Shown here: in pieces, positions 1 through 64,000 of the stretch | How the letters are laid out: each line of letters starts with the position of its first letter | Numbering within the stretch: position 1 is the first letter of the stretch | From: Fibrobacter sp. UWB16 | GTDB taxonomy: Bacteria > Fibrobacterota > Fibrobacteria > Fibrobacterales > Fibrobacteraceae | Direction: 5' to 3' | Assembly: GCF_900215325.1 (NCBI RefSeq) | Contig: NZ_OCMS01000001.1 | Coordinates: 124,001-188,000 of the forward strand | Length of the DNA: 64,000 nt | Program-made: the position numbers and the translations under genes | The notes under the pieces: model-generated | Databases searched by the model: none | Seen by the model: the letters and a program-made list of their open reading frames with translations, nothing else | Told to the model about the DNA's origin: nothing

Positions 1-398
1 GCCCGATCGACATCGCCTTCGTGGGTAGCTGCACCAACGGCCGCCTCTCCGACTTGCAGGCCGCCGCCGAAATCATCAAGGGCCACAAGGTCGCTCCGAC
101 CGTCAAGATGTGGGTCGTTCCGGGTTCCATGAAGATCAAGGTGGAAGCCGAACAGCTCGGTCTCGACAAGATCTTTAAGGAAGCCGGTGCCGAATGGCGC
201 GAAGCAGGCTGCTCGCTCTGCCTCGCCATGAACCCGGATAAGCTCAAGGGTCGCCAGGTCAGCGCAAGCTCCAGCAACCGTAACTTCAAGGGCCGCCAGG
301 GCAGCCCGACGGGCCGCACCATCCTCATGAGCCCCGCCATGGTGGCTGCTGCCGCCATCGAAGGCAAGATCACCGACGTCCGCAAGTACATCAAGTAA
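1..398 (+). CDS. leuC: 3-isopropylmalate dehydratase large subunit, C-terminal part
   Basis: The frame runs in from the left edge (codons from base 3), so only about the last 131 residues are present. LeuC pairs with LeuD to isomerise 2-isopropylmalate to 3-isopropylmalate in leucine synthesis in the cytosol. All three aconitase-family [4Fe-4S] cysteines are visible: one in VGSCTNGR just inside the window and the CxxC of CSLCLAMN (bases 210-221). The [12 protein letters not shown] stretch is the family substrate/cofactor loop. leuD follows 18 bases downstream, so the two are co-transcribed. Nothing appears broken; the truncation is only the window edge. Confidence 0.96.
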
Positions 399-416
399 CG
401 CAAGGAGATTTAAAAA

Positions 417-1019
417 ATGAATTCTATCGACATTGTTAAAGGTTCCGGCGTTCCTGTACGCGGTAACGACATCGACACTGACCGTATCATCCCGGCACGC
501 TTCCTCAAGTGCGTGACTTTCGAAGGCCTCGGCGCAAACGCCTTTGCCGACGATATCGCAGGCCTCGCCGCTCAGGGCAAGGTCCACCCGTTCCGCGATC
601 CGGCCTACAAGAACGGCTCCATCCTCGTCTCGAACCAAAACTTCGGTTGCGGTTCCAGCCGTGAACACGCTCCGCAGGCCCTGAAGCGCTGGGGCATCCG
701 CGCCATCATCGCCGAAAGCTACTCCGAAATCTTCTTCGGTAACTGCGTCGCCATTGGCGTGCCCTGCTACAAGGTAAGCCACGAAGTGGCCGACAAGATC
801 CTCGCCTGGATCGAAGCACACCCGAGCGAAGAACTCGTCACGAGCACCGAAAGCCGCACGCTCAAGATGGGTGACGAAACCATCGAGCTCACGCTTGCCG
901 ACGGCCCCCGCGGTCAGTTCCTCGACGGCTCCTGGCACGCACGCTCCGCCCTCATGGCCAACGCCGACAAGGTGCAGGAACTCGCCAAGAAGCTCCCGTA
1001 CATGAACTTCTTGAAGTAG
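417..1019 (+). CDS. leuD: 3-isopropylmalate dehydratase small subunit
   Basis: A 200-residue protein of normal family length, the swivelling domain that completes the leucine isomerase with LeuC. Recognisable blocks are the N-terminal GNDIDTDRIIPARFL and the GCGSSREHAPQAL motif. A good ribosome site (AAGGAG at 401-406) precedes the ATG, and the gene lies directly after leuC. A palindromic element and a hairpin terminator follow, so this is the end of the leucine transcript. Confidence 0.97.
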   Translation: MNSIDIVKGSGVPVRGNDIDTDRIIPARFLKCVTFEGLGANAFADDIAGLAAQGKVHPFRDPAYKNGSILVSNQNFGCGSSREHAPQALKRWGIRAIIAESYSEIFFGNCVAIGVPCYKVSHEVADKILAWIEAHPSEELVTSTESRTLKMGDETIELTLADGPRGQFLDGSWHARSALMANADKVQELAKKLPYMNFLK

Positions 1020-1050
1020 GAAGTAGACGGTAGGAAGTAGACTGTAAAAA

Positions 1051-1077
1051 TGTCATGCCCGCCTCCGAGCGGGCACC
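1051..1077 (-). repeat. small palindromic element
   Basis: A hairpin with arms GCCCGC and GCGGGC; read on the minus strand it ends in GGGCATGACA, the orientation mark shared by the whole family in this window. It lies between leuD and its terminator and is preceded by a short direct repeat (GTAGGAAGTAGAC type) that also flanks the copy at 62090. Confidence 0.8.
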
Positions 1078-1090
1078 TTCCTTTCAAAAA

Positions 1091-1120
1091 CGTCCAGGTT
1101 AAAAGCCTGGGCGTTTTTTT
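1091..1120 (+). terminator. rho-independent terminator of leuCD
   Basis: Stem CGTCCAGG / CCTGGGCG with a 7-base loop, one G-T pair, and a run of seven T. Confidence 0.85.
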
Positions 1121-1175
1121 TATTTTGTACATTTACGTTTGTTAAAAAAACTACCTTCGTTTAAGGAGGTTTTAT

Positions 1176-1799
1176 ATGAAATTTTCGACTATCATTTCTG
1201 TATTGAGTATCATCGCACTTGTCGGCTGCGCGAGCGCTCCTCGTCAACGCAGCATCAACGAAATTCCGGAATACGGCAACCAGCCCAAGAGTGCAGAAAT
1301 GTTGCAAGCAGACCAGGAATTTCTAGCCCTGACAAAAGGCAAGGAAAAAGAATCCTTTGACCATATGATGGCTGTCGGATGGTCCTTTTTCAAACGAGGC
1401 GATATCGGGACCGCCATCAAGCGCTTCAACCAGGCGTGACTTATAGACTCTACCCGCTACGAGTCTTACTGGGGCTTTGCCGCCGCCGAAGGACGCCTGA
1501 ACAACTTCGAAACATCCAAGCATTATTATGAAAAGGCCCTCAACCACGGAGGCGACACTAAAATTCTGAACCCCGAATATGCCATCGTTCTCCGCGAACA
1601 AGCCAAGGCCGAAAACAACAGCGAAAAGCTCGCCAATGCAGACAACCTGTTCATGAGCGAAATCGAAGCGGGCAACGAAAAAGCAGCCTGCATTTACGCC
1701 TACCAGCTTTACCGCGATAACAAGAAAGAAGAAGCCTGCAAAATCATGGAATCTTGCCCAGATGATAAAGACAATCTGAAAAAGGCATGCGGGATGTAA
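1176..1799 (+). pseudogene. TPR-like lipoprotein interrupted by an in-frame TGA
   Basis: The first 87 codons start at an ATG with a strong ribosome site (AAGGAGG at 1163-1169) and begin with a lipoprotein signal ending in LVGC. The reading ends at a TGA at 1437-1439 after IKRFNQA. The same frame then stays open for 119 more codons to TAA at 1797-1799 and continues sensibly (LIDSTRYESYWGFAAAEG, then a helix-turn-helix repeat pattern and a Cys-rich C-terminus). TPR-type relatives commonly have Trp after FNQA, so TGG to TGA is the simplest change. The product was probably a periplasmic or outer-membrane TPR lipoprotein. Alternatives are a sequencing error or readthrough. No TGA recoding signal is seen. 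Confidence 0.75.
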
Positions 1800-1805
1800 G
1801 GGGAT

Positions 1806-1970
1806 TTAGGATTCATGCCTGTAAAAACCGTTAGCCAACGATGCAAGTTCTTTTCTGCGTTCCTCGGTAATCTGAGTTTTTCCAGCATGATTTGCCTCGA
1901 AATCGGCAAGGATTTCTTGTTCCTCTTCGTCTAGATTGAACTTTTTCGCATGCTTTTTAAAAGACAGCAT
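1806..1970 (-). CDS. small antitoxin-like protein, 54 aa
   Basis: ATG at 1970 and TAA at 1806-1808 give 54 residues. It contains NLDEEEQEILADFE, a pattern resembling the CopG/BrnA-type antitoxin family (inference from memory of the pattern; weak). The start codon overlaps the stop of the upstream gene (TAATG), so the two are translationally coupled. It is charged and has no membrane segment. No toxin gene is recognised beside it. Confidence 0.5.
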   Translation of the reverse strand: MLSFKKHAKKFNLDEEEQEILADFEANHAGKTQITEERRKELASLANGFYRHES

Positions 1971-2134
1971 TATAGACCATTCCTCACAGCTTCAATTTCA
2001 GCGTTAATTTCATCCAAAGACATTTCGAAGGCGCCAGCATAAACCGCATCCGCAGAGAGTTGCTGCATAGTTTTCAGCATTTTCTCAGATTGCATTTTGG
2101 ATTGGGCTATATTAGCTTCAAATTTATTTTTCAT
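1970..2134 (-). CDS. small RelB/antitoxin-like protein, 54 aa
   Basis: Start chosen at ATG 2134, giving 54 residues, the same length as its downstream partner; an upstream ATG at 2209 would add 25 residues of unlikely composition. The C-terminus MSLDEINAEIEAVRNGL resembles the tail of small antitoxins of type II systems. The stop overlaps the next start (TAATG). It could be half of a small toxin-antitoxin unit or a leftover from one; it sits next to hicAB. Confidence 0.45.
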   Translation of the reverse strand: MKNKFEANIAQSKMQSEKMLKTMQQLSADAVYAGAFEMSLDEINAEIEAVRNGL

Positions 2135-2339
2135 AGTCTTTAAGATATAAGTTATTTTCAATTCAACAACAAGCCCTCCTCCTTCGTACACACTTCCAGC
2201 ATTTTTCAAAAAGCTTCCAGAATGTCAAAATACGACATTCTTTTTATTTACATTCAAAAAAAGCAAATATTGTCACCTTTTTAGCCACGAAAGATAAACA
2301 AATATATTGACAAATCAACAAAAAGGTTGTATTTTTATT

Positions 2340-2514
2340 ATGATAATTTAGAGAAATATGCAAATACGCCGAAGATCATGGATGGGTTAAAGCTAGAGTT
2401 TCTGGCGATCACTACATCTACACCAAGCCCGGAAGACAATCAGTGCCGATACAAAGAAACAAGCACGAAATCGAGGGAGCATACTTGAAGCGCATTCTAA
2501 AGCAATTTGATTAA
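2340..2514 (+). pseudogene. hicA: HicA-type mRNA interferase toxin, 5' frameshift
   Basis: From base 2353 one frame reads EICKYAEDHGWVKARVSG, then DHYIYTKPG and a typical HicA end (KRILKQFD, stop 2512-2514). This matches the dsRBD-like HicA toxin, including the Gly-x-His segment carrying the catalytic His. No ATG, GTG or TTG occurs in this frame before about 2442. An ATG at 2340 followed by ATAATTTAGAGA is one base out of phase: removing one T from TTT at 2347-2349 restores a 57-residue protein starting MIIREICKYA, the usual HicA length. So the toxin is probably disabled by a 1-base insertion, or there is a sequencing error in a T run. hicB follows 14 bases later. Confidence 0.75.
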
Positions 2515-2527
2515 TCGGGAGGACATC

Positions 2528-2947
2528 ATGGATTACGCTGCAAAAATTGAAAAAGATAAAGACATGGGATACGTGGTTTCGTTCCCGGACCTACCGAACG
2601 TAAACGCATTTGGCGAAACTCGCGAAGAAGCTATTAAGCAGGCAAAGGACGCACTTGATGGAGCAATGGAATGCGACCTTGATATGGGTTATTCGTTCGT
2701 TTATCCAAAGACGATGCCTGATGCAGACAAAAACCTTGTCGCCATTCAACTATCCCCAAGAATTGAAGTGGCGTACAAAATTTTTGAAGCCCGCCGTGGC
2801 AAAACAAAAGCAGAAGTTGCAAAAGCAGCCGGATTCACACCGCAAGCGTACCAGCGTTTTGAGACCCCCAAAGGCACACCTACCGTAGAAACTCTCTACA
2901 AAATTGCAGCGGCACTCGGAAAAAAATTGGTAATCAAATTCGCCTAA
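2528..2947 (+). CDS. hicB: HicB-family antitoxin with C-terminal HTH
   Basis: A 139-residue protein. The start at ATG 2528 is set by GGGAGG at 2516-2521; a TTG at 2507 inside hicA would be in frame but has no ribosome site. Residues 1-50 are the partial RNase H-like HicB fold (GYVVSFPDLPNVNAFGETREEA). Residues from about 85 form a helix-turn-helix (KTKAEVAKAAGFTPQAYQRFE), which in relatives represses the operon. It neutralises HicA; here the partner appears frameshifted, leaving an orphan antitoxin or repressor. Confidence 0.9.
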   Translation: MDYAAKIEKDKDMGYVVSFPDLPNVNAFGETREEAIKQAKDALDGAMECDLDMGYSFVYPKTMPDADKNLVAIQLSPRIEVAYKIFEARRGKTKAEVAKAAGFTPQAYQRFETPKGTPTVETLYKIAAALGKKLVIKFA

Positions 2948-3031
2948 AGCTTGCCATATTCGCTGCTTACAACCTATTAAACATTTTGTATATTACAAAA
3001 TGTTTAACATACAACATTTCAAAAAAAACTG

Positions 3032-3556
3032 ATGAAAATCAAAAGAAACACACTTCTACTTTTGCTAGCATTTCTTTTGTTCTCTTGCTCACCGGAAAAG
3101 GAATCACCCAAAATCATGCTCACCACACCCATCGATAACATTCTCGTAGAAAAGGCGAAGCGCCAAATGCACTTGCGCAACGGCGATGTCGTTGTCAAGT
3201 CATACAGAATTTCATTGGGTAAGAATCCAGTCGGAGCAAAAGTCAAATCCGGCGACAACAAGACGCCCGAGGGCAACTACACCATCGAGAGACACAATCC
3301 CAAAAGCATTTTTCATTTATCGCTGAGAATTTCGTACCCGAATGCAGAACAAATCAAGGCCGCGAAAGAAGGCAACTACGAGCCCGGCGGAGACATCATG
3401 ATCCACGGCTACCCAAACAAGATTCCAGCGTTTCTCTTTAAATTCTGGCACAAGTGGAAAGACTGGACCGCGGGTTGCATCGCGGTCACGAACGACGAAA
3501 TCGAAGAAATATACAACGCCGTCAAAGACGGAACACCTATAACAATTCTACCTTAG
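3032..3556 (+). CDS. L,D-transpeptidase (YkuD) lipoprotein
   Basis: A 174-residue protein with a lipoprotein signal (lipobox LLFSC, Cys about residue 19). The YkuD catalytic core is clear: IMIHGYPN with the conserved His and WTAGCIAVTNDE with the nucleophilic Cys. Such enzymes cross-link peptidoglycan or attach proteins to it, in the periplasm. Here the domain is nearly the whole protein, with no peptidoglycan-binding module. There is no obvious ribosome site. The next lipoprotein gene begins 7 bases after its stop. Confidence 0.88.
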   Translation: MKIKRNTLLLLLAFLLFSCSPEKESPKIMLTTPIDNILVEKAKRQMHLRNGDVVVKSYRISLGKNPVGAKVKSGDNKTPEGNYTIERHNPKSIFHLSLRISYPNAEQIKAAKEGNYEPGGDIMIHGYPNKIPAFLFKFWHKWKDWTAGCIAVTNDEIEEIYNAVKDGTPITILP

Positions 3557-3563
3557 CAAAAAC

Positions 3564-4076
3564 ATGAACTCCATTAAAAAATCTTTAATTTTATTAATGG
3601 CCGCAACAGCTTTTTCCTGTAGCGACAAGCAAGAACAACAGCAACAGTCAAGCAGTACCACAACTACAATGTCGTCATCAGCAGAAGAATCTTCTTCAAG
3701 TGCAGTGGAGTCATCCTCAAGCATCAGTAACGCTCTTGATGCAAAAGTTTTCGAAAAAATCCTAACGTTCTACACCAATTACATTTTCGGAGACGAGTTC
3801 GCAAGCGATTCTGTCATCGCGAAGTATTGCACAAAGGAACTCGCACAAGAGCTTTCAAAAGCGTACAACGACGAGTTCAGCGATGGTGGCGGCTACGCCG
3901 TTTGGAAATTCCGCAGTGGCGCCCAAGATGGCGAAGACATTCATGAAATCGAAAAGATTGAATCTCTTGGCGACGGCAAATACCTCGTCCATTACAACGA
4001 TATGGGCAACAAAGGCACACACACCATCACCATTGTCCAGCAAAACGGCGATATATTCTTCGACAAACTAGATTAA
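3564..4076 (+). CDS. lipoprotein with Ser-rich linker, function unknown
   Basis: A 170-residue protein with a lipoprotein signal (TAFSC), then about 40 residues of Gln/Ser/Thr low-complexity linker, typical of Fibrobacter surface lipoproteins. The C-terminal 110 residues form a small alpha/beta domain (FYTNYIFGDEF, ending GDIFFDKLD) resembling periplasmic DUF3828-type domains; this is only an impression. It probably shares a transcript with the transpeptidase upstream and the acetyltransferase downstream (11-base gap). Confidence 0.8.
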   Translation: MNSIKKSLILLMAATAFSCSDKQEQQQQSSSTTTTMSSSAEESSSSAVESSSSISNALDAKVFEKILTFYTNYIFGDEFASDSVIAKYCTKELAQELSKAYNDEFSDGGGYAVWKFRSGAQDGEDIHEIEKIESLGDGKYLVHYNDMGNKGTHTITIVQQNGDIFFDKLD

Positions 4077-4087
4077 AAGGCAACCAA

Positions 4088-4525
4088 ATGGACATCAAAG
4101 TTCTCCGTGCAACAGAAGAATGGCAGCGCGCAGGCGCGTACAGCGTACGCATCCAGGCTATGAACCGAGCATACCATATTTCGCTCCGTGATGAATTCGA
4201 CGAGCACGATTGCGACGGCACGAAGTTCATCGTTTTACTAGATGATGAATATCCTGTAGCAACGTGCAGATTCTACGAGATTGACGCAAAAACAGCAACA
4301 ATCGGGCGCGTAGTCGTGATGCCGGAATATCGCGGTCAAAAGCTTGGCGCTATGGCCGTCCGCGAAGCTGAAAAATGGATTGCAGAATGCGGTTACAAAA
4401 AGATAGTCATCGACAGCCGTTTGGAAGCCACGGGCTTTTACGAGAAGCTTGGGTACAAACTCATCGGAGATCAGCCGCACCGCTGGGGCGTCTTTGATTG
4501 CACCCGCATGGAAAAAACGCTCTAG
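4088..4525 (+). CDS. GNAT family N-acetyltransferase
   Basis: A 145-residue single GNAT domain. The acetyl-CoA loop is GRVVVMPEYRGQKLGAMAV (motif A, V-x-P-x-x-R-x-x-x-x-G), followed by a conserved beta-strand and GFYEKLGYK. The substrate cannot be read from sequence. Its stop (4523-4525) abuts the stop of the convergent gene at 4526. Confidence 0.9.
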   Translation: MDIKVLRATEEWQRAGAYSVRIQAMNRAYHISLRDEFDEHDCDGTKFIVLLDDEYPVATCRFYEIDAKTATIGRVVVMPEYRGQKLGAMAVREAEKWIAECGYKKIVIDSRLEATGFYEKLGYKLIGDQPHRWGVFDCTRMEKTL

Positions 4526-5155
4526 CTATCCGCGATACTTTGTATTGTACCCGTGATTTTCGCGAGGGCGCAAGTCATTCGGGTACATCACATCGGCATA
4601 CACGTCTTGCTGGAGCTTTTTCACGATGTTGTAGACTTCGATGTAATTGGAAATGCTATCGATAGAAATTCCAGAATTCGTTGAAGTCATCCTTCCGTTC
4701 CGCGTTACAGGATTTGCCTGAGCTGACGTCGTGATAACATCCCCCACGCCAAACCACTGGTCAAAAATGCCACGGTGCAAATCAACGTGCGAAAGCTCTG
4801 CAAACGGTTTTGAATTGTAGTGTTTGCTGAAGACTCCGCCAGACGCATATATAGCTTTGTCCGTAACGATATAGTTCGTATTTTGGTAACGCCTAAACGA
4901 CAAGAGCGCCCCGCCGAGGTAAATCCAAACCGGCATCAGATGGAGCAACATGAACGGGACCAAGAAAAAGCCAATGTGTTCATCTTTGGACGAGAACGAA
5001 GCGCCAATAAAACCAAAATCAATAATGCCCCAAATCAATGCAAACGGAAGTAGCGGGTTAAAGACACTTTCGAAGATAAAGCACTTTTTATTGGGTTTCC
5101 CCGCATAAATGATTTTTTCGTCTTTACCAATTAACAGTTTAAGTTCGTTGTCCAT
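4526..5155 (-). CDS. bacterial PH-domain membrane protein
   Basis: A 209-residue protein. The N-terminal part has IGKDEKIIYAGKPNKK, two or three hydrophobic segments (about residues 30-90), then a domain with NYIVTDKAIYASGG and a beta-rich region, the layout of YdbS/bPH_2 membrane proteins. The C-terminal 30 residues are polar. Role unknown. The transcript converges on the acetyltransferase gene with no spacer. Confidence 0.75.
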   Translation of the reverse strand: MDNELKLLIGKDEKIIYAGKPNKKCFIFESVFNPLLPFALIWGIIDFGFIGASFSSKDEHIGFFLVPFMLLHLMPVWIYLGGALLSFRRYQNTNYIVTDKAIYASGGVFSKHYNSKPFAELSHVDLHRGIFDQWFGVGDVITTSAQANPVTRNGRMTSTNSGISIDSISNYIEVYNIVKKLQQDVYADVMYPNDLRPRENHGYNTKYRG

Positions 5156-5319
5156 AAAAATTGCTCCGGGATGACGGACAATAATAAATTACAATATTTA
5201 TTGGTATTTTGATAAATTACGTTTGTTTTTGTTTACAGTTTTGCAAGAAAGATGATATATTATAAGTACTCTCTTTAAGGAGAACGGAGAAAATCAATTT
5301 TTAGGGTATGGAGATTAAA

Positions 5320-5838
5320 ATGGAAGAACAGAACATCCATTCGGCAGAAGTACAAAAGCAAATGAGAAAGGTGGGGCTGAAAATTGCGTTTATCATGGCG
5401 CTTTTAATGAGCTTCGGGCTTTCGCTCACAGGCCAGCTAATGGCGGAACACCCGCCCGAGATGCCGACAATCGCTATCGTCATCGGATTCCTGAAATGTT
5501 TCGCATTGAGCTTTGTGATTAGCTTTGCGATTGGCTTTTTCGTGCCGATTCCCAAGGTGAATGCCGCCCTCGCCCGCAAGTTCCACCTACAGCCGCATAC
5601 GCCCAAGGCTCATTTCGTGGAATCGCTTGCCTCGAACTTGATTTACACGCCGCTTATCACGACAGCCATGGTCTGCTTCGTGTACTTCACAATGATGCCC
5701 GAGGGCCACAAGCCGCCGTTCCTTGCGATGTTCATCTTCTCGCAAGTCGTTTGCCTTGTCGTAGCGCAAGTGCTGATTATGGTATTCGTGCCGATTATCA
5801 TGAAACTCGTGCTGCCGAAAATGCCGCCGAGACAATAG
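5320..5838 (+). CDS. DUF2798-type four-helix membrane protein
   Basis: A 172-residue protein made of two similar halves, each with two membrane helices (IAFIMALLMSFGLSL ... FALSFVISFAIGFFVPIP; then LITTAMVCFVYF ... VVAQVLIMVFVPIIMKLVLP). The repeat of FVPI-P at the end of each half fits a tandem DUF2798. ATG 5320 is preferred over 5308 because GGAG at 5310-5313 has ideal spacing to it. Function unknown. A terminator follows at once. Confidence 0.75.
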   Translation: MEEQNIHSAEVQKQMRKVGLKIAFIMALLMSFGLSLTGQLMAEHPPEMPTIAIVIGFLKCFALSFVISFAIGFFVPIPKVNAALARKFHLQPHTPKAHFVESLASNLIYTPLITTAMVCFVYFTMMPEGHKPPFLAMFIFSQVVCLVVAQVLIMVFVPIIMKLVLPKMPPRQ

Positions 5839-5844
5839 CAAAAA

Positions 5845-5872
5845 CGCACGGGATGACCCGTGCGATTTTTTT
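5845..5872 (+). terminator. rho-independent terminator
   Basis: Perfect 8-bp stem CGCACGGG / CCCGTGCG, loop ATGA, then A and seven T. The loop plus arm resembles the palindromic elements seen elsewhere in the window. Confidence 0.9.
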
Positions 5873-5876
5873 ATAA

Positions 5877-6041
5877 GGCGACCCCGTCCCCATCCGCGGA
5901 TCATGACCACATAAGAGCTAGTTGCATTCAAGGCGAGTGTCGCGACAGGCTGCTTGCAGACTGTCATGATTGAGCCGAAGATGCTGACGCAAAGCGTCAA
6001 AGCTCTAAGTGGTCAAAGAAAATAAATCCGGGGTGACAAAG
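5877..6041. repeat. 165-bp structured repeat, copy A
   Basis: Same length as the element at 24925-25089, with seven differences. The ends are inverted (GACCCCG near the left, CGGGGT near the right). A second long inverted pair lies inside (GACCAC...AGAGCT with AGCTCTAAGTGGTC). Within that are hairpins GCGA/TCGC, ACAG-CTGC/GCAG-CTGT and GACGC-AAA-GCGTC. No open frame of note. It could be a MITE-like element or a structured RNA. Confidence 0.85.
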
Positions 6042-6058
6042 AATGCAAGATGACAATC

Positions 6059-6658
6059 TTAGCCGAGGCGTTCGTTCACAACATCCCAGTTGACGAGGCT
6101 CCACAGCGACTTCAAGTAATCCGGACGACGGTTACGGTAGTCAATGTAGTAGGCGTGTTCCCACACATCGAACGTAAGAAGCGGTTTCAACCCTTTAGTA
6201 ATCGGATTCTGGGCGTTGCCCTCTTGCGTAATCACAAGCTTGCCCGTATCCAAAGCCGAAAGCCAAACCCAGCCTGAGCCAAAGAGCCCTGCGCCCTTCG
6301 TCTGGAAATCTTCCTGGAATTTTTCGAAAGTTCCGAAATCGCGAGCAATCAGCTTTGTAATTTCACCCGTCGGGACATTGTTCATCGTCGGTGCCTTGAA
6401 CTGCAAAAAATACATCGCATGGTTCAAAATCTGCCCAGCGTTGTTGAACACGCCCCCATCGGCAGTCTTTACGATTTCTTCGAGCGATTTGCCTTCAAAA
6501 GCGCTCCCAGGAAGTGCAGCGTTCAAATTGTTCACGTAAGTCTGCAAGTGCTTGCCAAAATGAAAGAGCATCGCCTCCTGGCTTAATGCAGGAGCCAAAT
6601 CAGCCATCCCGTACGGAAGCACTGGCATTTCAAATTTTCCATTGACTGGTTTAAACAT
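6059..6658 (-). CDS. sodB: superoxide dismutase, Fe/Mn type
   Basis: A 199-residue cytosolic enzyme that dismutates superoxide. Metal ligands by family position: His33 (LFHFGKHLQTYV), His in LNHAMYF, and Asp and His in DVWEHAYYIDYRNRRPDYL. The GLFGSGWVWL and AQNP blocks are as in the Fe/cambialistic subgroup; the metal cannot be fixed from sequence alone. The start is set by a strong GGAGG 7 bases upstream on the minus strand. It is monocistronic, with the 165-bp repeat just downstream. Confidence 0.96.
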   Translation of the reverse strand: MFKPVNGKFEMPVLPYGMADLAPALSQEAMLFHFGKHLQTYVNNLNAALPGSAFEGKSLEEIVKTADGGVFNNAGQILNHAMYFLQFKAPTMNNVPTGEITKLIARDFGTFEKFQEDFQTKGAGLFGSGWVWLSALDTGKLVITQEGNAQNPITKGLKPLLTFDVWEHAYYIDYRNRRPDYLKSLWSLVNWDVVNERLG

Positions 6659-6787
6659 GAAGAACCCTCCTTTTTTGGATAGTTTTTATCATTGCTCAAA
6701 GTAAATATATACTCGTCCAACGCACTATCGTATCAAAAAAGTAAGAAATGATTATTCCATATTATAGGAGAATGCTCTATTAAACAG

Positions 6788-6841
6788 GAGATGCCCGCTT
6801 ACTTCGACTGCGCTCAGCACAGGCTCCGGCGGGCATGACAA
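6788..6841 (+). repeat. palindromic element with long loop
   Basis: Arms ATGCCCGC and GCGGGCAT enclose about 32 bases (containing CTTCGACTGCGCTCAG, a variant insert of the same family); ends in ATGACA. First of three copies in a row upstream of sodB. Confidence 0.8.
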
Positions 6842-6872
6842 ATCAACATAAAAACAAGGCAACTGTATAAAG

Positions 6873-6901
6873 GCAATGCCCGCCGATGGCGGGCATGACA
6901 A
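6873..6901 (+). repeat. palindromic element
   Basis: ATGCCCGCC-GAT-GGCGGGCAT hairpin ending in ATGACA; second of three consecutive copies. Confidence 0.85.
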
Positions 6902-6925
6902 GACAGGCACAGAGGCCAAGATGAA

Positions 6926-6953
6926 AGATGCCCGCGCAGAGGTGGGCATGACA
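6926..6953 (+). repeat. palindromic element
   Basis: GATGCCCGC...GTGGGCATGACA; third of three consecutive copies. The 300-base gap between sodB and the next gene holds little else. Confidence 0.8.
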
Positions 6954-6958
6954 TCGCG

Positions 6959-7447
6959 TTATTCTTCGGCGCCTTCTTCGTCGGCACCTTCATCCGGTTC
7001 AGCCGGAGCGATCTTACCGAGCAAGACACTCACATCAACAGAAACGAGACCTGCGAGGCTCTTCACGCCCGTCGTCTTGTTTTCTTCGACCTTAGCGAAG
7101 TTCGAAACGATGACATTTGCAGAGTTCGCTTCAAAGCGGCGAGTCTTGTTCGTGATGCTCATAGAGCCCTTGGTGGCCGGGAAGAACTTAGCCTCGAGCT
7201 TAGCCATGTCCTGGGTATTCTTGACGGTCTGGAGAGCGCCGCAAGCGATTGCCCAAGTACCCTTGTTCGTTTCAATAGCGCTATTGACAAGGTCAAAAAC
7301 CATGGTGTTGCCCTTGAAGGACTTGTTCGTCGTAGCTTCGTAATGTTCTCTAGCCTGGTTGACATAGTTGCCCTTCTGCATGAAGAGCATGGCGATAACG
7401 CCAAAGACGAGAACGGTAAGAGCAATGGAAATATTCTTTAAATTCAT
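6959..7447 (-). CDS. membrane-anchored protein, function unknown
   Basis: A 162-residue protein with one N-terminal membrane segment (ISIALTVLVFGVIAMLFM) and then a soluble domain facing the periplasm. The tail is very acidic (PDEGADEEGAEE). No family recognised. It is downstream of, and 11 bases from, a gene with the same plan (single N-terminal anchor plus helical region), and the two probably work together. Confidence 0.7.
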   Translation of the reverse strand: MNLKNISIALTVLVFGVIAMLFMQKGNYVNQAREHYEATTNKSFKGNTMVFDLVNSAIETNKGTWAIACGALQTVKNTQDMAKLEAKFFPATKGSMSITNKTRRFEANSANVIVSNFAKVEENKTTGVKSLAGLVSVDVSVLLGKIAPAEPDEGADEEGAEE

Positions 7448-7458
7448 GACGTTCTCCC

Positions 7459-8019
7459 TTATTCGAAATGGTATTCAGCCGGCTTTTCAATCTTGAGGCT
7501 GTTTGCAAGGTTGTACTGGACAAGAGCGCTATAGTCGATGTTCTTGAGCTTGCCCTTTGCGAAGCTGAACTTCACAACGCAATTCTTACCGCAAGCGACT
7601 TCCTTAGAGCCCTTTTCGTTCTTGACGAGGATGGAACCTTCGGCAAGGCCAGCCTTTTCGTAAATGCCGTTCTGCACAGCATCATTGATGCCAACGCTAG
7701 AATAAAGGTGAGAAATCTGCTTGAAACGGGCATCCTTGTCGGCCTGAATGGCAGCGAGGCTAGAATTGAAAGCAGCTTCGCTCTTAGCACCGGAGAGTAC
7801 AGTGTAAACGAGCTTCCAGGCCATGCTGTACTGGTCAACAGAACGCCACTGTTCCACGAGAACCTGAGTATTCTTTTCCAAATAAGCCGATTCCTGTTCG
7901 TTTGCAGTGCGTTTTGCCTGTTCCTCATAGCCGCCCTTGAGCGTCATCAGGATAACGATGAGAGCGACGAGGATGACAACGTCAGCCACGACGAGGATCT
8001 TCATTTTCTTTTTATCCAT
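7459..8019 (-). CDS. membrane-anchored protein, function unknown
   Basis: A 186-residue protein. After KKKMK comes one membrane helix (ILVVADVVILVALIVILM), then a helical, probably coiled-coil stretch (EEQAKRTANEQESAYLEKN) and a domain with two Cys (VACGKNCVV) that could form a disulfide in the periplasm. No family recognised. First gene of a two-gene unit with the protein at 6959-7447. Confidence 0.7.
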   Translation of the reverse strand: MDKKKMKILVVADVVILVALIVILMTLKGGYEEQAKRTANEQESAYLEKNTQVLVEQWRSVDQYSMAWKLVYTVLSGAKSEAAFNSSLAAIQADKDARFKQISHLYSSVGINDAVQNGIYEKAGLAEGSILVKNEKGSKEVACGKNCVVKFSFAKGKLKNIDYSALVQYNLANSLKIEKPAEYHFE

Positions 8020-8135
8020 AGTATTCCTTTAGAAAAAGTCGTTTCAGAAACAATCTAAACTTTAATTTAAAAAAATCAAGCAAATTTAAAGTAAAAATAG
8101 AGAACTTACGCGCCTATTTTTTATATTCTTCTCGT

Positions 8136-8651
8136 ATGAGCGAAGATATTTCCAAATTACCGTCCCAGATTATCTACAACAACCTCAAGGAAATGATGCG
8201 CGCCAAGAATACCGCGCACGAATCCATTTTCAAATTCCACTGGAAAAAGATGTGGCCGTTCAGCCTTATTTGGCCACAAGTTGATTTTGTCCGTATCGTA
8301 AGGCTCATGGACGAACTGCGCAAGAACGTGGTTTCGCAAAAAGCTCTCGTCAAGGAAGCGAAGTCCAAAGCTAAGCCGTACGAAAAGACGTTTCTCGACA
8401 CCGTGCCAGCTTATTTAGACAACTTTGACACCTCTTGCAAGTGCCTTGCCGATGTTGCCCAGTGGAAGCAGGACATGCTCGAAAAGAAGCTTCACCACGA
8501 TGTGAAGATGATACGCGACGTTTCGGAATACAACAACATTCTCAAGGCATACGAGAAGGCGCAAAACGACCTCGTCAAGGCAGGCGAATTTGTAAGACTT
8601 GGCTGGGTGGAAATGCTTAAGGGTTACGTAAACGAAGTCGAAGGCAAATAA
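8136..8651 (+). CDS. helical cytosolic protein at head of polysaccharide cluster
   Basis: A 171-residue, Lys/Glu-rich, mostly helical protein with no signal or membrane segment (residues 60-160 likely coiled coil). No family recognised. Its stop overlaps the start of the glycosyltransferase (TAATG), so translation is coupled and a role in surface glycan assembly is plausible. No ribosome site is visible, and a TATATT box ends only 8 bases before the ATG, suggesting a leaderless start. Confidence 0.7.
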   Translation: MSEDISKLPSQIIYNNLKEMMRAKNTAHESIFKFHWKKMWPFSLIWPQVDFVRIVRLMDELRKNVVSQKALVKEAKSKAKPYEKTFLDTVPAYLDNFDTSCKCLADVAQWKQDMLEKKLHHDVKMIRDVSEYNNILKAYEKAQNDLVKAGEFVRLGWVEMLKGYVNEVEGK

Positions 8652-9616
8652 TGCCAGCCATAAGCGTCATCATCCCGCTGTACAACACCGAGGCATACAT
8701 CAAGGATTGCCTCGACAGTCTCGTTGCGCAGACTTTTACGGATTTTGAAGCGATCATCATCGATGACGGATCTACCGACGGCGGAGCAAGAATCGCTGCC
8801 AGTTACGCCTCTTCGGACACACGCTTTAGGCTCATCGGACAACCGAACAAGGGACCATCCGAAGCCCGCAATACCGGGCTCAAGATTATGCGTGGCGAAT
8901 ACGTCACGTTTATCGATAGCGATGACTGCGTTACCCCAAACTATCTTGAGACGCTCTTTTTCATCGCACAATTGCACCAGGCAGACATTGCATGCTGTAA
9001 GAGCCAAAACATCGACGAGAATTATGTCGCCGACGGAAACACGCCAAACATAGCCGTTTCCAAATTGCTCACCGCAGAAGAAGCCGCAAGAATTGCGCTA
9101 TACCAAGACAGAGTTCCTGACTATTCCGCATGGAACAAGCTGTACAAATCAAGTCTCTGGAAAAACAAGTTTTTCCCAGCCGGAACGATCTACGAAGATT
9201 TCGCCGTCATTCCTGAAATTTTGTTAGCCGCCAATAAGGTCGCCATTACAAAATCAAAATTGTACTTATACCGCAAGCGCGCCGGAAGCGAACTTGCCAC
9301 GCAGATAGACCGTAAAAAGATCGTCCTTTTGCTCGACATTGCCGAAAACGTTTTTGAAGCGATGAAGCCAAAGTCGAAGGCGCTTTACAAGGCCGCCCGT
9401 AGCATGCTCGTGAGCGCGAGTTTCAGCATTCTGATGCGCACGCAGGACACCGAAGAATTCGCCGAATGCCGTCAAAGAGCGCTCAAGCAAATTCGCAAAT
9501 ACCGCTTTGGCACATTCTTTGACATGAGCATCCGCATGCGCAACCGCATGGCCATTTTGATTTCGTACCTCCCCCGCTTTTTGTTTCTCAAGCTTTTGAA
9601 GAAAGGTCTTTCGTGA
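8651..9616 (+). CDS. glycosyltransferase family 2
   Basis: A 321-residue GT-A enzyme. The N-terminus ISVIIPLYNTEAYIKDCLDSLVAQTF, the FEAIIIDDGSTDGG nucleotide-binding block and VTFIDSDDC (metal-binding DxD type) are diagnostic. A basic C-terminus (YLPRFLFLKLLKK) may bind the inner membrane face. It adds a sugar to a surface polysaccharide or LPS; the sugar is unknown. Coupled to both neighbours by overlaps (TAATG before, GTGA after). Confidence 0.93.
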   Translation: MPAISVIIPLYNTEAYIKDCLDSLVAQTFTDFEAIIIDDGSTDGGARIAASYASSDTRFRLIGQPNKGPSEARNTGLKIMRGEYVTFIDSDDCVTPNYLETLFFIAQLHQADIACCKSQNIDENYVADGNTPNIAVSKLLTAEEAARIALYQDRVPDYSAWNKLYKSSLWKNKFFPAGTIYEDFAVIPEILLAANKVAITKSKLYLYRKRAGSELATQIDRKKIVLLLDIAENVFEAMKPKSKALYKAARSMLVSASFSILMRTQDTEEFAECRQRALKQIRKYRFGTFFDMSIRMRNRMAILISYLPRFLFLKLLKKGLS

Positions 9617-10692
9617 TTCCTTTAACACCTAAAGAAATTGCAATCCGCATGGCAAAGCGCATTCTCGGAGAGGATCGCGTTCACGACCATTTGATTGAGC
9701 GAGGAATCAAGTTAAGGCATTTACGCGACGGCTACGAAAATTATAGCGAGAATTGCGACGATGGCGACAGCCGCCAGACGCTCATATTCATGGCCGACGG
9801 CAAATGGATGCACGGCGGACTCACGGATCGCTTGCGCGGAATGACAAGTGCATATAAATTCGCGAAAGAGCACAATCTCGATTTCAAGATTTATCACACA
9901 TCGCCGTTTGAACTTCAAGAAATATTGCAACCGAACAACGTAAATTGGGTTATTGGAGAAAAAGAAATTAGCCGCAATTGTGAAGTTGCCAAGCCCGTGC
10001 TGCTATACCGCGAAGATTTCAACAATGATTCCGCGCTAGAACGCCAGATTGATTCAAAACACAAGCAGTTCCATCTCTATTCGTGCGTGGATACAGTCGG
10101 CGAAGATTTTTCAAAATACTTTAACGAACTATTCAAGCCCTCGCCAATTTTAGAACAAGAGCTTTCGCATTACAGCGAATTGCTAGGTGAAAGCTATACC
10201 GCGATTTCGTTCCGCTTCCAGAACAAGCTTGGGGATTTCAAGGAATTCACGTTCAAGGAATTGCCTGAGAACGGCAAGCGCAAGCTGATGAGCGCAGCGA
10301 TTAATGTATTAAGGAAGGAGATGCCCCATCAAGTGGGGCATGACAGATCGGATGCAACATTGTCATGCCCGCCGGTGAGCGGGCATCCCCCTCTCGTCAA
10401 TGAAACAAGTAAAATACTTGTAACAGCGGATAGTCCGACGTTCCTTGCGGCTGTTGAAAACATGCCGAATGTCGTGACGGTCAAGGGCAAGAGCATCCAC
10501 ATCGATTTCAACAGTTCCAAGAACGCCACAGATTACCTGAAAGCATTCACGGAATTTTTCCTCATTTCAAAAGCTACGAAAGCAAAGCTCTACCGCAATC
10601 GCAAATACAAGACGTATCCGTCGAATTTCCCGAAATACGCAGCACTGCTTGGGCATGTGCCGTACGAGATTGTAGAAGATATTAAAGCATAG
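9613..10692 (+). CDS. NodZ/fucosyltransferase-like glycosyltransferase with palindromic insert
   Basis: A 359-residue protein starting at GTG, overlapping the upstream gene by 4 bases. The block MHGGLTDRLRGMTSAYKFAK is like the donor-site region of GT-B fucosyltransferase-like and NodZ-type enzymes in capsule clusters; it is assigned on that motif only. Residues about 236-260 (bases 10317-10392) are encoded by two palindromic repeat elements in opposite orientation, giving an odd Cys/Pro/His-rich stretch between otherwise normal sequence, yet the frame is kept. The C-terminal part (SKILVTADSPTF, HIDFNSSKNATDYLKAFTEF) is intact. Activity is therefore likely but unproven. Confidence 0.75.
   Translation: MIPLTPKEIAIRMAKRILGEDRVHDHLIERGIKLRHLRDGYENYSENCDDGDSRQTLIFMADGKWMHGGLTDRLRGMTSAYKFAKEHNLDFKIYHTSPFELQEILQPNNVNWVIGEKEISRNCEVAKPVLLYREDFNNDSALERQIDSKHKQFHLYSCVDTVGEDFSKYFNELFKPSPILEQELSHYSELLGESYTAISFRFQNKLGDFKEFTFKELPENGKRKLMSAAINVLRKEMPHQVGHDRSDATLSCPPVSGHPPLVNETSKILVTADSPTFLAAVENMPNVVTVKGKSIHIDFNSSKNATDYLKAFTEFFLISKATKAKLYRNRKYKTYPSNFPKYAALLGHVPYEIVEDIKA
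10317..10392. repeat. two palindromic elements inside a coding sequence
   Basis: First copy (10317-10346, plus): GGAGATGCCCC...GGGGCATGACAG. Second copy (10361-10392, minus): TGTCATGCCCGCC...GCGGGCATCCCC. Together they insert about 25 codons into the NodZ-like gene without breaking the frame. Confidence 0.85.
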
Positions 10693-10711
10693 AATCTACG
10701 GCAAAAAATTT

Positions 10712-11584
10712 CTAGTACTTCAATAATTTTCGCGGAATAAAAAGTTTTGGAAGCCTGAACCAAAAACGTGGGGAAAGCGAAATCACTCTCGGAATCAAGC
10801 GAAGCGCCTTCAATTTACTCTGCGCAGCAACAGCCGAGAACCAATTTGATTTCCAGGCTCGCACAGCCTTTTTATACAACGGATGCGAACTGTAGTTTTC
10901 GGCAAGCAAACGTAGGATTTCTCCATAAATACGGTCATGATTGACATGCAAATTATCGCCATGTTCGCGGTAATAGCAGCATACAAAATCTTTTGAAACA
11001 GGCTGCGGACCGTAATGGTCTAGAATTTTAAGGTAAAGCGGATAATCTTCAAAATAATAACGATTGTCGTAACCGCCAATGGCTAAAATCTTCTCGCGCA
11101 CAAACATTTCTGCGCAACCATGCAAAGCCTTTTGCCCAAGGAACGATTCCTTGAAAGTCACTTGCGGTACACTTCGCAAATAGCGCACATCCATTTCACC
11201 CAATTTGCCATCTTCGAATAATGGCATGACTTGCCCAAAACAAGCGACCGCTTCTGGATGAGCATCCAAGAAATCACTCTGGTTCTTAAGCCTGTCCGGC
11301 GGCATAATATCATCTGACGAGAACGAACAGACATACAACCCACGAGCAAGCAAAAGCGCCTCATTCAGTGTGGCGACAACACCTTTATTCGGGCGATGGA
11401 TAAACATAAACCCGAGTTCTTCAGAAAGTCGTTTTAAAATTTCGGGAGAACGATCCTTGCTGCCATCATCAATGACGATTAACTCAAAATCAATACCCGT
11501 CTGTTCCATCACAGAACGGACAGCCGATTCGACATACGGCTCGTGATTATAGCTCGGCAAGATTACAGAAACTTTTGGAGTCAT
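10712..11584 (-). CDS. glycosyltransferase family 2
   Basis: A 290-residue GT-A enzyme: VSVILPSYNHEPYVESAVRSV, FELIVIDDGSKDRS, SFSSDDIM (metal-binding acidic pair) and GGYDNRYYFEDYPLYLKI. It belongs to the surface-polysaccharide cluster on the minus strand; its ATG overlaps the end of the flippase gene by 4 bases (ATGA). It faces the plus-strand glycosyltransferase gene tail to tail. The sugar substrate is unknown. Confidence 0.93.
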   Translation of the reverse strand: MTPKVSVILPSYNHEPYVESAVRSVMEQTGIDFELIVIDDGSKDRSPEILKRLSEELGFMFIHRPNKGVVATLNEALLLARGLYVCSFSSDDIMPPDRLKNQSDFLDAHPEAVACFGQVMPLFEDGKLGEMDVRYLRSVPQVTFKESFLGQKALHGCAEMFVREKILAIGGYDNRYYFEDYPLYLKILDHYGPQPVSKDFVCCYYREHGDNLHVNHDRIYGEILRLLAENYSSHPLYKKAVRAWKSNWFSAVAAQSKLKALRLIPRVISLSPRFWFRLPKLFIPRKLLKY

Positions 11585-12867
11585 TTTTTGGACCCTTCCG
11601 TTTTAGCCCAATCCAAACAACCGACAAGAATAAACGAGGCGACAAGCGTCAAAAAGTTTTCGAGTGCATACGCCATCATCGGGCCGTTAAATTCATAGAG
11701 CTTAACAAAAGCAACGGTGGCACTCGCTAGGACTAGTTCAGAACAAATTTCCAGAATCAGGAATTTTTTTGTTTCACGGCGGGCAATCAGCACAAGCCCA
11801 AGAGCCCATCCGCCCACACGGAAAAAATCACCCAGCAACTGCATAGGCATATAGTCGGCAGCGCCTGCGTACGCCGAAGAAAGCATCAGCGCGACAAAAA
11901 GCGAACGGCCAAAATAGAGAATCAAAACCGCCACAAGCGCAAGCGCCATCGACTTCAAAAGAATCGGGCGGAACATGTTCCAGAACTCCGATTTAACCAT
12001 TTTCGCAGAGACCTTCGGCAAGATAATCACGCCAAGAATCGCCGAGAAAAACGCCGTCAAAAAATCCGAAATTTTCCAGATGCCCTGCCAAATGCCAGCC
12101 GCATCCCATCCCAAATTCTCGCCAATGGTCATTCGCATGAACGTCAACACCACAGGCGAAAGCACCATCGGGACAATACCCATCAACGCATAAGAAACCC
12201 ACGGAGCACGGATATCAAGCGCAGACTTGCGGATTTCACTTAAGCTAAACCCAGCTCGGGATGCAATTTGCGCTGCAAAAATGCCAGCAACAACGGACTG
12301 CGTTGCAACAATCGAAAGGACACTCAAACGTTCTGAATAAAGAAAGAAAGCGACCCAGAACATTTGCCACAGCGAAGACACCATGTTGATGAGCGCCCAA
12401 CGGTGGTAATGCCCAAGCCCGTTCATCACCGAAGCTGTAATCGTAATGATATTTGTCGCAAAAACGCCCGGCAAAGCAAAGATAACAGCCGCCTGCACAA
12501 GACGCGGATGAATGCCCGGGAAAAATTTTTCAAGCGGGAGCATAAAGCAAAGGACAAGAGCAATGGCAAATGTCGCAATACTCGCAAAAGTTGTCAGGCG
12601 AAAACCGCCACGCCACACACCGCGCAACTGTTCCAAATTGCTTTTATTCTGCGCCGAGAGGCTTACCCAGCCATTCTGGAGCGCCAGAGAAGAAGTCGCC
12701 TGCCCTATCGTCATGAAATTCATGAACTGCCCGACGCATGCAAAAGCCGCTGGCGGAAGGAACACGGCCAAAAGCTTGTTCACGACAAAAACACGCAATG
12801 CATTCAGGATCGTCACCATTCCCGAACCCATAAACGCTTTCCAGAAATTCACAGAATTAGAACTCAT
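11581..12867 (-). CDS. Wzx-type lipid-linked oligosaccharide flippase
   Basis: A 428-residue polytopic membrane protein (about 12 helices) of the polysaccharide transporter/MATE superfamily, closest in feel to WzxE-type O-antigen translocases ([46 protein letters not shown]). It would flip the undecaprenyl-linked repeat unit across the inner membrane. The start is taken at ATG 12867 (MSSNSVNFW), overlapping the upstream aminotransferase gene by 11 bases; ATG 12879 is an alternative. Confidence 0.88.
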
Positions 12868-13975
12868 TAATCGCCCCAATCACTTCGGAGACTTCTTCAT
12901 CGGTCATCACAGGACTCATGGGAATGCTGAGGACCGTCTTTGCCAAGGTTTCGGCAATCGGATACTCGCCGTTAAACTCGTGCGCATACGCCTCTTGTTC
13001 ATGCGGAGGAATCGGATAATGAATAAGCGTCTCGATGCCACATGCACTCAAGAAATTCTGGAGTTCATTGCGGGATTCTTCGCTCTTGAGGCGGATCACG
13101 AACACATGATAAACATGTTCCGAAGGCGTTGCAGGAATCTCGGGCAAAATGACTTTCGAGTTCTTGATCTCTGAACAATAACGGACCGCAATTTCACGGC
13201 GGCGTTCATTCGATTCGTCCAGGTGCGGAAGCTTTGCAAGCAACAACGATGCCTGCATCTCGTCCAAGCGGGAATTCACGCCCTTGAATTTATTCACATA
13301 CTTACGTTCGGAACCGTAATTTCCGAGAGCGCGCACCATGTTTGCAATATCGGCATCATTCGTGAGGACCATGCCCGCATCGCCAAGCGCCCCCAGATTC
13401 TTTGTCGGATAAAAACTGAAACCAGCCGCCGAACCAAACGAGCCCGCACAGCGACCATCGCTCATACGAGCACCATGAGCCTGGGCGCTGTCTTCGAACA
13501 GGAGCAAATCATGCGTATTGGCAAACTCACAAATATCATCCATATCACAAAGGCGCCCGTACAAATGCACAGCAAGAATGGCGCGGGTTCGTGCACCGCA
13601 TGCTTTTTCAAGCTGCTTCGGATCCATATCGTACGTATTTACAGAAGGCTCCACAAGCACAGGCTTAAGCCCAACAGCACTAACAGCAAGAACCGTCGCA
13701 ATAAACGTATTCGAAGGCACTAAAATTTCATCGCCTTCATGCAGGCGCCCCAATTCCATGGAAGCCCGCAAAATAAGAGTCAAGGCATCAAGACCGTTCC
13801 CCACGCCTACGGCGTACTTCACACCGCAATATTCAGCAAACGCCTGTTCAAAGCGTTCACAAAAATGCCCACGAATATACCAGCCCGATTCAACAACGGA
13901 ACACGCCGCATTTTTCAAGACATCCATGTACGGAGCATTAAGACTTTTAAGGTCGAGAAAAGGAACTTTAGCCAT
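12857..13975 (-). CDS. DegT/DnrJ/EryC1-family sugar aminotransferase
   Basis: A 372-residue PLP enzyme. N-terminal [21 protein letters not shown], the [14 protein letters not shown] substrate loop and the PLP lysine in [15 protein letters not shown] are typical. It resembles FdtB/QdtB, which transaminate dTDP-3-keto-6-deoxyhexose to a 3-amino sugar; the exact sugar is not certain and no ketoisomerase gene is in the window. The next gene down is the flippase and the upstream gene is an acyltransferase that may act on the amino sugar. Confidence 0.9.
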
Positions 13976-13983
13976 AATACCCC

Positions 13984-14937
13984 CTAGCGATTTTCAACGG
14001 TTCCGTCGAATTCAAACGTGTACTTTAGGTCACCCGTGCAGCCGACACTTTCCTTAAACGCACAAAGCCCCGCATTGGGAATTCCATCCTCGCTCGAAGG
14101 CCCAATGTCGAGATAGTCTACGCCCATCGCCTTGAACAGTTCAAACATCTTTAGCGCAAGCATGTTCATCGGTCGCGAAGATTCAAAACCAGGCGCATCG
14201 CCCCAATAGATCAACTGGCAAATTTGCGGAGAGACTCGGTAGACGATCGCCGCAGCCACGGGCTTACTCTCCAAATAAAGGACAAAATACTGGATTGTCA
14301 CAACAGCAGCAGTCGCCGCAAACGCTTCAAGCGACATCTTGAGCGGATAGCCCTTATACTCACGATTCTGCCGGATAACGTCATAGCAAGTCGCAACACC
14401 TTCACGAGTTGTCTCTTCGCGAAGTTCATAAGGCAACTTGGCGGCCTGCTTCAAATTACGCTTCGCCATATTCCAAAGACGTTTTTCATACGGCTTCGAG
14501 TCCGTAAAATCAAAAGCGTAATTCAAATCGGCATACAAGAGCTTGAATCCAAAACGCAACATCGCCGAAACGCATTTCGTGAGGTACGTCTGGCTATAGA
14601 ATACAGGAGCAAACGTGATGTGCAACTTTTTCTGAGCGGACGAGACAAATGCAGGCAAGGCCCCAATGGCTTCGTCAATTTCATCAATCGTCACGCCCTT
14701 GGCACAGGCAAAGCCTCCAAAAGGCGCCGAATAAGGAGAAAGCCACAGCGATCCGCGTTCACCCACGGCAAACCCCAATCGAAAACCGTCATGGTCAAAA
14801 GCAAAAAAACGGACCGCATCGACCTTGGAGGCATTCAACAAATTGAAATCAGAGCGCAAATAGCAAGCAAGGGGGTTCGCAAAGTGTTCTGCATATTTAC
14901 AAGCATCAATTTCAATCCAGGCCATAGGACATTCCAT
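13984..14937 (-). CDS. GNAT-fold acyltransferase (BioF2/FemAB-like)
   Basis: A 317-residue protein of the double-GNAT type: [17 protein letters not shown] in the middle and [20 protein letters not shown] ... YWGDAPGF in the second GNAT half, ending [24 protein letters not shown]. Members transfer acyl or aminoacyl groups. Beside a sugar aminotransferase, N-acylation of an amino sugar is a reasonable guess. ATG 14937 is used; ATG 14925 (MAWIEID) is equally possible. A TATATT box lies about 21 bases upstream. Confidence 0.72.
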
Positions 14938-14961
14938 GTTTCAAAAACGTTTTTATTCAAT

Positions 14962-14996
14962 ATAAAAAAAATCGGCTCCGTTAAACGGAACCGATT
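14962..14996 (-). terminator. terminator of tRNA-Lys
   Basis: On the minus strand, AATCGGTTCCG / CGGAGCCGATT stem with a 5-base loop, followed by eight T. Confidence 0.9.
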
Positions 14997-14998
14997 AC

Positions 14999-15071
14999 TG
15001 AGCTACGAAGGGCTCGAACCTTCGACCCACGCCTTAAAAGGGCGTTGCTCTACCAACTGAGCTAGTAGCCC
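14999..15071 (-). tRNA. tRNA-Lys (anticodon UUU)
   Basis: A 73-nt cloverleaf on the minus strand. Acceptor GGGCTAC / GTAGCTC, D-arm GCTC-AGTTGGTA-GAGC, anticodon stem ACGCC / GGCGT with loop CTTTTAA (anticodon TTT), variable GGGTC, T-arm GAAGG-TTCGAGC-CCTTC, discriminator A. CCA is not encoded. A terminator follows; a possible promoter (TTTACA...TATATAT) lies upstream in the A/T-rich stretch 15075-15110. Confidence 0.97.
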
Positions 15072-15199
15072 GAGCAGGAGCAAATATATAAAAACATTTT
15101 TGTATTGTAAAGGTATAGGAATGCTCAATAAATAAAAAATTTCGCATATACAGCGCCCTAATCTTAAAACTTTCTCTCGATTTTTTATAAATTTACACC

Positions 15200-16210
15200 A
15201 TGGATTTACTGAAAAAACTATCAGCAATAGCGGCTCTCGCCATCGCATGTCCGGCAGCGGAACTTGGCTACTTTTCTAAGCACGATGCAGGGCAAGAAGT
15301 TTTTTCATTCCTATCGACTTTTGACAGTCCGCGCAATGCAGCCCTTGAAAAATCGGCAGCAGCACTTCCGACCACGGACCCGTCCATTGTACAGTTGAAC
15401 CCAGCTGCAGTACTCATTGCCGATGGCAAAAAGCGCGTTGCCGAAGCCCACTGGCAAACAGGTGAATTCGCAGACAACCAGGGAACACTCTCGTACACAA
15501 CGCAGTACAAAAAGTTTATCCTGCAGTTTTCATACAACTGGATTTCGTACGGCTCAATTACAGGCTACGATGAATACGGCGAAGAAAATGGCAGCGAATA
15601 CAAACCGTTTAGCCAGCTTGTAACCGCAACAGTCGCATTCCCGATGAAGCACATCCGCTTTGGTGCGACCCTTAAATTTGTTTCGGACAAACTGACTGGC
15701 GATACAGGCGACCAGACCGCCATGGCTGCAGCTTTTGACTGGGGCTTGACATGGATGTCCGACACCAAGAACTACGGTTTTTCATTTGTCGCAAGAGACT
15801 TTGGCGCCATGCTCCGCAGTTACGTCAAGAACGGCTCTGATGACTATCCGCTATCGCAGACGTTCGCCTTTGGCGGCTTCTTTAAGCCCCGCAGCGTACC
15901 GCGCTTGACCTTGTTTGGAGAAGCAGACTTTCCTCGTTACGCCGAACCGGATTTGAACCTCGGTGCCGAATACGCACTTGGCGAATACTTCCGCATTCGT
16001 GCTGGTTTTACACGTACATGGCTTGATCTCTCCCGAGACTTCAAGGAATTGGCATCATCGTCTAGCAGACCTGATGAAACAAACGAGGCCCGCCTGTTCA
16101 GCCTCGGCCTTGGCTACAATTCTAGTTTATTCGCCTTTGACTATGCATTCTCCGTTCTGCCCGAAAGCTTGGGCTACGAACACAGAATTGGTCTTCGCGT
16201 AGAATTCTAA
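15200..16210 (+). CDS. PorV/PorQ-like outer-membrane beta-barrel protein
   Basis: A 336-residue protein with a signal peptide (LSAIAALAIACPA) and a FadL-like/PorV architecture: early AALEKSAAALPTTDPSIVQLNPAAV, alternating beta-strand pattern, ending in HRIGLRVEF with a C-terminal Phe typical of barrels. In Bacteroidota and Fibrobacterota, PorV/PorQ-type proteins act with the type IX secretion apparatus or as family members of unknown role. A TATAAA box ends 8 bases before the ATG and no ribosome site is seen (leaderless candidate). The next gene is 13 bases downstream. Confidence 0.8.
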   Translation: MDLLKKLSAIAALAIACPAAELGYFSKHDAGQEVFSFLSTFDSPRNAALEKSAAALPTTDPSIVQLNPAAVLIADGKKRVAEAHWQTGEFADNQGTLSYTTQYKKFILQFSYNWISYGSITGYDEYGEENGSEYKPFSQLVTATVAFPMKHIRFGATLKFVSDKLTGDTGDQTAMAAAFDWGLTWMSDTKNYGFSFVARDFGAMLRSYVKNGSDDYPLSQTFAFGGFFKPRSVPRLTLFGEADFPRYAEPDLNLGAEYALGEYFRIRAGFTRTWLDLSRDFKELASSSSRPDETNEARLFSLGLGYNSSLFAFDYAFSVLPESLGYEHRIGLRVEF

Positions 16211-16223
16211 AAAGAGATACACC

Positions 16224-17006
16224 ATGCGTCAGTTCGATGTTTTTGTTTTTGACGAAAACTACGACAAAGCACAAGGCAAGCTCCCCCAACCGCCATTCAC
16301 AGATCCAGAACTCGGCTGGTTTTTCACGAGCGACTGGAACAAGCATCTCGACGAGATTGAAGGGGAATGGGTTATTTTTGCGCACCCAAGCATCAAGATT
16401 AACCGCAACTTTTTGAACAACGTTGCCGAGGTTACAGACTCTTTCCCGATGGTCGATGCTTTCGCTCCAAGAATCCGTACAGACAAAGGAAATTTTTTAG
16501 GCGGTTATTTATTAAAGCCTGCCGCTAAAGGTTCCGGCTTTGTAGAAATCGACGAGAATGCACCATTGCGTTACGTCGCCGCTCCGCATCCATTCCTCGC
16601 CGTGTTTTCTCGGCGCATCATCCAGCGCACCGGAGGCTTTGACACAACGCTTCCGGAATACGCAAGGCTTGCAGACTTTACGCTCCGCATGATGCACGCC
16701 GGCGGCAAGATGTTCTCCGTGCCGTATTTGGTTGCACAAGCAACAAACGAAGAAGCCGAGACAGTTGTGAGTAACGCAAGCTCTGAAAAGGCTTGCGGTC
16801 TTATGGGAGTGCGCGACCTCAAGTCAACAGTAATCGTCTTGTCTAAAGCTTTTGGCACCGAAGCGTCCGTGCCATTCGCACTCCACCATCCAAGCGTCAT
16901 TCTGACGCTACTCAGTAACCGCAAACAGCGCAAAGAAAAGCGCAAAGCGGCAACACTCCTCTCCAAGCTCAAAGCGGATTTTCTGAAAGAAGTGACTGCA
17001 AAATAA
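16224..17006 (+). CDS. glycosyltransferase-like protein
   Basis: A 260-residue protein, GT2-like but short. It has EGEWVIFAHPSIKINRNFL, where the family's D-x-D region would be, and GFDTTLPEYARLADFTLRMMHAGGKMFSVPYL, similar to the C-terminal acceptor part of GT2 enzymes. The classical N-terminal VSVIIP strand is missing. It could be a truncated or divergent glycosyltransferase or a non-enzymatic relative. It is next to the PorV-like gene and near the glycan cluster. Confidence 0.55.
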   Translation: MRQFDVFVFDENYDKAQGKLPQPPFTDPELGWFFTSDWNKHLDEIEGEWVIFAHPSIKINRNFLNNVAEVTDSFPMVDAFAPRIRTDKGNFLGGYLLKPAAKGSGFVEIDENAPLRYVAAPHPFLAVFSRRIIQRTGGFDTTLPEYARLADFTLRMMHAGGKMFSVPYLVAQATNEEAETVVSNASSEKACGLMGVRDLKSTVIVLSKAFGTEASVPFALHHPSVILTLLSNRKQRKEKRKAATLLSKLKADFLKEVTAK

Positions 17007-17128
17007 GCAGAAAAAATCCCGAAATTTCAAAAAAGTCCAAACTTACGTGATAAATATACTCTTTTTTCATTTTTTCACGTAAAAACACACCAAATTTCAA
17101 AATCAGCATCAAAAGCCATCATTACATA

Positions 17129-17162
17129 CAAAAAAAGAACCCTGCCGAGTGGCAGGGTCTTT
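17129..17162 (-). terminator. terminator of gapA
   Basis: On the minus strand ACCCTGCC-ACTC-GGCAGGGT followed by TCTTTTTTT. The 230-base gap before it (17007-17128) shows nothing else. Confidence 0.9.
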
Positions 17163-17239
17163 GAAAGGTTTCTAGCGGAGGTGTGGGAATCAATTTGCTT
17201 TGAGCGTTACGCCCACACCACTAACACTATTCAGAAATC

Positions 17240-18256
<1,017 letters not shown>

Positions 18257-18329
18257 TTATTGTTGAAATTGCTACCCACCTACACGGTGGAGCTTTGCTG
18301 GCTGGAAAGATACAAAAAATCAAAGTTTT

Positions 18330-18586
18330 TGTGTAGTAATAATCGAAAAAAAAGAGATTTGGGGGCTGTTTTAGGGGGCAGAATCCGTCCAAACGGGCTA
18401 AGACCGCCATATGAGGTTTGGAGGGGGAAGCCTTCCCCTGTTTGCAGTCCCACCTCAGCCTGCATTGCACGCGAACAGGTCCTCGCCTTCGGCTGCGGAA
18501 TTGTTCGCTTTGCAAGCAGGCTTTCGATGGGTCTTCCACCACCCCTACTACGGGGCTCGCCGCCCCGTAACGCCCCGGCTAAACCG
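18330..18586. other. G/C-rich non-coding stretch between gapA and the FISUMP gene
   Basis: About 250 bases far richer in G/C runs than its surroundings, with several short inverted repeats (GGAGGGGGAAG / CTTCCCCT; GGGGC-TCGCC-GCCCC). Short frames on both strands lack ribosome sites and plausible proteins. It resembles a decayed or repetitive intergenic element; not recognised. Confidence 0.5.
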
Positions 18587-20248
18587 CTATTCGTCATTCT
18601 TTATACAGCGGACGGAGAGCTTTCTGTTCATTTCGATAGTGTTCAACCCAACATCGTCATCGGAAAATGTGATGTATAAATGATGAGCGTATTTAAAATA
18701 TTTCTTTAATGTAGAACTCCAAAAATTAGCGCTGAAGCCTTGGTTGTTGAGGGAATCGGCGGAGGATCCGCCGTAGCCCGCCGGAAGGGCTCTGAAGCCG
18801 TATGCATCCGTGCCGTTACCATTGCCAAACCAGTCAGTTGTAGATTTTAGCATTCGACCTGCGGTTGTTCTTGAACCGGTAACCTCGATAAGAGTTTCGA
18901 ACTCTGCATAGGAAGGTAGATGCCAGCCTTCAGGGCATACTCCGCGCACCGGGTATATCGGTGAGCAGTCGCTTAATTCAATACTTAAATCAATACAAGA
19001 CCTGATGTTTTCGCCCCAAATGCCATCGATGTCCATTGCGATGCTCCAATCGTATAAGCGTCCGTATTTTTCGCAGTTTTCGGAGGAACCACCGTAGCAA
19101 ATGCTATTTTTTGTTTCCAGATTGAGGTTTTCAGCCATCCAGGTTTGGCTTCCGATTTTCACGGTTTTGTAAGTCTGACCATCACGCTCGTCGGTAAGGG
19201 AGCCATAAGAACCAGAATAAGCAGACTCGGTTGCCGCGTCCAACTTGGTCGATTTTCCCTTGAGGCAGCGAACATAACGTCCCATCCCCTTATCGGTTAT
19301 AAAAAGATACGCCTTACCATTTATGCTGTTTGGCTCGTCCAATTTTAGGCAGAAAGAATTATTTTCGTCATTTTCCGTAGAAGTCCAAAAAAACGCAGAA
19401 CCGCTAAATAAGCCGTATGTTCCATCGACCCACCTAAATCCGCTGCCCGTAGCCGAAAATCCATAGTCGTCAGTTTCGCCGTCCAAGAGATTTTTGCTAG
19501 CGCGGTTCGATTCTTTGGACCCGCCGTCTACGGACGCAATCAGCGTTTCGAACTCAGCCATTGTCGGGAGATGCCAACCGGAGGGGCAGGCAATCGATGC
19601 GGATTTCCAAGTGTAGAGCACCCCACCAGATTTGCATCTATCCTTTTTGTCTTCGTAACAGAAACTATCTTCAGCCTCGTATTTGAGGTTCTCGGCCATC
19701 CATTCCTGTTCACCGATTTTTACGGTTTTGTATGTTTTGCCGTCACGGTCGTCGGTAAGCAAACCGTATTCACAGTTGTCGTCTTCGTCGCTAGATCTGC
19801 AAGCAGGCACTTGCAAATTTTTGCCGAAACTTGACTGAGCGTCAGATGAGCTGGAAGCATCGGCAGAACTGCTAAATTTTACAGCTTCGCTACAGGATGA
19901 CGATGATGATGTGACGCTGGACGAGGACTTCGCGGAACTGCTGGACTTCGCGCTGCTAGATGTCATGCCAGACTCCGTTCCGGCATCGCCGTTTTTCTTG
20001 GATGAACTACTTGACTTGCCCGTATTGATGGTTTCAAACCAATGGTCGCCATCGCATTCGTAGTCCGCTTTGAGGTCTTTCACATAGACCTTTTCGCCGA
20101 TGAAGTCATCGCCGCATTCGAACTTTTTAAGTTCGTCCATATCGGCCACTTCGCTAGGCAGCTCGGAAATTTTAGGTGAAGACGAACGATCATCGCCACA
20201 AGCGACGAACAAGACAAGAGAAGTGAGAATCCAAAATACATTTTTCAT
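18587..20248 (-). CDS. lipoprotein with two FISUMP domains
   Basis: A 553-residue secreted lipoprotein (LVLFVACGDD). Residues 75-145 are poly-Ser/Ala/Lys linker. Two copies of the Fibrobacter succinogenes major paralogous (FISUMP) domain follow, each starting with LTD-RDG-TYKTVKIG-Q-WMAENL and ending VRC-K (about 165-335 and 350-550); Cys pairs suggest disulfides. FISUMP domains are abundant surface modules of unknown function in this genus, so this gene is strong evidence for the organism. It is divergent from the TPR-transglutaminase gene. Confidence 0.93.
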   Translation of the reverse strand: MKNVFWILTSLVLFVACGDDRSSSPKISELPSEVADMDELKKFECGDDFIGEKVYVKDLKADYECDGDHWFETINTGKSSSSSKKNGDAGTESGMTSSSAKSSSSAKSSSSVTSSSSSCSEAVKFSSSADASSSSDAQSSFGKNLQVPACRSSDEDDNCEYGLLTDDRDGKTYKTVKIGEQEWMAENLKYEAEDSFCYEDKKDRCKSGGVLYTWKSASIACPSGWHLPTMAEFETLIASVDGGSKESNRASKNLLDGETDDYGFSATGSGFRWVDGTYGLFSGSAFFWTSTENDENNSFCLKLDEPNSINGKAYLFITDKGMGRYVRCLKGKSTKLDAATESAYSGSYGSLTDERDGQTYKTVKIGSQTWMAENLNLETKNSICYGGSSENCEKYGRLYDWSIAMDIDGIWGENIRSCIDLSIELSDCSPIYPVRGVCPEGWHLPSYAEFETLIEVTGSRTTAGRMLKSTTDWFGNGNGTDAYGFRALPAGYGGSSADSLNNQGFSANFWSSTLKKYFKYAHHLYITFSDDDVGLNTIEMNRKLSVRCIKNDE

Positions 20249-20444
20249 TTGTATTCAAAATAGAAAAAATCTTTGAACCCAATTTAAGCAACTCTTTGAA
20301 AATATTTTTTTTCATCCACGCATCGCTTTTGTAAACATTAGGAAAGGATAATCAGATTATTCTTGTTTGTATCGCAAGACACTACTTTAGGCGTATCCTA
20401 TTTTTCTAAAATTAGGGTGTTAAACAATTTATCCCGAGATTATT

Positions 20445-23400
20445 ATGCGTTATTCGTTTGTAAAAAAAGAGAATTTGCTTGCCCGCCTGACAGTGGCATT
20501 CGGGCTTTTTTTCCTGATTTCTTGCGCGGGTAACACCCCCGATGTAAACACCTCCCCCGCAACGGAAGTTTCGGGTTCCGCAGAAGATAATTCGTACAAC
20601 GAGGAATCCTCCGACATCGATTACTCTTCCGAAGAAACGGTTACGCCCAGGGCCACCGGCGGCACCATCGAAACGAGCGGTTATACGTTTACCGCGCCAG
20701 ACAACGGATGGACAATCATCGGTGGCGAAGACAACGCCCCCTACGAATTTTATAATCCGAAGACTGGACGCCGCGCCGTCCTCGTGGAAGTCACCCTCCC
20801 CGAAGGTGAACCGCTCCGCCTCATGGACCGCGCTCAAATCGAAATGCAGTCGTTCGAATCGAGCGGCAAGAAGGCAACACTCGCCGAAACTTACCCGGAA
20901 GAAGCTTTTGGCACCACCGGTGCATTCTTTGATGTGGCCGGCAAACGCTACGACACGCCCTACGAAGCCGTCGGTCTCGTGATTGGCGCCGGAAACCGCA
21001 CCTTCACGCTCACGCTTGCCGCAACGGACACGCAGCTCCCCGCAGGCGCCCTCAAGCAAGAATGGAAAGACTTCTTTGCAACGTTCAAGCTGAAAGACGT
21101 CGTGAAAGAAGAAGTCTCGGAACTTTCTGCCGAACGCATCATGCAGCACGCCAGCGCAGACCTCGGCTATTCCTGGAGCACAAGCGATACGCTTTGGCAC
21201 AACTGGACGGGTGTCGCCCGCCAGAACGAAGACCCGGACTTGGTGCTCAGCAACAAGAAAGAAGACATTTCGCTTTTTGTGTACGGAGCAATTGTCCCGG
21301 GCGACGAAGTCGGGCAACAAGATATGTTCAAGGTGCTCTTAAGCCGTCTTGGACTTTCCATGAACGAGGCTAGCTTTGAAGTCCAGCGAGTCAAGGTCGG
21401 CGACCGCTACGCCCAGGAATTCACGCTCACCCACGTCGTCAATAAATTTGACTTCTATTATACAGGTAGATATTTCTACGACAATGGACGCGGCATCTTG
21501 ATCGCCACCTGGACGCAGGGCATCAACAAGAAGAAATACGCATCCGTCATGAAGAACGCGATTAGCGGCCTCAAGGTCGGCGAAAAGCCCAAAATGGCAA
21601 GCGATGCAGAAGCCCAAAAGAAGCAGAACAAGTTCAACGCAGCTGTCATGAGCCAGGTCGGCATCCTCCGTTTGCTCGAAGACCAGCCGTTTGTCGCCCT
21701 CAGCTACTTTGAACGCGCCAACAAGATGGACCCGGAAGAACCACTATATTTAATTAACTGTGGTTTTGTGTACCAGATGAAGGAACTTTACGGTCCAGGC
21801 ATCAGCTATTTCACAAGCCAGATGGATCTTGTTCGCAAGAACGGCAAATTGCTCTCCATTCTCGGCGAAATGTACGAAGCTTTGTTCGACTACGGTCACG
21901 CCCGCGAATGCGCCGAAGCGGCCCTCCGCTACACCCCAAACAATCCGGAATACGTCATCAACTTGAGCGATGCCCTCTGGGGCTTGGGACAGCGCCACCA
22001 GTCCCTCATTGTGGTGCAGAGACTTTTCGATACGCAGCCGAGTTCCCGCCTTGGCGTTTACCTCGCAAAGACATACATGGGACTTGACCAGTACGCCGAA
22101 GCCGTCGATATCTTGTACGGCATTCGCGGTCGCTTTGGCATGAGCAAGGAACTTGGCGAAACGCTCATGGATGCCCTCATGTTCCTCGGACGCTACGAAG
22201 AAGCCCGCGCTATCAGCGACGAAACGCTCGCCAAGGCCAAGAATGATTATAAAGTATGGACGATGCACGGCAAGATTTTGTTCTACAGCCGCAATTACCG
22301 CGATGCCGAAAAGGCACTTACCAAGGCCCTCGCCCTCAAGCCGGATAACGAAGATGCCAAGAGTTTCCTCTCCGCCACGAAGGCTTACCTCGGCAAGGCA
22401 GACAACCGCACGCTCCAAAAGCCAATTACGCCCGTTGAAGAACGTGTCGCAGACTTGAAGACTCTCCTCCGCCCGCAAGCCAAGAAGACAGCCACGGAAG
22501 GTGACTTCCCTGCCGTAATCCATTACCAGAAGGAATCTCTCAAGGCAGAAAAGAACGCCAACTGGGTCCGTAGCGAAGAAATGCTCCTCGAAGTTCTGGA
22601 CCAGCGCGGTGCCGCCATTTATCGCGAATTCACGTTCGACTTCTTGCCGGGCTACGACCGCATTTTCTTGAACGCGCTCGAAGTTTACGACAGCAACTGG
22701 AAACTCAAGCAGAAGGCAACACTCAACGGAGCCTATATTACATACGCGACTGAAATTGGCGGTGGTAACGAAAGCCAGACCGCCCACTTCCCGCTTTCGG
22801 AACTTGCTCCAGGTGACTTTATCTACATGCAGTTCAGCCGCACGAATCTTGAAAACAAGGGCATGATTCCGTACACGAACTACGAAAGCAGCCGCGATGT
22901 GCCGGTCGGAGAATCCGTGTTCCGCATTTACGCTGACACGACTCGCTTCGTCACCGAAGAATACGGTCCGCTCGAAAAGACCGCCATCAAGGGCGGCATT
23001 GAATGGAAGATTGAAAACCCGGTCATTGTCCGCAAGGAACTTTATATGCCGGTGTACCGCGACTTCGGCGCAGGCCTCATGCTCACAGGTAAGCAGGAAT
23101 GGCGCGACGTTGGTGACGATTACCAGAACCTCATCAGCCACCAGTTCAAGAAGGCCGTTAAGGTTCGCGAACAAGCTTTTGAAGTACGCGGCAACAAGAT
23201 TGGCGATGAAGCCGTCAAGGCCATTATCAACTTTGTCCGTCAAGACATCCGCTACCGCGATGTGCGATTCGGCGGCCACAGCCTGATTCCGCAGACCGCA
23301 GAAGTGACTCTCAAGGAACACCGCGGCGACTGCAAGGACATGGCACTTTTGCTCAAGGACATGCTCGAAGCGATTGGCGTGAAGAGCTACCTCACGGCCA

Positions 23401-24254
23401 TCCACCTCACAGAAGAAGGTTTCTCGCACTTGCCGACCATCCAGCAGTTCAACCACATGATCCTCTACATCCCGAAGCAAGGGAAGATTAGCGAACGCTG
23501 GGTTGATGCGACCGACAAGACGGGCAACGATCGCCCGGTTCCGCTCGACATGGAAGGCAAAGTTGCCCTCGTAATTGACGGCGACCAGAGCCACGTGGTG
23601 ACAACGCCGATTCTCGAAGACAATCAGGAACACCAGATTGCTATTCAGCACGACTTGTTCATCGGCGCTAACGGCGAATGCGAATTCCGCGATTCCGTGC
23701 AGCTTCAGGGCAAGTTCGCCAGTGCCATCCGTAACAAGTTCTTTGGCCGCGACGTCAAGGATCAGGAAAAGCTCTTGGAACAGTTCCTCGCCGCAGGCGT
23801 GCCGGACGTGAGCATCGGCAACATCCGCATCCAGAATCTCGACCAGTTCAACAAGCCACTCATCATCGTGAACACGTATCTTTCCAAGGGTTACTTTGGT
23901 CAGGGCGGTTCCGAACTCAAGGGACGTTTCCCGAACGTCTGGGAACGTAGCCTCTTCAAGCTCCCGAAGGTTGCAAAGCGCCACCACCCCATCCGCATGC
24001 CGCACGAAACGCAGTTCAGCTTCAAGCTCAACATCAAGACGGCTAGTGGGCACTCGGTATCGCTCACCGAAGCAAAGCCGCTTAACCGCGCCCCGGATTA
24101 CGTGAGCTTCGAAAAGCAGCCGAAGTCCAAGACTTCTAGCGGCATCAAGTGGACCACGTTTGCTCTCTACGCCGATCCAAGCGAATACGACAAGATTCGC
24201 GAAGAATGGAACTACCTCTTGAGCGAAACGAGCCCGATGATTACGGTGAAATAG
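20445..24254 (+). CDS. TPR / DUF3857 / transglutaminase-core lipoprotein
   Basis: A 1269-residue exported lipoprotein (FFLISCAGN). After an acidic linker come a DUF-like domain (about 60-240) and a second (about 245-380), then TPR repeats (about 395-660: SYFERANKMDPEEPLYLINCG, ALRYTPNNPEYVINLSDAL, ALTKALALKPDNEDAKSFL). A DUF3857-like beta domain follows (about 700-880), then a transglutaminase/protease-like core with a complete triad: Cys963 (HRGDCKDMALLLKDML), His1004 (QFNHMILY) and Asp1021 (WVDATDK). The C-terminal 200 residues are beta-rich. Family members act at the cell surface; the substrate is unknown. The downstream phosphoesterase gene starts 8 bases after the stop. Confidence 0.88.
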   Translation: MRYSFVKKENLLARLTVAFGLFFLISCAGNTPDVNTSPATEVSGSAEDNSYNEESSDIDYSSEETVTPRATGGTIETSGYTFTAPDNGWTIIGGEDNAPYEFYNPKTGRRAVLVEVTLPEGEPLRLMDRAQIEMQSFESSGKKATLAETYPEEAFGTTGAFFDVAGKRYDTPYEAVGLVIGAGNRTFTLTLAATDTQLPAGALKQEWKDFFATFKLKDVVKEEVSELSAERIMQHASADLGYSWSTSDTLWHNWTGVARQNEDPDLVLSNKKEDISLFVYGAIVPGDEVGQQDMFKVLLSRLGLSMNEASFEVQRVKVGDRYAQEFTLTHVVNKFDFYYTGRYFYDNGRGILIATWTQGINKKKYASVMKNAISGLKVGEKPKMASDAEAQKKQNKFNAAVMSQVGILRLLEDQPFVALSYFERANKMDPEEPLYLINCGFVYQMKELYGPGISYFTSQMDLVRKNGKLLSILGEMYEALFDYGHARECAEAALRYTPNNPEYVINLSDALWGLGQRHQSLIVVQRLFDTQPSSRLGVYLAKTYMGLDQYAEAVDILYGIRGRFGMSKELGETLMDALMFLGRYEEARAISDETLAKAKNDYKVWTMHGKILFYSRNYRDAEKALTKALALKPDNEDAKSFLSATKAYLGKADNRTLQKPITPVEERVADLKTLLRPQAKKTATEGDFPAVIHYQKESLKAEKNANWVRSEEMLLEVLDQRGAAIYREFTFDFLPGYDRIFLNALEVYDSNWKLKQKATLNGAYITYATEIGGGNESQTAHFPLSELAPGDFIYMQFSRTNLENKGMIPYTNYESSRDVPVGESVFRIYADTTRFVTEEYGPLEKTAIKGGIEWKIENPVIVRKELYMPVYRDFGAGLMLTGKQEWRDVGDDYQNLISHQFKKAVKVREQAFEVRGNKIGDEAVKAIINFVRQDIRYRDVRFGGHSLIPQTAEVTLKEHRGDCKDMALLLKDMLEAIGVKSYLTAIHLTEEGFSHLPTIQQFNHMILYIPKQGKISERWVDATDKTGNDRPVPLDMEGKVALVIDGDQSHVVTTPILEDNQEHQIAIQHDLFIGANGECEFRDSVQLQGKFASAIRNKFFGRDVKDQEKLLEQFLAAGVPDVSIGNIRIQNLDQFNKPLIIVNTYLSKGYFGQGGSELKGRFPNVWERSLFKLPKVAKRHHPIRMPHETQFSFKLNIKTASGHSVSLTEAKPLNRAPDYVSFEKQPKSKTSSGIKWTTFALYADPSEYDKIREEWNYLLSETSPMITVK

Positions 24255-24262
24255 GAATAACA

Positions 24263-24913
24263 ATGCGCGCATTAATTCTTTCCGATATTCATGGTTCAGC
24301 CTTGGCAGCAAGGCAGGCACTCTCGTTCTTTGAAAAGTTCAACTGCGACAAGATTTTCTTGTTGGGCGATACGCTCTATCACGGTCCGCGAAACCCGCTC
24401 CCGGCAGGGCATGGTCCCATGCAAGTCGTCGAAGCGCTTGCGCCGTACAAAGACAGAATTGTCGCCGTTCGCGGCAACTGCGATGCCGATGTCGATTTGA
24501 TGATGCTCGACTTCCCTATCGAAAACGAATACAAGGTCGTTGAAGATTGCGGTTTCCACTTGTTCATGAGCCATGGGCACATCTTTATGCCGGAATGTTT
24601 CCCGAGAGATGCGCTAAACGCCATCGAATCTACGGGAGCGGCGCAATCCACGGCGCAGTCTCAAGCCGATGCTCCGCAAAAGCCGCAAATTGATGTGTAT
24701 CTGTACGGCCACACGCACATCTGGAAGCTCGAAAAGAACTTCCGCAATGTGCTTCTCGTGAATCCCGGCTCGACGAGCCTCCCGAAAGGCGGGAACCCGC
24801 CGACATTCGGGCTGTACGAAAGTACGCCCGCCAAAGATGGCGAGCCAGCCCACGCCAAGTTCAGCATCCACACGCTGGAAGATGGCAAGGAAATTAAGGC
24901 AGTGAGCATATAG
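24263..24913 (+). CDS. YfcE-type metallophosphoesterase
   Basis: A 216-residue calcineurin-like phosphoesterase. Metal-site blocks: LILSDIHGS, FLLGDTLYHGP, VRGNCDAD, FMSHGHIF, YGHTHI and NPGSTSLPKGG. Relatives hydrolyse phosphodiesters or cyclic nucleotides with Mn2+. The ATG at 24263 is chosen because it begins the domain and follows AGGAATAAC; the open frame extends upstream inside the preceding gene but is not coding there. A short Ala/Gln-rich insert (about residues 117-128) is unusual. Confidence 0.9.
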   Translation: MRALILSDIHGSALAARQALSFFEKFNCDKIFLLGDTLYHGPRNPLPAGHGPMQVVEALAPYKDRIVAVRGNCDADVDLMMLDFPIENEYKVVEDCGFHLFMSHGHIFMPECFPRDALNAIESTGAAQSTAQSQADAPQKPQIDVYLYGHTHIWKLEKNFRNVLLVNPGSTSLPKGGNPPTFGLYESTPAKDGEPAHAKFSIHTLEDGKEIKAVSI

Positions 24914-24924
24914 CTATACAAGAT

Positions 24925-25089
24925 GGCGACCCCGTCCCCATACGCGGATCATGACCACGTAAGAGCTAGTTGCATTCAAGGCGAGCGTCGCGACAGGCTG
25001 CTTGCAGACTGTCATGATTGAGCCGAAGATGCTGACGCAAAGCGTCAAAGCTCTAAGTGGTCAAAGAGAACTAGTCCGGGGTGACAAAG
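24925..25089. repeat. 165-bp structured repeat, copy B
   Basis: Same length as copy A at 5877-6041, and the two differ at seven positions. The changes cluster near the right end; the internal hairpins are unchanged. It lies directly after a gene end, as copy A does, and is followed at once by a small palindromic element. Confidence 0.87.
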
Positions 25090-25119
25090 GGGATGCCCGC
25101 TCGGAGGCGGGCATGACAA
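25090..25119 (+). repeat. palindromic element
   Basis: GATGCCCGC-TCGGAG-GCGGGCATGACA hairpin abutting the 165-bp repeat. Confidence 0.85.
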
Positions 25120-25151
25120 TCAACCTGCTATTTTTTTCTTACATTTGAGCC

Positions 25152-26399
25152 ATGGTTTTAAATGTAATTTGGCTCGTGTTTTTCTTCGGTGCATTTATCG
25201 CATGCATCGTCCAGTGGCTTGCTTTCGGCGATACCGGCATTTTTAACAAGGCTATTCTCGGCGCTTTCGACATGTCCAAAACGGCATTCGAAATCGCTCT
25301 TGGCCTCACGGGCATTTTGAGCTTGTGGCTCGGCATCCTTAAAATTGGGGAAAAAGCAGGCGCCGTCCAGATTTTGGCGAAAATTGTACAGCCGCTCTTC
25401 TCGAGACTCTTCCCTGAAATTCCAAAGGGCCATCCGGTCGTGGGCACCATGCTCATGAACATCAGCGCGAACATGCTCGGTCTCGACAATGCGGCAACCC
25501 CGATGGGCCTCAAGGCCATGAAACAGCTACAGGACTTAAACCCGAACGACGACAAGACCGTCGCGAGCGATTCGCAAATCATGTTCCTCGTCTTGAACGC
25601 GAGCGGACTTACGCTAATTCCTGTCAGCATAATGACTTACCGTGCACAGCTCGGCGCCGCAAACCCGAGTGACGTGTTCCTCCCGCTCCTGCTCTCGACA
25701 TTCTTCAGCACTATCGCAGGCATTTTCGCACTCAGCTTTTTCCAGAAAATCAAGCTCAAAGACCCAGTAACCGTGATGTGGCTTGGCGGCATTAGCGCCT
25801 GCGTTATCGCCGTGATGTTCTACTTTAGCCATCTCACCGCCGAAGCTCTCGGCACTACGAGCCTTTTCATTAGCGGTCTTGTGCTATTCGGAGTCATCGT
25901 TGCATTTCTCGGCCTCGCCTGCTACAAGAAAGTCCAGGCATACGAAGCATTCGTCGAAGGCGCCAAGGAAGGGTTCAACACCGCCGTGATGATCATCCCG
26001 AATCTTGTCGCGATTCTCGTGGGTGTCGCCGTGTTCCGCGCAAGCGGTGCAATGGACCTCGTGATGAACGGCATCTCGGCATTGCTCGGTCTTATCGGTG
26101 TCGGTAACGACGTTGTCCCCGCCCTCCCCACCGCCCTCATGAAGCCCCTTAGCGGTAGCGGTGCTCGCGGCATGATGATCGACGCCATGAAGAACCTTGG
26201 CCCGGACAGTTTTGCAGGTCGCCTCAGTTGCATGTTCCAGGGAGCAGCCGACACGACATTCTACATCATCGCCGTGTATTTCGGTTCCGTTGGCGTTAAA
26301 AAGACACGCCACGCCGTCACCTGCGCCCTCATTGCAGATGCAGTCGGAGTCATCGCCGCCATCATCATCGCCTACATATTCTTCCCACCGATTCACTAG
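25152..26399 (+). CDS. SpmA-SpmB-like fused membrane protein (nucleoside-recognition gate domains)
   Basis: A 415-residue protein with about ten membrane helices and two gate (nucleoside-recognition) domains in tandem: N-half TAFEIALGLTGILSLWLGILKIGEKAG ... LGLDNAATPMGLKAMK, as in SpmA; C-half EGAKEGFNTAVMIIPNLVAILVGVAVFR ... PLSGSGARGMMIDA ... QGAADTTFYIIAVYFG, as in SpmB. In Bacillus these two genes affect spore dehydration; fused homologues are common in non-sporing bacteria, with unknown substrate. TACATT ends 6 bases before the ATG with no ribosome site (leaderless candidate). Confidence 0.88.
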   Translation: MVLNVIWLVFFFGAFIACIVQWLAFGDTGIFNKAILGAFDMSKTAFEIALGLTGILSLWLGILKIGEKAGAVQILAKIVQPLFSRLFPEIPKGHPVVGTMLMNISANMLGLDNAATPMGLKAMKQLQDLNPNDDKTVASDSQIMFLVLNASGLTLIPVSIMTYRAQLGAANPSDVFLPLLLSTFFSTIAGIFALSFFQKIKLKDPVTVMWLGGISACVIAVMFYFSHLTAEALGTTSLFISGLVLFGVIVAFLGLACYKKVQAYEAFVEGAKEGFNTAVMIIPNLVAILVGVAVFRASGAMDLVMNGISALLGLIGVGNDVVPALPTALMKPLSGSGARGMMIDAMKNLGPDSFAGRLSCMFQGAADTTFYIIAVYFGSVGVKKTRHAVTCALIADAVGVIAAIIIAYIFFPPIH

Positions 26400-26539
26400 G
26401 CTGGGAGCAAGGCAAGTGTAGTTCTAAAATGGAATAAAAATATTGTGATATATTAAATATTTTTTAACCTTTCTAAAAATTTTTATTTACATTTAGAACA
26501 CTTAATTGGTGTATAATGTGTGGACTTTAAGGGGCGAAA

Positions 26540-28249
26540 ATGGACTACGTCATTTTCAGTAGTGTTTATAAAGATTTTAGGGATGCGATTTTAGATAATA
26601 TTCCTGATATGGCAGCGATGAGCAAACGAATCAGCGCGGCCATTCCTCCTATATGTAATATTTTAAACATAGGCTTTATCAAACTTAAACTCATTGCCCC
26701 AAGCTCCATCATTGCACGAAACGGTTTAAACGAAGAAAGAATTATTTACGAAGACCAAAGCGGGTACGAATCCATGCCCCTCATCCAGACCTACAGAACG
26801 GGTGAAAACGGCATGGCCACTATCGAAATACGAGCCAAGAAGGGCCGTAAGTTTACAAATCCCGAACTCCAGGCCGTAAAGCTCATTTGCGATGACATGT
26901 TCATCATTCTTGGCCGTTCACGCCTCATGAGCGCCGTCCACTATGCAAGCCAAACTGATACGATGACGGGTACCCCGAATACAGCTAAGCTCGTCCACCA
27001 CAGTATCGAACTCAAGGCTAAGAACAAGCTACACAATTTCGCCGGTCTATTCATCAACCTTAAAAACTACAAGTACATCAACCAGTCCAAGTCCCCTGCT
27101 GTGGGCGACATGGGCATTACCACCTTTACACATGTAGTCATGGCGATGTGCCGCGATGACGAAATGATCGCAAGACTCGGTGGCGACAACTTCTTTGTAC
27201 TTGTGAAAAAAGAAAACAGGGACATGTTCGTCAAGGCATTGTCTTCAATGAACGTAAATGTTCCCGTTCCACAAGGGCCGTCCATTCCGCTGACCATCCA
27301 GAGCCGCATCGGTGTTTACGATATCCAGCCCCAGGACTCCATGAACGAAATCATGCACTGCAGTTCTGTCGCGCTGAACGAAGCTAGACGCCACCCCGGA
27401 AACGATGTCGTTTACTTCACCCAAAAGATGCTCGAGGATGCCTACCACGAAAAAGAGATTTCTTCGCTTTTCCGCGAAGCGCTGAACCGCAAAGAGTTCA
27501 TTGTCTATTACCAGCCCAAAGTATCCGTCAAAGACCAAAAGCTTTGCGGCTGTGAAGCTCTTGTGCGCTGGAACCGCAATGGCGAGATTATTCCTCCTGG
27601 CGAATTTTTGCCCATTCTCGAAAAAGAAACTTCGATCTGCAAGCTCGACTTCTACGTTTTCCGCAAGGTTTGCGAAGACATCCGTTCCTGGTTAAATGCA
27701 GGCATTGAACCGGTCCGCGTTTCGTCCAATTTCTCTAGACACCATTTGAGCAACCCGCACCTGACGGAAGATATCCTCAACATCATGAAGGAGTTCAGGA
27801 TAGACAGCAAGTTCATTGAAATTGAGCTTACCGAAACATCGAACTTTGAAGACAAAGTTGCCATGCAGAAGTTCGTGAACGGGCTGCGCCAGCACGGCAT
27901 TTCTGTTTCTATTGACGACTTTGGTACAGGCTACTCCACATTTGCCGCCATCAAGGACTTGAACGTCAATGTCATCAAGCTTGACAAGTCGCTCCTTGAC
28001 CATATCGGCGACGAAACGCACCACGACGAAGTTGTCATCAAGAACATGGTCAACATGATCAACGAACTCAATCTTGAAGTCGTTGCCGAAGGCGTCGAAA
28101 ATACCAAGCAATTGGACTTTTTGCAGAACGCCAAATGCTCCATCATCCAGGGATTCATTTTCGATAAGCCCCTGACTAGAGAAGACTTTGAAAAGAGGCT
28201 TTCAAACAAAGCCGCTTATCAGAATCAACCTCTAGAAGACACTCACTAA
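26540..28249 (+). CDS. GGDEF-EAL protein, probable c-di-GMP phosphodiesterase
   Basis: A 569-residue cytosolic protein. The N-terminal 130 residues may be a GAF-like sensor. The GGDEF domain (about 135-300) has the degenerate signature GGDNF, so cyclase activity is doubtful. The EAL domain (about 315-555) keeps its catalytic set: CEALVRW, ELTET, SIDDFGTGYS, IKLDKSLL, VVAEGVEN, QGFIFDKPL. It should hydrolyse c-di-GMP, perhaps with GTP binding at the GGDEF site as regulator. Ribosome site AAGGGG at 26529-26534; a TATAAT box at 26512-26517. Confidence 0.92.
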   Translation: MDYVIFSSVYKDFRDAILDNIPDMAAMSKRISAAIPPICNILNIGFIKLKLIAPSSIIARNGLNEERIIYEDQSGYESMPLIQTYRTGENGMATIEIRAKKGRKFTNPELQAVKLICDDMFIILGRSRLMSAVHYASQTDTMTGTPNTAKLVHHSIELKAKNKLHNFAGLFINLKNYKYINQSKSPAVGDMGITTFTHVVMAMCRDDEMIARLGGDNFFVLVKKENRDMFVKALSSMNVNVPVPQGPSIPLTIQSRIGVYDIQPQDSMNEIMHCSSVALNEARRHPGNDVVYFTQKMLEDAYHEKEISSLFREALNRKEFIVYYQPKVSVKDQKLCGCEALVRWNRNGEIIPPGEFLPILEKETSICKLDFYVFRKVCEDIRSWLNAGIEPVRVSSNFSRHHLSNPHLTEDILNIMKEFRIDSKFIEIELTETSNFEDKVAMQKFVNGLRQHGISVSIDDFGTGYSTFAAIKDLNVNVIKLDKSLLDHIGDETHHDEVVIKNMVNMINELNLEVVAEGVENTKQLDFLQNAKCSIIQGFIFDKPLTREDFEKRLSNKAAYQNQPLEDTH

Positions 28250-28689
28250 AAGAACATCCAGACAGCCATCCATAAAACGATGAGCCCGAACTCGATTTCC
28301 TTTGAAATTCGAGCCATAAAGCTACACCCAAGAGCTATCTCGGCAATAGCGGCCAAGCGGATCCACGGCGCTTCTTCGCCCACTTGGTAAAGCGAAACAT
28401 TCCCGACAAGTTCTACCCAGAGCCAGAACGTCTGAGCAAGCACCATAAAGCGCCTGCGGTTTTCGCGAAGTCCCGTCGTAAATACACAGAACGTCAGAGC
28501 CACCATGCGGAAAGGATAATTTTCCAAAGTCGGTATGGCCAGGTTCCCCGCAAAAGCCGTGTAAAGGCAACTCGTCATGACAATCAAAAACATGACAAGC
28601 GTAATGCGGAGCATTCCCTTCATTTTCCAGAGAAACGCCACAAAGATCAGGCACAAGAGGCAAGCCACGGCATTTGCAAAGACGCTCAT
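28246..28689 (-). CDS. small polytopic membrane protein, function unknown
   Basis: A 147-residue protein with about five hydrophobic helices and few charges. No family recognised. Its ATG overlaps the end of the upstream NrfD-like gene by 4 bases (ATGA), so it is a coupled partner. Its own stop overlaps the convergent GGDEF-EAL gene by 4 bases. Confidence 0.65.
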   Translation of the reverse strand: MSVFANAVACLLCLIFVAFLWKMKGMLRITLVMFLIVMTSCLYTAFAGNLAIPTLENYPFRMVALTFCVFTTGLRENRRRFMVLAQTFWLWVELVGNVSLYQVGEEAPWIRLAAIAEIALGCSFMARISKEIEFGLIVLWMAVWMFF

Positions 28690-29945
28690 TTACCGCCTCC
28701 CCTACGCTTTCTGGAAAACCCTAGATGCACAAAAGGTTGCAAGCAGACCAAGAGGCAACTTACGTACGCGCCAAACGGCCCCGCAAGATTGACCCAGTCT
28801 GCAGTGAAATAGCCATAAGCGACAGCCGCGAGTACGCCACACAGCACAGGCAAGCGCACCACCTTGAATTCCGGAGCCGAAAATGGCGAGTAATAATTAC
28901 GTTCAACAGCTTCAGGAACTTCGCCATCCGAGCTATCGCTCTCTTCGCCGATCAGGATTTCGTCATTTTCAAAGAATCTTGAAAGGAATAGACGCACCCC
29001 AAAGAAAAGAGCCACGAACAAAGTTCCGCACGCAAACATAAGACTGACATTTGCAAATGTGGCATTCAAGAAGAAATGAAAATCGTCGAGATTTACAACA
29101 AAGTCGCACTTGAGCATCACGCCAAAAAAGATGCTAGCCACCACCAGCACACGTCCCCACAAGCTTTCGCGCACCGCAGCAATGAACAGCAACTGCGGAA
29201 CAGCGCAGGCAAATACAAAAGCCAAAACGCTCCCCTCGCCTTTGACAAGGAGAAGCCAAAGGAAAAGCAGCGACATGAACCAGCTGCACAGCAGGAGGAA
29301 CCGTTCAATTAACCGGTTGTAATAGTTTTCAAACGAAAGGAGAGCAATTGAACTTGCTAGCCCCATATAAAAGACAATTGCAACCACGTACAGCGGGAAG
29401 AACGCTCCCTGCCAAACAGAATTTTCGTGACAAGCGAAATCCAACGCAAATTCCGAGACGACCCAAAACACCGTCGGGAGGATAATCCATGCCAGCGGGC
29501 GGCGGATTTTAGCCAGTTCCTTGCAGAGCGTCATGTCTTCAGCAGAATCGGCAGCCACAAGATGCGTCACAAAGAACAAAAGCGAAATAAAGCCGACAAT
29601 GCCAATGCTGTAAACGTCACTATGAATATCACTATTCATTTGGATTGAACGAGAATAAAGCAGCGGTAGAACGACCGCAACGGCCAGGCTGCAAAGAGAA
29701 CCAAGTTCTAACAAAAGCGATGTGCGCCGGTGAATTTTCACCTTCATGACAAGCAAAAAAGCCGAGAGCAAGACCCCAGCCTGCGACATGCCGATCCAGA
29801 ATATGAACAAAGCCTTAGGGAATTTCCAGTTACCGCCATTGTGCAAAAGAAGGTCGATAGAACCATCCCAAAACGAGCCCCCTACCGAAAGCAGGAGCAA
29901 CAAGCACAACCCAATAAAAACTATAGTAACGACTTTGTTGTTCAA
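28686..29945 (-). CDS. polytopic membrane protein, possibly NrfD/ActC-like
   Basis: A 419-residue protein with about ten membrane helices. The segment WKFPKALFIFWIGMSQAGVLLSAFLLVM followed by a second long helix ending in LYSRS resembles the quinone-site helices of NrfD/PsrC/ActC proteins; this is a judgement from pattern only. There is no partner Fe-S or catalytic subunit nearby, only a small coupled membrane protein. A polar acidic loop (EESDSSDGEVPEAVE) separates the last helices. If the resemblance is wrong it is an unclassified permease-like protein. Confidence 0.5.
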   Translation of the reverse strand: MNNKVVTIVFIGLCLLLLLSVGGSFWDGSIDLLLHNGGNWKFPKALFIFWIGMSQAGVLLSAFLLVMKVKIHRRTSLLLELGSLCSLAVAVVLPLLYSRSIQMNSDIHSDVYSIGIVGFISLLFFVTHLVAADSAEDMTLCKELAKIRRPLAWIILPTVFWVVSEFALDFACHENSVWQGAFFPLYVVAIVFYMGLASSIALLSFENYYNRLIERFLLLCSWFMSLLFLWLLLVKGEGSVLAFVFACAVPQLLFIAAVRESLWGRVLVVASIFFGVMLKCDFVVNLDDFHFFLNATFANVSLMFACGTLFVALFFGVRLFLSRFFENDEILIGEESDSSDGEVPEAVERNYYSPFSAPEFKVVRLPVLCGVLAAVAYGYFTADWVNLAGPFGAYVSCLLVCLQPFVHLGFSRKRRGGGK

Positions 29946-30002
29946 CGTTCGCGTCTCTCCACATACAATATATTTTTTTATTTTTTACATCAGGAGAATC
30001 AA

Positions 30003-30785
30003 ATGAAAAAAATCCTACTCTGTCTAGCTTTTTTGGCCATTCATGCATCAGCAAATTCTTGCACCAAGGCTTGGTTCGAGATTAATGCTTACAATTACTT
30101 CGCCTCAAACAACAGGCCCTATCTGGATTCCACACATCAAAATGAATTGACTTACGAAATCGATGAAAAATACATCTATAAGAACGGAGTCATCGACACA
30201 ATTTTCAAGTATCATCAAAAAGCGACTACACCAGGATACATTTATGCCTTTAACTGGGAAAAAGGAACTTTAACTCTTTTACACAACGGTGCATCAGCAA
30301 AAATATCAAGAGAAACGGTCAACGACACTCTAATAATTACACAAACAGAGACAAATCAAGAAATCATAAAGATTCTTGATAATTATGCAGAAAGAACTTT
30401 CATTAAACCAAGTACAGGCAAAGTATCCGTAGAAAAAACATTCTTCAGCAACGACACCCTCGTTGTCCAAACCACATCGACATACAAATCGGGCGAGACA
30501 AACACATATAAATCCATCACAGTCATAGACCCGCAAGATGACTCCAAATGCACCGAATATGACGACGAGGGAGAAATTCGAGCACAGCTAGAATTCACAA
30601 AAAACGATAAAGGCTATTCCATAATGTACAATATGGTGCAAGTTACGAGCCCCAACTACAAAGAATACTTTATGATTGTCCCGGAAGAATACACCACCGC
30701 TATTCGCAAGCAGCGCCCAGCACCAAAGATTTCGCCGAAGGCCACATATTTTGATCTTTTAGGTCGCTACAAATTCAGTAAATAA
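30003..30785 (+). CDS. exported protein with possible C-terminal sorting motif
   Basis: A 260-residue protein. The start at ATG 30003 is fixed by AGGAG at 29992-29996 and by a signal peptide (ILLCLAFLAIHASANSC). The body is beta-rich, with no family recognised. The C-terminus ATYFDLLGRYKFSK resembles the (V/Y)DLLGR motif near the end of type-IX-sorted proteins, so surface sorting is possible (inference). It diverges from the NrfD-like gene. Confidence 0.7.
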   Translation: MKKILLCLAFLAIHASANSCTKAWFEINAYNYFASNNRPYLDSTHQNELTYEIDEKYIYKNGVIDTIFKYHQKATTPGYIYAFNWEKGTLTLLHNGASAKISRETVNDTLIITQTETNQEIIKILDNYAERTFIKPSTGKVSVEKTFFSNDTLVVQTTSTYKSGETNTYKSITVIDPQDDSKCTEYDDEGEIRAQLEFTKNDKGYSIMYNMVQVTSPNYKEYFMIVPEEYTTAIRKQRPAPKISPKATYFDLLGRYKFSK

Positions 30786-30805
30786 CATTTCAATCATTTT
30801 AACAA

Positions 30806-33636
<2,831 letters not shown>

Positions 33637-33653
33637 TTTTTCGCAATACAAGA

Positions 33654-33684
33654 AGGTGATGCCGGAACGGGGTCCGGCATGACA
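33654..33684 (+). repeat. palindromic element
   Basis: GATGCCGGA-ACGGGG-TCCGGCATGACA hairpin just after ligA. Confidence 0.85.
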
Positions 33685-33685
33685 T

Positions 33686-33838
33686 ATAAGAAAGGCGTCC
33701 CGAAGGACGCCCAGAACTGTTTTGATTAAAGATTTAGCACAGCGAAGCTACAATCTGCCACCTTCAAGGAAAGGTAGAAAACCAAAGCAGCTCGTTTCGG
33801 AATAAAACTCGGCTCAAAAGCCCTCGCTTCAATCCCTA
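33686..33838 (-). ncRNA. candidate structured small RNA
   Basis: On the minus strand a promoter-like pair TTGCCT (33873-33868) and TACATT (33850-33845) with 17-base spacing is followed by about 150 bases rich in hairpins (GGCT-TTTG-AGCC; ACCTT...AAGGT; AGAT-TAGC...GCTA-ATCT). It ends in a perfect GGCGTCC-TTCG-GGACGCC stem with a TTTCTT tail. No open frame. No Rfam family recognised; it does not match 6S, SRP, tmRNA or RNase P by eye. This explains the 325-base gap between ligA and the CobW gene. Confidence 0.4.
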
Positions 33839-33962
33839 AAAACAAATGTATTAAAAATTTAACAAAAAGGCAAGATGTTTAATAGTACAATTTGGAATGC
33901 GCCCTAAAGCTGTAATCCGTGTCACATTGCCTAAAAATCCTTTTTTTAGTAAATTTTAGCGC

Positions 33963-35255
33963 ATGAAATCAGTACCTATAACGCTCCTGACCGGTTACCT
34001 GGGAGCCGGCAAAACTACTCTCCTCAACTACGTTCTCAACAATCAGCAGGGCTATCACGTCGCCGTCATCGTAAATGACATTGGCGAAGTGAACATCGAC
34101 CAAACTTTAATTGAAAAGGGCGGAAACATCACGAAGGAAGATTCGGGCAAGGTTGTCCCGCTTTCGAACGGTTGCATCTGCTGCTCGCTCAAGACCGACT
34201 TGATCGAACAAATTGCCGAACTTTTGGAAATGGGCAAGTTCGACTACATCCTCATCGAAGCTAGCGGTATCTGCGAGCCGATTCCTATAGCCCAGACCAT
34301 TAGCTTTGCAGGTAGCCAGCTCCGTAGCAAGGACGGCAGACCTCTCCCCTGCCATTTGGACAACATCGTCGCCGTTGTGGACGTGCTCCGCCTCGCTGAC
34401 GAATTTGCCGGTGGCGAAAAGCTCCTCGACGAAAATCTCGAAGAAGAAGATATCGCAAACTTGCTCATCCAGCAGATTGAATTCTGCAACACGATTATTT
34501 TGAACAAGGTTGACGCGCTCAACAAGCACGACTTGGAACACGTGAAGGCCATCGTGAAGGCTTTGCAGCCGACCGCCAAGATGATCGAGACGAACTACGG
34601 CAAGGTCGACATGAAGGACATTCTCGACACGAAGCAGTTCGACTTCAACAAGGTTGCCGAATCGAGTACTTGGGCTATCAAGCTCAACGAAGAAGGTCAC
34701 GACAACGATGACGATGATGATGACGATCATGACGAACATGAACATCACCACCACGACCATGACGATGACCACGATGAGCACGAGCACCATCATCACGACC
34801 ACGAAGACGAAGACCACAGCCATTGCGACCACGAACATGGCGTTTGCCACTGCGGCCACCACCACGACAAGGACCATCCGCATGGCGACGAATATGGCAT
34901 CAGCACGTTCGTGTTCGAAGACCACCGTCCGCTGAACCGCGAAAAGTTCGAAGCGTTCCTCGACGACTATCCGACGAGCATCATCCGCACAAAGGGTCTC
35001 CTGTGGTTCAGCGATGAACGCAGTGAAAGCTACTTGTTCGAACAGGCCGGTAAGCAGGCCTCTGCCCAGAATTTTGGACGTTGGTTCGCCGCCGAAAGCA
35101 AGGCCGAACAGCAGCGCATCCTCGCCGAAAATCCGCAGCTCCAGAAAATTTGGGACGAAAAGTACGGCGACCGCATCATCCGCTTGGTATTCATTGGCCA
35201 GCACATGGACAAGAAGAAGATCATCCAGGTGATGAACGACTGCTTGGACGACTAG
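33963..35255 (+). CDS. CobW/COG0523-family metal GTPase with His-rich loop
   Basis: A 430-residue GTPase, probable zinc (or other metal) chaperone. Walker A GYLGAGKTTLLN (residues 10-21), the metal-binding CxCC motif GCICCSLK, EASGICEP, and NKVD as the G4 motif. Residues about 245-315 are a run of His, Asp and Glu (dozens of His) that must bind divalent metal. The CobW C-terminal domain follows. The promoter TTGCCT (33927-33932), 17 bases, TAAATT (33950-33955) puts the transcript start at or beside the ATG, with no ribosome site (leaderless). No clear Zur operator is seen. Confidence 0.92.
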   Translation: MKSVPITLLTGYLGAGKTTLLNYVLNNQQGYHVAVIVNDIGEVNIDQTLIEKGGNITKEDSGKVVPLSNGCICCSLKTDLIEQIAELLEMGKFDYILIEASGICEPIPIAQTISFAGSQLRSKDGRPLPCHLDNIVAVVDVLRLADEFAGGEKLLDENLEEEDIANLLIQQIEFCNTIILNKVDALNKHDLEHVKAIVKALQPTAKMIETNYGKVDMKDILDTKQFDFNKVAESSTWAIKLNEEGHDNDDDDDDDHDEHEHHHHDHDDDHDEHEHHHHDHEDEDHSHCDHEHGVCHCGHHHDKDHPHGDEYGISTFVFEDHRPLNREKFEAFLDDYPTSIIRTKGLLWFSDERSESYLFEQAGKQASAQNFGRWFAAESKAEQQRILAENPQLQKIWDEKYGDRIIRLVFIGQHMDKKKIIQVMNDCLDD

Positions 35256-35260
35256 TACAA

Positions 35261-35290
35261 TGTCATGCCCGCCGCCGAGCGGGCATCACC
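35261..35290 (-). repeat. palindromic element
   Basis: TGTCATGCCCGC...GCGGGCATC: a minus-oriented copy directly after the CobW gene. Confidence 0.85.
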
Positions 35291-35302
35291 TTTTAAAGAC
35301 GA

Positions 35303-35336
35303 GAATCCCCGCGACCGAAGTCGCGGGGATTTTTTC
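35303..35336 (+). terminator. rho-independent terminator after the CobW gene
   Basis: 12-bp stem AATCCCCGCGAC / GTCGCGGGGATT, loop CGAA, then T run. It lies between convergent genes and may serve both, but the T run favours the plus strand. Confidence 0.9.
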
Positions 35337-35352
35337 AAATAAAGTTAAGCAG

Positions 35353-36594
35353 TTACTTTTCTTCGATTTCTTGAATTTCAATAGCATCGACGTCTGGCGG
35401 GAGCGGATTTTTGGAGTCTTGTTTTGCACCAAGACGTTCCAGTTTGCGGCAAGATTGCACTATGCTAGCCCCCTTATCATCGAGTTTCGCCATTCCCTTA
35501 TTGTAAGCGTCTTGAGCTTTTCCAAGGGCGGAGCCAATATCTTCCATATTTTTCACAAACATGCCCACACGTTTGAGCACTTCGTTCGCAAGTTCAAAGA
35601 CCTTTTGCTGGTTTTGAGCCTGCTGCACCTGGCGCCAGGTCAACTTAACGATACGGAGAGCGGCAAAAAGCGTCTGTTCGTCGGCAATATAGACTCCACG
35701 GTCCATGGAATCGCGCCAAAGAGAAGGTTCCTCGGAAAGCGCCGTCCAAAGAGCGGCTGAGCGAGGGACAAACATGATAACAAAATCAACGGTTTCCCTC
35801 GGAGCTTTCACGTATGTCGAATACTTTTTCTTGGCAAGTTCATCCACATGCTTCTTGAGGCTTTCAATATGACGTTTCAAAAGGAGCTTCCGCTGTTCCA
35901 CATCTTCGCAAGCGACATAGTCCATAAAAGCATTCATGGAAACCTTAGAATCGACAATGACATCCTTTTTTGTATCCAGGTGGACGATAACATCCGGGCG
36001 CATCATGCTTCCAGTCTCTTCGGCGCGGAGCACATTGCCTTTTTCATCGCGCAGTGTTGATTGCGTTTCAAAATGAATTCCCTTTTGGAGTCCGAGCGAT
36101 TGCAGCAGTTCTTCGAGGACGCATTCGCCCCAGTCGCCCTGAATTTTGCTATCGTGCTTGAAAGCGCGAATCAAGTCATCGGCAGTTTGCTTTGTCGCCT
36201 TGTTAGAATTGATGGATTGCTGCAGAACTTCCTTCAGCGAGGTATTCGCCGCAGTCTGCTGTAGCGTCGTGTCGTTCATGGTCTTTTCCATCTTGGCGAT
36301 GGTTTCCTTGAGCGGAGTCACGAGCTGTTCCATGGTGGCATGGCCCGATTCCGAAATTTGCTTTTCGCGCTGTTTAAGCATTTCTTCAGTAGCGTTTTTC
36401 GCTTCGGCAACTAGGCGCTGCGAGATATCATCGAAGCGAGCTTTTTGCTCTTCAAAAGCTCGGGCCGCCTCGGCTTTTGTCATTTCAAGTTGGCTTTTCA
36501 ATACAGCAACTTCTGTTTTTGCACTATGTCCCAATAAATAACCAATTGCGATCCCTAATACAGCGCAAATAATGGCGACGGCAATTATCATCAA
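35353..36594 (-). CDS. rmuC: RmuC-family protein
   Basis: A 413-residue protein. An N-terminal membrane helix (IAVAIICAVLGIAIGYLLG) is followed by a long coiled coil (about 30-140), then the RmuC endonuclease-like domain: KIQGDWGECVLEELLQSLGL, RPDVIVHL, DSKVSMNAF, FVIMFVP. RmuC proteins limit inversions and recombination between repeats in E. coli; the mechanism is not settled. Normal length and intact. Confidence 0.93.
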   Translation of the reverse strand: MMIIAVAIICAVLGIAIGYLLGHSAKTEVAVLKSQLEMTKAEAARAFEEQKARFDDISQRLVAEAKNATEEMLKQREKQISESGHATMEQLVTPLKETIAKMEKTMNDTTLQQTAANTSLKEVLQQSINSNKATKQTADDLIRAFKHDSKIQGDWGECVLEELLQSLGLQKGIHFETQSTLRDEKGNVLRAEETGSMMRPDVIVHLDTKKDVIVDSKVSMNAFMDYVACEDVEQRKLLLKRHIESLKKHVDELAKKKYSTYVKAPRETVDFVIMFVPRSAALWTALSEEPSLWRDSMDRGVYIADEQTLFAALRIVKLTWRQVQQAQNQQKVFELANEVLKRVGMFVKNMEDIGSALGKAQDAYNKGMAKLDDKGASIVQSCRKLERLGAKQDSKNPLPPDVDAIEIQEIEEK

Positions 36595-36664
36595 GAACTC
36601 CTTTTAACGTTCTAACAATATATCGTTATTTAAATGAAAAATGTCAACTGTTTTTCGAGAAATC

Positions 36665-36750
36665 ACTGGATCCTGCTCCTCCGAACCTAACTCCACTAAG
36701 GGACTGAAGCCCCAAGTCTCGTATATCGCTTCGCTCAGGATGACGAATGA
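36665..36750 (+). repeat. palindromic element with long loop
   Basis: ACTGGATCCTG ... CTTCGCTCAGGATGACG, about 85 bases, then a second GAATGACAAG end: a GGATCC-type copy like the one in ligA. The rest of 36751-36913 is A/T-rich and probably holds the trp promoter; no operator could be identified. Confidence 0.7.
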
Positions 36751-36913
36751 CAAGCACAGGGATAAGTTTTATTATAGCAAAATTCAATATTTATCTGGTA
36801 AAAATAGAGCTTAACTATAACAATATCCAATTTCACAGTAGGTTTATAGGATTTTTCAATAAATTTTAGACTGACCCCTTGCCATGCGTCATTTGGATTG
36901 ATATTTTTGTGGC

Positions 36914-36970
36914 ATGATGAATTTTGTTACAAATGCAACTCTCAACCGTCGTTGGTGGCGCGGACTCTAA
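36914..36970 (+). CDS. trpL: trp leader peptide
   Basis: An 18-residue reading frame, MMNFVTNATLNRRWWRGL, with tandem Trp codons (36953-36958) four codons before the stop. It sits 154 bases upstream of trpE. The Trp pair overlaps segment 1 of a set of alternative hairpins (see attenuator). This is the classical arrangement for ribosome-stalling control by charged tRNA-Trp. The ribosome site is weak (GTGG just before ATG). Confidence 0.85.
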   Translation: MMNFVTNATLNRRWWRGL

Positions 36971-37048
36971 CATAGAGCCCGGTATTTGTTACAAATCACC
37001 CAAGATTTTTAGGCAAAGGCTTCCGGACTCACGGAGGCCTTCCTTTTT
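36962..37048 (+). promoter_or_regulatory. trp attenuator
   Basis: Four segments: 1 = GGACTCTA (36962-36969, in the leader stop region), 2 = TAGAGCCCGG (36973-36982), 3 = CCGGACTC (37023-37030), 4 = CGGAGGCCTT (37032-37041). 1 pairs with 2. Segment 2 (GAGCCCGG) pairs with 3 at 7 of 8 positions as antiterminator. AAGGCTTCCG (37016-37025) pairs with 4 and is followed by T5, the terminator. Extra complementarity GCAAAGGCTT (37014-37023) with AAGCCTTTGC (37080-37089) could stabilise a read-through form. Confidence 0.8.
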
Positions 37049-37124
37049 ACCGAAAATTGACGAAATCCTCCGGGAAATAAAGCCTTTGCAAAACGCAAAC
37101 GAGTTTTAAAACTAGAGGATTAAA

Positions 37125-38570
37125 ATGACTAAGATTACTCACATCACCGAACGCCCGGGTTACGCTCCGCGTACTGACAGCATTTACGTTGCACTCCCCG
37201 GTGAACGTTACACCCCGTTTTCACTCGCCAAGAAGCTCGGCGCAAAGGCCATCTTCGAATCGGCAAGCTTTGACCACGGTCGTAGCCGTTACTCGACTTT
37301 GATGGTCGATGAAGGATTCCGCCTGCGCCAGAACGACAAGAACGTGAGCATTGTCGTGGACGGCAAGGAAAGCGAATTCTTGGCAGAAGGTGATGGCGAT
37401 ATTCTCGACGCCTTGCTCAAGATTTCCGCAGAAAACACGGTGCCGCCAAACCAGATTCCTATTCCGTCTTCGGGCGTGGGCTACCTCGGCTACGAATTCT
37501 GTGCCCGCTGCGATACGATTCGCCTTGCCCCGCAGGTGGATGAACTCAACATTCCCGAAGCTGAATTTTTAGTCGGCCACATTTACATTGTATTCGACCA
37601 CTTCACCGAAAAGCTTCACTTGTTCGCCCTGAACTACGAAGAACACCAGATCGACCTGAAGGCCGCAATTGAAAAGGTGAAGGCACGCCTTGCTGACCTC
37701 GACTTTAGCTACCTCGCTCCGGAAAAGCAGTACGGCAAGGGCATTACGATGACCGACCTGGAACAGTCCCGCAAGGAATACGTGGAAAAGGTCGCCGCAT
37801 TGCAGAAGCACATCGTGGCAGGCAACATCGTTCAGGCTGTGCCATCCCGCCGCATCCAATTCGCAAGCGATATCGAAGCGCTCGACATTTACCGCCGCCT
37901 CCGTACGGTGAACCCGTCTCCGTATATGTTCTTCTTGGATTACGGCACACACCAGTTCATCGGCGCATCGCCGGAAAGCTTGATTCGTGTGCGTGAAGGC
38001 ATCGCTACCATCCACCCGATTGCAGGTACCCGCCGCCGCGGTAAGGATGACGCAGAAGACGAAGCATTGATGAAGAATTTGAAGGGCGATCCGAAGGAAC
38101 GCGCAGAACACTTGATGCTCGTAGACCTCGCCCGCAACGACCTCGGCCGCGTTTGCGATGCCGGTACGGTCGAAACGACCAAGTACATGGAATGCGAAAA
38201 GTTCAGCCACGTGATCCACTTGGTCTCTGACGTGCAAGGCCGCGTTTCCAAGAACAAGAAGGCAATTGAAGTGCTGCGCTCCAGCTTCCCGGCAGGTACG
38301 GTGAGCGGTGCTCCGAAAATCAGCGCCATTGAAATTCTTTCTGGTCTCGAAAAAATCAAGCGTCGCTTCTACGCTGGCGCCGTGGGTTACATTGAATCGG
38401 ACGGTGACTTGGATTTCTGCATCGCTATCCGTTGCTGCTTAAAGCAGGGCAAGACCATCAGCCTCCAGGCAGGCGGTGGCATCGTGGCGGCATCGAACGC
38501 TGACCGCGAATTTGAAGAAACGAATGAAAAGCTCGGAGCAATCAGGGCTGTACTGGAGGGTGACAACTAG
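37125..38570 (+). CDS. trpE: anthranilate synthase component I
   Basis: A 481-residue enzyme making anthranilate from chorismate and NH3 (from the TrpG partner). The chorismate-binding half carries PSPYMFFLDYG, GASPESLIRV, PIAGTRRRG, ERAEHLMLVDLARNDLGRVC, FPAGTVSGAPKISA and YAGAVGYIE. The N-terminal Trp feedback site is as in the family. GAGG at 37112-37115 gives the ribosome site. The protein contains no tryptophan residue. It is controlled by the leader/attenuator; the trpGD fusion follows after a short palindromic element. Confidence 0.97.
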   Translation: MTKITHITERPGYAPRTDSIYVALPGERYTPFSLAKKLGAKAIFESASFDHGRSRYSTLMVDEGFRLRQNDKNVSIVVDGKESEFLAEGDGDILDALLKISAENTVPPNQIPIPSSGVGYLGYEFCARCDTIRLAPQVDELNIPEAEFLVGHIYIVFDHFTEKLHLFALNYEEHQIDLKAAIEKVKARLADLDFSYLAPEKQYGKGITMTDLEQSRKEYVEKVAALQKHIVAGNIVQAVPSRRIQFASDIEALDIYRRLRTVNPSPYMFFLDYGTHQFIGASPESLIRVREGIATIHPIAGTRRRGKDDAEDEALMKNLKGDPKERAEHLMLVDLARNDLGRVCDAGTVETTKYMECEKFSHVIHLVSDVQGRVSKNKKAIEVLRSSFPAGTVSGAPKISAIEILSGLEKIKRRFYAGAVGYIESDGDLDFCIAIRCCLKQGKTISLQAGGGIVAASNADREFEETNEKLGAIRAVLEGDN

Positions 38571-38600
38571 ATTGCTTCGGCTTTCAGCCTCGCAATGACG
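38571..38600 (+). repeat. palindromic element between trpE and trpGD
   Basis: ATTGC-TTCGGCTTTCAGCCTC-GCAATGACG: a hairpin of the same ATGAC-ended family inside the operon. Confidence 0.7.
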
Positions 38601-38635
38601 TAACACCCCAAAACTTTAAAAAAGAGATTACAACC

Positions 38636-40231
38636 ATGATTATCATTATCGACAACTACGATTCTTTTACTTACAACGTTTATCAGGCATTAGCCAAGAT
38701 TACCACCGAAGAAATCCGCGTGCTCCGTAGCCGCGAATGCACCATTGCAGATATCGAAAAGCTGAACCCGAGCCGCCTTATCGTAAGCCCGGGCCCGGGC
38801 CGCCCCGAAGATGCGGGCATTTCCGTCGAAGCCATCAAGCACTTCGCAGGCAAGCTCCCGATTTTGGGCGTGTGCCTCGGCCACCAGGCTATCGGTTACG
38901 CCTTTGGCGCAAAGATTGTGCAGGCCAAGTTCATCAAGCACGGCATCGCCGAAGAAATCGACCTCGATGGCAAGGGTCTCTTCCGCACCATCGGCAAGAA
39001 GAACATCTTCACGCGTTACCACAGCTTGGTCATCGACGAATCTACGCTCCCGGGCGATTTCGAAGTGACCGCCCGCGCAACAGACGGCGACATCATGGGC
39101 ATTCGCCACAAGACGCTCCCGATTGAAGGCGTGCAGTTCCACCCGGAATCCATCGCTAGCGGCCGCGCCGACGAATTCTTCAAGGCATTCCTCAACTACC
39201 GTCGCGAACCGCTTGACATCCGCGGAATCCTGAACACGCTTACTGCAGGCAAGGATTTGACTCGCGAAACCGCCGAAATGTTCATGGAAGACTTGACGGA
39301 CGGTATCATGGACGAACGCCAGATGGCAGCAATCCTTACCGCACTTTCCAGCAAGGGCCCCGTGACCGATGAAATCGCCGGTTGCGCGAAGGTACTCAGC
39401 AGCAAGAAGCGCAAGTTCCCGTACAGCGGTGACGAACTCACCGATATCGTGGGTACCGGTGGCGACGGCAAGGGTAGCTTCAACGTGAGCTCTCTCTCCG
39501 GCCTTATCGCAGCAAGCTGTGGCGCCAAGATTGCCAAGCACGGCAACCGCGCTGTTTCGAGCAAGTCCGGTGCCGCCGACTTTTACACGGCTGCAGGCTT
39601 CAAGCTCGACATGACTCCGGAAAAAGCAGCAAGCGTCATCGACAAGACGAACTTTGTTTTCCTCATGGCTCCGGTTTACCACAGCGCTATGCGTTTTGCA
39701 GGCCCGGTTCGTGGCGCACTCGGCGTGAAGACCATCATGAATTTACTCGGCCCCCTCACGAACCCGGCCGAAGCCAAATACCTCATGCTCGGCGTTTACA
39801 GCAAGTCGATTCTCGAACCGTTCACCAAGGCTGCAAAGTCCCTCGGTGCCAAGCGCGTGATGGTCGCTATCTCCGATGACGGCTACGACGAAATCTCTCC
39901 GTGCGTTCCGACGACCATTGCCGAAATCTTGGAAGACGGCGAGTATCGCGAATACCGCATTGACCCGAAGGAATTCGGCGTCCCGGCTGTGGACCCGGAA
40001 GACCTCGCAGGCGGTACGGGCGTGGACAACTTCAACCTCGCTCTCGACGTGCTGAACGGCAAGGGCCGTCCGGGCATCAAGTATGCCTGCGCCCTGAACG
40101 CCGGTGCAGCGCTTTACATCAGCAACAAGGCTGCAAGCATCAAGGAAGGCTTCGACAAGGCGATTAAGGCTATGGAAGACGGCTCCGTTCTCAAGAAGAT
40201 TGAGGAAGTGAAGGTCGCTACAAACGCGTAA
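38636..40231 (+). CDS. trpGD: fused anthranilate synthase component II and anthranilate phosphoribosyltransferase
   Basis: A 531-residue fusion. Residues 1-190 are the glutamine amidotransferase (SPGPGRPEDAG, nucleophile Cys80 in GVCLGHQAIGYAFG, His in VQFHPES). Residues about 195-531 are TrpD: LTAGKDLTRETAEMFMEDL, PRPP site GTGGDGKGSFNVSS, KHGNRAVSSKSGAADF, and NLLGPLTNP. The same fusion occurs in E. coli. Like TrpE, it contains no Trp. Co-transcribed with trpE. Other trp genes are not in the window and a terminator follows. Confidence 0.97.
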   Translation: MIIIIDNYDSFTYNVYQALAKITTEEIRVLRSRECTIADIEKLNPSRLIVSPGPGRPEDAGISVEAIKHFAGKLPILGVCLGHQAIGYAFGAKIVQAKFIKHGIAEEIDLDGKGLFRTIGKKNIFTRYHSLVIDESTLPGDFEVTARATDGDIMGIRHKTLPIEGVQFHPESIASGRADEFFKAFLNYRREPLDIRGILNTLTAGKDLTRETAEMFMEDLTDGIMDERQMAAILTALSSKGPVTDEIAGCAKVLSSKKRKFPYSGDELTDIVGTGGDGKGSFNVSSLSGLIAASCGAKIAKHGNRAVSSKSGAADFYTAAGFKLDMTPEKAASVIDKTNFVFLMAPVYHSAMRFAGPVRGALGVKTIMNLLGPLTNPAEAKYLMLGVYSKSILEPFTKAAKSLGAKRVMVAISDDGYDEISPCVPTTIAEILEDGEYREYRIDPKEFGVPAVDPEDLAGGTGVDNFNLALDVLNGKGRPGIKYACALNAGAALYISNKAASIKEGFDKAIKAMEDGSVLKKIEEVKVATNA

Positions 40232-40290
40232 TGAGGTCCGCCGCGCTTGCTACCTTTGGGAGCGAGCGCAGGCAACGTCCTTTGTGATAA

Positions 40291-40319
40291 GTGCTCCGAG
40301 AAATCGGGGTGCTTTTTTT
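40291..40319 (+). terminator. terminator of trpE-trpGD
   Basis: GTGCTCCGA-GAAA-TCGGGGTGC stem (some G-T pairs) with seven T. Confidence 0.8.
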
Positions 40320-40370
40320 CAATAACACATTTTGACATTCCTTTTTGTACCTTAAAATGCGTCGGACGAA

Positions 40371-40444
40371 ACTACTAATAAAGTAATTCTATTAGTAGCG
40401 ATATTTTTTTAGTATTGGACAAAGGGTTTTGCGTTCTCTATATT
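40371..40444 (+). promoter_or_regulatory. sulfur-island promoter 1 (sulfite reductase/apr/cysDN operon)
   Basis: Core TAGTATTGGACAA ending 40422, exactly 16 bases, TATATT 40439-40444, with GCGTTC in the spacer. The upstream 30 bases include ACTAATAAA, matching promoter 4 at the same distance. A 9-bp dyad CTACTAATA...TATTAGTAG (40372-40398) is unique to this copy. Trp terminator upstream, operon downstream. Confidence 0.85.
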
Positions 40445-40470
40445 TGTTTCTCAAAAATGGGAGACATTCT

Positions 40471-41331
40471 ATGGCAGTTGATTATTCTACTCTTAAAAAG
40501 GGCGGCTGGATGCGCCAAAAGCAGAAGAACAATTTCTCGTTGCGCGTTCGCGTTGTTGGTGGGAACCTCACTGCAACACAGCTTGCCAAAATCGCCGAAG
40601 TCGCTGAAAAATATGGCGAAGGTTACGCTCACCTGACTTCGAGACAGAGCGTCGAGATTCCGTTCATCAAGCTTGAAAATATTGACGATGTGAAAAACGC
40701 ACTTGCCGAGGGTGGCGTTGAACCAGGCGTTTGCGGAGCCCGCGTGCGTACCATTACGGCATGCCAGGGTGAAGCCGTTTGCCCGAGCGGTTGCATTGAC
40801 ACATACGCTATCGCCAAGGAACTTGATGACCGTTACTTTGCACGAGAACTTCCGCACAAGTTCAAATTCGGTGTGACGGGTTGCCAGAACAACTGTCTCA
40901 AGGCCGAAGAAAACGACGTGGGCATCAAGGGCGCCATCAAGGTGGATTGGCTCGAAGACAAGTGCATCGGTTGCGGGCTTTGCGCAAAGGTTTGCCGCAA
41001 AGAGGCCATCAAGATCGAAAACAAGAAGGTCATTTTCGACAAGGAAAAATGCAATTACTGCGGCCGTTGTTACAAGTCCTGCCCCACTGACGCCTGGAGC
41101 CACATTCACGGCTACATCGTATCGTTTGGCGGGCTTTTCGGCAACAACATCAACAAGGGCGAAACGATTATTCCGTTTGTAGAAGACAAGCAGAAGCTCT
41201 TGGACATTTGCGATGCTGCGATTCAATTCTTTGCAGACAACGGAAAGAGCGGTGAACGTTTCAAGTACACGATCGACCGCGTCGGCCGCGATGTATTCGC
41301 AGAAAAAATACGAGAAGTTTATAACAAGTAA
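40471..41331 (+). CDS. small siroheme sulfite reductase with ferredoxin domain (AsrC/alSir-like)
   Basis: A 286-residue cytosolic enzyme reducing sulfite to sulfide. A ferredoxin-like half (VVGGNLTATQLAKIAEVAEKYG) and a siroheme half carry the coupled-cluster motif C-x5-C (ACQGEAVC) with C-x3-C (GCQNNC). Then come two [4Fe-4S] motifs: CIGCGLCAKVC and CNYCGRCYKSC. About half the size of CysI, it resembles AsrC and low-molecular-weight assimilatory sulfite reductases of anaerobes. ATG 40471 is set by GGGAG at 40459-40463. First gene of a five-gene operon; its stop overlaps the next start (TAATG). Confidence 0.9.
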   Translation: MAVDYSTLKKGGWMRQKQKNNFSLRVRVVGGNLTATQLAKIAEVAEKYGEGYAHLTSRQSVEIPFIKLENIDDVKNALAEGGVEPGVCGARVRTITACQGEAVCPSGCIDTYAIAKELDDRYFARELPHKFKFGVTGCQNNCLKAEENDVGIKGAIKVDWLEDKCIGCGLCAKVCRKEAIKIENKKVIFDKEKCNYCGRCYKSCPTDAWSHIHGYIVSFGGLFGNNINKGETIIPFVEDKQKLLDICDAAIQFFADNGKSGERFKYTIDRVGRDVFAEKIREVYNK

Positions 41332-43049
41332 TGAATATTGAAAAAATAAAAACAGACTTGCTAATCATCGGTGGCGGAACAGCTGGGTGTTACGCAGCCA
41401 TTACAGCCGCAGCACGGAATTCGGGCAAATCGCAAGACTTGAAAATTCTCATCGTCGAAAAGGCGAACATCAAGCGCAGCGGTTGCCTTGCAGCCGGTGT
41501 AAACGCCCTGAACGCCTACATCACCGAAGGCCGTACGCCAAAGGATTACGTGGAATACGCAAAGAAAGACGCCGATGGAATCGTGCGCGAAGATCTCCTG
41601 TATTCCATTTCCGAGAAGTTCAATGAAGTCACAGCGCATTTGGAAAAGCTCGGACTTGTCATCTTAAAAGACAAGGACGGCAAATACGTCACGCGCGGGA
41701 ATCGCAACATCAAGATTAACGGTGAAAACATCAAGCCGATTCTTGCAGCCGCTGTCGCAAAATTGCCATTTGTGCAAGTGCTAAATCATGTGAATGTCAT
41801 CGACTTTTCGGTACATGACAACCGCATTGACGGAGCTTTCGGTTTCGGCATTGAAAACGGAACGTTTTATGCTATTGAAGCAAAAGCGGTCATTATCGCT
41901 ACCGGCGGAGCAGCAGGGCTTTACCGCCCGAACAATCCAGGATTTTCAAGGCACAAAATGTGGTATCCGCCATTCAACACGGGTGCGGGCTACGCCATGG
42001 GAATCCGTCACGGTGCCGAGATGACAACTTTCGAGATGCGTTTTATAGCGCTCCGTTGCAAGGACACAATCGCCCCGACGGGAACTCTCGCGCAAGGCGT
42101 TGGAGCAAAGCAGGTGAATTCGCTCGGAGAAGTTTACGAAACGAAATACGGCATTTCAACTTCCGAACGCGTTTACGGAACCGTTGCCGAAAATCTAGCC
42201 GGTCGAGGTCCCTGCTACTTGCGCACTGTCGGGATTACCCCCGCACAGGAAGAATCGCTTCTGAAGGCATACTTAAACATGGCTCCATCACAAACGATTC
42301 GCTGGCTCGAAAACGAAACGCCCTCCAAAGCAAATGTGGAAATTGAAGGCACGGAGCCTTACATTGTAGGCGGCCACACGGCAAGCGGTTACTGGGTCGA
42401 TACCAAGCGCGCTACAACAATCGAAGGGCTTTACGCAGCTGGCGATGTTGCAGGCGGATGTCCGCAAAAGTATGTGACGGGCGCACTTGCCGAAGGCGAA
42501 ATTGCGGCGAAGTCGGCTGTAGAATATATCAACGCAGCGGAGGATCGCCTCGCCTCCTTACAGGGAGCTCGCAATGGCGTAGAAGCAGAAATCGCCCGAC
42601 ATGTCGCAGAAATCGAAACATATTTATCGCAGAAAAACTCGCTGTACACGACAGAACAACTTGAAGATGCCATGCAAATAGCCATGGACGAATATGCAGG
42701 CGGAATCAAGACAGGATATGGCTACAGCGAAAAGCAACTCAATATCGCCAAAGAAAAAATTGACGAAATTGAAAGTCTTACAGACAAGCTTAGCGCAGCC
42801 GATTTGCAAGAAGTGATGTACATCTACGAACTCAAGGAACGTCTGACAGTTTGCAAGAGCGTGATTGCCCACCTCAAGGCACGTCACGAAACGCGTTGGC
42901 ACAGTTTTGCAGAAAACCTAGACTACCCCGAAAAGGACAACGCCAACTTCCGCAAGTACGTCAATTCAAGACTCGAAAACGGCGAAATCAAAATCATCTT
43001 GCGTGACCTCACCGCAGAAGGGCAAAAGCACTATGAGCATCAGCATTGA
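41331..43049 (+). CDS. aprA: APS reductase-like flavoprotein, AprA type
   Basis: A 572-residue FAD protein of the succinate dehydrogenase/AprA family: LLIIGGGTAGCYAAITAA (FAD Rossmann), IKRSGCLAAGVNALNAYI, VIIATGGAAGLYRPNNPG, GGHTASGYWVD and GLYAAGDVAGGCPQKYV. It reduces adenylylsulfate (APS) to sulfite and AMP with AprB. In this operon, with CysDN, a small sulfite reductase and no CysH or CysC, an assimilatory role is far more likely than respiration. Comparable clusters occur in clostridia. It overlaps both neighbours (1 base before, 17 after). Confidence 0.9.
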   Translation: MNIEKIKTDLLIIGGGTAGCYAAITAAARNSGKSQDLKILIVEKANIKRSGCLAAGVNALNAYITEGRTPKDYVEYAKKDADGIVREDLLYSISEKFNEVTAHLEKLGLVILKDKDGKYVTRGNRNIKINGENIKPILAAAVAKLPFVQVLNHVNVIDFSVHDNRIDGAFGFGIENGTFYAIEAKAVIIATGGAAGLYRPNNPGFSRHKMWYPPFNTGAGYAMGIRHGAEMTTFEMRFIALRCKDTIAPTGTLAQGVGAKQVNSLGEVYETKYGISTSERVYGTVAENLAGRGPCYLRTVGITPAQEESLLKAYLNMAPSQTIRWLENETPSKANVEIEGTEPYIVGGHTASGYWVDTKRATTIEGLYAAGDVAGGCPQKYVTGALAEGEIAAKSAVEYINAAEDRLASLQGARNGVEAEIARHVAEIETYLSQKNSLYTTEQLEDAMQIAMDEYAGGIKTGYGYSEKQLNIAKEKIDEIESLTDKLSAADLQEVMYIYELKERLTVCKSVIAHLKARHETRWHSFAENLDYPEKDNANFRKYVNSRLENGEIKIILRDLTAEGQKHYEHQH

Positions 43050-43347
43050 TCAAAGCAAATGTATCGGCTGCAGGAGATGCCACGACGTATGCCCCGGCAC
43101 GCTAATCAAGATAAATGAAGACAAAAAAGCATTTATCAAGTACCCCAAAGATTGCTGGGGTTGCACTTCGTGCATCAAGGAATGCCCTGTTCATGCCATC
43201 CAATTTTTCCTCGGCGAAGACATTGGCGGCAAGGGAAGCAAGGTACATACCGAAAAAGTAAACGGTCTAATTCGCTGGATTGTGGAATTCCCAGACGGGA
43301 GCGTCAAATCCATTGACATTGACCCTAAAGAATCAAATAAATACTAG
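43033..43347 (+). CDS. aprB: APS reductase-like iron-sulfur subunit, AprB type
   Basis: A 104-residue ferredoxin-like protein with two [4Fe-4S] motifs: [12 protein letters not shown] and [12 protein letters not shown]; the second has the Trp typical of AprB. The short C-terminal tail ([21 protein letters not shown]) resembles the AprB region that wraps AprA, though shorter than the dissimilatory protein. ATG 43033 lies inside the end of aprA. It passes electrons to the FAD of AprA. Confidence 0.9.
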
Positions 43348-43357
43348 GAGTTTCACA

Positions 43358-44257
43358 GTGAGCGAATTTTCACACCTCGACGAGCTGGAAGCCGAAGCCA
43401 TTTACATCATCCGCGAAGTCGCCGCTGAATGCGAAAAGCCGGTGATGCTTTATTCCATTGGCAAGGACAGTTCCGTCATGTTGCATTTGGCCATGAAGGC
43501 CTTCTATCCCGAAAAGCCTCCTTTCCCGTTTTTGCACGTCAATACGACCTGGAAATTCCGCGAAATGATTGAATTTCGCGATAGGATTGCAAAAAAGTAC
43601 GGCATTGAAATGCTGGAACACATCAACCAGGATGGCGTCAAACAAGGCATTAACCCATTTGACCATGGTGCCGCCTATACTGACATCATGAAAACGCAGG
43701 CTCTGAAGCAGGCGCTGAACAAGTACGGTTTTACCGCCGCATTTGGCGGTGGTCGCCGCGACGAAGAAAAGTCCCGCGCGAAGGAAAGAATTTTCTCGTT
43801 CCGTAATTCCGCGCACGCCTGGGACCCGAAAAATCAGCGTCCCGAAATGTGGAAACTTTACAACACCAAGATCAACAAGGGCGAAAGCATCCGCGTTTTT
43901 CCGATTTCGAACTGGACCGAAAAGGACATCTGGCAGTACATCAAACGCGAAAAGATTGATATCGTACCGCTTTACTTTGCAGCCCCACGCCCAGTCGTTG
44001 TACGCGATGGCAACATCATCATGGTCGATGACGAACGATTCCCTTTGCGTGAAGGCGAAAAGCCCGAAATCAAGTCGGTGCGCTTCCGCACGCTCGGTTG
44101 CTACCCGCTTACAGGCGGCATAGAATCAACAGCTACAACACTTGACGAAATCATTGACGAAACTTTGAGCGCCGTATCTTCGGAAAGAACATCGCGCGTG
44201 ATTGACAACGAAGCCGCCGGCAGCATGGAACGCCGCAAGAGGGAGGGCTATTTCTAA
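43358..44257 (+). CDS. cysD: sulfate adenylyltransferase subunit 2
   Basis: A 299-residue ATP pyrophosphatase-type subunit that makes APS from sulfate and ATP. PP-loop [10 protein letters not shown], then [36 protein letters not shown] and [13 protein letters not shown]. The start is GTG 43358 with AGGAG at 43346-43350; the open frame extends further upstream but overlaps aprB. Length agrees with CysD (about 300). Stop and cysN start overlap (TAATG). Confidence 0.96.
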
Positions 44258-45942
44258 TGAAAGGTTTATTGAAGTTTATTACTTGCGGTAGCGTTGACGA
44301 CGGAAAATCAACCCTTATCGGTCATATTCTTTACGATTCCAAATTGCTTTACACCGATCAGGAAAAGGCTCTGGAATTGGACAGTAAAGTCGGTAGCCGC
44401 AGCGGAAAAATTGACTATTCGCTTTTGCTCGACGGCCTTATGGCAGAACGCGAACAAGGCATTACCATAGATGTCGCGTACCGCTATTTTACAACGGACC
44501 ATCGCAGTTTTATTGTTGCCGATACACCGGGGCATGAAGAATACACACGCAACATGGCTGTGGGCGCATCATTTGCCGACCTCGCCGTGATTCTCGTGGA
44601 CGCTTCGCAGGGAGTTCTCGTACAGACGCGCAGACACGCTCGCATTTGCAGACTGATGGGCATCCGCCACTTCGTCTTTGCCGTGAACAAGATGGATCTT
44701 GTGGGTTACAGCGAAGAGGTATTCAACAAAATCAAGGTACAAATTGCAGAACTTGCACAGACTCATTCCTTGAGCAACATCCAAGTTATTCCGCTCTCGG
44801 CAACGGAAGGCGACAACGTTACCATCAAATCGAAAAACATTGCATGGTATCAAGGCCCAGCTTTACTCGAATACCTTGAAAATGTCGATACATCAAGCAC
44901 TGCTCAAGAAAAGGGATTTTACATGCCCGTGCAGCGCGTGAGCCGCCCCGACCGTACATTCCGCGGATTTCAAGGACAAATTGAATCTGGAACGATTCGC
45001 GTCGGAGACGTCATCAAATCCCTCCCGAGTTACGAGAAAGCATCCGTCAAAAGCATTCTCTACACAAACAAGAATGTCAAAGAAGCTCACGCTGGCGAAC
45101 CAGTCACGATTACGCTTGATCGCGAAGTTGACGTATCGAGAGGTTGCGTGCTCGCTAGAGATGCAAGCATCGGTAGCTACAAGAAAATCAAGGCGTCACT
45201 TTTGTGGATGGATGACGAGCCGCTTTCGCTAGGCAAAGACTACCTCGTCAAAATCGGGACAAAGATTATTCCAGGAACACTCACGAAAATCGACTATGCC
45301 ATTGACGTGAACACAGGCGCACACTTAGAAACAGAAAGCATTTCCAAAAACGGGATTGCCGTCTGCGAACTTGTTTTCGCCGAAGCCATTGTCGTTGATC
45401 TTTTTGAAAAGCACAAAACGCTTGGCGAGCTCATTCTCATTGACATCGTAACGCATGCAACAGCCGCTTGCGGCGTTGTTGAAGGGCTCTACGAAAAGCA
45501 ACTTCAATCCAACGAAAAGGCAGCCTTTGTGCAGGGTGAACGCCATGGCCGTGGAGAAATCTTCGAAGAATTCTTCTACGATACAGCTACACTTTCCGTA
45601 GTAAAGCAGCAGCCCATCAAGCAGCACTACACTGTAGGCGACGAAATCCCGACTGCTGGCGAAAGCTACCACTACCCCGACGATTTCGACATCATCATCT
45701 TGCGTGACAGCGTGGCCGTCAAGGTGCGTGGCAAACGCATCTCCGAAATCACGGCCGCGGACCAGTACCATTACGGAAACGTTCCGGTCATCAACGGTCG
45801 CGGTTTTGAAATCAAGGTCCATTCCGACGAAGATGTTAAGCAGCTGCTTAACGAATACGAAAAAGCAGGTATCGCAGGTCGCGAAGAATTCTTCCGCAAG
45901 TGGGCTTCATTTAATACATATCGCAAAGTCGTATTACACTAA
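44257..45942 (+). CDS. cysN: sulfate adenylyltransferase subunit 1 (GTPase)
   Basis: A 561-residue EF-Tu-like GTPase that couples GTP hydrolysis to APS formation by CysD. G1 GSVDDGKSTLIGH, G3 DTPGHEEYTRNM, G4 NKMDLV. It is longer than E. coli CysN (475): the extra C-terminal 85-90 residues lack a P-loop, so this is not the CysNC fusion with APS kinase. That fits direct APS reduction by AprBA. Last gene of the operon, followed by a terminator. Confidence 0.96.
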   Translation: MKGLLKFITCGSVDDGKSTLIGHILYDSKLLYTDQEKALELDSKVGSRSGKIDYSLLLDGLMAEREQGITIDVAYRYFTTDHRSFIVADTPGHEEYTRNMAVGASFADLAVILVDASQGVLVQTRRHARICRLMGIRHFVFAVNKMDLVGYSEEVFNKIKVQIAELAQTHSLSNIQVIPLSATEGDNVTIKSKNIAWYQGPALLEYLENVDTSSTAQEKGFYMPVQRVSRPDRTFRGFQGQIESGTIRVGDVIKSLPSYEKASVKSILYTNKNVKEAHAGEPVTITLDREVDVSRGCVLARDASIGSYKKIKASLLWMDDEPLSLGKDYLVKIGTKIIPGTLTKIDYAIDVNTGAHLETESISKNGIAVCELVFAEAIVVDLFEKHKTLGELILIDIVTHATAACGVVEGLYEKQLQSNEKAAFVQGERHGRGEIFEEFFYDTATLSVVKQQPIKQHYTVGDEIPTAGESYHYPDDFDIIILRDSVAVKVRGKRISEITAADQYHYGNVPVINGRGFEIKVHSDEDVKQLLNEYEKAGIAGREEFFRKWASFNTYRKVVLH

Positions 45943-45968
45943 ATCACTTTTGCTTCTTCACCACCATA

Positions 45969-46001
45969 ATGCTCGGCACACCGCCGAGCATTTCTTATTT
46001 T
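45969..46001 (+). terminator. terminator of the sulfate reduction operon
   Basis: ATGCTCGGC-ACACC-GCCGAGCAT followed by TTCTTATTTT. Confidence 0.88.
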
Positions 46002-46030
46002 AAATAAAATAATCAAAAATTACAAATAAA

Positions 46031-46104
46031 TTTCATAATAGCAAAAATCAATATCTCAGCATAAAAATTTAGTATTAGACAAAGTGAAAAACGCGTTCTA
46101 TATT
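46031..46104 (+). promoter_or_regulatory. sulfur-island promoter 2 (channel and sulfate-binding protein)
   Basis: GCATAAAAATTTAGTATTAG then ACAA ending 46082, 16 bases, TATATT 46099-46104, GCGTTC in the spacer. Upstream TCAATATCTCA matches promoter 6 (TCAATAACTCA) at the same spacing. Confidence 0.85.
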
Positions 46105-46163
46105 TTGCCGCACAAAAAACAAAACACACAACAACAATAAAAAACAATAACAAGGAGTTACGA

Positions 46164-47183
46164 ATGAACCAGACAATATCCAAGATTTTGATTACAACAG
46201 CACTGGTATCATCCATTTGCTCTGCTGCAGAATCTGCTAACGAAAGCACATTTAAGCTGACAGGAAATGTTCAAGCACAGGCAATCAAATCACTTTACGA
46301 CAACGATGCCGACAACACGCTCGACAATTCCTTCTTGCGTGCAAATATCGGTGCAAAGTACAACTCTGAAAATCTCAGCGCCGTAATTAACTTGCGCATT
46401 TTCAGCCCGGCTTTCGGCAATACGATTGAAGGCAAGAACTACGACAAGATTTCTGCAGATACATACTATGCCAACTACAAGTGGGATACCGAATACGGCA
46501 AGTTCAATGTTCAATTCGGTCGTTTCCGTACTGACTGGAGTGTTGGCGGTAACTTCGGTACTTATGTTGATGTCGCCCTCAACAAGCGTGGATTCCTCGC
46601 CCGCGATTACCAGCATGATGCAATCGCTTTTGGTCACGAAAACGGCATTTCCACATTCAACGCCTTGCTCGGTACTTATGATGCCAAGTTCAACACGGGT
46701 TACATCCGCCTTGAAGAAACGCTTAAGTTTGGCGACGCCAAGGTGAGTGCAGCCTATCGCGTGAACGCACTTGATCCGATTCAGCATACGGCTCAGGTGA
46801 CGCACCGCGTTGCAGGTCGCGCAAGCTACTACTTCCAAAAGAATTTTGGCCTTTACGGTGAAGTCGCTTTGATCGCTACCGGTGATGAAGAAAATCTTAA
46901 GGCAGCAAACGCCATCAAACCTGAATACGCTCAGGATTCGCGATACATTCCGTTCTTCGTCGGTTTGGAAATTCCGACCGCAGGTTTCTTGAGCAATCTG
47001 TACGCAGAATTGGAATACCTCTCTAACCGAGACGAATTGCAGGCCGGTGCCGATGGAATCGCATGGACCGTAAGCTTCATCAAGAAAATCAACGATTATT
47101 CTAAAATCCAGGTGAACGTCTATAGTGAAAAGAAGGCTTCTGACGTTGCTCTTGCCGCACGATTCACTGCATCGCTCAAATAA
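46164..47183 (+). CDS. outer-membrane porin-like protein
   Basis: A 339-residue protein with signal peptide ([18 protein letters not shown]) and alternating beta-strands throughout, including paired aromatic strands ([21 protein letters not shown]) and a C-terminal strand ending ARFTASLK. It resembles phosphate/sulfate-selective porins. Position under promoter 2, directly before a sulfate-binding protein, suggests it admits sulfate across the outer membrane. GGAG at 46155-46158 precedes the ATG. Confidence 0.75.
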
Positions 47184-47202
47184 AACTTAGCACATCCCCG
47201 AG

Positions 47203-47254
47203 CGCCCTCAGCACAGCTCACGCTTCTTTGATCCATTCCGCTGAGGGCGTTTCT
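47203..47254 (+). terminator. partial terminator between channel and binding-protein genes
   Basis: CGCCCTCAGC / GCTGAGGGCG, 10-bp stem, 27-base loop, followed by TTTCT. It may reduce rather than stop transcription into the binding-protein gene. Confidence 0.65.
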
Positions 47255-47296
47255 AAAAAAACAACCAAAACATTTAAACAAAAAGAGGTTTTAAAC

Positions 47297-48316
47297 ATGA
47301 ATTTCAAAAAAATTACTATAGCATCCATCGCTCTTCTCTCCATCGCTTTCACCGCCTGCTCTTCTTCTGAAGAAAAGCACGAACACGGCAAGCAAACACT
47401 TACTAACGTGTCTTACGACCCGACGCGTGAACTCTACGCCAACTACAACCAGGTCTTTGCAAAGCACTGGAAGGAAAAGACCGGCAAGGATGTGGAAATC
47501 ACGCAGTCCCACGGCGGTTCTGGCAAGCAGGCTTTGGAAGTCGCCAACGGCCTCGAAGCTGACGTTGTAACGCTCGCCCTCGAATTTGACGTGAACGCCG
47601 TGCGCGATGCAGGCCTTATCGAAGATGGCTGGGTCAAGGAATTTCCGCTGAACAGCGCTCCTTACACCTCCACCATCGTCTTCCTCGTTCGCAAGGGTAA
47701 CCCGAAGAATCTCAAGGACTGGGGCGACCTCGTCAAAGACGGCATCGGAGTCATCACGCCGAACCCGAAAACTTCTGGCGGCGCACGCTGGAACTATCTC
47801 GCCGCTTGGGCATGGGCCGAAAAGCAGTACAACGGCGACGAAGCCAAGGTCAAGGAATTCGTGAAGAAGCTCTACAAGAACGTGCTCGTACTCGCTTCTG
47901 GCGCTCGCGGCTCTACGACGACATTCATCGAAAACGGCCAGGGCGATGTTTTGCTCGCTTGGGAAAACGAAGCATTCCTCTCGCTCAAGGACTATCCCAA
48001 CGATTACGAAATCGTCATCCCTAGCGTAAGCATCTTGGCAGAACCGTCTGTCGCAATTGTAGACAAGGTTGTTGACAAGCGCGGCACCCGCGAACTTGCC
48101 ACCGAATACCTGAACTTCCTCTACAGCGACGAAGGCCAGCACATTGCAGCTAAGAACCACTACCGTCCTTCCAACAAGGCCATTCTTGACCAGTACAAGG
48201 AATTTGACCAAAACGTGAACCTGATTGACATCAGCTACTTCGGCGGTTGGGATAAGGCTCAAAAAACGCACTTCTCCAACGGTGGCATTTTCGACCAGAT
48301 TTACGAAAAGAAGTAA
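47297..48316 (+). CDS. sbp: sulfate-binding lipoprotein
   Basis: A 339-residue substrate-binding protein of the sulfate ABC transporter, anchored by a lipobox (AFTAC) because there is a narrow periplasm to face. Family blocks: [110 protein letters not shown] 47297 is set by GAGG 9 bases upstream. It probably serves CysTWA immediately downstream. A close paralogue lies at 58089. Confidence 0.95.
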
Positions 48317-48335
48317 TCTATCTCCATAGAAACAG

Positions 48336-48366
48336 TCCTCGCTCACAAACAGGCGAGGATTTTTCA
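48336..48366 (+). terminator. terminator after sbp
   Basis: TCCTCGC...GCGAGGA with T5. Confidence 0.85.
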
Positions 48367-48386
48367 TACAATCAGGCAATTACTTT

Positions 48387-48460
48387 ATCTATTATAAAAA
48401 AAATTAATAACAGACGCTAGAAATAAAATATTGGACAAGCTGAAAAGTGCGTTCTATATT
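48387..48460 (+). promoter_or_regulatory. sulfur-island promoter 3 (cysTWA)
   Basis: ATATTGGACAA ending 48438, 16 bases, TATATT 48455-48460, GCGTTC in the spacer. Upstream CTATTATAAAA and TTAATAA in register with the other copies. The -10 ends 11 bases before the cysT ATG. Confidence 0.82.
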
Positions 48461-48471
48461 TGAGCCCAATT

Positions 48472-49305
48472 ATGAAAAGAACAAATAGAAGTGTTATACC
48501 AGGTTTCGGCCTTACTACAGGCATCACGCTCGCCATTTTGGGCGTTGTCGTGCTCATTCCGCTTGCATCGCTTGTGGTGTTTACGGCGCAAATGAGTTTT
48601 GACGAAATTATAGAGACCATTACGCGCGACCGAGTGCTCTCTAGCTTTCGTGTGAGTTTTACAACTGCATTTATCGCATCGCTCATCAATGCAGTAATGG
48701 GCATCATTCTTGCGTGGGTTCTTGTAAAATACACATTTCCACTCAAACGATTGATTGACGGGATGATCGAACTTCCATTTGCCTTGCCGACAGCTGTGGC
48801 GGGCATCGCTCTCACGGCACTCACAGCAGATACAGGCCTTGTGGGCGGATTCTTTGCAAAATTCGGCATCAAAATTGCCTTTACGCAAATCGGCATTACG
48901 GTTGCGCTCGTGTTTATCGGCATTCCATTTGTAGTACGTGCAGTGCAGCCCGTACTCGAGAAACTGGACCCCGCATACGAAGAAGCCGCAGGCGTGCTAG
49001 GCGCATCACGGGGCCGTATTTTTTGGAAAGTGATTTTCCCAGAAATCGTACCAGCCGCATTGACGGGATTCGGGCTTGCGTTCGGGCGTTGCCTCGGTGA
49101 ATATGGCAGCGTCGTTTTCATCGCAGGCAACAAGCCATTCGAAACAGAAATTGCACCGCTAATTATCATGTCAGAACTGCAGGAATACGATTACGCGAGT
49201 GCGACGACAATTGCGCTTGTCATGCTCGTAGCCTCGTTTGTAACGCTTTTCCTAGTGAACTTAATACAAACAAGAAATACCAAAATTCTGAAAGGAGGCG
49301 CTTAA
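48472..49305 (+). CDS. cysT: sulfate ABC transporter permease
   Basis: A 277-residue inner-membrane permease, six helices, with the EAA loop EEAAGVLGASRGRIFWKVIFPEIVP that docks on CysA. The ATG at 48472 lies 11 bases after a -10 box, leaving a leader of only a few bases and no ribosome site; the frame could also open at TTG 48460, inside the -10, which is impossible. Stop overlaps cysW (TAATG). Confidence 0.95.
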   Translation: MKRTNRSVIPGFGLTTGITLAILGVVVLIPLASLVVFTAQMSFDEIIETITRDRVLSSFRVSFTTAFIASLINAVMGIILAWVLVKYTFPLKRLIDGMIELPFALPTAVAGIALTALTADTGLVGGFFAKFGIKIAFTQIGITVALVFIGIPFVVRAVQPVLEKLDPAYEEAAGVLGASRGRIFWKVIFPEIVPAALTGFGLAFGRCLGEYGSVVFIAGNKPFETEIAPLIIMSELQEYDYASATTIALVMLVASFVTLFLVNLIQTRNTKILKGGA

Positions 49306-50126
49306 TGTACAAAGTAACGACTTCTTCAAAGATTGTCAAATGGTCCTTGATTGGCATAAGCATCGCCTTTGTGGTGCTCATGCTTTTACTCCCCTTGATT
49401 ACAGTTATCGCCGAAGCATTCAAGCAAGGATTTGACATTTATGCAAAGGCTGTTAGCGACAACTACACCACCAAAGCCATTTGGCTCACCCTCGAAGCGA
49501 CTTTACTTGCGGTCATCATCAACACCGTTTTCGGCTTGAGCGCAGCATGGTCACTCACCAAGTTCCATTTCAAAGGCAAAAAAATCCTTACGACATTGAT
49601 AGACTTGCCGGTAACGGTTTCACCGATTATCGCAGGCCTTATCTTCTTGCTCACGTTCGGACGCCAAAGCCCCATTTACCCGCTATTGCAAAGTTGGGAC
49701 ATCAAGATAGTCTTTGCCGTACCTGGCATTGTTCTTGCAACGATTTTCGTCACATTTCCATTCATTTCGCGTGAATTGATTCCCGTTCTGGAAGCTCGCG
49801 GAAACGACGAAGAAGAGGCAGCAGCACTGATGGGCGCTAAAGGCTGGACCATTTTCCGTAAGATTACATTTCCGCACATCAAGTGGGCATTTCTGTACGG
49901 CGTGGTGCTCTGCGCCGCCCGTGCCATGGGTGAATTCGGCGCTGTCTCGGTCATCTCCGGGCATTTGCGCGGAAAGACAAATACGCTTCCCTTGCATGTA
50001 GAAATTCTCTTCAACGAATTCCAGTATGTGCCCGCCTTTGCAGTTTCATCAATCCTTGTGATGCTAGCCATCGCCATTTTGATTGCACGAAGCGCGATTG
50101 AATACAGAGGTCGAAAGAAAATATAA
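49305..50126 (+). CDS. cysW: sulfate ABC transporter permease
   Basis: A 273-residue partner permease of CysT: VTVSPIIAGLIFLLTFGRQSP, EAA loop EEEAAALMGAKGWTIFRKITFPHIK, and the sulfate-family segment RAMGEFGAVSVISGHLRGKTNTLPLHVE. AAAGGAGGCGC precedes the ATG. The downstream cysA starts 11 bases after the stop. Confidence 0.96.
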   Translation: MYKVTTSSKIVKWSLIGISIAFVVLMLLLPLITVIAEAFKQGFDIYAKAVSDNYTTKAIWLTLEATLLAVIINTVFGLSAAWSLTKFHFKGKKILTTLIDLPVTVSPIIAGLIFLLTFGRQSPIYPLLQSWDIKIVFAVPGIVLATIFVTFPFISRELIPVLEARGNDEEEAAALMGAKGWTIFRKITFPHIKWAFLYGVVLCAARAMGEFGAVSVISGHLRGKTNTLPLHVEILFNEFQYVPAFAVSSILVMLAIAILIARSAIEYRGRKKI

Positions 50127-50137
50127 AAGGAGATTGT

Positions 50138-51196
50138 ATGTACGTAGAATTAAAAAACATCAACAAACACTTTGGCAATTTCAAGGCATCAGACAACGTT
50201 TCTTTCGGCATCGAAAAAGGCAAACTCATCGGCCTCCTGGGTCCGAGCGGTTCCGGAAAGACGACCATACTCCGCATGATCGCAGGACTTGAAAATCCCG
50301 ATAGCGGCGAAATCATCATCGACGGGAAAGTCATCAACAACGTCCCAGCAAGCAAGCGCGGCATCGGCTTTGTATTCCAAAGTTATGCGCTATTCCGCTA
50401 CATGACCGTTTTCGAAAACATTGCATTTGGCCTTCGCGTGCTCAAGAAATCCGAAAACGAAATCAAGGAACGCGTCGCCGAACTGGTAAAGCTCATCGGC
50501 CTTGAAGGTCTCGAAAATCGCTACCCGAGCCAACTTTCGGGCGGCCAGCGCCAACGTGTCGCATTTGCACGCGCACTCGCGCCAAATCCACAGTTACTTT
50601 TGCTCGACGAGCCATTCGCCGCCATTGACGCGAAAGTCCGCCAAGAACTGCGCCACTGGCTCAAGGAGATGATTGCAAAGCTCGGTGTCACAAGTATTTT
50701 CGTGACTCACGACCAGGACGAAGCCATCGAAGTCGCCGACGAAATCATCATCACAAACAAAGGACGCATCGATCAAATTGGCAAGCCACTAGAAGTTTAC
50801 AGCAAGCCCAAAACCGCTTTTGTAGCCTCGTTCTTTGGACAACCAAGCATTTTTAAAGATTACAACAAGTTCCACAGCTTTGACACAATCCCGAATGTAG
50901 ACCAAGCGATAGTCCGCCCTGAATTTGTCAAGGTCACCAAGAAAAACGAAGTTCAAAAATTCAAGAATTCTGCCGAAGAAGGTGTCGTGACTGACGTCGC
51001 ATTCCGCGGGAGTGGCATCGAAATCACAGTACTCGTCAACGGAGAAACTCTTACCGCGCGCCGCTCTTTCGACGAGCCTAGTATTTCCGTTGGCGAAAAA
51101 GTCGATGTATTCATTTACCGTCTCTTTGTGACCGTAGGCAACTACGCGTTCTTACTCGAAAACAAATCTATTCGCGAACCAATCGTCGTCATTTAG
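50138..51196 (+). CDS. cysA: sulfate ABC transporter ATP-binding protein
   Basis: A 352-residue ATPase. Walker A GPSGSGKTT (about 34-42), signature LSGGQRQRVAFARAL, Walker B LLLLDEPFAAID, H-loop FVTHDQDEA, and a C-terminal TOBE-like regulatory domain of about 110 residues. Energises sulfate (and likely thiosulfate) import. Ribosome site AAAGGAG at 50127-50132. Operon ends with a terminator. Confidence 0.97.
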   Translation: MYVELKNINKHFGNFKASDNVSFGIEKGKLIGLLGPSGSGKTTILRMIAGLENPDSGEIIIDGKVINNVPASKRGIGFVFQSYALFRYMTVFENIAFGLRVLKKSENEIKERVAELVKLIGLEGLENRYPSQLSGGQRQRVAFARALAPNPQLLLLDEPFAAIDAKVRQELRHWLKEMIAKLGVTSIFVTHDQDEAIEVADEIIITNKGRIDQIGKPLEVYSKPKTAFVASFFGQPSIFKDYNKFHSFDTIPNVDQAIVRPEFVKVTKKNEVQKFKNSAEEGVVTDVAFRGSGIEITVLVNGETLTARRSFDEPSISVGEKVDVFIYRLFVTVGNYAFLLENKSIREPIVVI

Positions 51197-51222
51197 CAAT
51201 CCAAAACAACCAAAAACACAAG

Positions 51223-51252
51223 ACGCTCCGATTTTTTTCGGAGCGTTTTCTG
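51223..51252 (+). terminator. terminator of cysTWA
   Basis: ACGCTCCGA-T6-TCGGAGCGT followed by TTTTCT. Confidence 0.88.
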
Positions 51253-51343
51253 TCATTTTTAATCATACTTTTTTCTGCTTTTTTTAAAATTCCCTTGATT
51301 ATGTAGAAAAAAGAAATATCTTTTGGCATCAGGAATATCAGCT

Positions 51344-51619
51344 ATGAAGAATTTTTTGGTGTCAACAAAAGACAGAATTGTAAAAAAATTACAAAGTTTC
51401 TCGTTCAGAACAGGTATAATCGTTTTACTGCTCTGCATTCCCTTTTACATATTGTCATTTGCGCAAATGACACTCCCCATTTCAGCAGAAGCCAAGGGCG
51501 TGTTATGGGTTGTACTTTTTGGACTTGCCAAGACTTTTCAGTACAGCGGGCTTTCCATTTTGGGCGTTGAAGGCGTAAAAAGGCTCAAGAATTTTTTCAA
51601 GAAAAAGTCCGCCGCCTAA
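51344..51619 (+). CDS. small membrane protein, function unknown
   Basis: A 91-residue protein. Two hydrophobic segments (TGIIVLLLCIPFYILSFA; GVLWVVLFGLAKTFQYSGLSIL) and a strongly basic C-terminus. ATG 51344 follows AGGA; a start 21 bases upstream lacks a site. No family recognised. It lies between cysTWA and a convergent HD-domain gene and has no shared sulfur promoter. Confidence 0.6.
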   Translation: MKNFLVSTKDRIVKKLQSFSFRTGIIVLLLCIPFYILSFAQMTLPISAEAKGVLWVVLFGLAKTFQYSGLSILGVEGVKRLKNFFKKKSAA

Positions 51620-51634
51620 ATCACGGCGTAAAAA

Positions 51635-52198
51635 TCACGGCCTGAAAGTCTTCAGCGCAGCAATCGTGCGGGAGATGAGGTCATTTAATTCCCAGCCAAG
51701 GATATTTGCGCCGCGTTCAATGACTTCGCGAGAGCAGCCTGCCGCAAATTTCGGGGACTTGTACTTTTTCAAGACGGATTTCAGTTCCAAATCCTGCACG
51801 CTTTTGGACGGGCGCATCAAAACGACCGCACCAATCAAGCCCGTGAGTTCGTCAACGGCATAAAGCACTTTTTCCATTTCATGTTCTGGCTTGACATCAA
51901 CTGTTATACTCCAGCCGTGGCTCGTCGTCGCATGAATCAGCTCTTCGGAGAGACCCGCCTCTTGCATCAATTCACGTTCCTTGATGCAATGCTGTTCCGG
52001 CCACAATTCAAAATCAAGGTCGTGCAAGAGACCGACAATTCCCCAGAATTCTTCGTCTTCGCCGTAACCTAGTTCACGAGCAAAGTAACGCATCGTATTT
52101 TCTACGATTTCGCCATGTTCAAGGTGGAACGGATCCTTATTGTATTTCTTAAGGAGTTCAAGCGCTCCTTCGCGTGTAATATTTGCTGATAATGCCAT
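51635..52198 (-). CDS. HD-domain hydrolase
   Basis: A 187-residue single HD domain: HGEIVENTMRYFARELGY, WGIVGLLHDLDFELWPEQHC (the HD pair), ATTSHGW and AVDELTGLIGAVVLMRP. This is the YfdR/hydrolase-type HD group, likely acting on nucleotides or phosphoesters. ATG 52198 is chosen; a TATATT box on the minus strand ends 6 bases before it with no ribosome site (leaderless candidate). The longer reading frame upstream lacks support. Confidence 0.85.
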   Translation of the reverse strand: MALSANITREGALELLKKYNKDPFHLEHGEIVENTMRYFARELGYGEDEEFWGIVGLLHDLDFELWPEQHCIKERELMQEAGLSEELIHATTSHGWSITVDVKPEHEMEKVLYAVDELTGLIGAVVLMRPSKSVQDLELKSVLKKYKSPKFAAGCSREVIERGANILGWELNDLISRTIAALKTFRP

Positions 52199-52333
52199 GG
52201 CTCGAAATATAAGAATTTTATGGGGATGATTGACAGCATTCGTCCACGGATTTTTGCGCGTCATAATGCAAAATGCAGCGAGTTATAAGTTTTTCTAATT
52301 GCTGACAATTGCTTATTTCGATAGACGAGAGAT

Positions 52334-52564
52334 AACTGGATTCCTCACTACGTTCGGAATGACGCGCAAGGTTAGACAGCACGAACGCTTGCGTTCGTAT
52401 TGGATAACCGCAGCAGTCATGCCCCGCAGGGGAATGACGTAGGAGCCGAGTGATGCAGAAACATGCTTGCATGTTTCTATATCCGAGGCGAACAAGTCAA
52501 GCCCCGCTAGGGGACTGACGTAGAAGACGATTTTCGTCATCCTGAACAACGTGAAGGATCCAGT
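52334..52564. repeat. cluster of palindromic and GCTTGC-hairpin elements
   Basis: Six hairpins in a row: 52334-52364 (GGATTCC...GGAATGACG); 52381-52398 (ACGAACGCTTGCGTTCGT); 52415-52440 (GTCATGCCCC...GGGGAATGACG); 52459-52476 (AAACATGCTTGCATGTTT); 52495-52521 (GCCCCGC-TA-GGGGACTGACG); 52536-52564 (GTCATCC...GGATCCAGT, reverse copy of the ligA type). They fill most of the 480-base gap before the metY promoter. Two carry a GCTTGC centre like the 165-bp repeats. Confidence 0.75.
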
Positions 52565-52581
52565 AAAATCCAGCATTAAAC

Positions 52582-52655
52582 AATACTAATAAATTAATCT
52601 TATAACCTACAATATTTATTTAGTATTGGACAAGGTAATAGTTGCGTTCTATATT
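52582..52655 (+). promoter_or_regulatory. sulfur-island promoter 4 (metY operon)
   Basis: TTTAGTATTGGACAA ending 52633, 16 bases, TATATT 52650-52655, TGCGTTC in the spacer. Upstream box AATACTAATAAATTAAT is nearly the same as in promoter 1 at the same position. Confidence 0.85.
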
Positions 52656-52680
52656 TTGGCGCGAAAGAGGAGTTTTTAAT

Positions 52681-54036
52681 ATGACAAAGAATACATCAAA
52701 AAAGAAAATTGAATCTGCAAAGAATACCGCTAACGTTACTGATCCGAGCAAATGGAATTTTGCAACAAAGTGTTTACAGGCAGGATGGAAGCCCAAGATT
52801 GGCGAACCACGCGTACTCCCGATTTTCCAGTCCACGACTTACAAGTACGAAGACGTCGATGAAGTGGAACGCCTCTTTGCACTCAAGCAATCAGGCAACA
52901 AATACACCCGCACAGGGAACCCGACCGTAGCGGCATTTGAAAGCAAGATTACGGAACTCGAAGGCGGCGTGGGTGCAGTTGCAACCGCATCGGGGCAAGC
53001 CGCAGTCCTCCTTGCGATTTCGAACCTCGTGAAAGCAGGCGACCACATTGTTGCAAGCAAAACCATTTACGGCGGCAGCTACACATTGCTCAGCGTAAGG
53101 CTTTCCAAGCTCGGCATTGAAACGACGTTCATCGACCCGGAAGATTCCATCGCAGAACTCCGCAAAGCATTCCGCCCCAACACCAAGCTCATTTTCGGCG
53201 AAACGATTGGCAATCCCGCCTTGGGCATTTTAGATTTTGAAAAGTTTTCCAAGCTCGCCAAGGAATTTGACGTTCCCTTCCTCGTAGATAACACGCTCGC
53301 AACGCCATTTCTCGTGAAGCCTTTAAAACTCGGCGCAAACGTTGTCATTCATTCGGCCACAAAGTACATCGATGGTCACGCCGTTGCGCTCGGCGGTGTC
53401 GTCATTGATGGTGGCAATTACAACTGGGAAAACGGTAAGTTCCCAGACCTCGTGGAACCGGATGCGCAATACGCAAACACCTCCTATACTCAAAAATTTG
53501 GACGTGCCGCATTTATCGCAAAGGCTCGTGCTCAATTCTTGCGCGATTATGGCGCCGCATTAAGCCCGTTCAATGCATTCCTTTTGAATTTGGGCCTTGA
53601 AACGCTCCATTTGCGAATGCCGCAACACAGCAACAACGCACTCGCATTGGCTGAATTTTTGTCCAAGCATCCCGCCGTGAATTGGGTCAGCTATCCGGGA
53701 CTCAAATCTAGCCCATATTTCAAGCGCATCCGCAAATACTTTGATTATCGAGGCGGCAGCGGCGTACTCACATTCGGCCTCAAGGGTGGCAGAGCAGCCA
53801 TCCGCTCGTTTGTCAAAGCTTTGAAAGTCGCCGCCCTCGTCGTTCACGTTGGCGACGCCCGCACAAGCGTTTTGCACCCGGCAACAAGCACACATTCGCA
53901 GCTTTCGCCGAAGGACAGACTCGCCGCAGGCATCCCCGAAGATATGATTCGCGTATCCGTTGGCATAGAAGACCCGCGCGACATCATCGCTGACTTTGAA
54001 CAAGCTATTGCAGCAAGCACCAAAGGCGGTAAGTAA
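52681..54036 (+). CDS. metY: O-acetylhomoserine sulfhydrylase
   Basis: A 451-residue PLP enzyme of the Cys/Met metabolism family that uses O-acetylhomoserine with sulfide (or methanethiol) to give homocysteine (or methionine). YTRTGNPTVAAFESKITELEGG, ASGQAAVLLAI, PLP Lys in HSATKYIDGHAVALGG, and RVSVGIEDPRDIIADF at the end. It has an extra basic N-terminal stretch of about 25 residues. Ribosome site GAGGAG. Coupled to the methyltransferase by TAATG. A second, more distant MetY is at 59323. Confidence 0.92.
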   Translation: MTKNTSKKKIESAKNTANVTDPSKWNFATKCLQAGWKPKIGEPRVLPIFQSTTYKYEDVDEVERLFALKQSGNKYTRTGNPTVAAFESKITELEGGVGAVATASGQAAVLLAISNLVKAGDHIVASKTIYGGSYTLLSVRLSKLGIETTFIDPEDSIAELRKAFRPNTKLIFGETIGNPALGILDFEKFSKLAKEFDVPFLVDNTLATPFLVKPLKLGANVVIHSATKYIDGHAVALGGVVIDGGNYNWENGKFPDLVEPDAQYANTSYTQKFGRAAFIAKARAQFLRDYGAALSPFNAFLLNLGLETLHLRMPQHSNNALALAEFLSKHPAVNWVSYPGLKSSPYFKRIRKYFDYRGGSGVLTFGLKGGRAAIRSFVKALKVAALVVHVGDARTSVLHPATSTHSQLSPKDRLAAGIPEDMIRVSVGIEDPRDIIADFEQAIAASTKGGK

Positions 54037-54992
54037 TGAGTATCGTTGTAGATGTCAATAAATACCTTGCATTAAATGGTGCGACAAAGCGCATCAAAGA
54101 TTACCTCTCTATTGAAGTTGCCGATCACGCCTACCTGCCGAAAACTGAAGACATTAAAAGCGACTGGGTCGCCTACATTGCAGCCCCCGCATTCAAGCTG
54201 ATTCGCGAAAAATTGGGTCACGACATTGATTCATTCGTTTCCATCGGCACAGGTTCCGGCATAGACGTGTTGACCGGCATTGAGCTTTTGGGAGCAAAGC
54301 GCGTAGGCTTCACGGATTTGCAAAGAAGCGTTGTCGCCGCCGCGGCACAGAACGTTAGGAACAATTTAAAAAGCAACGACATTGAATTTGAATTTGGCGA
54401 TGGCGATCTTTTGCAACCGCTCCAAAACGGCAAGCGAAATTACGACGTGATTTACGAGAACCTCCCCAACGTGCCGCTAGCAAGCAACACAAAGATTGAA
54501 GACAAGCGCAATAGCGGCCATTATCTGGAAAAACGCGAAGAGGCTATTCCCGAATTTGTGCATGAGCAAATGCTTGACTTGCATTACTTGGCGCTCAAGC
54601 AAGCACGCGATTATTTGGCACAAAACGGAGCCGTCTATTCAACGCTTGGTGGGCGCGTTCCGCTCAGCGCATTCATCAAGCTCGGAGAATTGGCTGGACT
54701 CCATTCCGAGATTTTTACGTATTCCTGGAAAGTCCAAGCCGAGCCGGAAGATGTGATTTCGGGATACGCCGCACAAGAAAAAGCTGGCCTCGGCCCGTTC
54801 AGATTCTACCGCGCTGAAGACTTGCAAAAAGCATTTGCAAACGTTTCCGTCAAAGATTCAGGCAGTCGCGCTTTTGAAATTGAAAAAACTCTCGATTCCG
54901 TAAAGCTTACCGCAACCGCCGCATACGAAGCATTCAAAAAAGGCGAAGTCATCGGCCATACCGTCGCCGTGTTAAAATCTAGCGTGGAATAG
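54036..54992 (+). CDS. class I SAM-dependent methyltransferase
   Basis: A 318-residue protein. SAM motif I VSIGTGSGIDVLTGIELLGAKRVGFTDL and a motif IV-like YENLPNVPL, which resembles the N-(D)PPY catalytic loop of N- or S-methyltransferases. The substrate is not readable. Its place between MetY and a DMSP-lyase-like cupin, in one coupled transcript under a sulfur promoter, suggests a small sulfur compound (thiol, thioether or sulfonium) as substrate or product. Overlaps metY by 1 base; the cupin gene follows after 7 bases. Confidence 0.75.
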   Translation: MSIVVDVNKYLALNGATKRIKDYLSIEVADHAYLPKTEDIKSDWVAYIAAPAFKLIREKLGHDIDSFVSIGTGSGIDVLTGIELLGAKRVGFTDLQRSVVAAAAQNVRNNLKSNDIEFEFGDGDLLQPLQNGKRNYDVIYENLPNVPLASNTKIEDKRNSGHYLEKREEAIPEFVHEQMLDLHYLALKQARDYLAQNGAVYSTLGGRVPLSAFIKLGELAGLHSEIFTYSWKVQAEPEDVISGYAAQEKAGLGPFRFYRAEDLQKAFANVSVKDSGSRAFEIEKTLDSVKLTATAAYEAFKKGEVIGHTVAVLKSSVE

Positions 54993-54999
54993 GGATGCT

Positions 55000-55602
55000 A
55001 TGAAAAATGTTATTCAAAATTTAATTGAAGAATCCCAAAAGTTTCTTTTCAAGAGAGCCAAAATCGACGATAAAATCGGGCTTGAAGCCGCCAATTTTGC
55101 AGTCCGAGACATTCCAAAGCCAATTGGAAAATTTGAAAAAAGCGACTCGCCGCTAATCCGCTACATTGGAGAAGCTATCAAGCACGGGAACCCTGAAACT
55201 GCAGATTTGCTAAAAGCTTTGGAGCCCGCCCTCCCCTATTTGCCGTGGAAATACAATTACGAGCCGCGCCCCGACATGCCTGATTTAGCCGATCAAATGG
55301 GATGGGGAGAAATTCTCGGCCCAGAAGCGCCCTATCACGACGAGCATTTCTGTTTCGGCTTTACGCTCCTCGGCAAAAACACTTTTTACCCCTCCCACTT
55401 GCACCCCGCCACAGAACTGTACGTCATTTTGTCCGGACACGCCATATGGACACTAGACGGAATCTCAAAAGTACGCGGTCCTGGAGAGTTTGTACTGCAC
55501 CCATCCAACCACATACACTCCATGCAAACCGAACACGAACCCATGCTCGCACTCTACACGTGGAGCGGTAAAGACGTCAAAACGCTTTCAAAATATGTGT
55601 AA
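55000..55602 (+). CDS. cupin of the DMSP-lyase-like family
   Basis: A 200-residue protein. The N-terminal half is helical (about 1-110). The C-terminal cupin has motif 1 YPSHLHPATELYVILSG with His133, His135 and Glu139, plus Tyr141, and motif 2 GPGEFVLHPSNHIHSM with His173, the metal ligands. This pattern matches dimethylsulfoniopropionate lyase-type cupins, which release dimethyl sulfide from a sulfonium compound; related cupins may have other substrates. In a plant-fed gut bacterium, plant sulfonium compounds such as S-methylmethionine are plausible (inference). It ends the metY operon. Confidence 0.75.
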   Translation: MKNVIQNLIEESQKFLFKRAKIDDKIGLEAANFAVRDIPKPIGKFEKSDSPLIRYIGEAIKHGNPETADLLKALEPALPYLPWKYNYEPRPDMPDLADQMGWGEILGPEAPYHDEHFCFGFTLLGKNTFYPSHLHPATELYVILSGHAIWTLDGISKVRGPGEFVLHPSNHIHSMQTEHEPMLALYTWSGKDVKTLSKYV

Positions 55603-55630
55603 AAAAATTACACTTTTTCTTAGCACTAGA

Positions 55631-55676
55631 TATCAAAATTTTCAATAACACTTTTGATAATTTCTTTTTGTACATT
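55631..55676 (+). promoter_or_regulatory. dyad and promoter before the His-tailed membrane protein
   Basis: Inverted repeat TATCAAAA (55631-55638) / TTTTGATA (55652-55659), 13 bases apart, then TACATT at 55671-55676. Possible operator; the regulator is unknown and it does not match the sulfur promoters. Confidence 0.4.
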
Positions 55677-55725
55677 GCTTTACGAGATGGAGAATAAGTC
55701 AAACCCATAACAAAAAGGATACAAC

Positions 55726-56277
55726 ATGTACTCTACTCACTATATGGATCTGCTGATGCAGAATTCTCCCTGGAACCTGATTCTCTTCATGGCAATCCCC
55801 GTCATTCTCGCAGAGACCATCGCCATCACGGAATTGTTCCTGCTCAAATCGCCAAATGCGCACCCGACACTCTCCAAAGTGAATCGCACCGCGGGGATTC
55901 TTGCGGGGGTCGCATTCTTTGGAATCATAATCTATTTCATTCCAAACGTCATTATACCGCTCGCATCTGCTGGTGAATTCAGAACATGGATTGACGTCGT
56001 AGCCATATTCTCTTACATCCTTGCGGGCATTCCGATGATATTGCTTGCACTTTTGAACTTGAAACTTTTATTCCGCAAAGTTGTTGAGCAGAAAAGAACG
56101 ACATACGCTATTCTTCTACTCGCCGCATTTCTCGTGCTTTCTCACATTGCCATGATCTTCGGGATGGTTGACCCGGGAATTGCAGGCTACAAGCCCAAGG
56201 CGAAGGCAGTTTCCGAGGTTCAACCCCCTGCACACCACATGGATTCAATGCACGAAGGTCACCACCATCACCATTGA
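55726..56277 (+). CDS. four-helix membrane protein with His-rich tail
   Basis: A 183-residue protein with four membrane helices (ILFMAIPVILAETIAITELFLL; ILAGVAFFGIIIYFIP; IFSYILAGIPMILLALLNL; ILLLAAFLVLSHIAMIFG) and a C-terminal tail AHHMDSMHEGHHHHH. The tail surely binds a transition metal. Family not recognised with certainty (it may be a DUF6803-type permease). It has its own promoter with a dyad, so it may be metal-responsive rather than part of the sulfur regulon. Confidence 0.7.
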   Translation: MYSTHYMDLLMQNSPWNLILFMAIPVILAETIAITELFLLKSPNAHPTLSKVNRTAGILAGVAFFGIIIYFIPNVIIPLASAGEFRTWIDVVAIFSYILAGIPMILLALLNLKLLFRKVVEQKRTTYAILLLAAFLVLSHIAMIFGMVDPGIAGYKPKAKAVSEVQPPAHHMDSMHEGHHHHH

Positions 56278-56308
56278 GCATTCAATTTCTTGAATAACGT
56301 CCCTACAA

Positions 56309-56355
56309 GCCATAGCTTTTTTGTATTAGCCAAGCATTAACTTGGCTTTTATATT
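56309..56355 (+). promoter_or_regulatory. bioB promoter, diverged relative of the sulfur promoters
   Basis: CCATAGCTTTTTTGTATTAG then CCAA, 16 bases, TATATT 56350-56355: the same spacing and partly the same bases as promoters 1-7 but without GCGTTC or the upstream box. A 7-bp dyad AGCCAAG / CTTGGCT (56328-56347) fills the spacer and could be an operator. Confidence 0.5.
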
Positions 56356-56396
56356 TGTCACCAAAATTCAACAAGCTCAATGACGGTAGTTTAGGA

Positions 56397-57386
56397 ATGA
56401 CAATTACAGATTATTTGACAAAAGACTGGGACGAAAGCAAAACCCTTACTCGCGAAGAATGTTTGCAAATTTTAAATTTTCCAGACAACCAGCTAGATTT
56501 GTTAATCGAAGCCGCATTCAAGTTGCGCACTAAATACAAAGGCAACCGTGTCAACATTCAGCTTTTGACGAATGTCCGTAGCGGCAACTGCACTCAAAAT
56601 TGCGCCTATTGCGCCCAATCTCGCGATTCCCAAGCGCCCATTGAAAAATACAAAAGCGTTTCGGACGACAAGCTGTACGGCGATAATAATCTTGTTGATG
56701 AATTTCACCTGTCTCGGCATTGCATCGGGCTTTCGGGCATGGGTTTCACAGACAAAGAAATTGAAGAACTCGCCGAACGCATTGCGCACATGAAGAAATC
56801 GGGCACGCACATTTGCTGTTCCATCGGATTCTTGACAGAACATCAAGCCCGCATTTTAAAGGCGGCAGGCCTTGATCGTATCAACCACAACTTGAATACG
56901 AGCCGCCGTTTTTACCCCGAGATTTGCAGCACCCACACATACGAGCGACGCATCCAAAACATTCGCATGTTGCAGAACATCGGCTTTGAAATTTGCTGTG
57001 GCGGCATCATCGGCATGGGAGAAACCAAAGAAGACGTGGTCGATATGCTTTTTGACTTGGTCGCCATCAATCCAGAATCCGTCCCCATAAACTTTTTGTT
57101 GCCGGTCAAAGGCACACGCCTCGCCAACCTCGACATTTCCGGGCTCACATTCGAATACGGCTTCAAAATCCTTTGCCTAACCCGTCTATTGCTCCCGAAA
57201 TCGGACATCCGCTGCGCCGCCGGTCGCGAAGTCTATTTCAAAGGACACGAAAAGGAACTCTTCAAAGTCGCCGATTCCATTTTCGCTTCGGGTTACCTCA
57301 CCGAAGGCGGTCAAAGCTTGGAAGCCACATTCCGCCAAATCGAAAACGCAGGCTTCACATGGGCTGTAGAAAGCAAAGACGAATAA
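56397..57386 (+). CDS. bioB: biotin synthase
   Basis: A 329-residue radical SAM enzyme that inserts sulfur into dethiobiotin. Radical SAM Cys65, Cys69 and Cys72 in GNCTQNCAYC; GLSGMGFTDKEIEEL, NHNLNTSRRFYPEICSTHTYERR and CCGGIIGMGET are as in BioB. ATG 56397 is the only workable start because upstream TTG 56355 lies in the -10 box. Its start region TTTAGGAATGACA looks like the end of a palindromic element. The LysE-type gene follows 20 bases later. Confidence 0.95.
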   Translation: MTITDYLTKDWDESKTLTREECLQILNFPDNQLDLLIEAAFKLRTKYKGNRVNIQLLTNVRSGNCTQNCAYCAQSRDSQAPIEKYKSVSDDKLYGDNNLVDEFHLSRHCIGLSGMGFTDKEIEELAERIAHMKKSGTHICCSIGFLTEHQARILKAAGLDRINHNLNTSRRFYPEICSTHTYERRIQNIRMLQNIGFEICCGGIIGMGETKEDVVDMLFDLVAINPESVPINFLLPVKGTRLANLDISGLTFEYGFKILCLTRLLLPKSDIRCAAGREVYFKGHEKELFKVADSIFASGYLTEGGQSLEATFRQIENAGFTWAVESKDE

Positions 57387-57405
57387 TCATCGAACAGGTC
57401 GCTTA

Positions 57406-58002
57406 GTGTCATTAGAAGTTGCACTTTCTTTTTTACTATACGCATTCGTCTCGGGAATTACCCCGGGACCCGCGAACCTCTGTTCTCTCTCGGTAGCGAT
57501 GGGGAGCGGGAAAAGCGCCGCCATAAAGCAATGGTACGGACTTTTCACCGGATACACAATCGTCTCGCTAGTATCTGTTTTTATAGTTTATTTTATCAGT
57601 AGTGCATTTGAAAATTTCATCCGGGTATTTGCTTTCGTCGGAGCAATTTACATTGCATATTTGGCAATCAGCCTTTTAATTCAAGCGTTCAAGCCACTCG
57701 AAGAAATCCGCAACAGCCGCACAACCGGTAGTTTCCGCACAGGTCTTTTCGTGCAACTCACAAACGTTAAAATCATGGTGTTCTGCCTCACGGCAATCAC
57801 AACCTACATTCTCCCCTACCACCAAGATTTTCCGCACCTGCTGCTGTTCGGCATACTATTGCCGTTTACAGGCCCCATCTGCAATTTGGCGTGGCTTTTC
57901 GCAGGCGTTTTACTGCAAGGGCTTTTCAAAAAGCACCACAGAATATTCTATACACTTATGGGACTCTCGCTACTGTATTGCGCCATTGGGATTGTGAAAT
58001 AG
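57406..58002 (+). CDS. LysE/RhtB-family exporter
   Basis: A 198-residue protein with six membrane helices and the family motif GITPGPANL near the N-terminus. Members export amino acids such as lysine, threonine, homoserine or cysteine. GTG start (57406), with the overlapping ATG-less region upstream excluded. Its position beside biotin and sulfur genes hints at Cys/homoserine export but does not prove it. Confidence 0.85.
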   Translation: MSLEVALSFLLYAFVSGITPGPANLCSLSVAMGSGKSAAIKQWYGLFTGYTIVSLVSVFIVYFISSAFENFIRVFAFVGAIYIAYLAISLLIQAFKPLEEIRNSRTTGSFRTGLFVQLTNVKIMVFCLTAITTYILPYHQDFPHLLLFGILLPFTGPICNLAWLFAGVLLQGLFKKHHRIFYTLMGLSLLYCAIGIVK

Positions 58003-58053
58003 TAGTCTGATATAGCATTTTCTTTTTGAAGTAACAAATTATTGGGAATAAAA

Positions 58054-58073
58054 TATTACTATCATTCTCAATA
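58054..58073. promoter_or_regulatory. possible Fur-family operator
   Basis: On the minus strand TATTGAGAATGATAGTAATA resembles a Fur box (GAGAATGAT core). It overlaps the region just downstream of a promoter-like TTGAAG, 17 bases, TAAAAT, before the second binding protein. Weak, by-eye match. Confidence 0.35.
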
Positions 58074-58088
58074 AGAAGGAATTTCACT

Positions 58089-59114
58089 ATGAATCTGCAT
58101 TTTTTCAAGACAGTTTTTGCGGTGGCGCTGGTGGCGGGCGCGGGTTGTTTTTTCGGTTGCTCTTCGGAAAAGGCTCCCGAGGTTGAGAACAACACGCTTG
58201 TCAACGTGTCTTACGACCCGACTCGTGAATTCTATTCCAATTACAATCATATTTTTATGAAGCATTGGAAAGAGGCGACCGGCAAGGATGTGAAAATTAC
58301 GCAGTTTCATGGCGGTTCGGGCAAGCAGGCGCTTGAGGTGGTGAACGGGCTTGAAGCGGATGTGGTCACGCTCGCGCTGGAATACGACGTGAACATCGTC
58401 CGTGACGCAGGGCTTATTGAAAACGGCTGGGTCAAGGAATTTCCGCACAACAGCGCTCCTTACACTTCGACGATTGTGTTTCTCGTGCGCAAGGGGAATC
58501 CCAAGAAAATCAAGGACTGGAACGATCTCGTCAAGGACGGCATCGGCATCATCACGCCAGATCCCAAAACTTCGGGCGGTGCGCGCTGGAATTATCTCGC
58601 GGCCTGGGCTTATGCAGAAAAGCAGTTCAACGGCGACGAAGCGCAAATCAAGGGATTCATGAAGAAGCTATACCAGAATGTTCTTGACCTCGCTTCGGGG
58701 GCGCGCGGTTCTACAAATACGTTCATTGAAGAGCGCAAGGGCGATGTGCTGCTTTCTTGGGAAAACGAGGCATTCCTTTCGCTCAAGGACTACCCCAAGG
58801 ATTACGAAATCGTGATGCCGAGTGTGAGCATTTTGGCAGAGCCTTCTGTCGCGATTGTAGATAAGATTGTAGACAAACGCAACACGCGCAAACTTGCGAC
58901 GGAATACCTAAATTATCTATACTCTGACGAAGCGCAGCATGTTGCGGCAAAGCATCATTACCGTCCGACAAACAAGGCGATTCTTGACGAGTACAAAGAA
59001 TTCGATCAGAATGTCAATCTGATTACGATTGAGCATTTTGGCGGTTGGGAAAATGCACAGAAGACGCACTTTTCCGAGTATGGGATTTTCGACCAGATTT
59101 ACGAGAAAAATTAA
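58089..59114 (+). CDS. second sulfate-binding-type lipoprotein
   Basis: A 341-residue protein with lipobox GCFFGC. By eye it is about 80 percent identical to the binding protein at 47297 over its mature part (same [33 protein letters not shown] and [10 protein letters not shown] blocks), so a duplication. It has no permease beside it and lacks the shared sulfur promoter, having instead a different promoter with a possible Fur-type site. It may feed CysTWA under other conditions or bind a different oxyanion. The signal region has more G/C-ending Val/Ala codons than its neighbours. Confidence 0.93.
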   Translation: MNLHFFKTVFAVALVAGAGCFFGCSSEKAPEVENNTLVNVSYDPTREFYSNYNHIFMKHWKEATGKDVKITQFHGGSGKQALEVVNGLEADVVTLALEYDVNIVRDAGLIENGWVKEFPHNSAPYTSTIVFLVRKGNPKKIKDWNDLVKDGIGIITPDPKTSGGARWNYLAAWAYAEKQFNGDEAQIKGFMKKLYQNVLDLASGARGSTNTFIEERKGDVLLSWENEAFLSLKDYPKDYEIVMPSVSILAEPSVAIVDKIVDKRNTRKLATEYLNYLYSDEAQHVAAKHHYRPTNKAILDEYKEFDQNVNLITIEHFGGWENAQKTHFSEYGIFDQIYEKN

Positions 59115-59161
59115 GCATTTCAAAGCGCAAATAAAGTAACAAAATCCTAGTTATAGAAGCA

Positions 59162-59192
59162 CCTCGTTCAATAACTGAACGAGGCTTTTTTA
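59162..59192 (+). terminator. terminator after the second binding protein
   Basis: CCTCGTTCA-ATAAC-TGAACGAGG followed by CTTTTTT. Confidence 0.92.
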
Positions 59193-59208
59193 TAACAGCA
59201 AAACGCCC

Positions 59209-59282
59209 CTTTCCTATAGAAAATACCTATTAAAAGCCATATAAAATTAGTATTGGACAATTGCACATTTGCGTTCTATATT
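59209..59282 (+). promoter_or_regulatory. sulfur-island promoter 5 (second metY)
   Basis: TTAGTATTGGACAA ending 59260, 16 bases, TATATT 59277-59282, TGCGTTC before it. Upstream CCTATAGAAAA in register with the other copies. Confidence 0.85.
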
Positions 59283-59322
59283 TACCCACAAAATTTATAG
59301 GATTATGTACGGAGAATGTTGA

Positions 59323-60552
59323 ATGGATTTTAATACGACTTTATTGCATCATAATTTTGAAAGTGAACGAAGTACCGGCTCTACGCTTACCCCTATTTAT
59401 CAAGTCAGTGCATTTTCGCAAGAATCCGCAGAGAAACTCGAAGCTGTTTTTAACAATAGGGCTCCGGGTTTTGCATATACGCGCATTGGAAACCCCACGA
59501 CAGATTCTTTCGAAAGGCGCATTGCATCTCTTGAAAAGGGCATTGGCGCCATAGCCTGCTCGTCGGGCATGGCTGCCGTGACGATGTCGCTCTTGAACAT
59601 TTTGCAGTCCGGCGACGAAGTTATTGCAAGTACAGCGCTGTTTGGCGGCACGATCGACTTGTTCCACGATTTGGAAGCATTCGGCATTAAAACCCGTTAC
59701 GTCACAGAAGTTACCGCTGAGAGCGTTCGTTCGCAACTGAGCGATAAGACCAAGGCAGTTTTTACAGAACTTATCGGCAACCCGAAACTCAATGTCGTTG
59801 ATATTCAAAGCGTTGCAGATGTCGCACACGAAGCAGGCGTCCCGCTGATTGTCGACAGCACGACGGCAACTCCTTACCTTGTCCATCCTTTTGACTTTGG
59901 CGCAGATATCGTTGTCCACTCCTCTTCCAAGTACATCAACGGAAACGGCAGTGCCATCAGCGGCATCATCGTCGATAGCGGAAAATTCAAGTGGGATTAC
60001 ACCAAATACAAGGGCTTGGAAGAATACAAGCGCTTTAGCAAGTTCGCTTATCTCGCAAAGCTCCGCAACGGCGTCTGGCGCAATATTGGTTGTTGTCTCG
60101 CCCCCGCTACCGCATTCCTGAACTCGCTCGGGCTTGAAACTCTCGGACTCCGCATGGAACGCCTTTGCGATAACGCCTTGCAACTCGCTGAATTTTTGCA
60201 GGGTTTCGAAGGCATCAAGGTCAACTACCCCGCATTGAAGGGCAATCCCTATTACGATCTCGTTCAAAAGCAGTTTAACGGCAAGGGCGGCGCCATCATC
60301 TCGATTGACGCAGGCTCCAAGGAAAAGGCTTTCAAGCTCATCAACAACTTGAAATACGCTACAATAGCCACGAACATTGGCGACTTGCGCACACTCGTCA
60401 TCCACCCGGATAGCACGATTTTCACGCACAGTACCAAACTGCAAAAAGAAAACGCAGGCGTGTTCGAAGGCTCGATCCGCATCAGCGTAGGCATTGAAGA
60501 TATTGCCGACCTCAAGGAAGATTTCGAACAAGCTATAAAGCAGATTTCGTAG
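59323..60552 (+). CDS. second O-acetylhomoserine sulfhydrylase, thiocarboxylate-linked type
   Basis: A 409-residue PLP enzyme, distinct subfamily from MetY at 52681: FAYTRIGNPTTDSFERRIASLEKG, SSGMAAVTMSLLNI, PLP Lys in HSSSKYINGNGSAISG, and IRISVGIEDIADLKEDF. The genes after it (TusA-like, ThiS-like, ThiF-like, JAMM) are those of the Wolinella-type pathway in which MetY takes sulfur from the thiocarboxylate of the carrier HcyS to make homocysteine. That role is inferred from context. It has its own promoter (5) and a GGAG ribosome site. Confidence 0.9.
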   Translation: MDFNTTLLHHNFESERSTGSTLTPIYQVSAFSQESAEKLEAVFNNRAPGFAYTRIGNPTTDSFERRIASLEKGIGAIACSSGMAAVTMSLLNILQSGDEVIASTALFGGTIDLFHDLEAFGIKTRYVTEVTAESVRSQLSDKTKAVFTELIGNPKLNVVDIQSVADVAHEAGVPLIVDSTTATPYLVHPFDFGADIVVHSSSKYINGNGSAISGIIVDSGKFKWDYTKYKGLEEYKRFSKFAYLAKLRNGVWRNIGCCLAPATAFLNSLGLETLGLRMERLCDNALQLAEFLQGFEGIKVNYPALKGNPYYDLVQKQFNGKGGAIISIDAGSKEKAFKLINNLKYATIATNIGDLRTLVIHPDSTIFTHSTKLQKENAGVFEGSIRISVGIEDIADLKEDFEQAIKQIS

Positions 60553-60570
60553 AAGGACAGCCCCAAAAGG

Positions 60571-60612
60571 TGTCATTCTGAGCGAAGCGCAGCGTAGTCG
60601 AAGAATCCGCGA
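60571..60612 (-). repeat. palindromic element, GAATCC type
   Basis: TGTCATTCTGAGCG ... TCGAAGAATCCGC: read on the minus strand it ends in AGAATGACA. Confidence 0.7.
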
Positions 60613-60686
60613 GTAACCTATAAAAAATTTCAATAACTCAGCATAAAAATTAAGTATTGGACAAGTTAAAAAACGCGTTCTATATT
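60613..60686 (+). promoter_or_regulatory. sulfur-island promoter 6 (TusA/HcyS/HcyF/JAMM genes)
   Basis: GCATAAAAATTAAGTATTGG then ACAA ending 60664, 16 bases, TATATT 60681-60686, GCGTTC before it. Upstream CCTATAAAAAATTTCAATAA in register. Confidence 0.86.
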
Positions 60687-60717
60687 TAGCATCAAAATTA
60701 AAGTACGGAGATAAAAA

Positions 60718-60966
60718 ATGTCAGAAGAAATTAAAGTAGACGATACCGTCGACGTCACCGACGTCAAATGCCCCACTACATTTGTCAAGGCTAAAGTCGC
60801 TATCGAAGAACTTGACGAAGGTCAGATTCTCGCAATCCGTCTGAACGACGGCGAACCGGTGCAAAATGTGCCGCGTAGCCTCAAGGAAGAAGGTCACGAA
60901 ATCCTCAAGCTCAACGACAATCAGGACGGAACCTTTACGCTCTTTGTGAAAAAAGTCGGGGATTAG
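60718..60966 (+). CDS. TusA/SirA-family sulfur-transfer protein
   Basis: An 82-residue protein. The TusA fold is shown by VTDVKCPTTFVKAKVAIEELDEGQILAIRLNDGEPVQNVPRSL with sulfur-carrying Cys18; the usual CPxP is CPTT here. It would deliver persulfide sulfur to the ThiF-like enzyme or the carrier encoded downstream. TACGGAGATAAAA is the ribosome site. First gene under promoter 6; a palindromic element separates it from the carrier gene. Confidence 0.88.
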   Translation: MSEEIKVDDTVDVTDVKCPTTFVKAKVAIEELDEGQILAIRLNDGEPVQNVPRSLKEEGHEILKLNDNQDGTFTLFVKKVGD

Positions 60967-60977
60967 CCCCAAAAGGC

Positions 60978-61003
60978 GATCCCGGAATAAATCCGGGATG
61001 ACA
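60978..61003 (+). repeat. palindromic element
   Basis: GATCCCGGA-ATAAA-TCCGGGATGACAG hairpin between the TusA-like and ThiS-like genes, within the operon. Confidence 0.85.
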
Positions 61004-61038
61004 GCGAAAACAATTTAAACAAAAAAGGAATTTCAAAC

Positions 61039-61245
61039 ATGTTTATTACTGTTGCAGGAAACAAGAAAGAATTTAATGACGGCCTCACCGTTGCTCAACT
61101 CATTGAACAAGAAAAGGTCGAAACGCCGCAGTACGTGACCGTTTCCCTGAACGATGAATTTGTTGAAAACAACAATTTCGCAACCACCGCTCTCAAAGAC
61201 GGCGACAACGTCGAATTCCTCTACTTCATGGGAGGTGGTCAGTAA
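61039..61245 (+). CDS. ThiS/HcyS-type sulfur carrier protein
   Basis: A 68-residue ubiquitin-fold protein: FNDGLTVAQLIEQE, VTVSLNDEFVENNNF, ALKDGDNVEFLYFMGGG. It ends MGGGQ, that is, with one residue after the Gly-Gly. ThiS ends exactly at GG; the HcyS and QbsE types carry extra residues that a JAMM peptidase removes, and two JAMM genes lie downstream. The exposed Gly would be adenylated and turned into a thiocarboxylate. Its stop overlaps the ThiF-like start (TAATG). Confidence 0.88.
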   Translation: MFITVAGNKKEFNDGLTVAQLIEQEKVETPQYVTVSLNDEFVENNNFATTALKDGDNVEFLYFMGGGQ

Positions 61246-62054
61246 TGGCTTTTACTAACGAACAACTCGAACGCTATTCCCGCCACATCATCCTCAAGGA
61301 AGTGGGTGCAAAGGGCCAGAAGAAGCTTTTGAACGCCAAGGTGCTCGTCATTGGCGCAGGTGGCCTCGGTGCTCCTGTCGCTATGTACCTCGCCGCTGCT
61401 GGCGTTGGCACCATCGGCATTGCCGATGCAGACGTCGTTGACCTTTCCAATTTGCAGCGCCAGATTATCCACGCCACAAAGGATGTGGGCAAGCCCAAGG
61501 TGCAGTCCGCCAAGGAAACGATGGAAGCGATGAATCCGGATGTCAAGGTGATTACGTACCACACGTTCGTCACTAGCGACAACATCATGGACCTCATCAA
61601 GGATTACGATTTTATCATTGATGGAACCGACAACTTCCCGGCAAAGTTCCTCATCAACGACGCTTGCGTCATGGCCAAGAAGCCGTTCTCTCACGCGGGC
61701 ATTATCCGCTTCCAGGGGCAGCTCATGACGTACGTTCCGGGTCAAGGTCCGTGCTACCGCTGCGTCTTCAAGGAACCCCCTCCGAAAGATGCCGTGCCGA
61801 CTTGCAAGCAGGCAGGCGTGATCGGCGCTATGGGCGGTGTTATCGGTAGTTTGCAGGCGATGGAAGCCGTCAAGTACATTCTCGGTGTTGGCAATTTGCT
61901 CACGGGCTACTTGCTCACCTACAATGCGCTCACGATGGAATTCCGCAAGATCAAGCTCCCGACAAACACGAAGGATTGCGCAGTCTGCGGTGACCACCCG
62001 ACGATTGACCATCTGATCGACTACGAACAAGCCGTCTGTGAGATGAAGCACTAA
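61245..62054 (+). CDS. ThiF/MoeB-type E1-like activating enzyme (HcyF-like)
   Basis: A 269-residue adenylyltransferase. ATP site GAGGLG (residues 37-42), RQIIHATKDVGKPK, DGTDNF; catalytic Cys187 (VPTCKQAGVIG); Zn Cys pairs C170/C173 and C245/C248. It adenylates the C-terminal Gly of the carrier encoded just upstream, with sulfur probably from the TusA-like protein. No rhodanese domain. Coupled to the carrier gene. Confidence 0.93.
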   Translation: MAFTNEQLERYSRHIILKEVGAKGQKKLLNAKVLVIGAGGLGAPVAMYLAAAGVGTIGIADADVVDLSNLQRQIIHATKDVGKPKVQSAKETMEAMNPDVKVITYHTFVTSDNIMDLIKDYDFIIDGTDNFPAKFLINDACVMAKKPFSHAGIIRFQGQLMTYVPGQGPCYRCVFKEPPPKDAVPTCKQAGVIGAMGGVIGSLQAMEAVKYILGVGNLLTGYLLTYNALTMEFRKIKLPTNTKDCAVCGDHPTIDHLIDYEQAVCEMKH

Positions 62055-62089
62055 GCGAGTCGGAAGTAGGAAGTTGACAGTAGGAAGTG

Positions 62090-62161
62090 CCATGCCCGAT
62101 TTAATCGGGCATCACCCTTTCAACACAAGAAGGAGATTCCCGGTCGGAGCCGGGAATGACA
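62090..62161. repeat. two palindromic elements
   Basis: 62090-62115 (minus): CCATGCCCGAT-TTA-ATCGGGCATC. 62130-62161 (plus): GGAGATTCCCGG-TCGGAG-CCGGGAATGACAA, the second type found in ligA. Confidence 0.83.
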
Positions 62162-62246
62162 AACAAGGCGAATGTTGCGACAAAACGCTTGAGTTTTGGC
62201 ATAGCTGAGCCGCAAAATCAAGCCACGAAGTGGAATGACAAGCAAC
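62162..62246. repeat. diverged relative of the 165-bp repeat core
   Basis: AAGGCGAATGTTGCGACAAAA-CGCTTG-AGTTTTGGCATAGCTGAGCCG follows the same plan as the centre of the 165-bp repeats (GGCGA, GCGACA, a hairpin around GCTTG, CAT, TGAGCCG) with different stem bases. Confidence 0.55.
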
Positions 62247-62262
62247 AAAAAAAGGAATTTCA

Positions 62263-62673
62263 ATGATTACAATTTCAAAAGATGATTATCAAAAAATCCT
62301 GGAGCATGCCCAGAAGAACCTCCCCGAAGAGGCTTGCGGGCTGATTGCCGGGAAAATTGAGGGGAACGACAAGCATATTGAAAAGGTTTACCTGCTCACG
62401 AATATTGACCATTCCAATGAGCACTTTTCGCTTGACCCTAAGGAACACTTAGCCGCCATCAAGGATATGCGCCAAAACGGCCTATCCCCGCTTGGTAACT
62501 GGCATTCCCACCCCGAGTCCCCGTCGCGCCCGTCGCAAGAAGACAAGCGCCTCGCTTTCGACAGCAAGGCTAGCTACTTGATTCTTTCGCTGATGGATCG
62601 TGAAAATCCGGTGCTCAATTCGTTCCATATCGAAGGCGACAATGCCACGAACGAAGGCTTGGTGATCGGGTAA
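62263..62673 (+). CDS. JAMM/MPN+ metallopeptidase (HcyD-like)
   Basis: A 136-residue single JAMM domain: Glu22/23 (PEEACGLIAG), then His81-x-His83-x7-Ser91-x2-Asp94 (HSHPESPSRPSQED), the complete zinc and catalytic set. Such peptidases trim residues after Gly-Gly of sulfur carriers (HcyD, QbsD) or release Cys from CysO (Mec). Here trimming of the terminal Gln of the ThiS-like carrier is the likely role. It shares the leader AAAAAAGGAATTTCA with the carrier gene. A terminator-like hairpin follows. Confidence 0.92.
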   Translation: MITISKDDYQKILEHAQKNLPEEACGLIAGKIEGNDKHIEKVYLLTNIDHSNEHFSLDPKEHLAAIKDMRQNGLSPLGNWHSHPESPSRPSQEDKRLAFDSKASYLILSLMDRENPVLNSFHIEGDNATNEGLVIG

Positions 62674-62688
62674 AGGTCTCCGTACAAA

Positions 62689-62737
62689 CGGCGCCCCTGG
62701 GATCCTTCTGAAATTCCGATTCCGGGGGCGCTTTTTT
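62689..62737 (+). terminator. terminator-like hairpin between the two JAMM genes
   Basis: GCGCCCCTGG / CCGGGGGCGC, 10-bp stem, 21-base loop, then CTTTTTT. The second JAMM gene starts 16 bases later with no shared-type promoter, so it depends on read-through or an unseen promoter. Confidence 0.8.
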
Positions 62738-62752
62738 ATAGGGGAAATTTTA

Positions 62753-63160
62753 ATGATGGCCAAATATAGTAAAAACATTTATGAACAAATGGTTTTAGCA
62801 GCCAAAAAAGCATATCCGAACGAATGCTGTGGTATTTTGGTGGGTAAAAAGTCCGAACAGAGCGAAATCGAAGTGACCGAAATTCGCGAAGCCGAGAACC
62901 AGTTTCAAGGGCAAAAAGCAGTCCACTTCAAAATAGACCCGCTATACCTTTACCACTTGGAACAAGAACTTGAAACGCGCGGTCTTGAAATTGTCGGCAT
63001 TTACCATTCACACCCCGACTGCCCCGCCATTCTCTCCAAAGAAGACGAAAAATACATGGTCCCCGGCCTCGAATACGTCATCATGTCCGTACAAAACGGC
63101 GAAGTCGTGGATGTGAAAAGCTACAAGAAGGCGATGCCGCCACTCAATAGCAATAACTAA
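62753..63160 (+). CDS. JAMM/MPN+ metallopeptidase (Mec-like)
   Basis: A 135-residue JAMM domain: Glu24 (YPNECCGILVG), His85-x-His87-x7-Ser95-x2-Asp98 (HSHPDCPAILSKED). It differs clearly from the first JAMM protein (a Cys-Cys after the Glu). Mec-type enzymes cleave Cys from CysO-Cys. The CysO-like fusion encoded next suggests that role, or processing of the fusion itself. ATG 62753 or 62756; ribosome site GGGGAAA. Confidence 0.9.
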   Translation: MMAKYSKNIYEQMVLAAKKAYPNECCGILVGKKSEQSEIEVTEIREAENQFQGQKAVHFKIDPLYLYHLEQELETRGLEIVGIYHSHPDCPAILSKEDEKYMVPGLEYVIMSVQNGEVVDVKSYKKAMPPLNSNN

Positions 63161-63214
63161 TGAATATTGACCAATGACTAATAACCATAAACTATTGACC
63201 ACAGACCAACAGCT
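63161..63214. other. intergenic stretch with imperfect short repeats
   Basis: A run of TGACCA / ATGACTA / TAACCA words, with TATTGACCA occurring twice. No gene seen. Similar degenerate runs occur near other repeats in this window. Confidence 0.4.
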
Positions 63215-63288
63215 ATCTGTTATAGAAAAAATCAATAAGTCCGCATAAAAATTAAGTATTGGACAAACGCGTTTTTACGTTCTATATT
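63215..63288 (+). promoter_or_regulatory. sulfur-island promoter 7 (ubiquitin-fold/E1 fusion)
   Basis: GCATAAAAATTAAGTATTGG then ACAA ending 63266, 16 bases, TATATT 63283-63288, ACGTTC before it. Upstream TTATAGAAAAAATCAATAA in register. Confidence 0.85.
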
Positions 63289-63364
63289 TCAGCACGAAAA
63301 AATCCTACAACTATTGTGGGAAAATTTGTACGGAACAACCACTTTTTAATGTACGGAGAAAAAA

Positions 63365-64000
63365 GTGAGAATTTATATATCAGCAACCCTTAGGAATTTC
63401 TTCGGGAAAAACGCGCAAGTCAGCGTCCCCGAAAACACGGTTAGAAAGGCTCTCGCCAATTTAATAAGTACTTATCCAGAAGGAGAAAAAGTCCTTTTTG
63501 ATGAAAACAACAAGCTCAGAAGTTTCATCAAGATCTACCTCAACGGCAAGAATTTGAACGTCGATACACTCTGGGACGCCACACTTGAAGACGATTCCGA
63601 AATTTTGCTTTTGCCCGCCATCGCAGGCGGCGCACCGATTGAAGAATCGCAAAGCAAACACGTCGAAAGCTTGATTTCTGACGAAAGACGCAAGGAAGTC
63701 GCTTTTGACGATAGCGAAATTGAACGCTTCGGCAAGCACCTGATGCTCAAAGACATCGGCGTCAAGGGCCAAAAGCGCATCAAGGCCGCAAAAGTCGTCG
63801 TCATTGGCGTTGGCGCACTCGGCTCTCCGGTGATCCAGTATCTCGCCGCCGCAGGCGTTGGCACCATCAAGGCCATCGACTTCGACGAAGTCTCGCTCGA
63901 AAACTTGCAAAGCCAGGTATTGCACGGCACACGCGACGTCAAGCGTCCGAAGGTCGCCTCTGCAAAGGACAAAGTCAAAAACATCAACAAGAATATCGTC
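63365..64000 (+). CDS. CysO-like sulfur carrier fused to an E1-like activating enzyme (partial)
   Basis: Open to the right edge; 212 codons are visible. The start is GTG 63365 with GGAG at 63355-63358. Residues 1-89 are a MoaD/ThiS/CysO ubiquitin fold ending LLLPAIAGG (Gly88-Gly89), as in CysO. Residues 90-117 are a polar linker. From about 120 the E1 domain starts (RFGKHLMLKDIGVKGQKRIKAAKVVVIGVGALGSP, ATP site 148-153). So the carrier glycine is internal, followed by APIEES. It must either be cut after Gly89 (JAMM peptidases are next door) or work in some other way. Likely part of cysteine synthesis by protein thiocarboxylate; the rest of the gene lies outside. Confidence 0.88.
   Translation, partial: MRIYISATLRNFFGKNAQVSVPENTVRKALANLISTYPEGEKVLFDENNKLRSFIKIYLNGKNLNVDTLWDATLEDDSEILLLPAIAGGAPIEESQSKHVESLISDERRKEVAFDDSEIERFGKHLMLKDIGVKGQKRIKAAKVVVIGVGALGSPVIQYLAAAGVGTIKAIDFDEVSLENLQSQVLHGTRDVKRPKVASAKDKVKNINKNIV

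Follow-up and report, generated by a model that had tools for sequence, protein, structure and literature searches.

What would a DMSP-lyase-like (DLL) cupin do in Fibrobacter, directly behind genes for an O-acetylhomoserine sulfhydrylase-type enzyme (MetY1) and a SAM-dependent methyltransferase (MT)? To our knowledge, no role has been assigned to the DMSP-lyase-like cupins that many non-marine bacteria carry. Sulfonium synthesis of the MmtN type has been described mostly in plants and in organisms that make DMSP, and we found no description of a MetY-MT-cupin trio in the literature searched. We therefore analyzed the trio within the 64-kb stretch of DNA that contains it (hereafter, the window) and across related genomes. 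A sequence-only reading had described the three genes as one coupled operon, and the open reading frames (Table 1) agree with that description: the metY stop codon TAA (54034-54036) shares one base with the ATG of the MT gene (TAATG), and the gap between the MT stop codon and the cupin ATG is 7 bases. In the source genome, the cupin gene is followed by DUF6803 and BioB-like genes; because these are absent after the trio in other lineages, we placed the end of the operon at the cupin gene.

Table 1. Features of the trio and positions of related genes and promoter motif sites in the window.
Feature	Position	Strand	Basis or context
Promoter of the trio	52620..52656	+	TTAGTATTGGACAA-N12-CGTTCTATATTT; resembles a -35/-10 promoter that contains an operator
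MetY1, O-acetylhomoserine sulfhydrylase-type PLP enzyme, apparent trio-dedicated paralog	52681..54036	+	TIGR01326
SAM-dependent methyltransferase (MT), predicted remote MmtN/MMT relative	54036..54992	+	Structural model, profile-profile comparison
DMSP-lyase-like (DLL) cupin, predicted metal-dependent sulfonium lyase	55000..55602	+	PF16867
MetY2	59323-60552		Followed by ThiS-like, MoeB/ThiF and JAB genes
Motif site	40409		Upstream of sulfite-reductase-like gene with aprA
Motif site	46069		Upstream of porin
Motif site	48425		Upstream of cysT
Motif site	59247		Upstream of metY2
Motif sites	60651, 63253		Upstream of two thiocarboxylate/ThiF gene sets

The promoter of the trio had been read as a sulfur promoter, and its motif is indeed common to sulfate-reduction, sulfate-transport and homocysteine genes in the window (Table 1). 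The exact pattern TATTRGACAAN{10,18}CTATATTT has eight matches in the whole 3.56 Mb genome and none in the reversed control; seven of the eight are located within the sulfur island of the window. The eighth, on contig C4, precedes a DUF4418-FtsX-ATPase transporter, and a homologue of this ATPase is encoded immediately 5' of metY in a second clade of Fibrobacter (clade 2). On a matrix built from the eight exact genome sites, the trio site among them, the trio site scores 50 bits, whereas the best scores in random 64-kb sequence were 8-12 bits. In every clade-1 Fibrobacter locus scanned, the promoter ahead of metY reaches 43-50 bits, whereas the site upstream of clade-2 metY is weaker (23-30 bits). 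Since the window genes bearing the motif have predicted roles in sulfate activation, reduction and uptake and in homocysteine synthesis, the motif is best read as the mark of a sulfur-acquisition regulon, which would presumably respond to sulfur limitation.

The MT and cupin genes are present in the same 28 of 151 Fibrobacterota genomes, with the pair occurring in all 28 Fibrobacteraceae genomes that carry either one, and they are adjacent at every locus read. MetY1 exceeds the curated cut-off of its family (562 vs. 495 bits). Of the 50 Fibrobacter genomes found in both of our genome samples, 17 have MT and cupin, and all 17 also encode an orthologue of MetY1 (at least 89% identity), compared with 0 of the 33 without them; MetY1 thus has the distribution of a MetY dedicated to the pair. 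This co-occurrence with the MT does not result from linkage only, as MetY1 lies ~40 kb from the MT in one genome (G013). In clade 2, metY is set apart from the MT-cupin pair by a gene for an ABC binding protein and by metK in convergent orientation; no importer adjoins the trio in clade 1. In another genome (G031), an ISL3 transposase interrupts the MT gene, the gene for the binding protein is cut short, and there is no trio MetY nearby, as if the trio module decays together.

Outside this phylum, we identified the contiguous trio in two Oxalobacter MAGs; identities at one of these loci (L018) are 70%, 63% and 52% for MetY, MT and cupin, respectively. Conservation of the trio across neighborhoods, on which the sequence-only reading depended, thus extends to two phyla. 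MetY1 is at most ~55% identical to its Fibrobacter paralogs and ~40% identical to the other Oxalobacter MetY. Because the trio MetY sequences of the two phyla are closer to each other than either is to the other MetY sequences of its own genome, the comparison points to horizontal transfer of the trio module. Among 398 Pseudomonadota and 195 Oxalobacteraceae-centered genomes, Oxalobacter alone yielded a full-length MT, and the other matches were short and PrmA-like. No MT homologue was detected on the plasmids searched, and there was no match in the viral contigs searched; DLL cupins on plasmids occurred in unrelated clusters. At 14 further DLL cupin loci, neither MT nor MetY1 was present.

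The cupin matches the Pfam family DMSP_lyase (PF16867) with 86.4 bits against a gathering cut-off of 27 (2.3e-24), and its best sequence matches in the PDB are of the DddQ/DddL type (4e-15). The structural model (pLDDT 87) also has DddQ as its top structural match (Foldseek, ~2e-15). Published work on DddQ identified Tyr120, His123, His125, Glu129, Tyr131 and His163 as catalytic residues (PMC4437653); by alignment, these correspond to Y130, H133, H135, E139, Y141 and H173 of the cupin, and all six are invariant across 13 aligned homologues. The His133/His135/Glu139/His173 pattern noted earlier therefore occurs at the positions given, and the cupin retains a complete DDD-type metal/tyrosine site, where the lack of a metal site or lyase pocket had been named as the finding that would speak against the proposed role. 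By sequence, the cupin belongs to the DLL superfamily, which comprises DddQ, DddL, DddW, DddK and lyase-like relatives, and it has the fold and all published DddQ catalytic residues in common with them; from these residues we infer lyase activity. It differs from the known members in its low identity to them (23-25%), in its occurrence in non-marine gut anaerobes, and in having an MmtN-like MT as partner in all trio genomes. A tree of 26 DLL sequences places the trio cupins in a separate clade (support 98/97), apart from those of DddQ and DddL, and the cupin was accordingly assigned to neither.

The methyltransferase (METHYLTRANSFERASE) is more remote from characterized proteins. Family libraries returned weak PrmA/HemK signals only, and sequence-only searches of the PDB with the MT and with an MT profile gave no significant match. 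However, the MT model (pLDDT 72, with low-confidence stretches at residues 1-42 and 149-168) ranks the MmtN structures 7vvv/7vvw/7vvx first, with Z 19.7 (rmsd 3.7 A, 236 aligned) compared with 15.3 for the next family, and Foldseek gave 1e-13 for MmtN and 5e-9 for the next match. A profile of 13 trio MTs aligned collinearly with a profile of MmtN and plant MMT (E 5e-6, 86%), although this long collinear match was obtained only with the two-member profile; in single-sequence hhalign controls, MmtN alone and PrmA matched alike on the SAM motif. The best PDB match of the sequence used as plant MMT probe is MmtN (5.7e-8), which is consistent with its identity as plant MMT but no proof of it.

The SAM-binding GxGxG motif of the MT is G71-T-G-S-G75, which is invariant, as is D94, the counterpart of the ribose-binding Asp69 of MmtN. 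The C-terminal motifs G[GA]R and QA..D..S..E are also collinear between the MT and MmtN/MMT. Based on the model and the profile comparison, the MT is a remote relative of the methionine S-methyltransferases MmtN and plant MMT (N-terminal domain; PMC9135737): among solved structures MmtN stands well ahead of the next family, and the SAM motif is common to them. The two differ in that identity is ~20%, no DMSP-synthesis or HMT genes lie beside the trio, and MmtN residues Cys121, Glu127 and Arg132 are replaced by Asn142, Leu148 and Lys153, the last of which is not conserved. As Glu127 and Arg132 of MmtN bind methionine (PMC9135737), their loss makes a different substrate likely, and the predicted role of the MT is likely S-methylation of an acceptor other than methionine. 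Both the MmtN likeness of the MT and the status of MetY1 as a dedicated paralog go beyond the sequence-only reading.

The gene families, the co-inheritance of the three genes, and the promoter common with sulfate-assimilation genes are direct observations. That sulfur is acquired through a sulfonium-forming MT and a sulfonium-cleaving cupin working together with a dedicated MetY is, in our assessment, a serious possibility just short of an even call. In the version that we favor, MetY1 would join O-acetylhomoserine and a scavenged thiol into a methionine-like thioether; the simplest such thiol would be a beta-mercapto-carboxylate, for example 3-mercaptopropionate or cysteine. The MmtN-like MT would then use SAM to methylate the thioether sulfur, giving a sulfonium with a beta-carboxyethyl arm, in effect DMSP with one methyl group swapped for a homocysteine chain. 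Acting in the manner of DddQ, the cupin would take the alpha proton of this arm and expel a neutral thioether, which would be methionine, together with an acrylate-type acid. SAM could be remade from methionine (metK adjoins the genes in clade 2), so that the net gain would be homocysteine/methionine sulfur from an organic thiol. The order of steps (MetY, MT, cupin) is also the gene order, and each enzyme would act on an analogue of the known substrate of its family.

In favor of this scheme, MmtN and MMT, to which the MT is related by structure and profile, convert a methionine-type thioether to a sulfonium. Further support comes from the intact DddQ catalytic set of the cupin, the co-inheritance of the three genes even where MetY1 is distant, the importer cassette ahead of the Oxalobacter trio together with the gene content of that genome (described below), the sulfur-regulon promoter, the clade-2 cluster with its metK, and the joint decay suggested by G031. 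Against it, the residues that hold methionine in MmtN are replaced in the MT, the MT model has low-confidence stretches, clade 1 has no importer beside the trio, and a bare acrylate product is awkward in a source genome without an AcuI-type reductase. We looked for the acrylate reductase AcuI in the source genome and did not find it, which speaks against much free acrylate being produced there; other arms are possible, for example one derived from cysteine. The exact thiol and order of steps are considerably less certain than the general claim; the complete scheme, a new route to methionine/homocysteine in gut anaerobes from an organic beta-thiol and O-acetylhomoserine through a SAM-derived sulfonium and DMSP-lyase-type beta-elimination, we regard as somewhat more doubtful. 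Of the function suggested by the sequence-only reading, methylated-sulfur (sulfonium) chemistry tied to methionine synthesis within a sulfur-acquisition regulon holds up, whereas its substrates (DMSP, S-methylmethionine and S-methyl thioethers) are not established, given a cupin outside DddQ/DddL, an MT without Glu127/Arg132, and a genome with neither AcuI nor a stand-alone HMT.

The trio suggests a so far undescribed route by which non-marine bacteria may scavenge organic sulfur. Its presence in two unrelated gut lineages (rumen Fibrobacter and gut Oxalobacter), under a sulfur-regulon promoter in Fibrobacter, makes the function of non-marine DLL cupins testable with three enzymes and a few candidate substrates. 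If the proposal is true, non-marine DLL cupins would gain a biosynthetic role in sulfur assimilation, and the trio may represent a sulfur-scavenging pathway in the rumen and gut, where the fate of sulfur affects methionine supply and volatile sulfur gases.

The same net reaction would be obtained if the MT S-methylated an imported beta-mercapto acid, the cupin eliminated methanethiol, and MetY1 combined methanethiol with O-acetylhomoserine to yield methionine. Use of methanethiol by MetY-type enzymes is established, and methanethiol is a direct precursor of methionine (PMC12552129). The MT and cupin are also the tightest pair, from which MetY is separable, and an importer upstream of the Oxalobacter genes fits entry of the substrate at the MT: there, the trio directly follows genes for an ABC permease, an ATPase, a DUF1847 protein and an NMT1-family binding protein (a sulfonate/NMT1-type importer cassette). 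The binding protein encoded between MetY and MT in clade-2 Fibrobacter has 32% identity to the Oxalobacter binding protein. However, what the known DDD cupins release on cleaving a sulfonium is a neutral dialkyl sulfide and no thiolate, and MmtN, the closest structure to the MT, methylates a thioether; we consider this sequence of steps unlikely.

We regard as distinctly unlikely a route in which the MT turns a methyl thioether (e.g., 3-methylthiopropionate or S-methylcysteine) into a dimethylsulfonium, the cupin frees DMS, methylthio-alkane reductase (Mar) reduces DMS to methanethiol, and MetY1 uses the methanethiol to make methionine. The source genome does encode Mar, an enzyme that reduces DMS to methanethiol, its catalytic alpha subunit aligning with 613 bits to R. 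rubrum MarDK2H2 (9FMG) vs. 129 bits to the next nitrogenase. Anaerobic methionine salvage by MarHDK and O-acetylhomoserine sulfhydrylase likewise couples cleavage of methylated sulfur to MetY, but the cleavage is reductive and nitrogenase-like, and the mar genes lack an exact copy of the sulfur promoter based on the genome-wide pattern scan. In ~98% of the genome of Oxalobacter G151, which carries the full trio, we detected no MarHDK and no relative of CysD or AprA, and the search for CysN gave only a weak, EF-Tu-level match. DMS would thus be a dead end for the MetY of this genome, and DMS reduction by Mar, although a possible route in Fibrobacter, was rejected as a general explanation. Based on this gene content, the trio can function where neither sulfate nor DMS is reduced, and the absences favor a pathway whose own end product is methionine or methanethiol.

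The families may also mislead: the MT could methylate nitrogen, oxygen or a different sulfur compound, the cupin could bind a ligand or catalyze chemistry other than that of a lyase, and the trio could be some other sulfur-regulated module. Consistent with this, the MT has no sequence-level match to any solved protein, and DLL cupins elsewhere lie beside fatty-acid-type CoA genes, a HutH-like lyase with an ABC importer, or flavin/ETF genes. The structural ranking of the MT, the conserved lyase residues, the sulfur regulon and the dedicated MetY together make such a reading very unlikely. Finally, it is highly improbable that the trio serves biosynthesis and not scavenging, with MetY making methionine, the MT making S-methylmethionine (SMM) and the cupin turning SMM or SMM-derived DMSP into, for example, DMS or the precursor of an osmolyte. 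One pathway of DMSP synthesis does begin with MmtN, and the cupin is kin to DMSP lyases, but the cluster has no enzymes between SMM and DMSP, the sulfonium of SMM is gamma, not beta, to the carbon with the acidic alpha proton, so that on chemical grounds DddQ-type elimination should fail on SMM, the methionine-binding residues of MmtN are not kept, the source genome has no stand-alone SMM-homocysteine methyltransferase, and the promoter belongs with sulfur acquisition genes. A search of the source genome for a stand-alone PF02574 homocysteine methyltransferase identified only MetH (1223-aa frame), and an SMM cycle (MMT/MmtN plus homocysteine S-methyltransferase) was rejected on this basis.

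The window also encodes MetY2, whose gene set resembles systems in which MetY works with a protein thiocarboxylate (HcyS-type ThiS, MoeB/ThiF and JAB protease). This set differs from the trio in its distant MetY and in having neither MT nor cupin, and it forms a separate transcription unit.

Exact matches to the sulfur regulon motif TTAGTATTGGACAA-N12-CGTTCTATATTT number only eight genome-wide; seven lie inside one 23-kb sulfur-assimilation island, and the eighth is upstream of a DUF4418-FtsX-ATPase transporter. Beside CysDN, the sulfur promoter governs genes for an AprA-type adenylyl-sulfate reductase alpha subunit (948 bits to its family model) and for a small protein that resembles sulfite reductase and carries two ferredoxin clusters; these two proteins apparently serve assimilation. 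The cluster that begins with MetY2, the distant second MetY, appears to encode the protein-thiocarboxylate route to homocysteine known from Wolinella.

Elsewhere in the source genome, the MarHDK alpha subunit scores 613 bits against 9FMG, the structure of MarD from R. rubrum, and the MarHDK genes are followed by a porin, an SsuA-like binding protein, and an SsuBC-type transporter. A Fibrobacter of the rumen may convert methyl sulfides to methane, ethylene or ethane. A subfamily of NMT1/SsuA-type binding proteins, marked by an HTGC-like motif, keeps company with DUF1847 or CysK-like genes, and with the trio of MetY, methyltransferase and DMSP-lyase-like (DLL) cupin.

In clade-2 Fibrobacter, the gene order is binding protein, convergent metK (SAM synthetase), and methyltransferase. 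The trio module looks to be decaying in genome G031, where no trio MetY was found near the split methyltransferase (locus L100).

In rhizobia, DLL cupins neighbor either a HutH-like ammonia-lyase and an ABC importer or flavin/ETF oxidoreductases, with betaine transport genes also near the cupin in the latter type; these neighboring genes suggest onium substrates other than DMSP.

Coordinates of features in the window and in other loci (L numbers; G000, source Fibrobacter genome; C4, one of its contigs)
Feature	Location	Family match
Sulfur regulon motif	window 40409-63289; L145 1339	
AprA-type adenylyl-sulfate reductase alpha subunit and sulfite-reductase-like protein	window 40429-45942	NF005331 (AprA)
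MetY2, then ThiS-like protein, MoeB/ThiF, two JAB proteases, ThiS-ThiF fusion	window 59323-64000	
MarHDK, nitrogenase-like methylthio-alkane reductase	L144 5381-9224 = G000:C4:14380-18226 (- strand)	
NMT1/SsuA-type binding protein subfamily, HTGC-like motif	L018 1564-3584; L144 13824-14909	
Clade-2 Fibrobacter metK, convergent	L010 3592-4782 and equivalents	
Methyltransferase gene interrupted by ISL3-family transposon	L100 5948-8384 (G031)	
Rhizobial DLL cupin loci	L054 497-9173; L055 2814-10451
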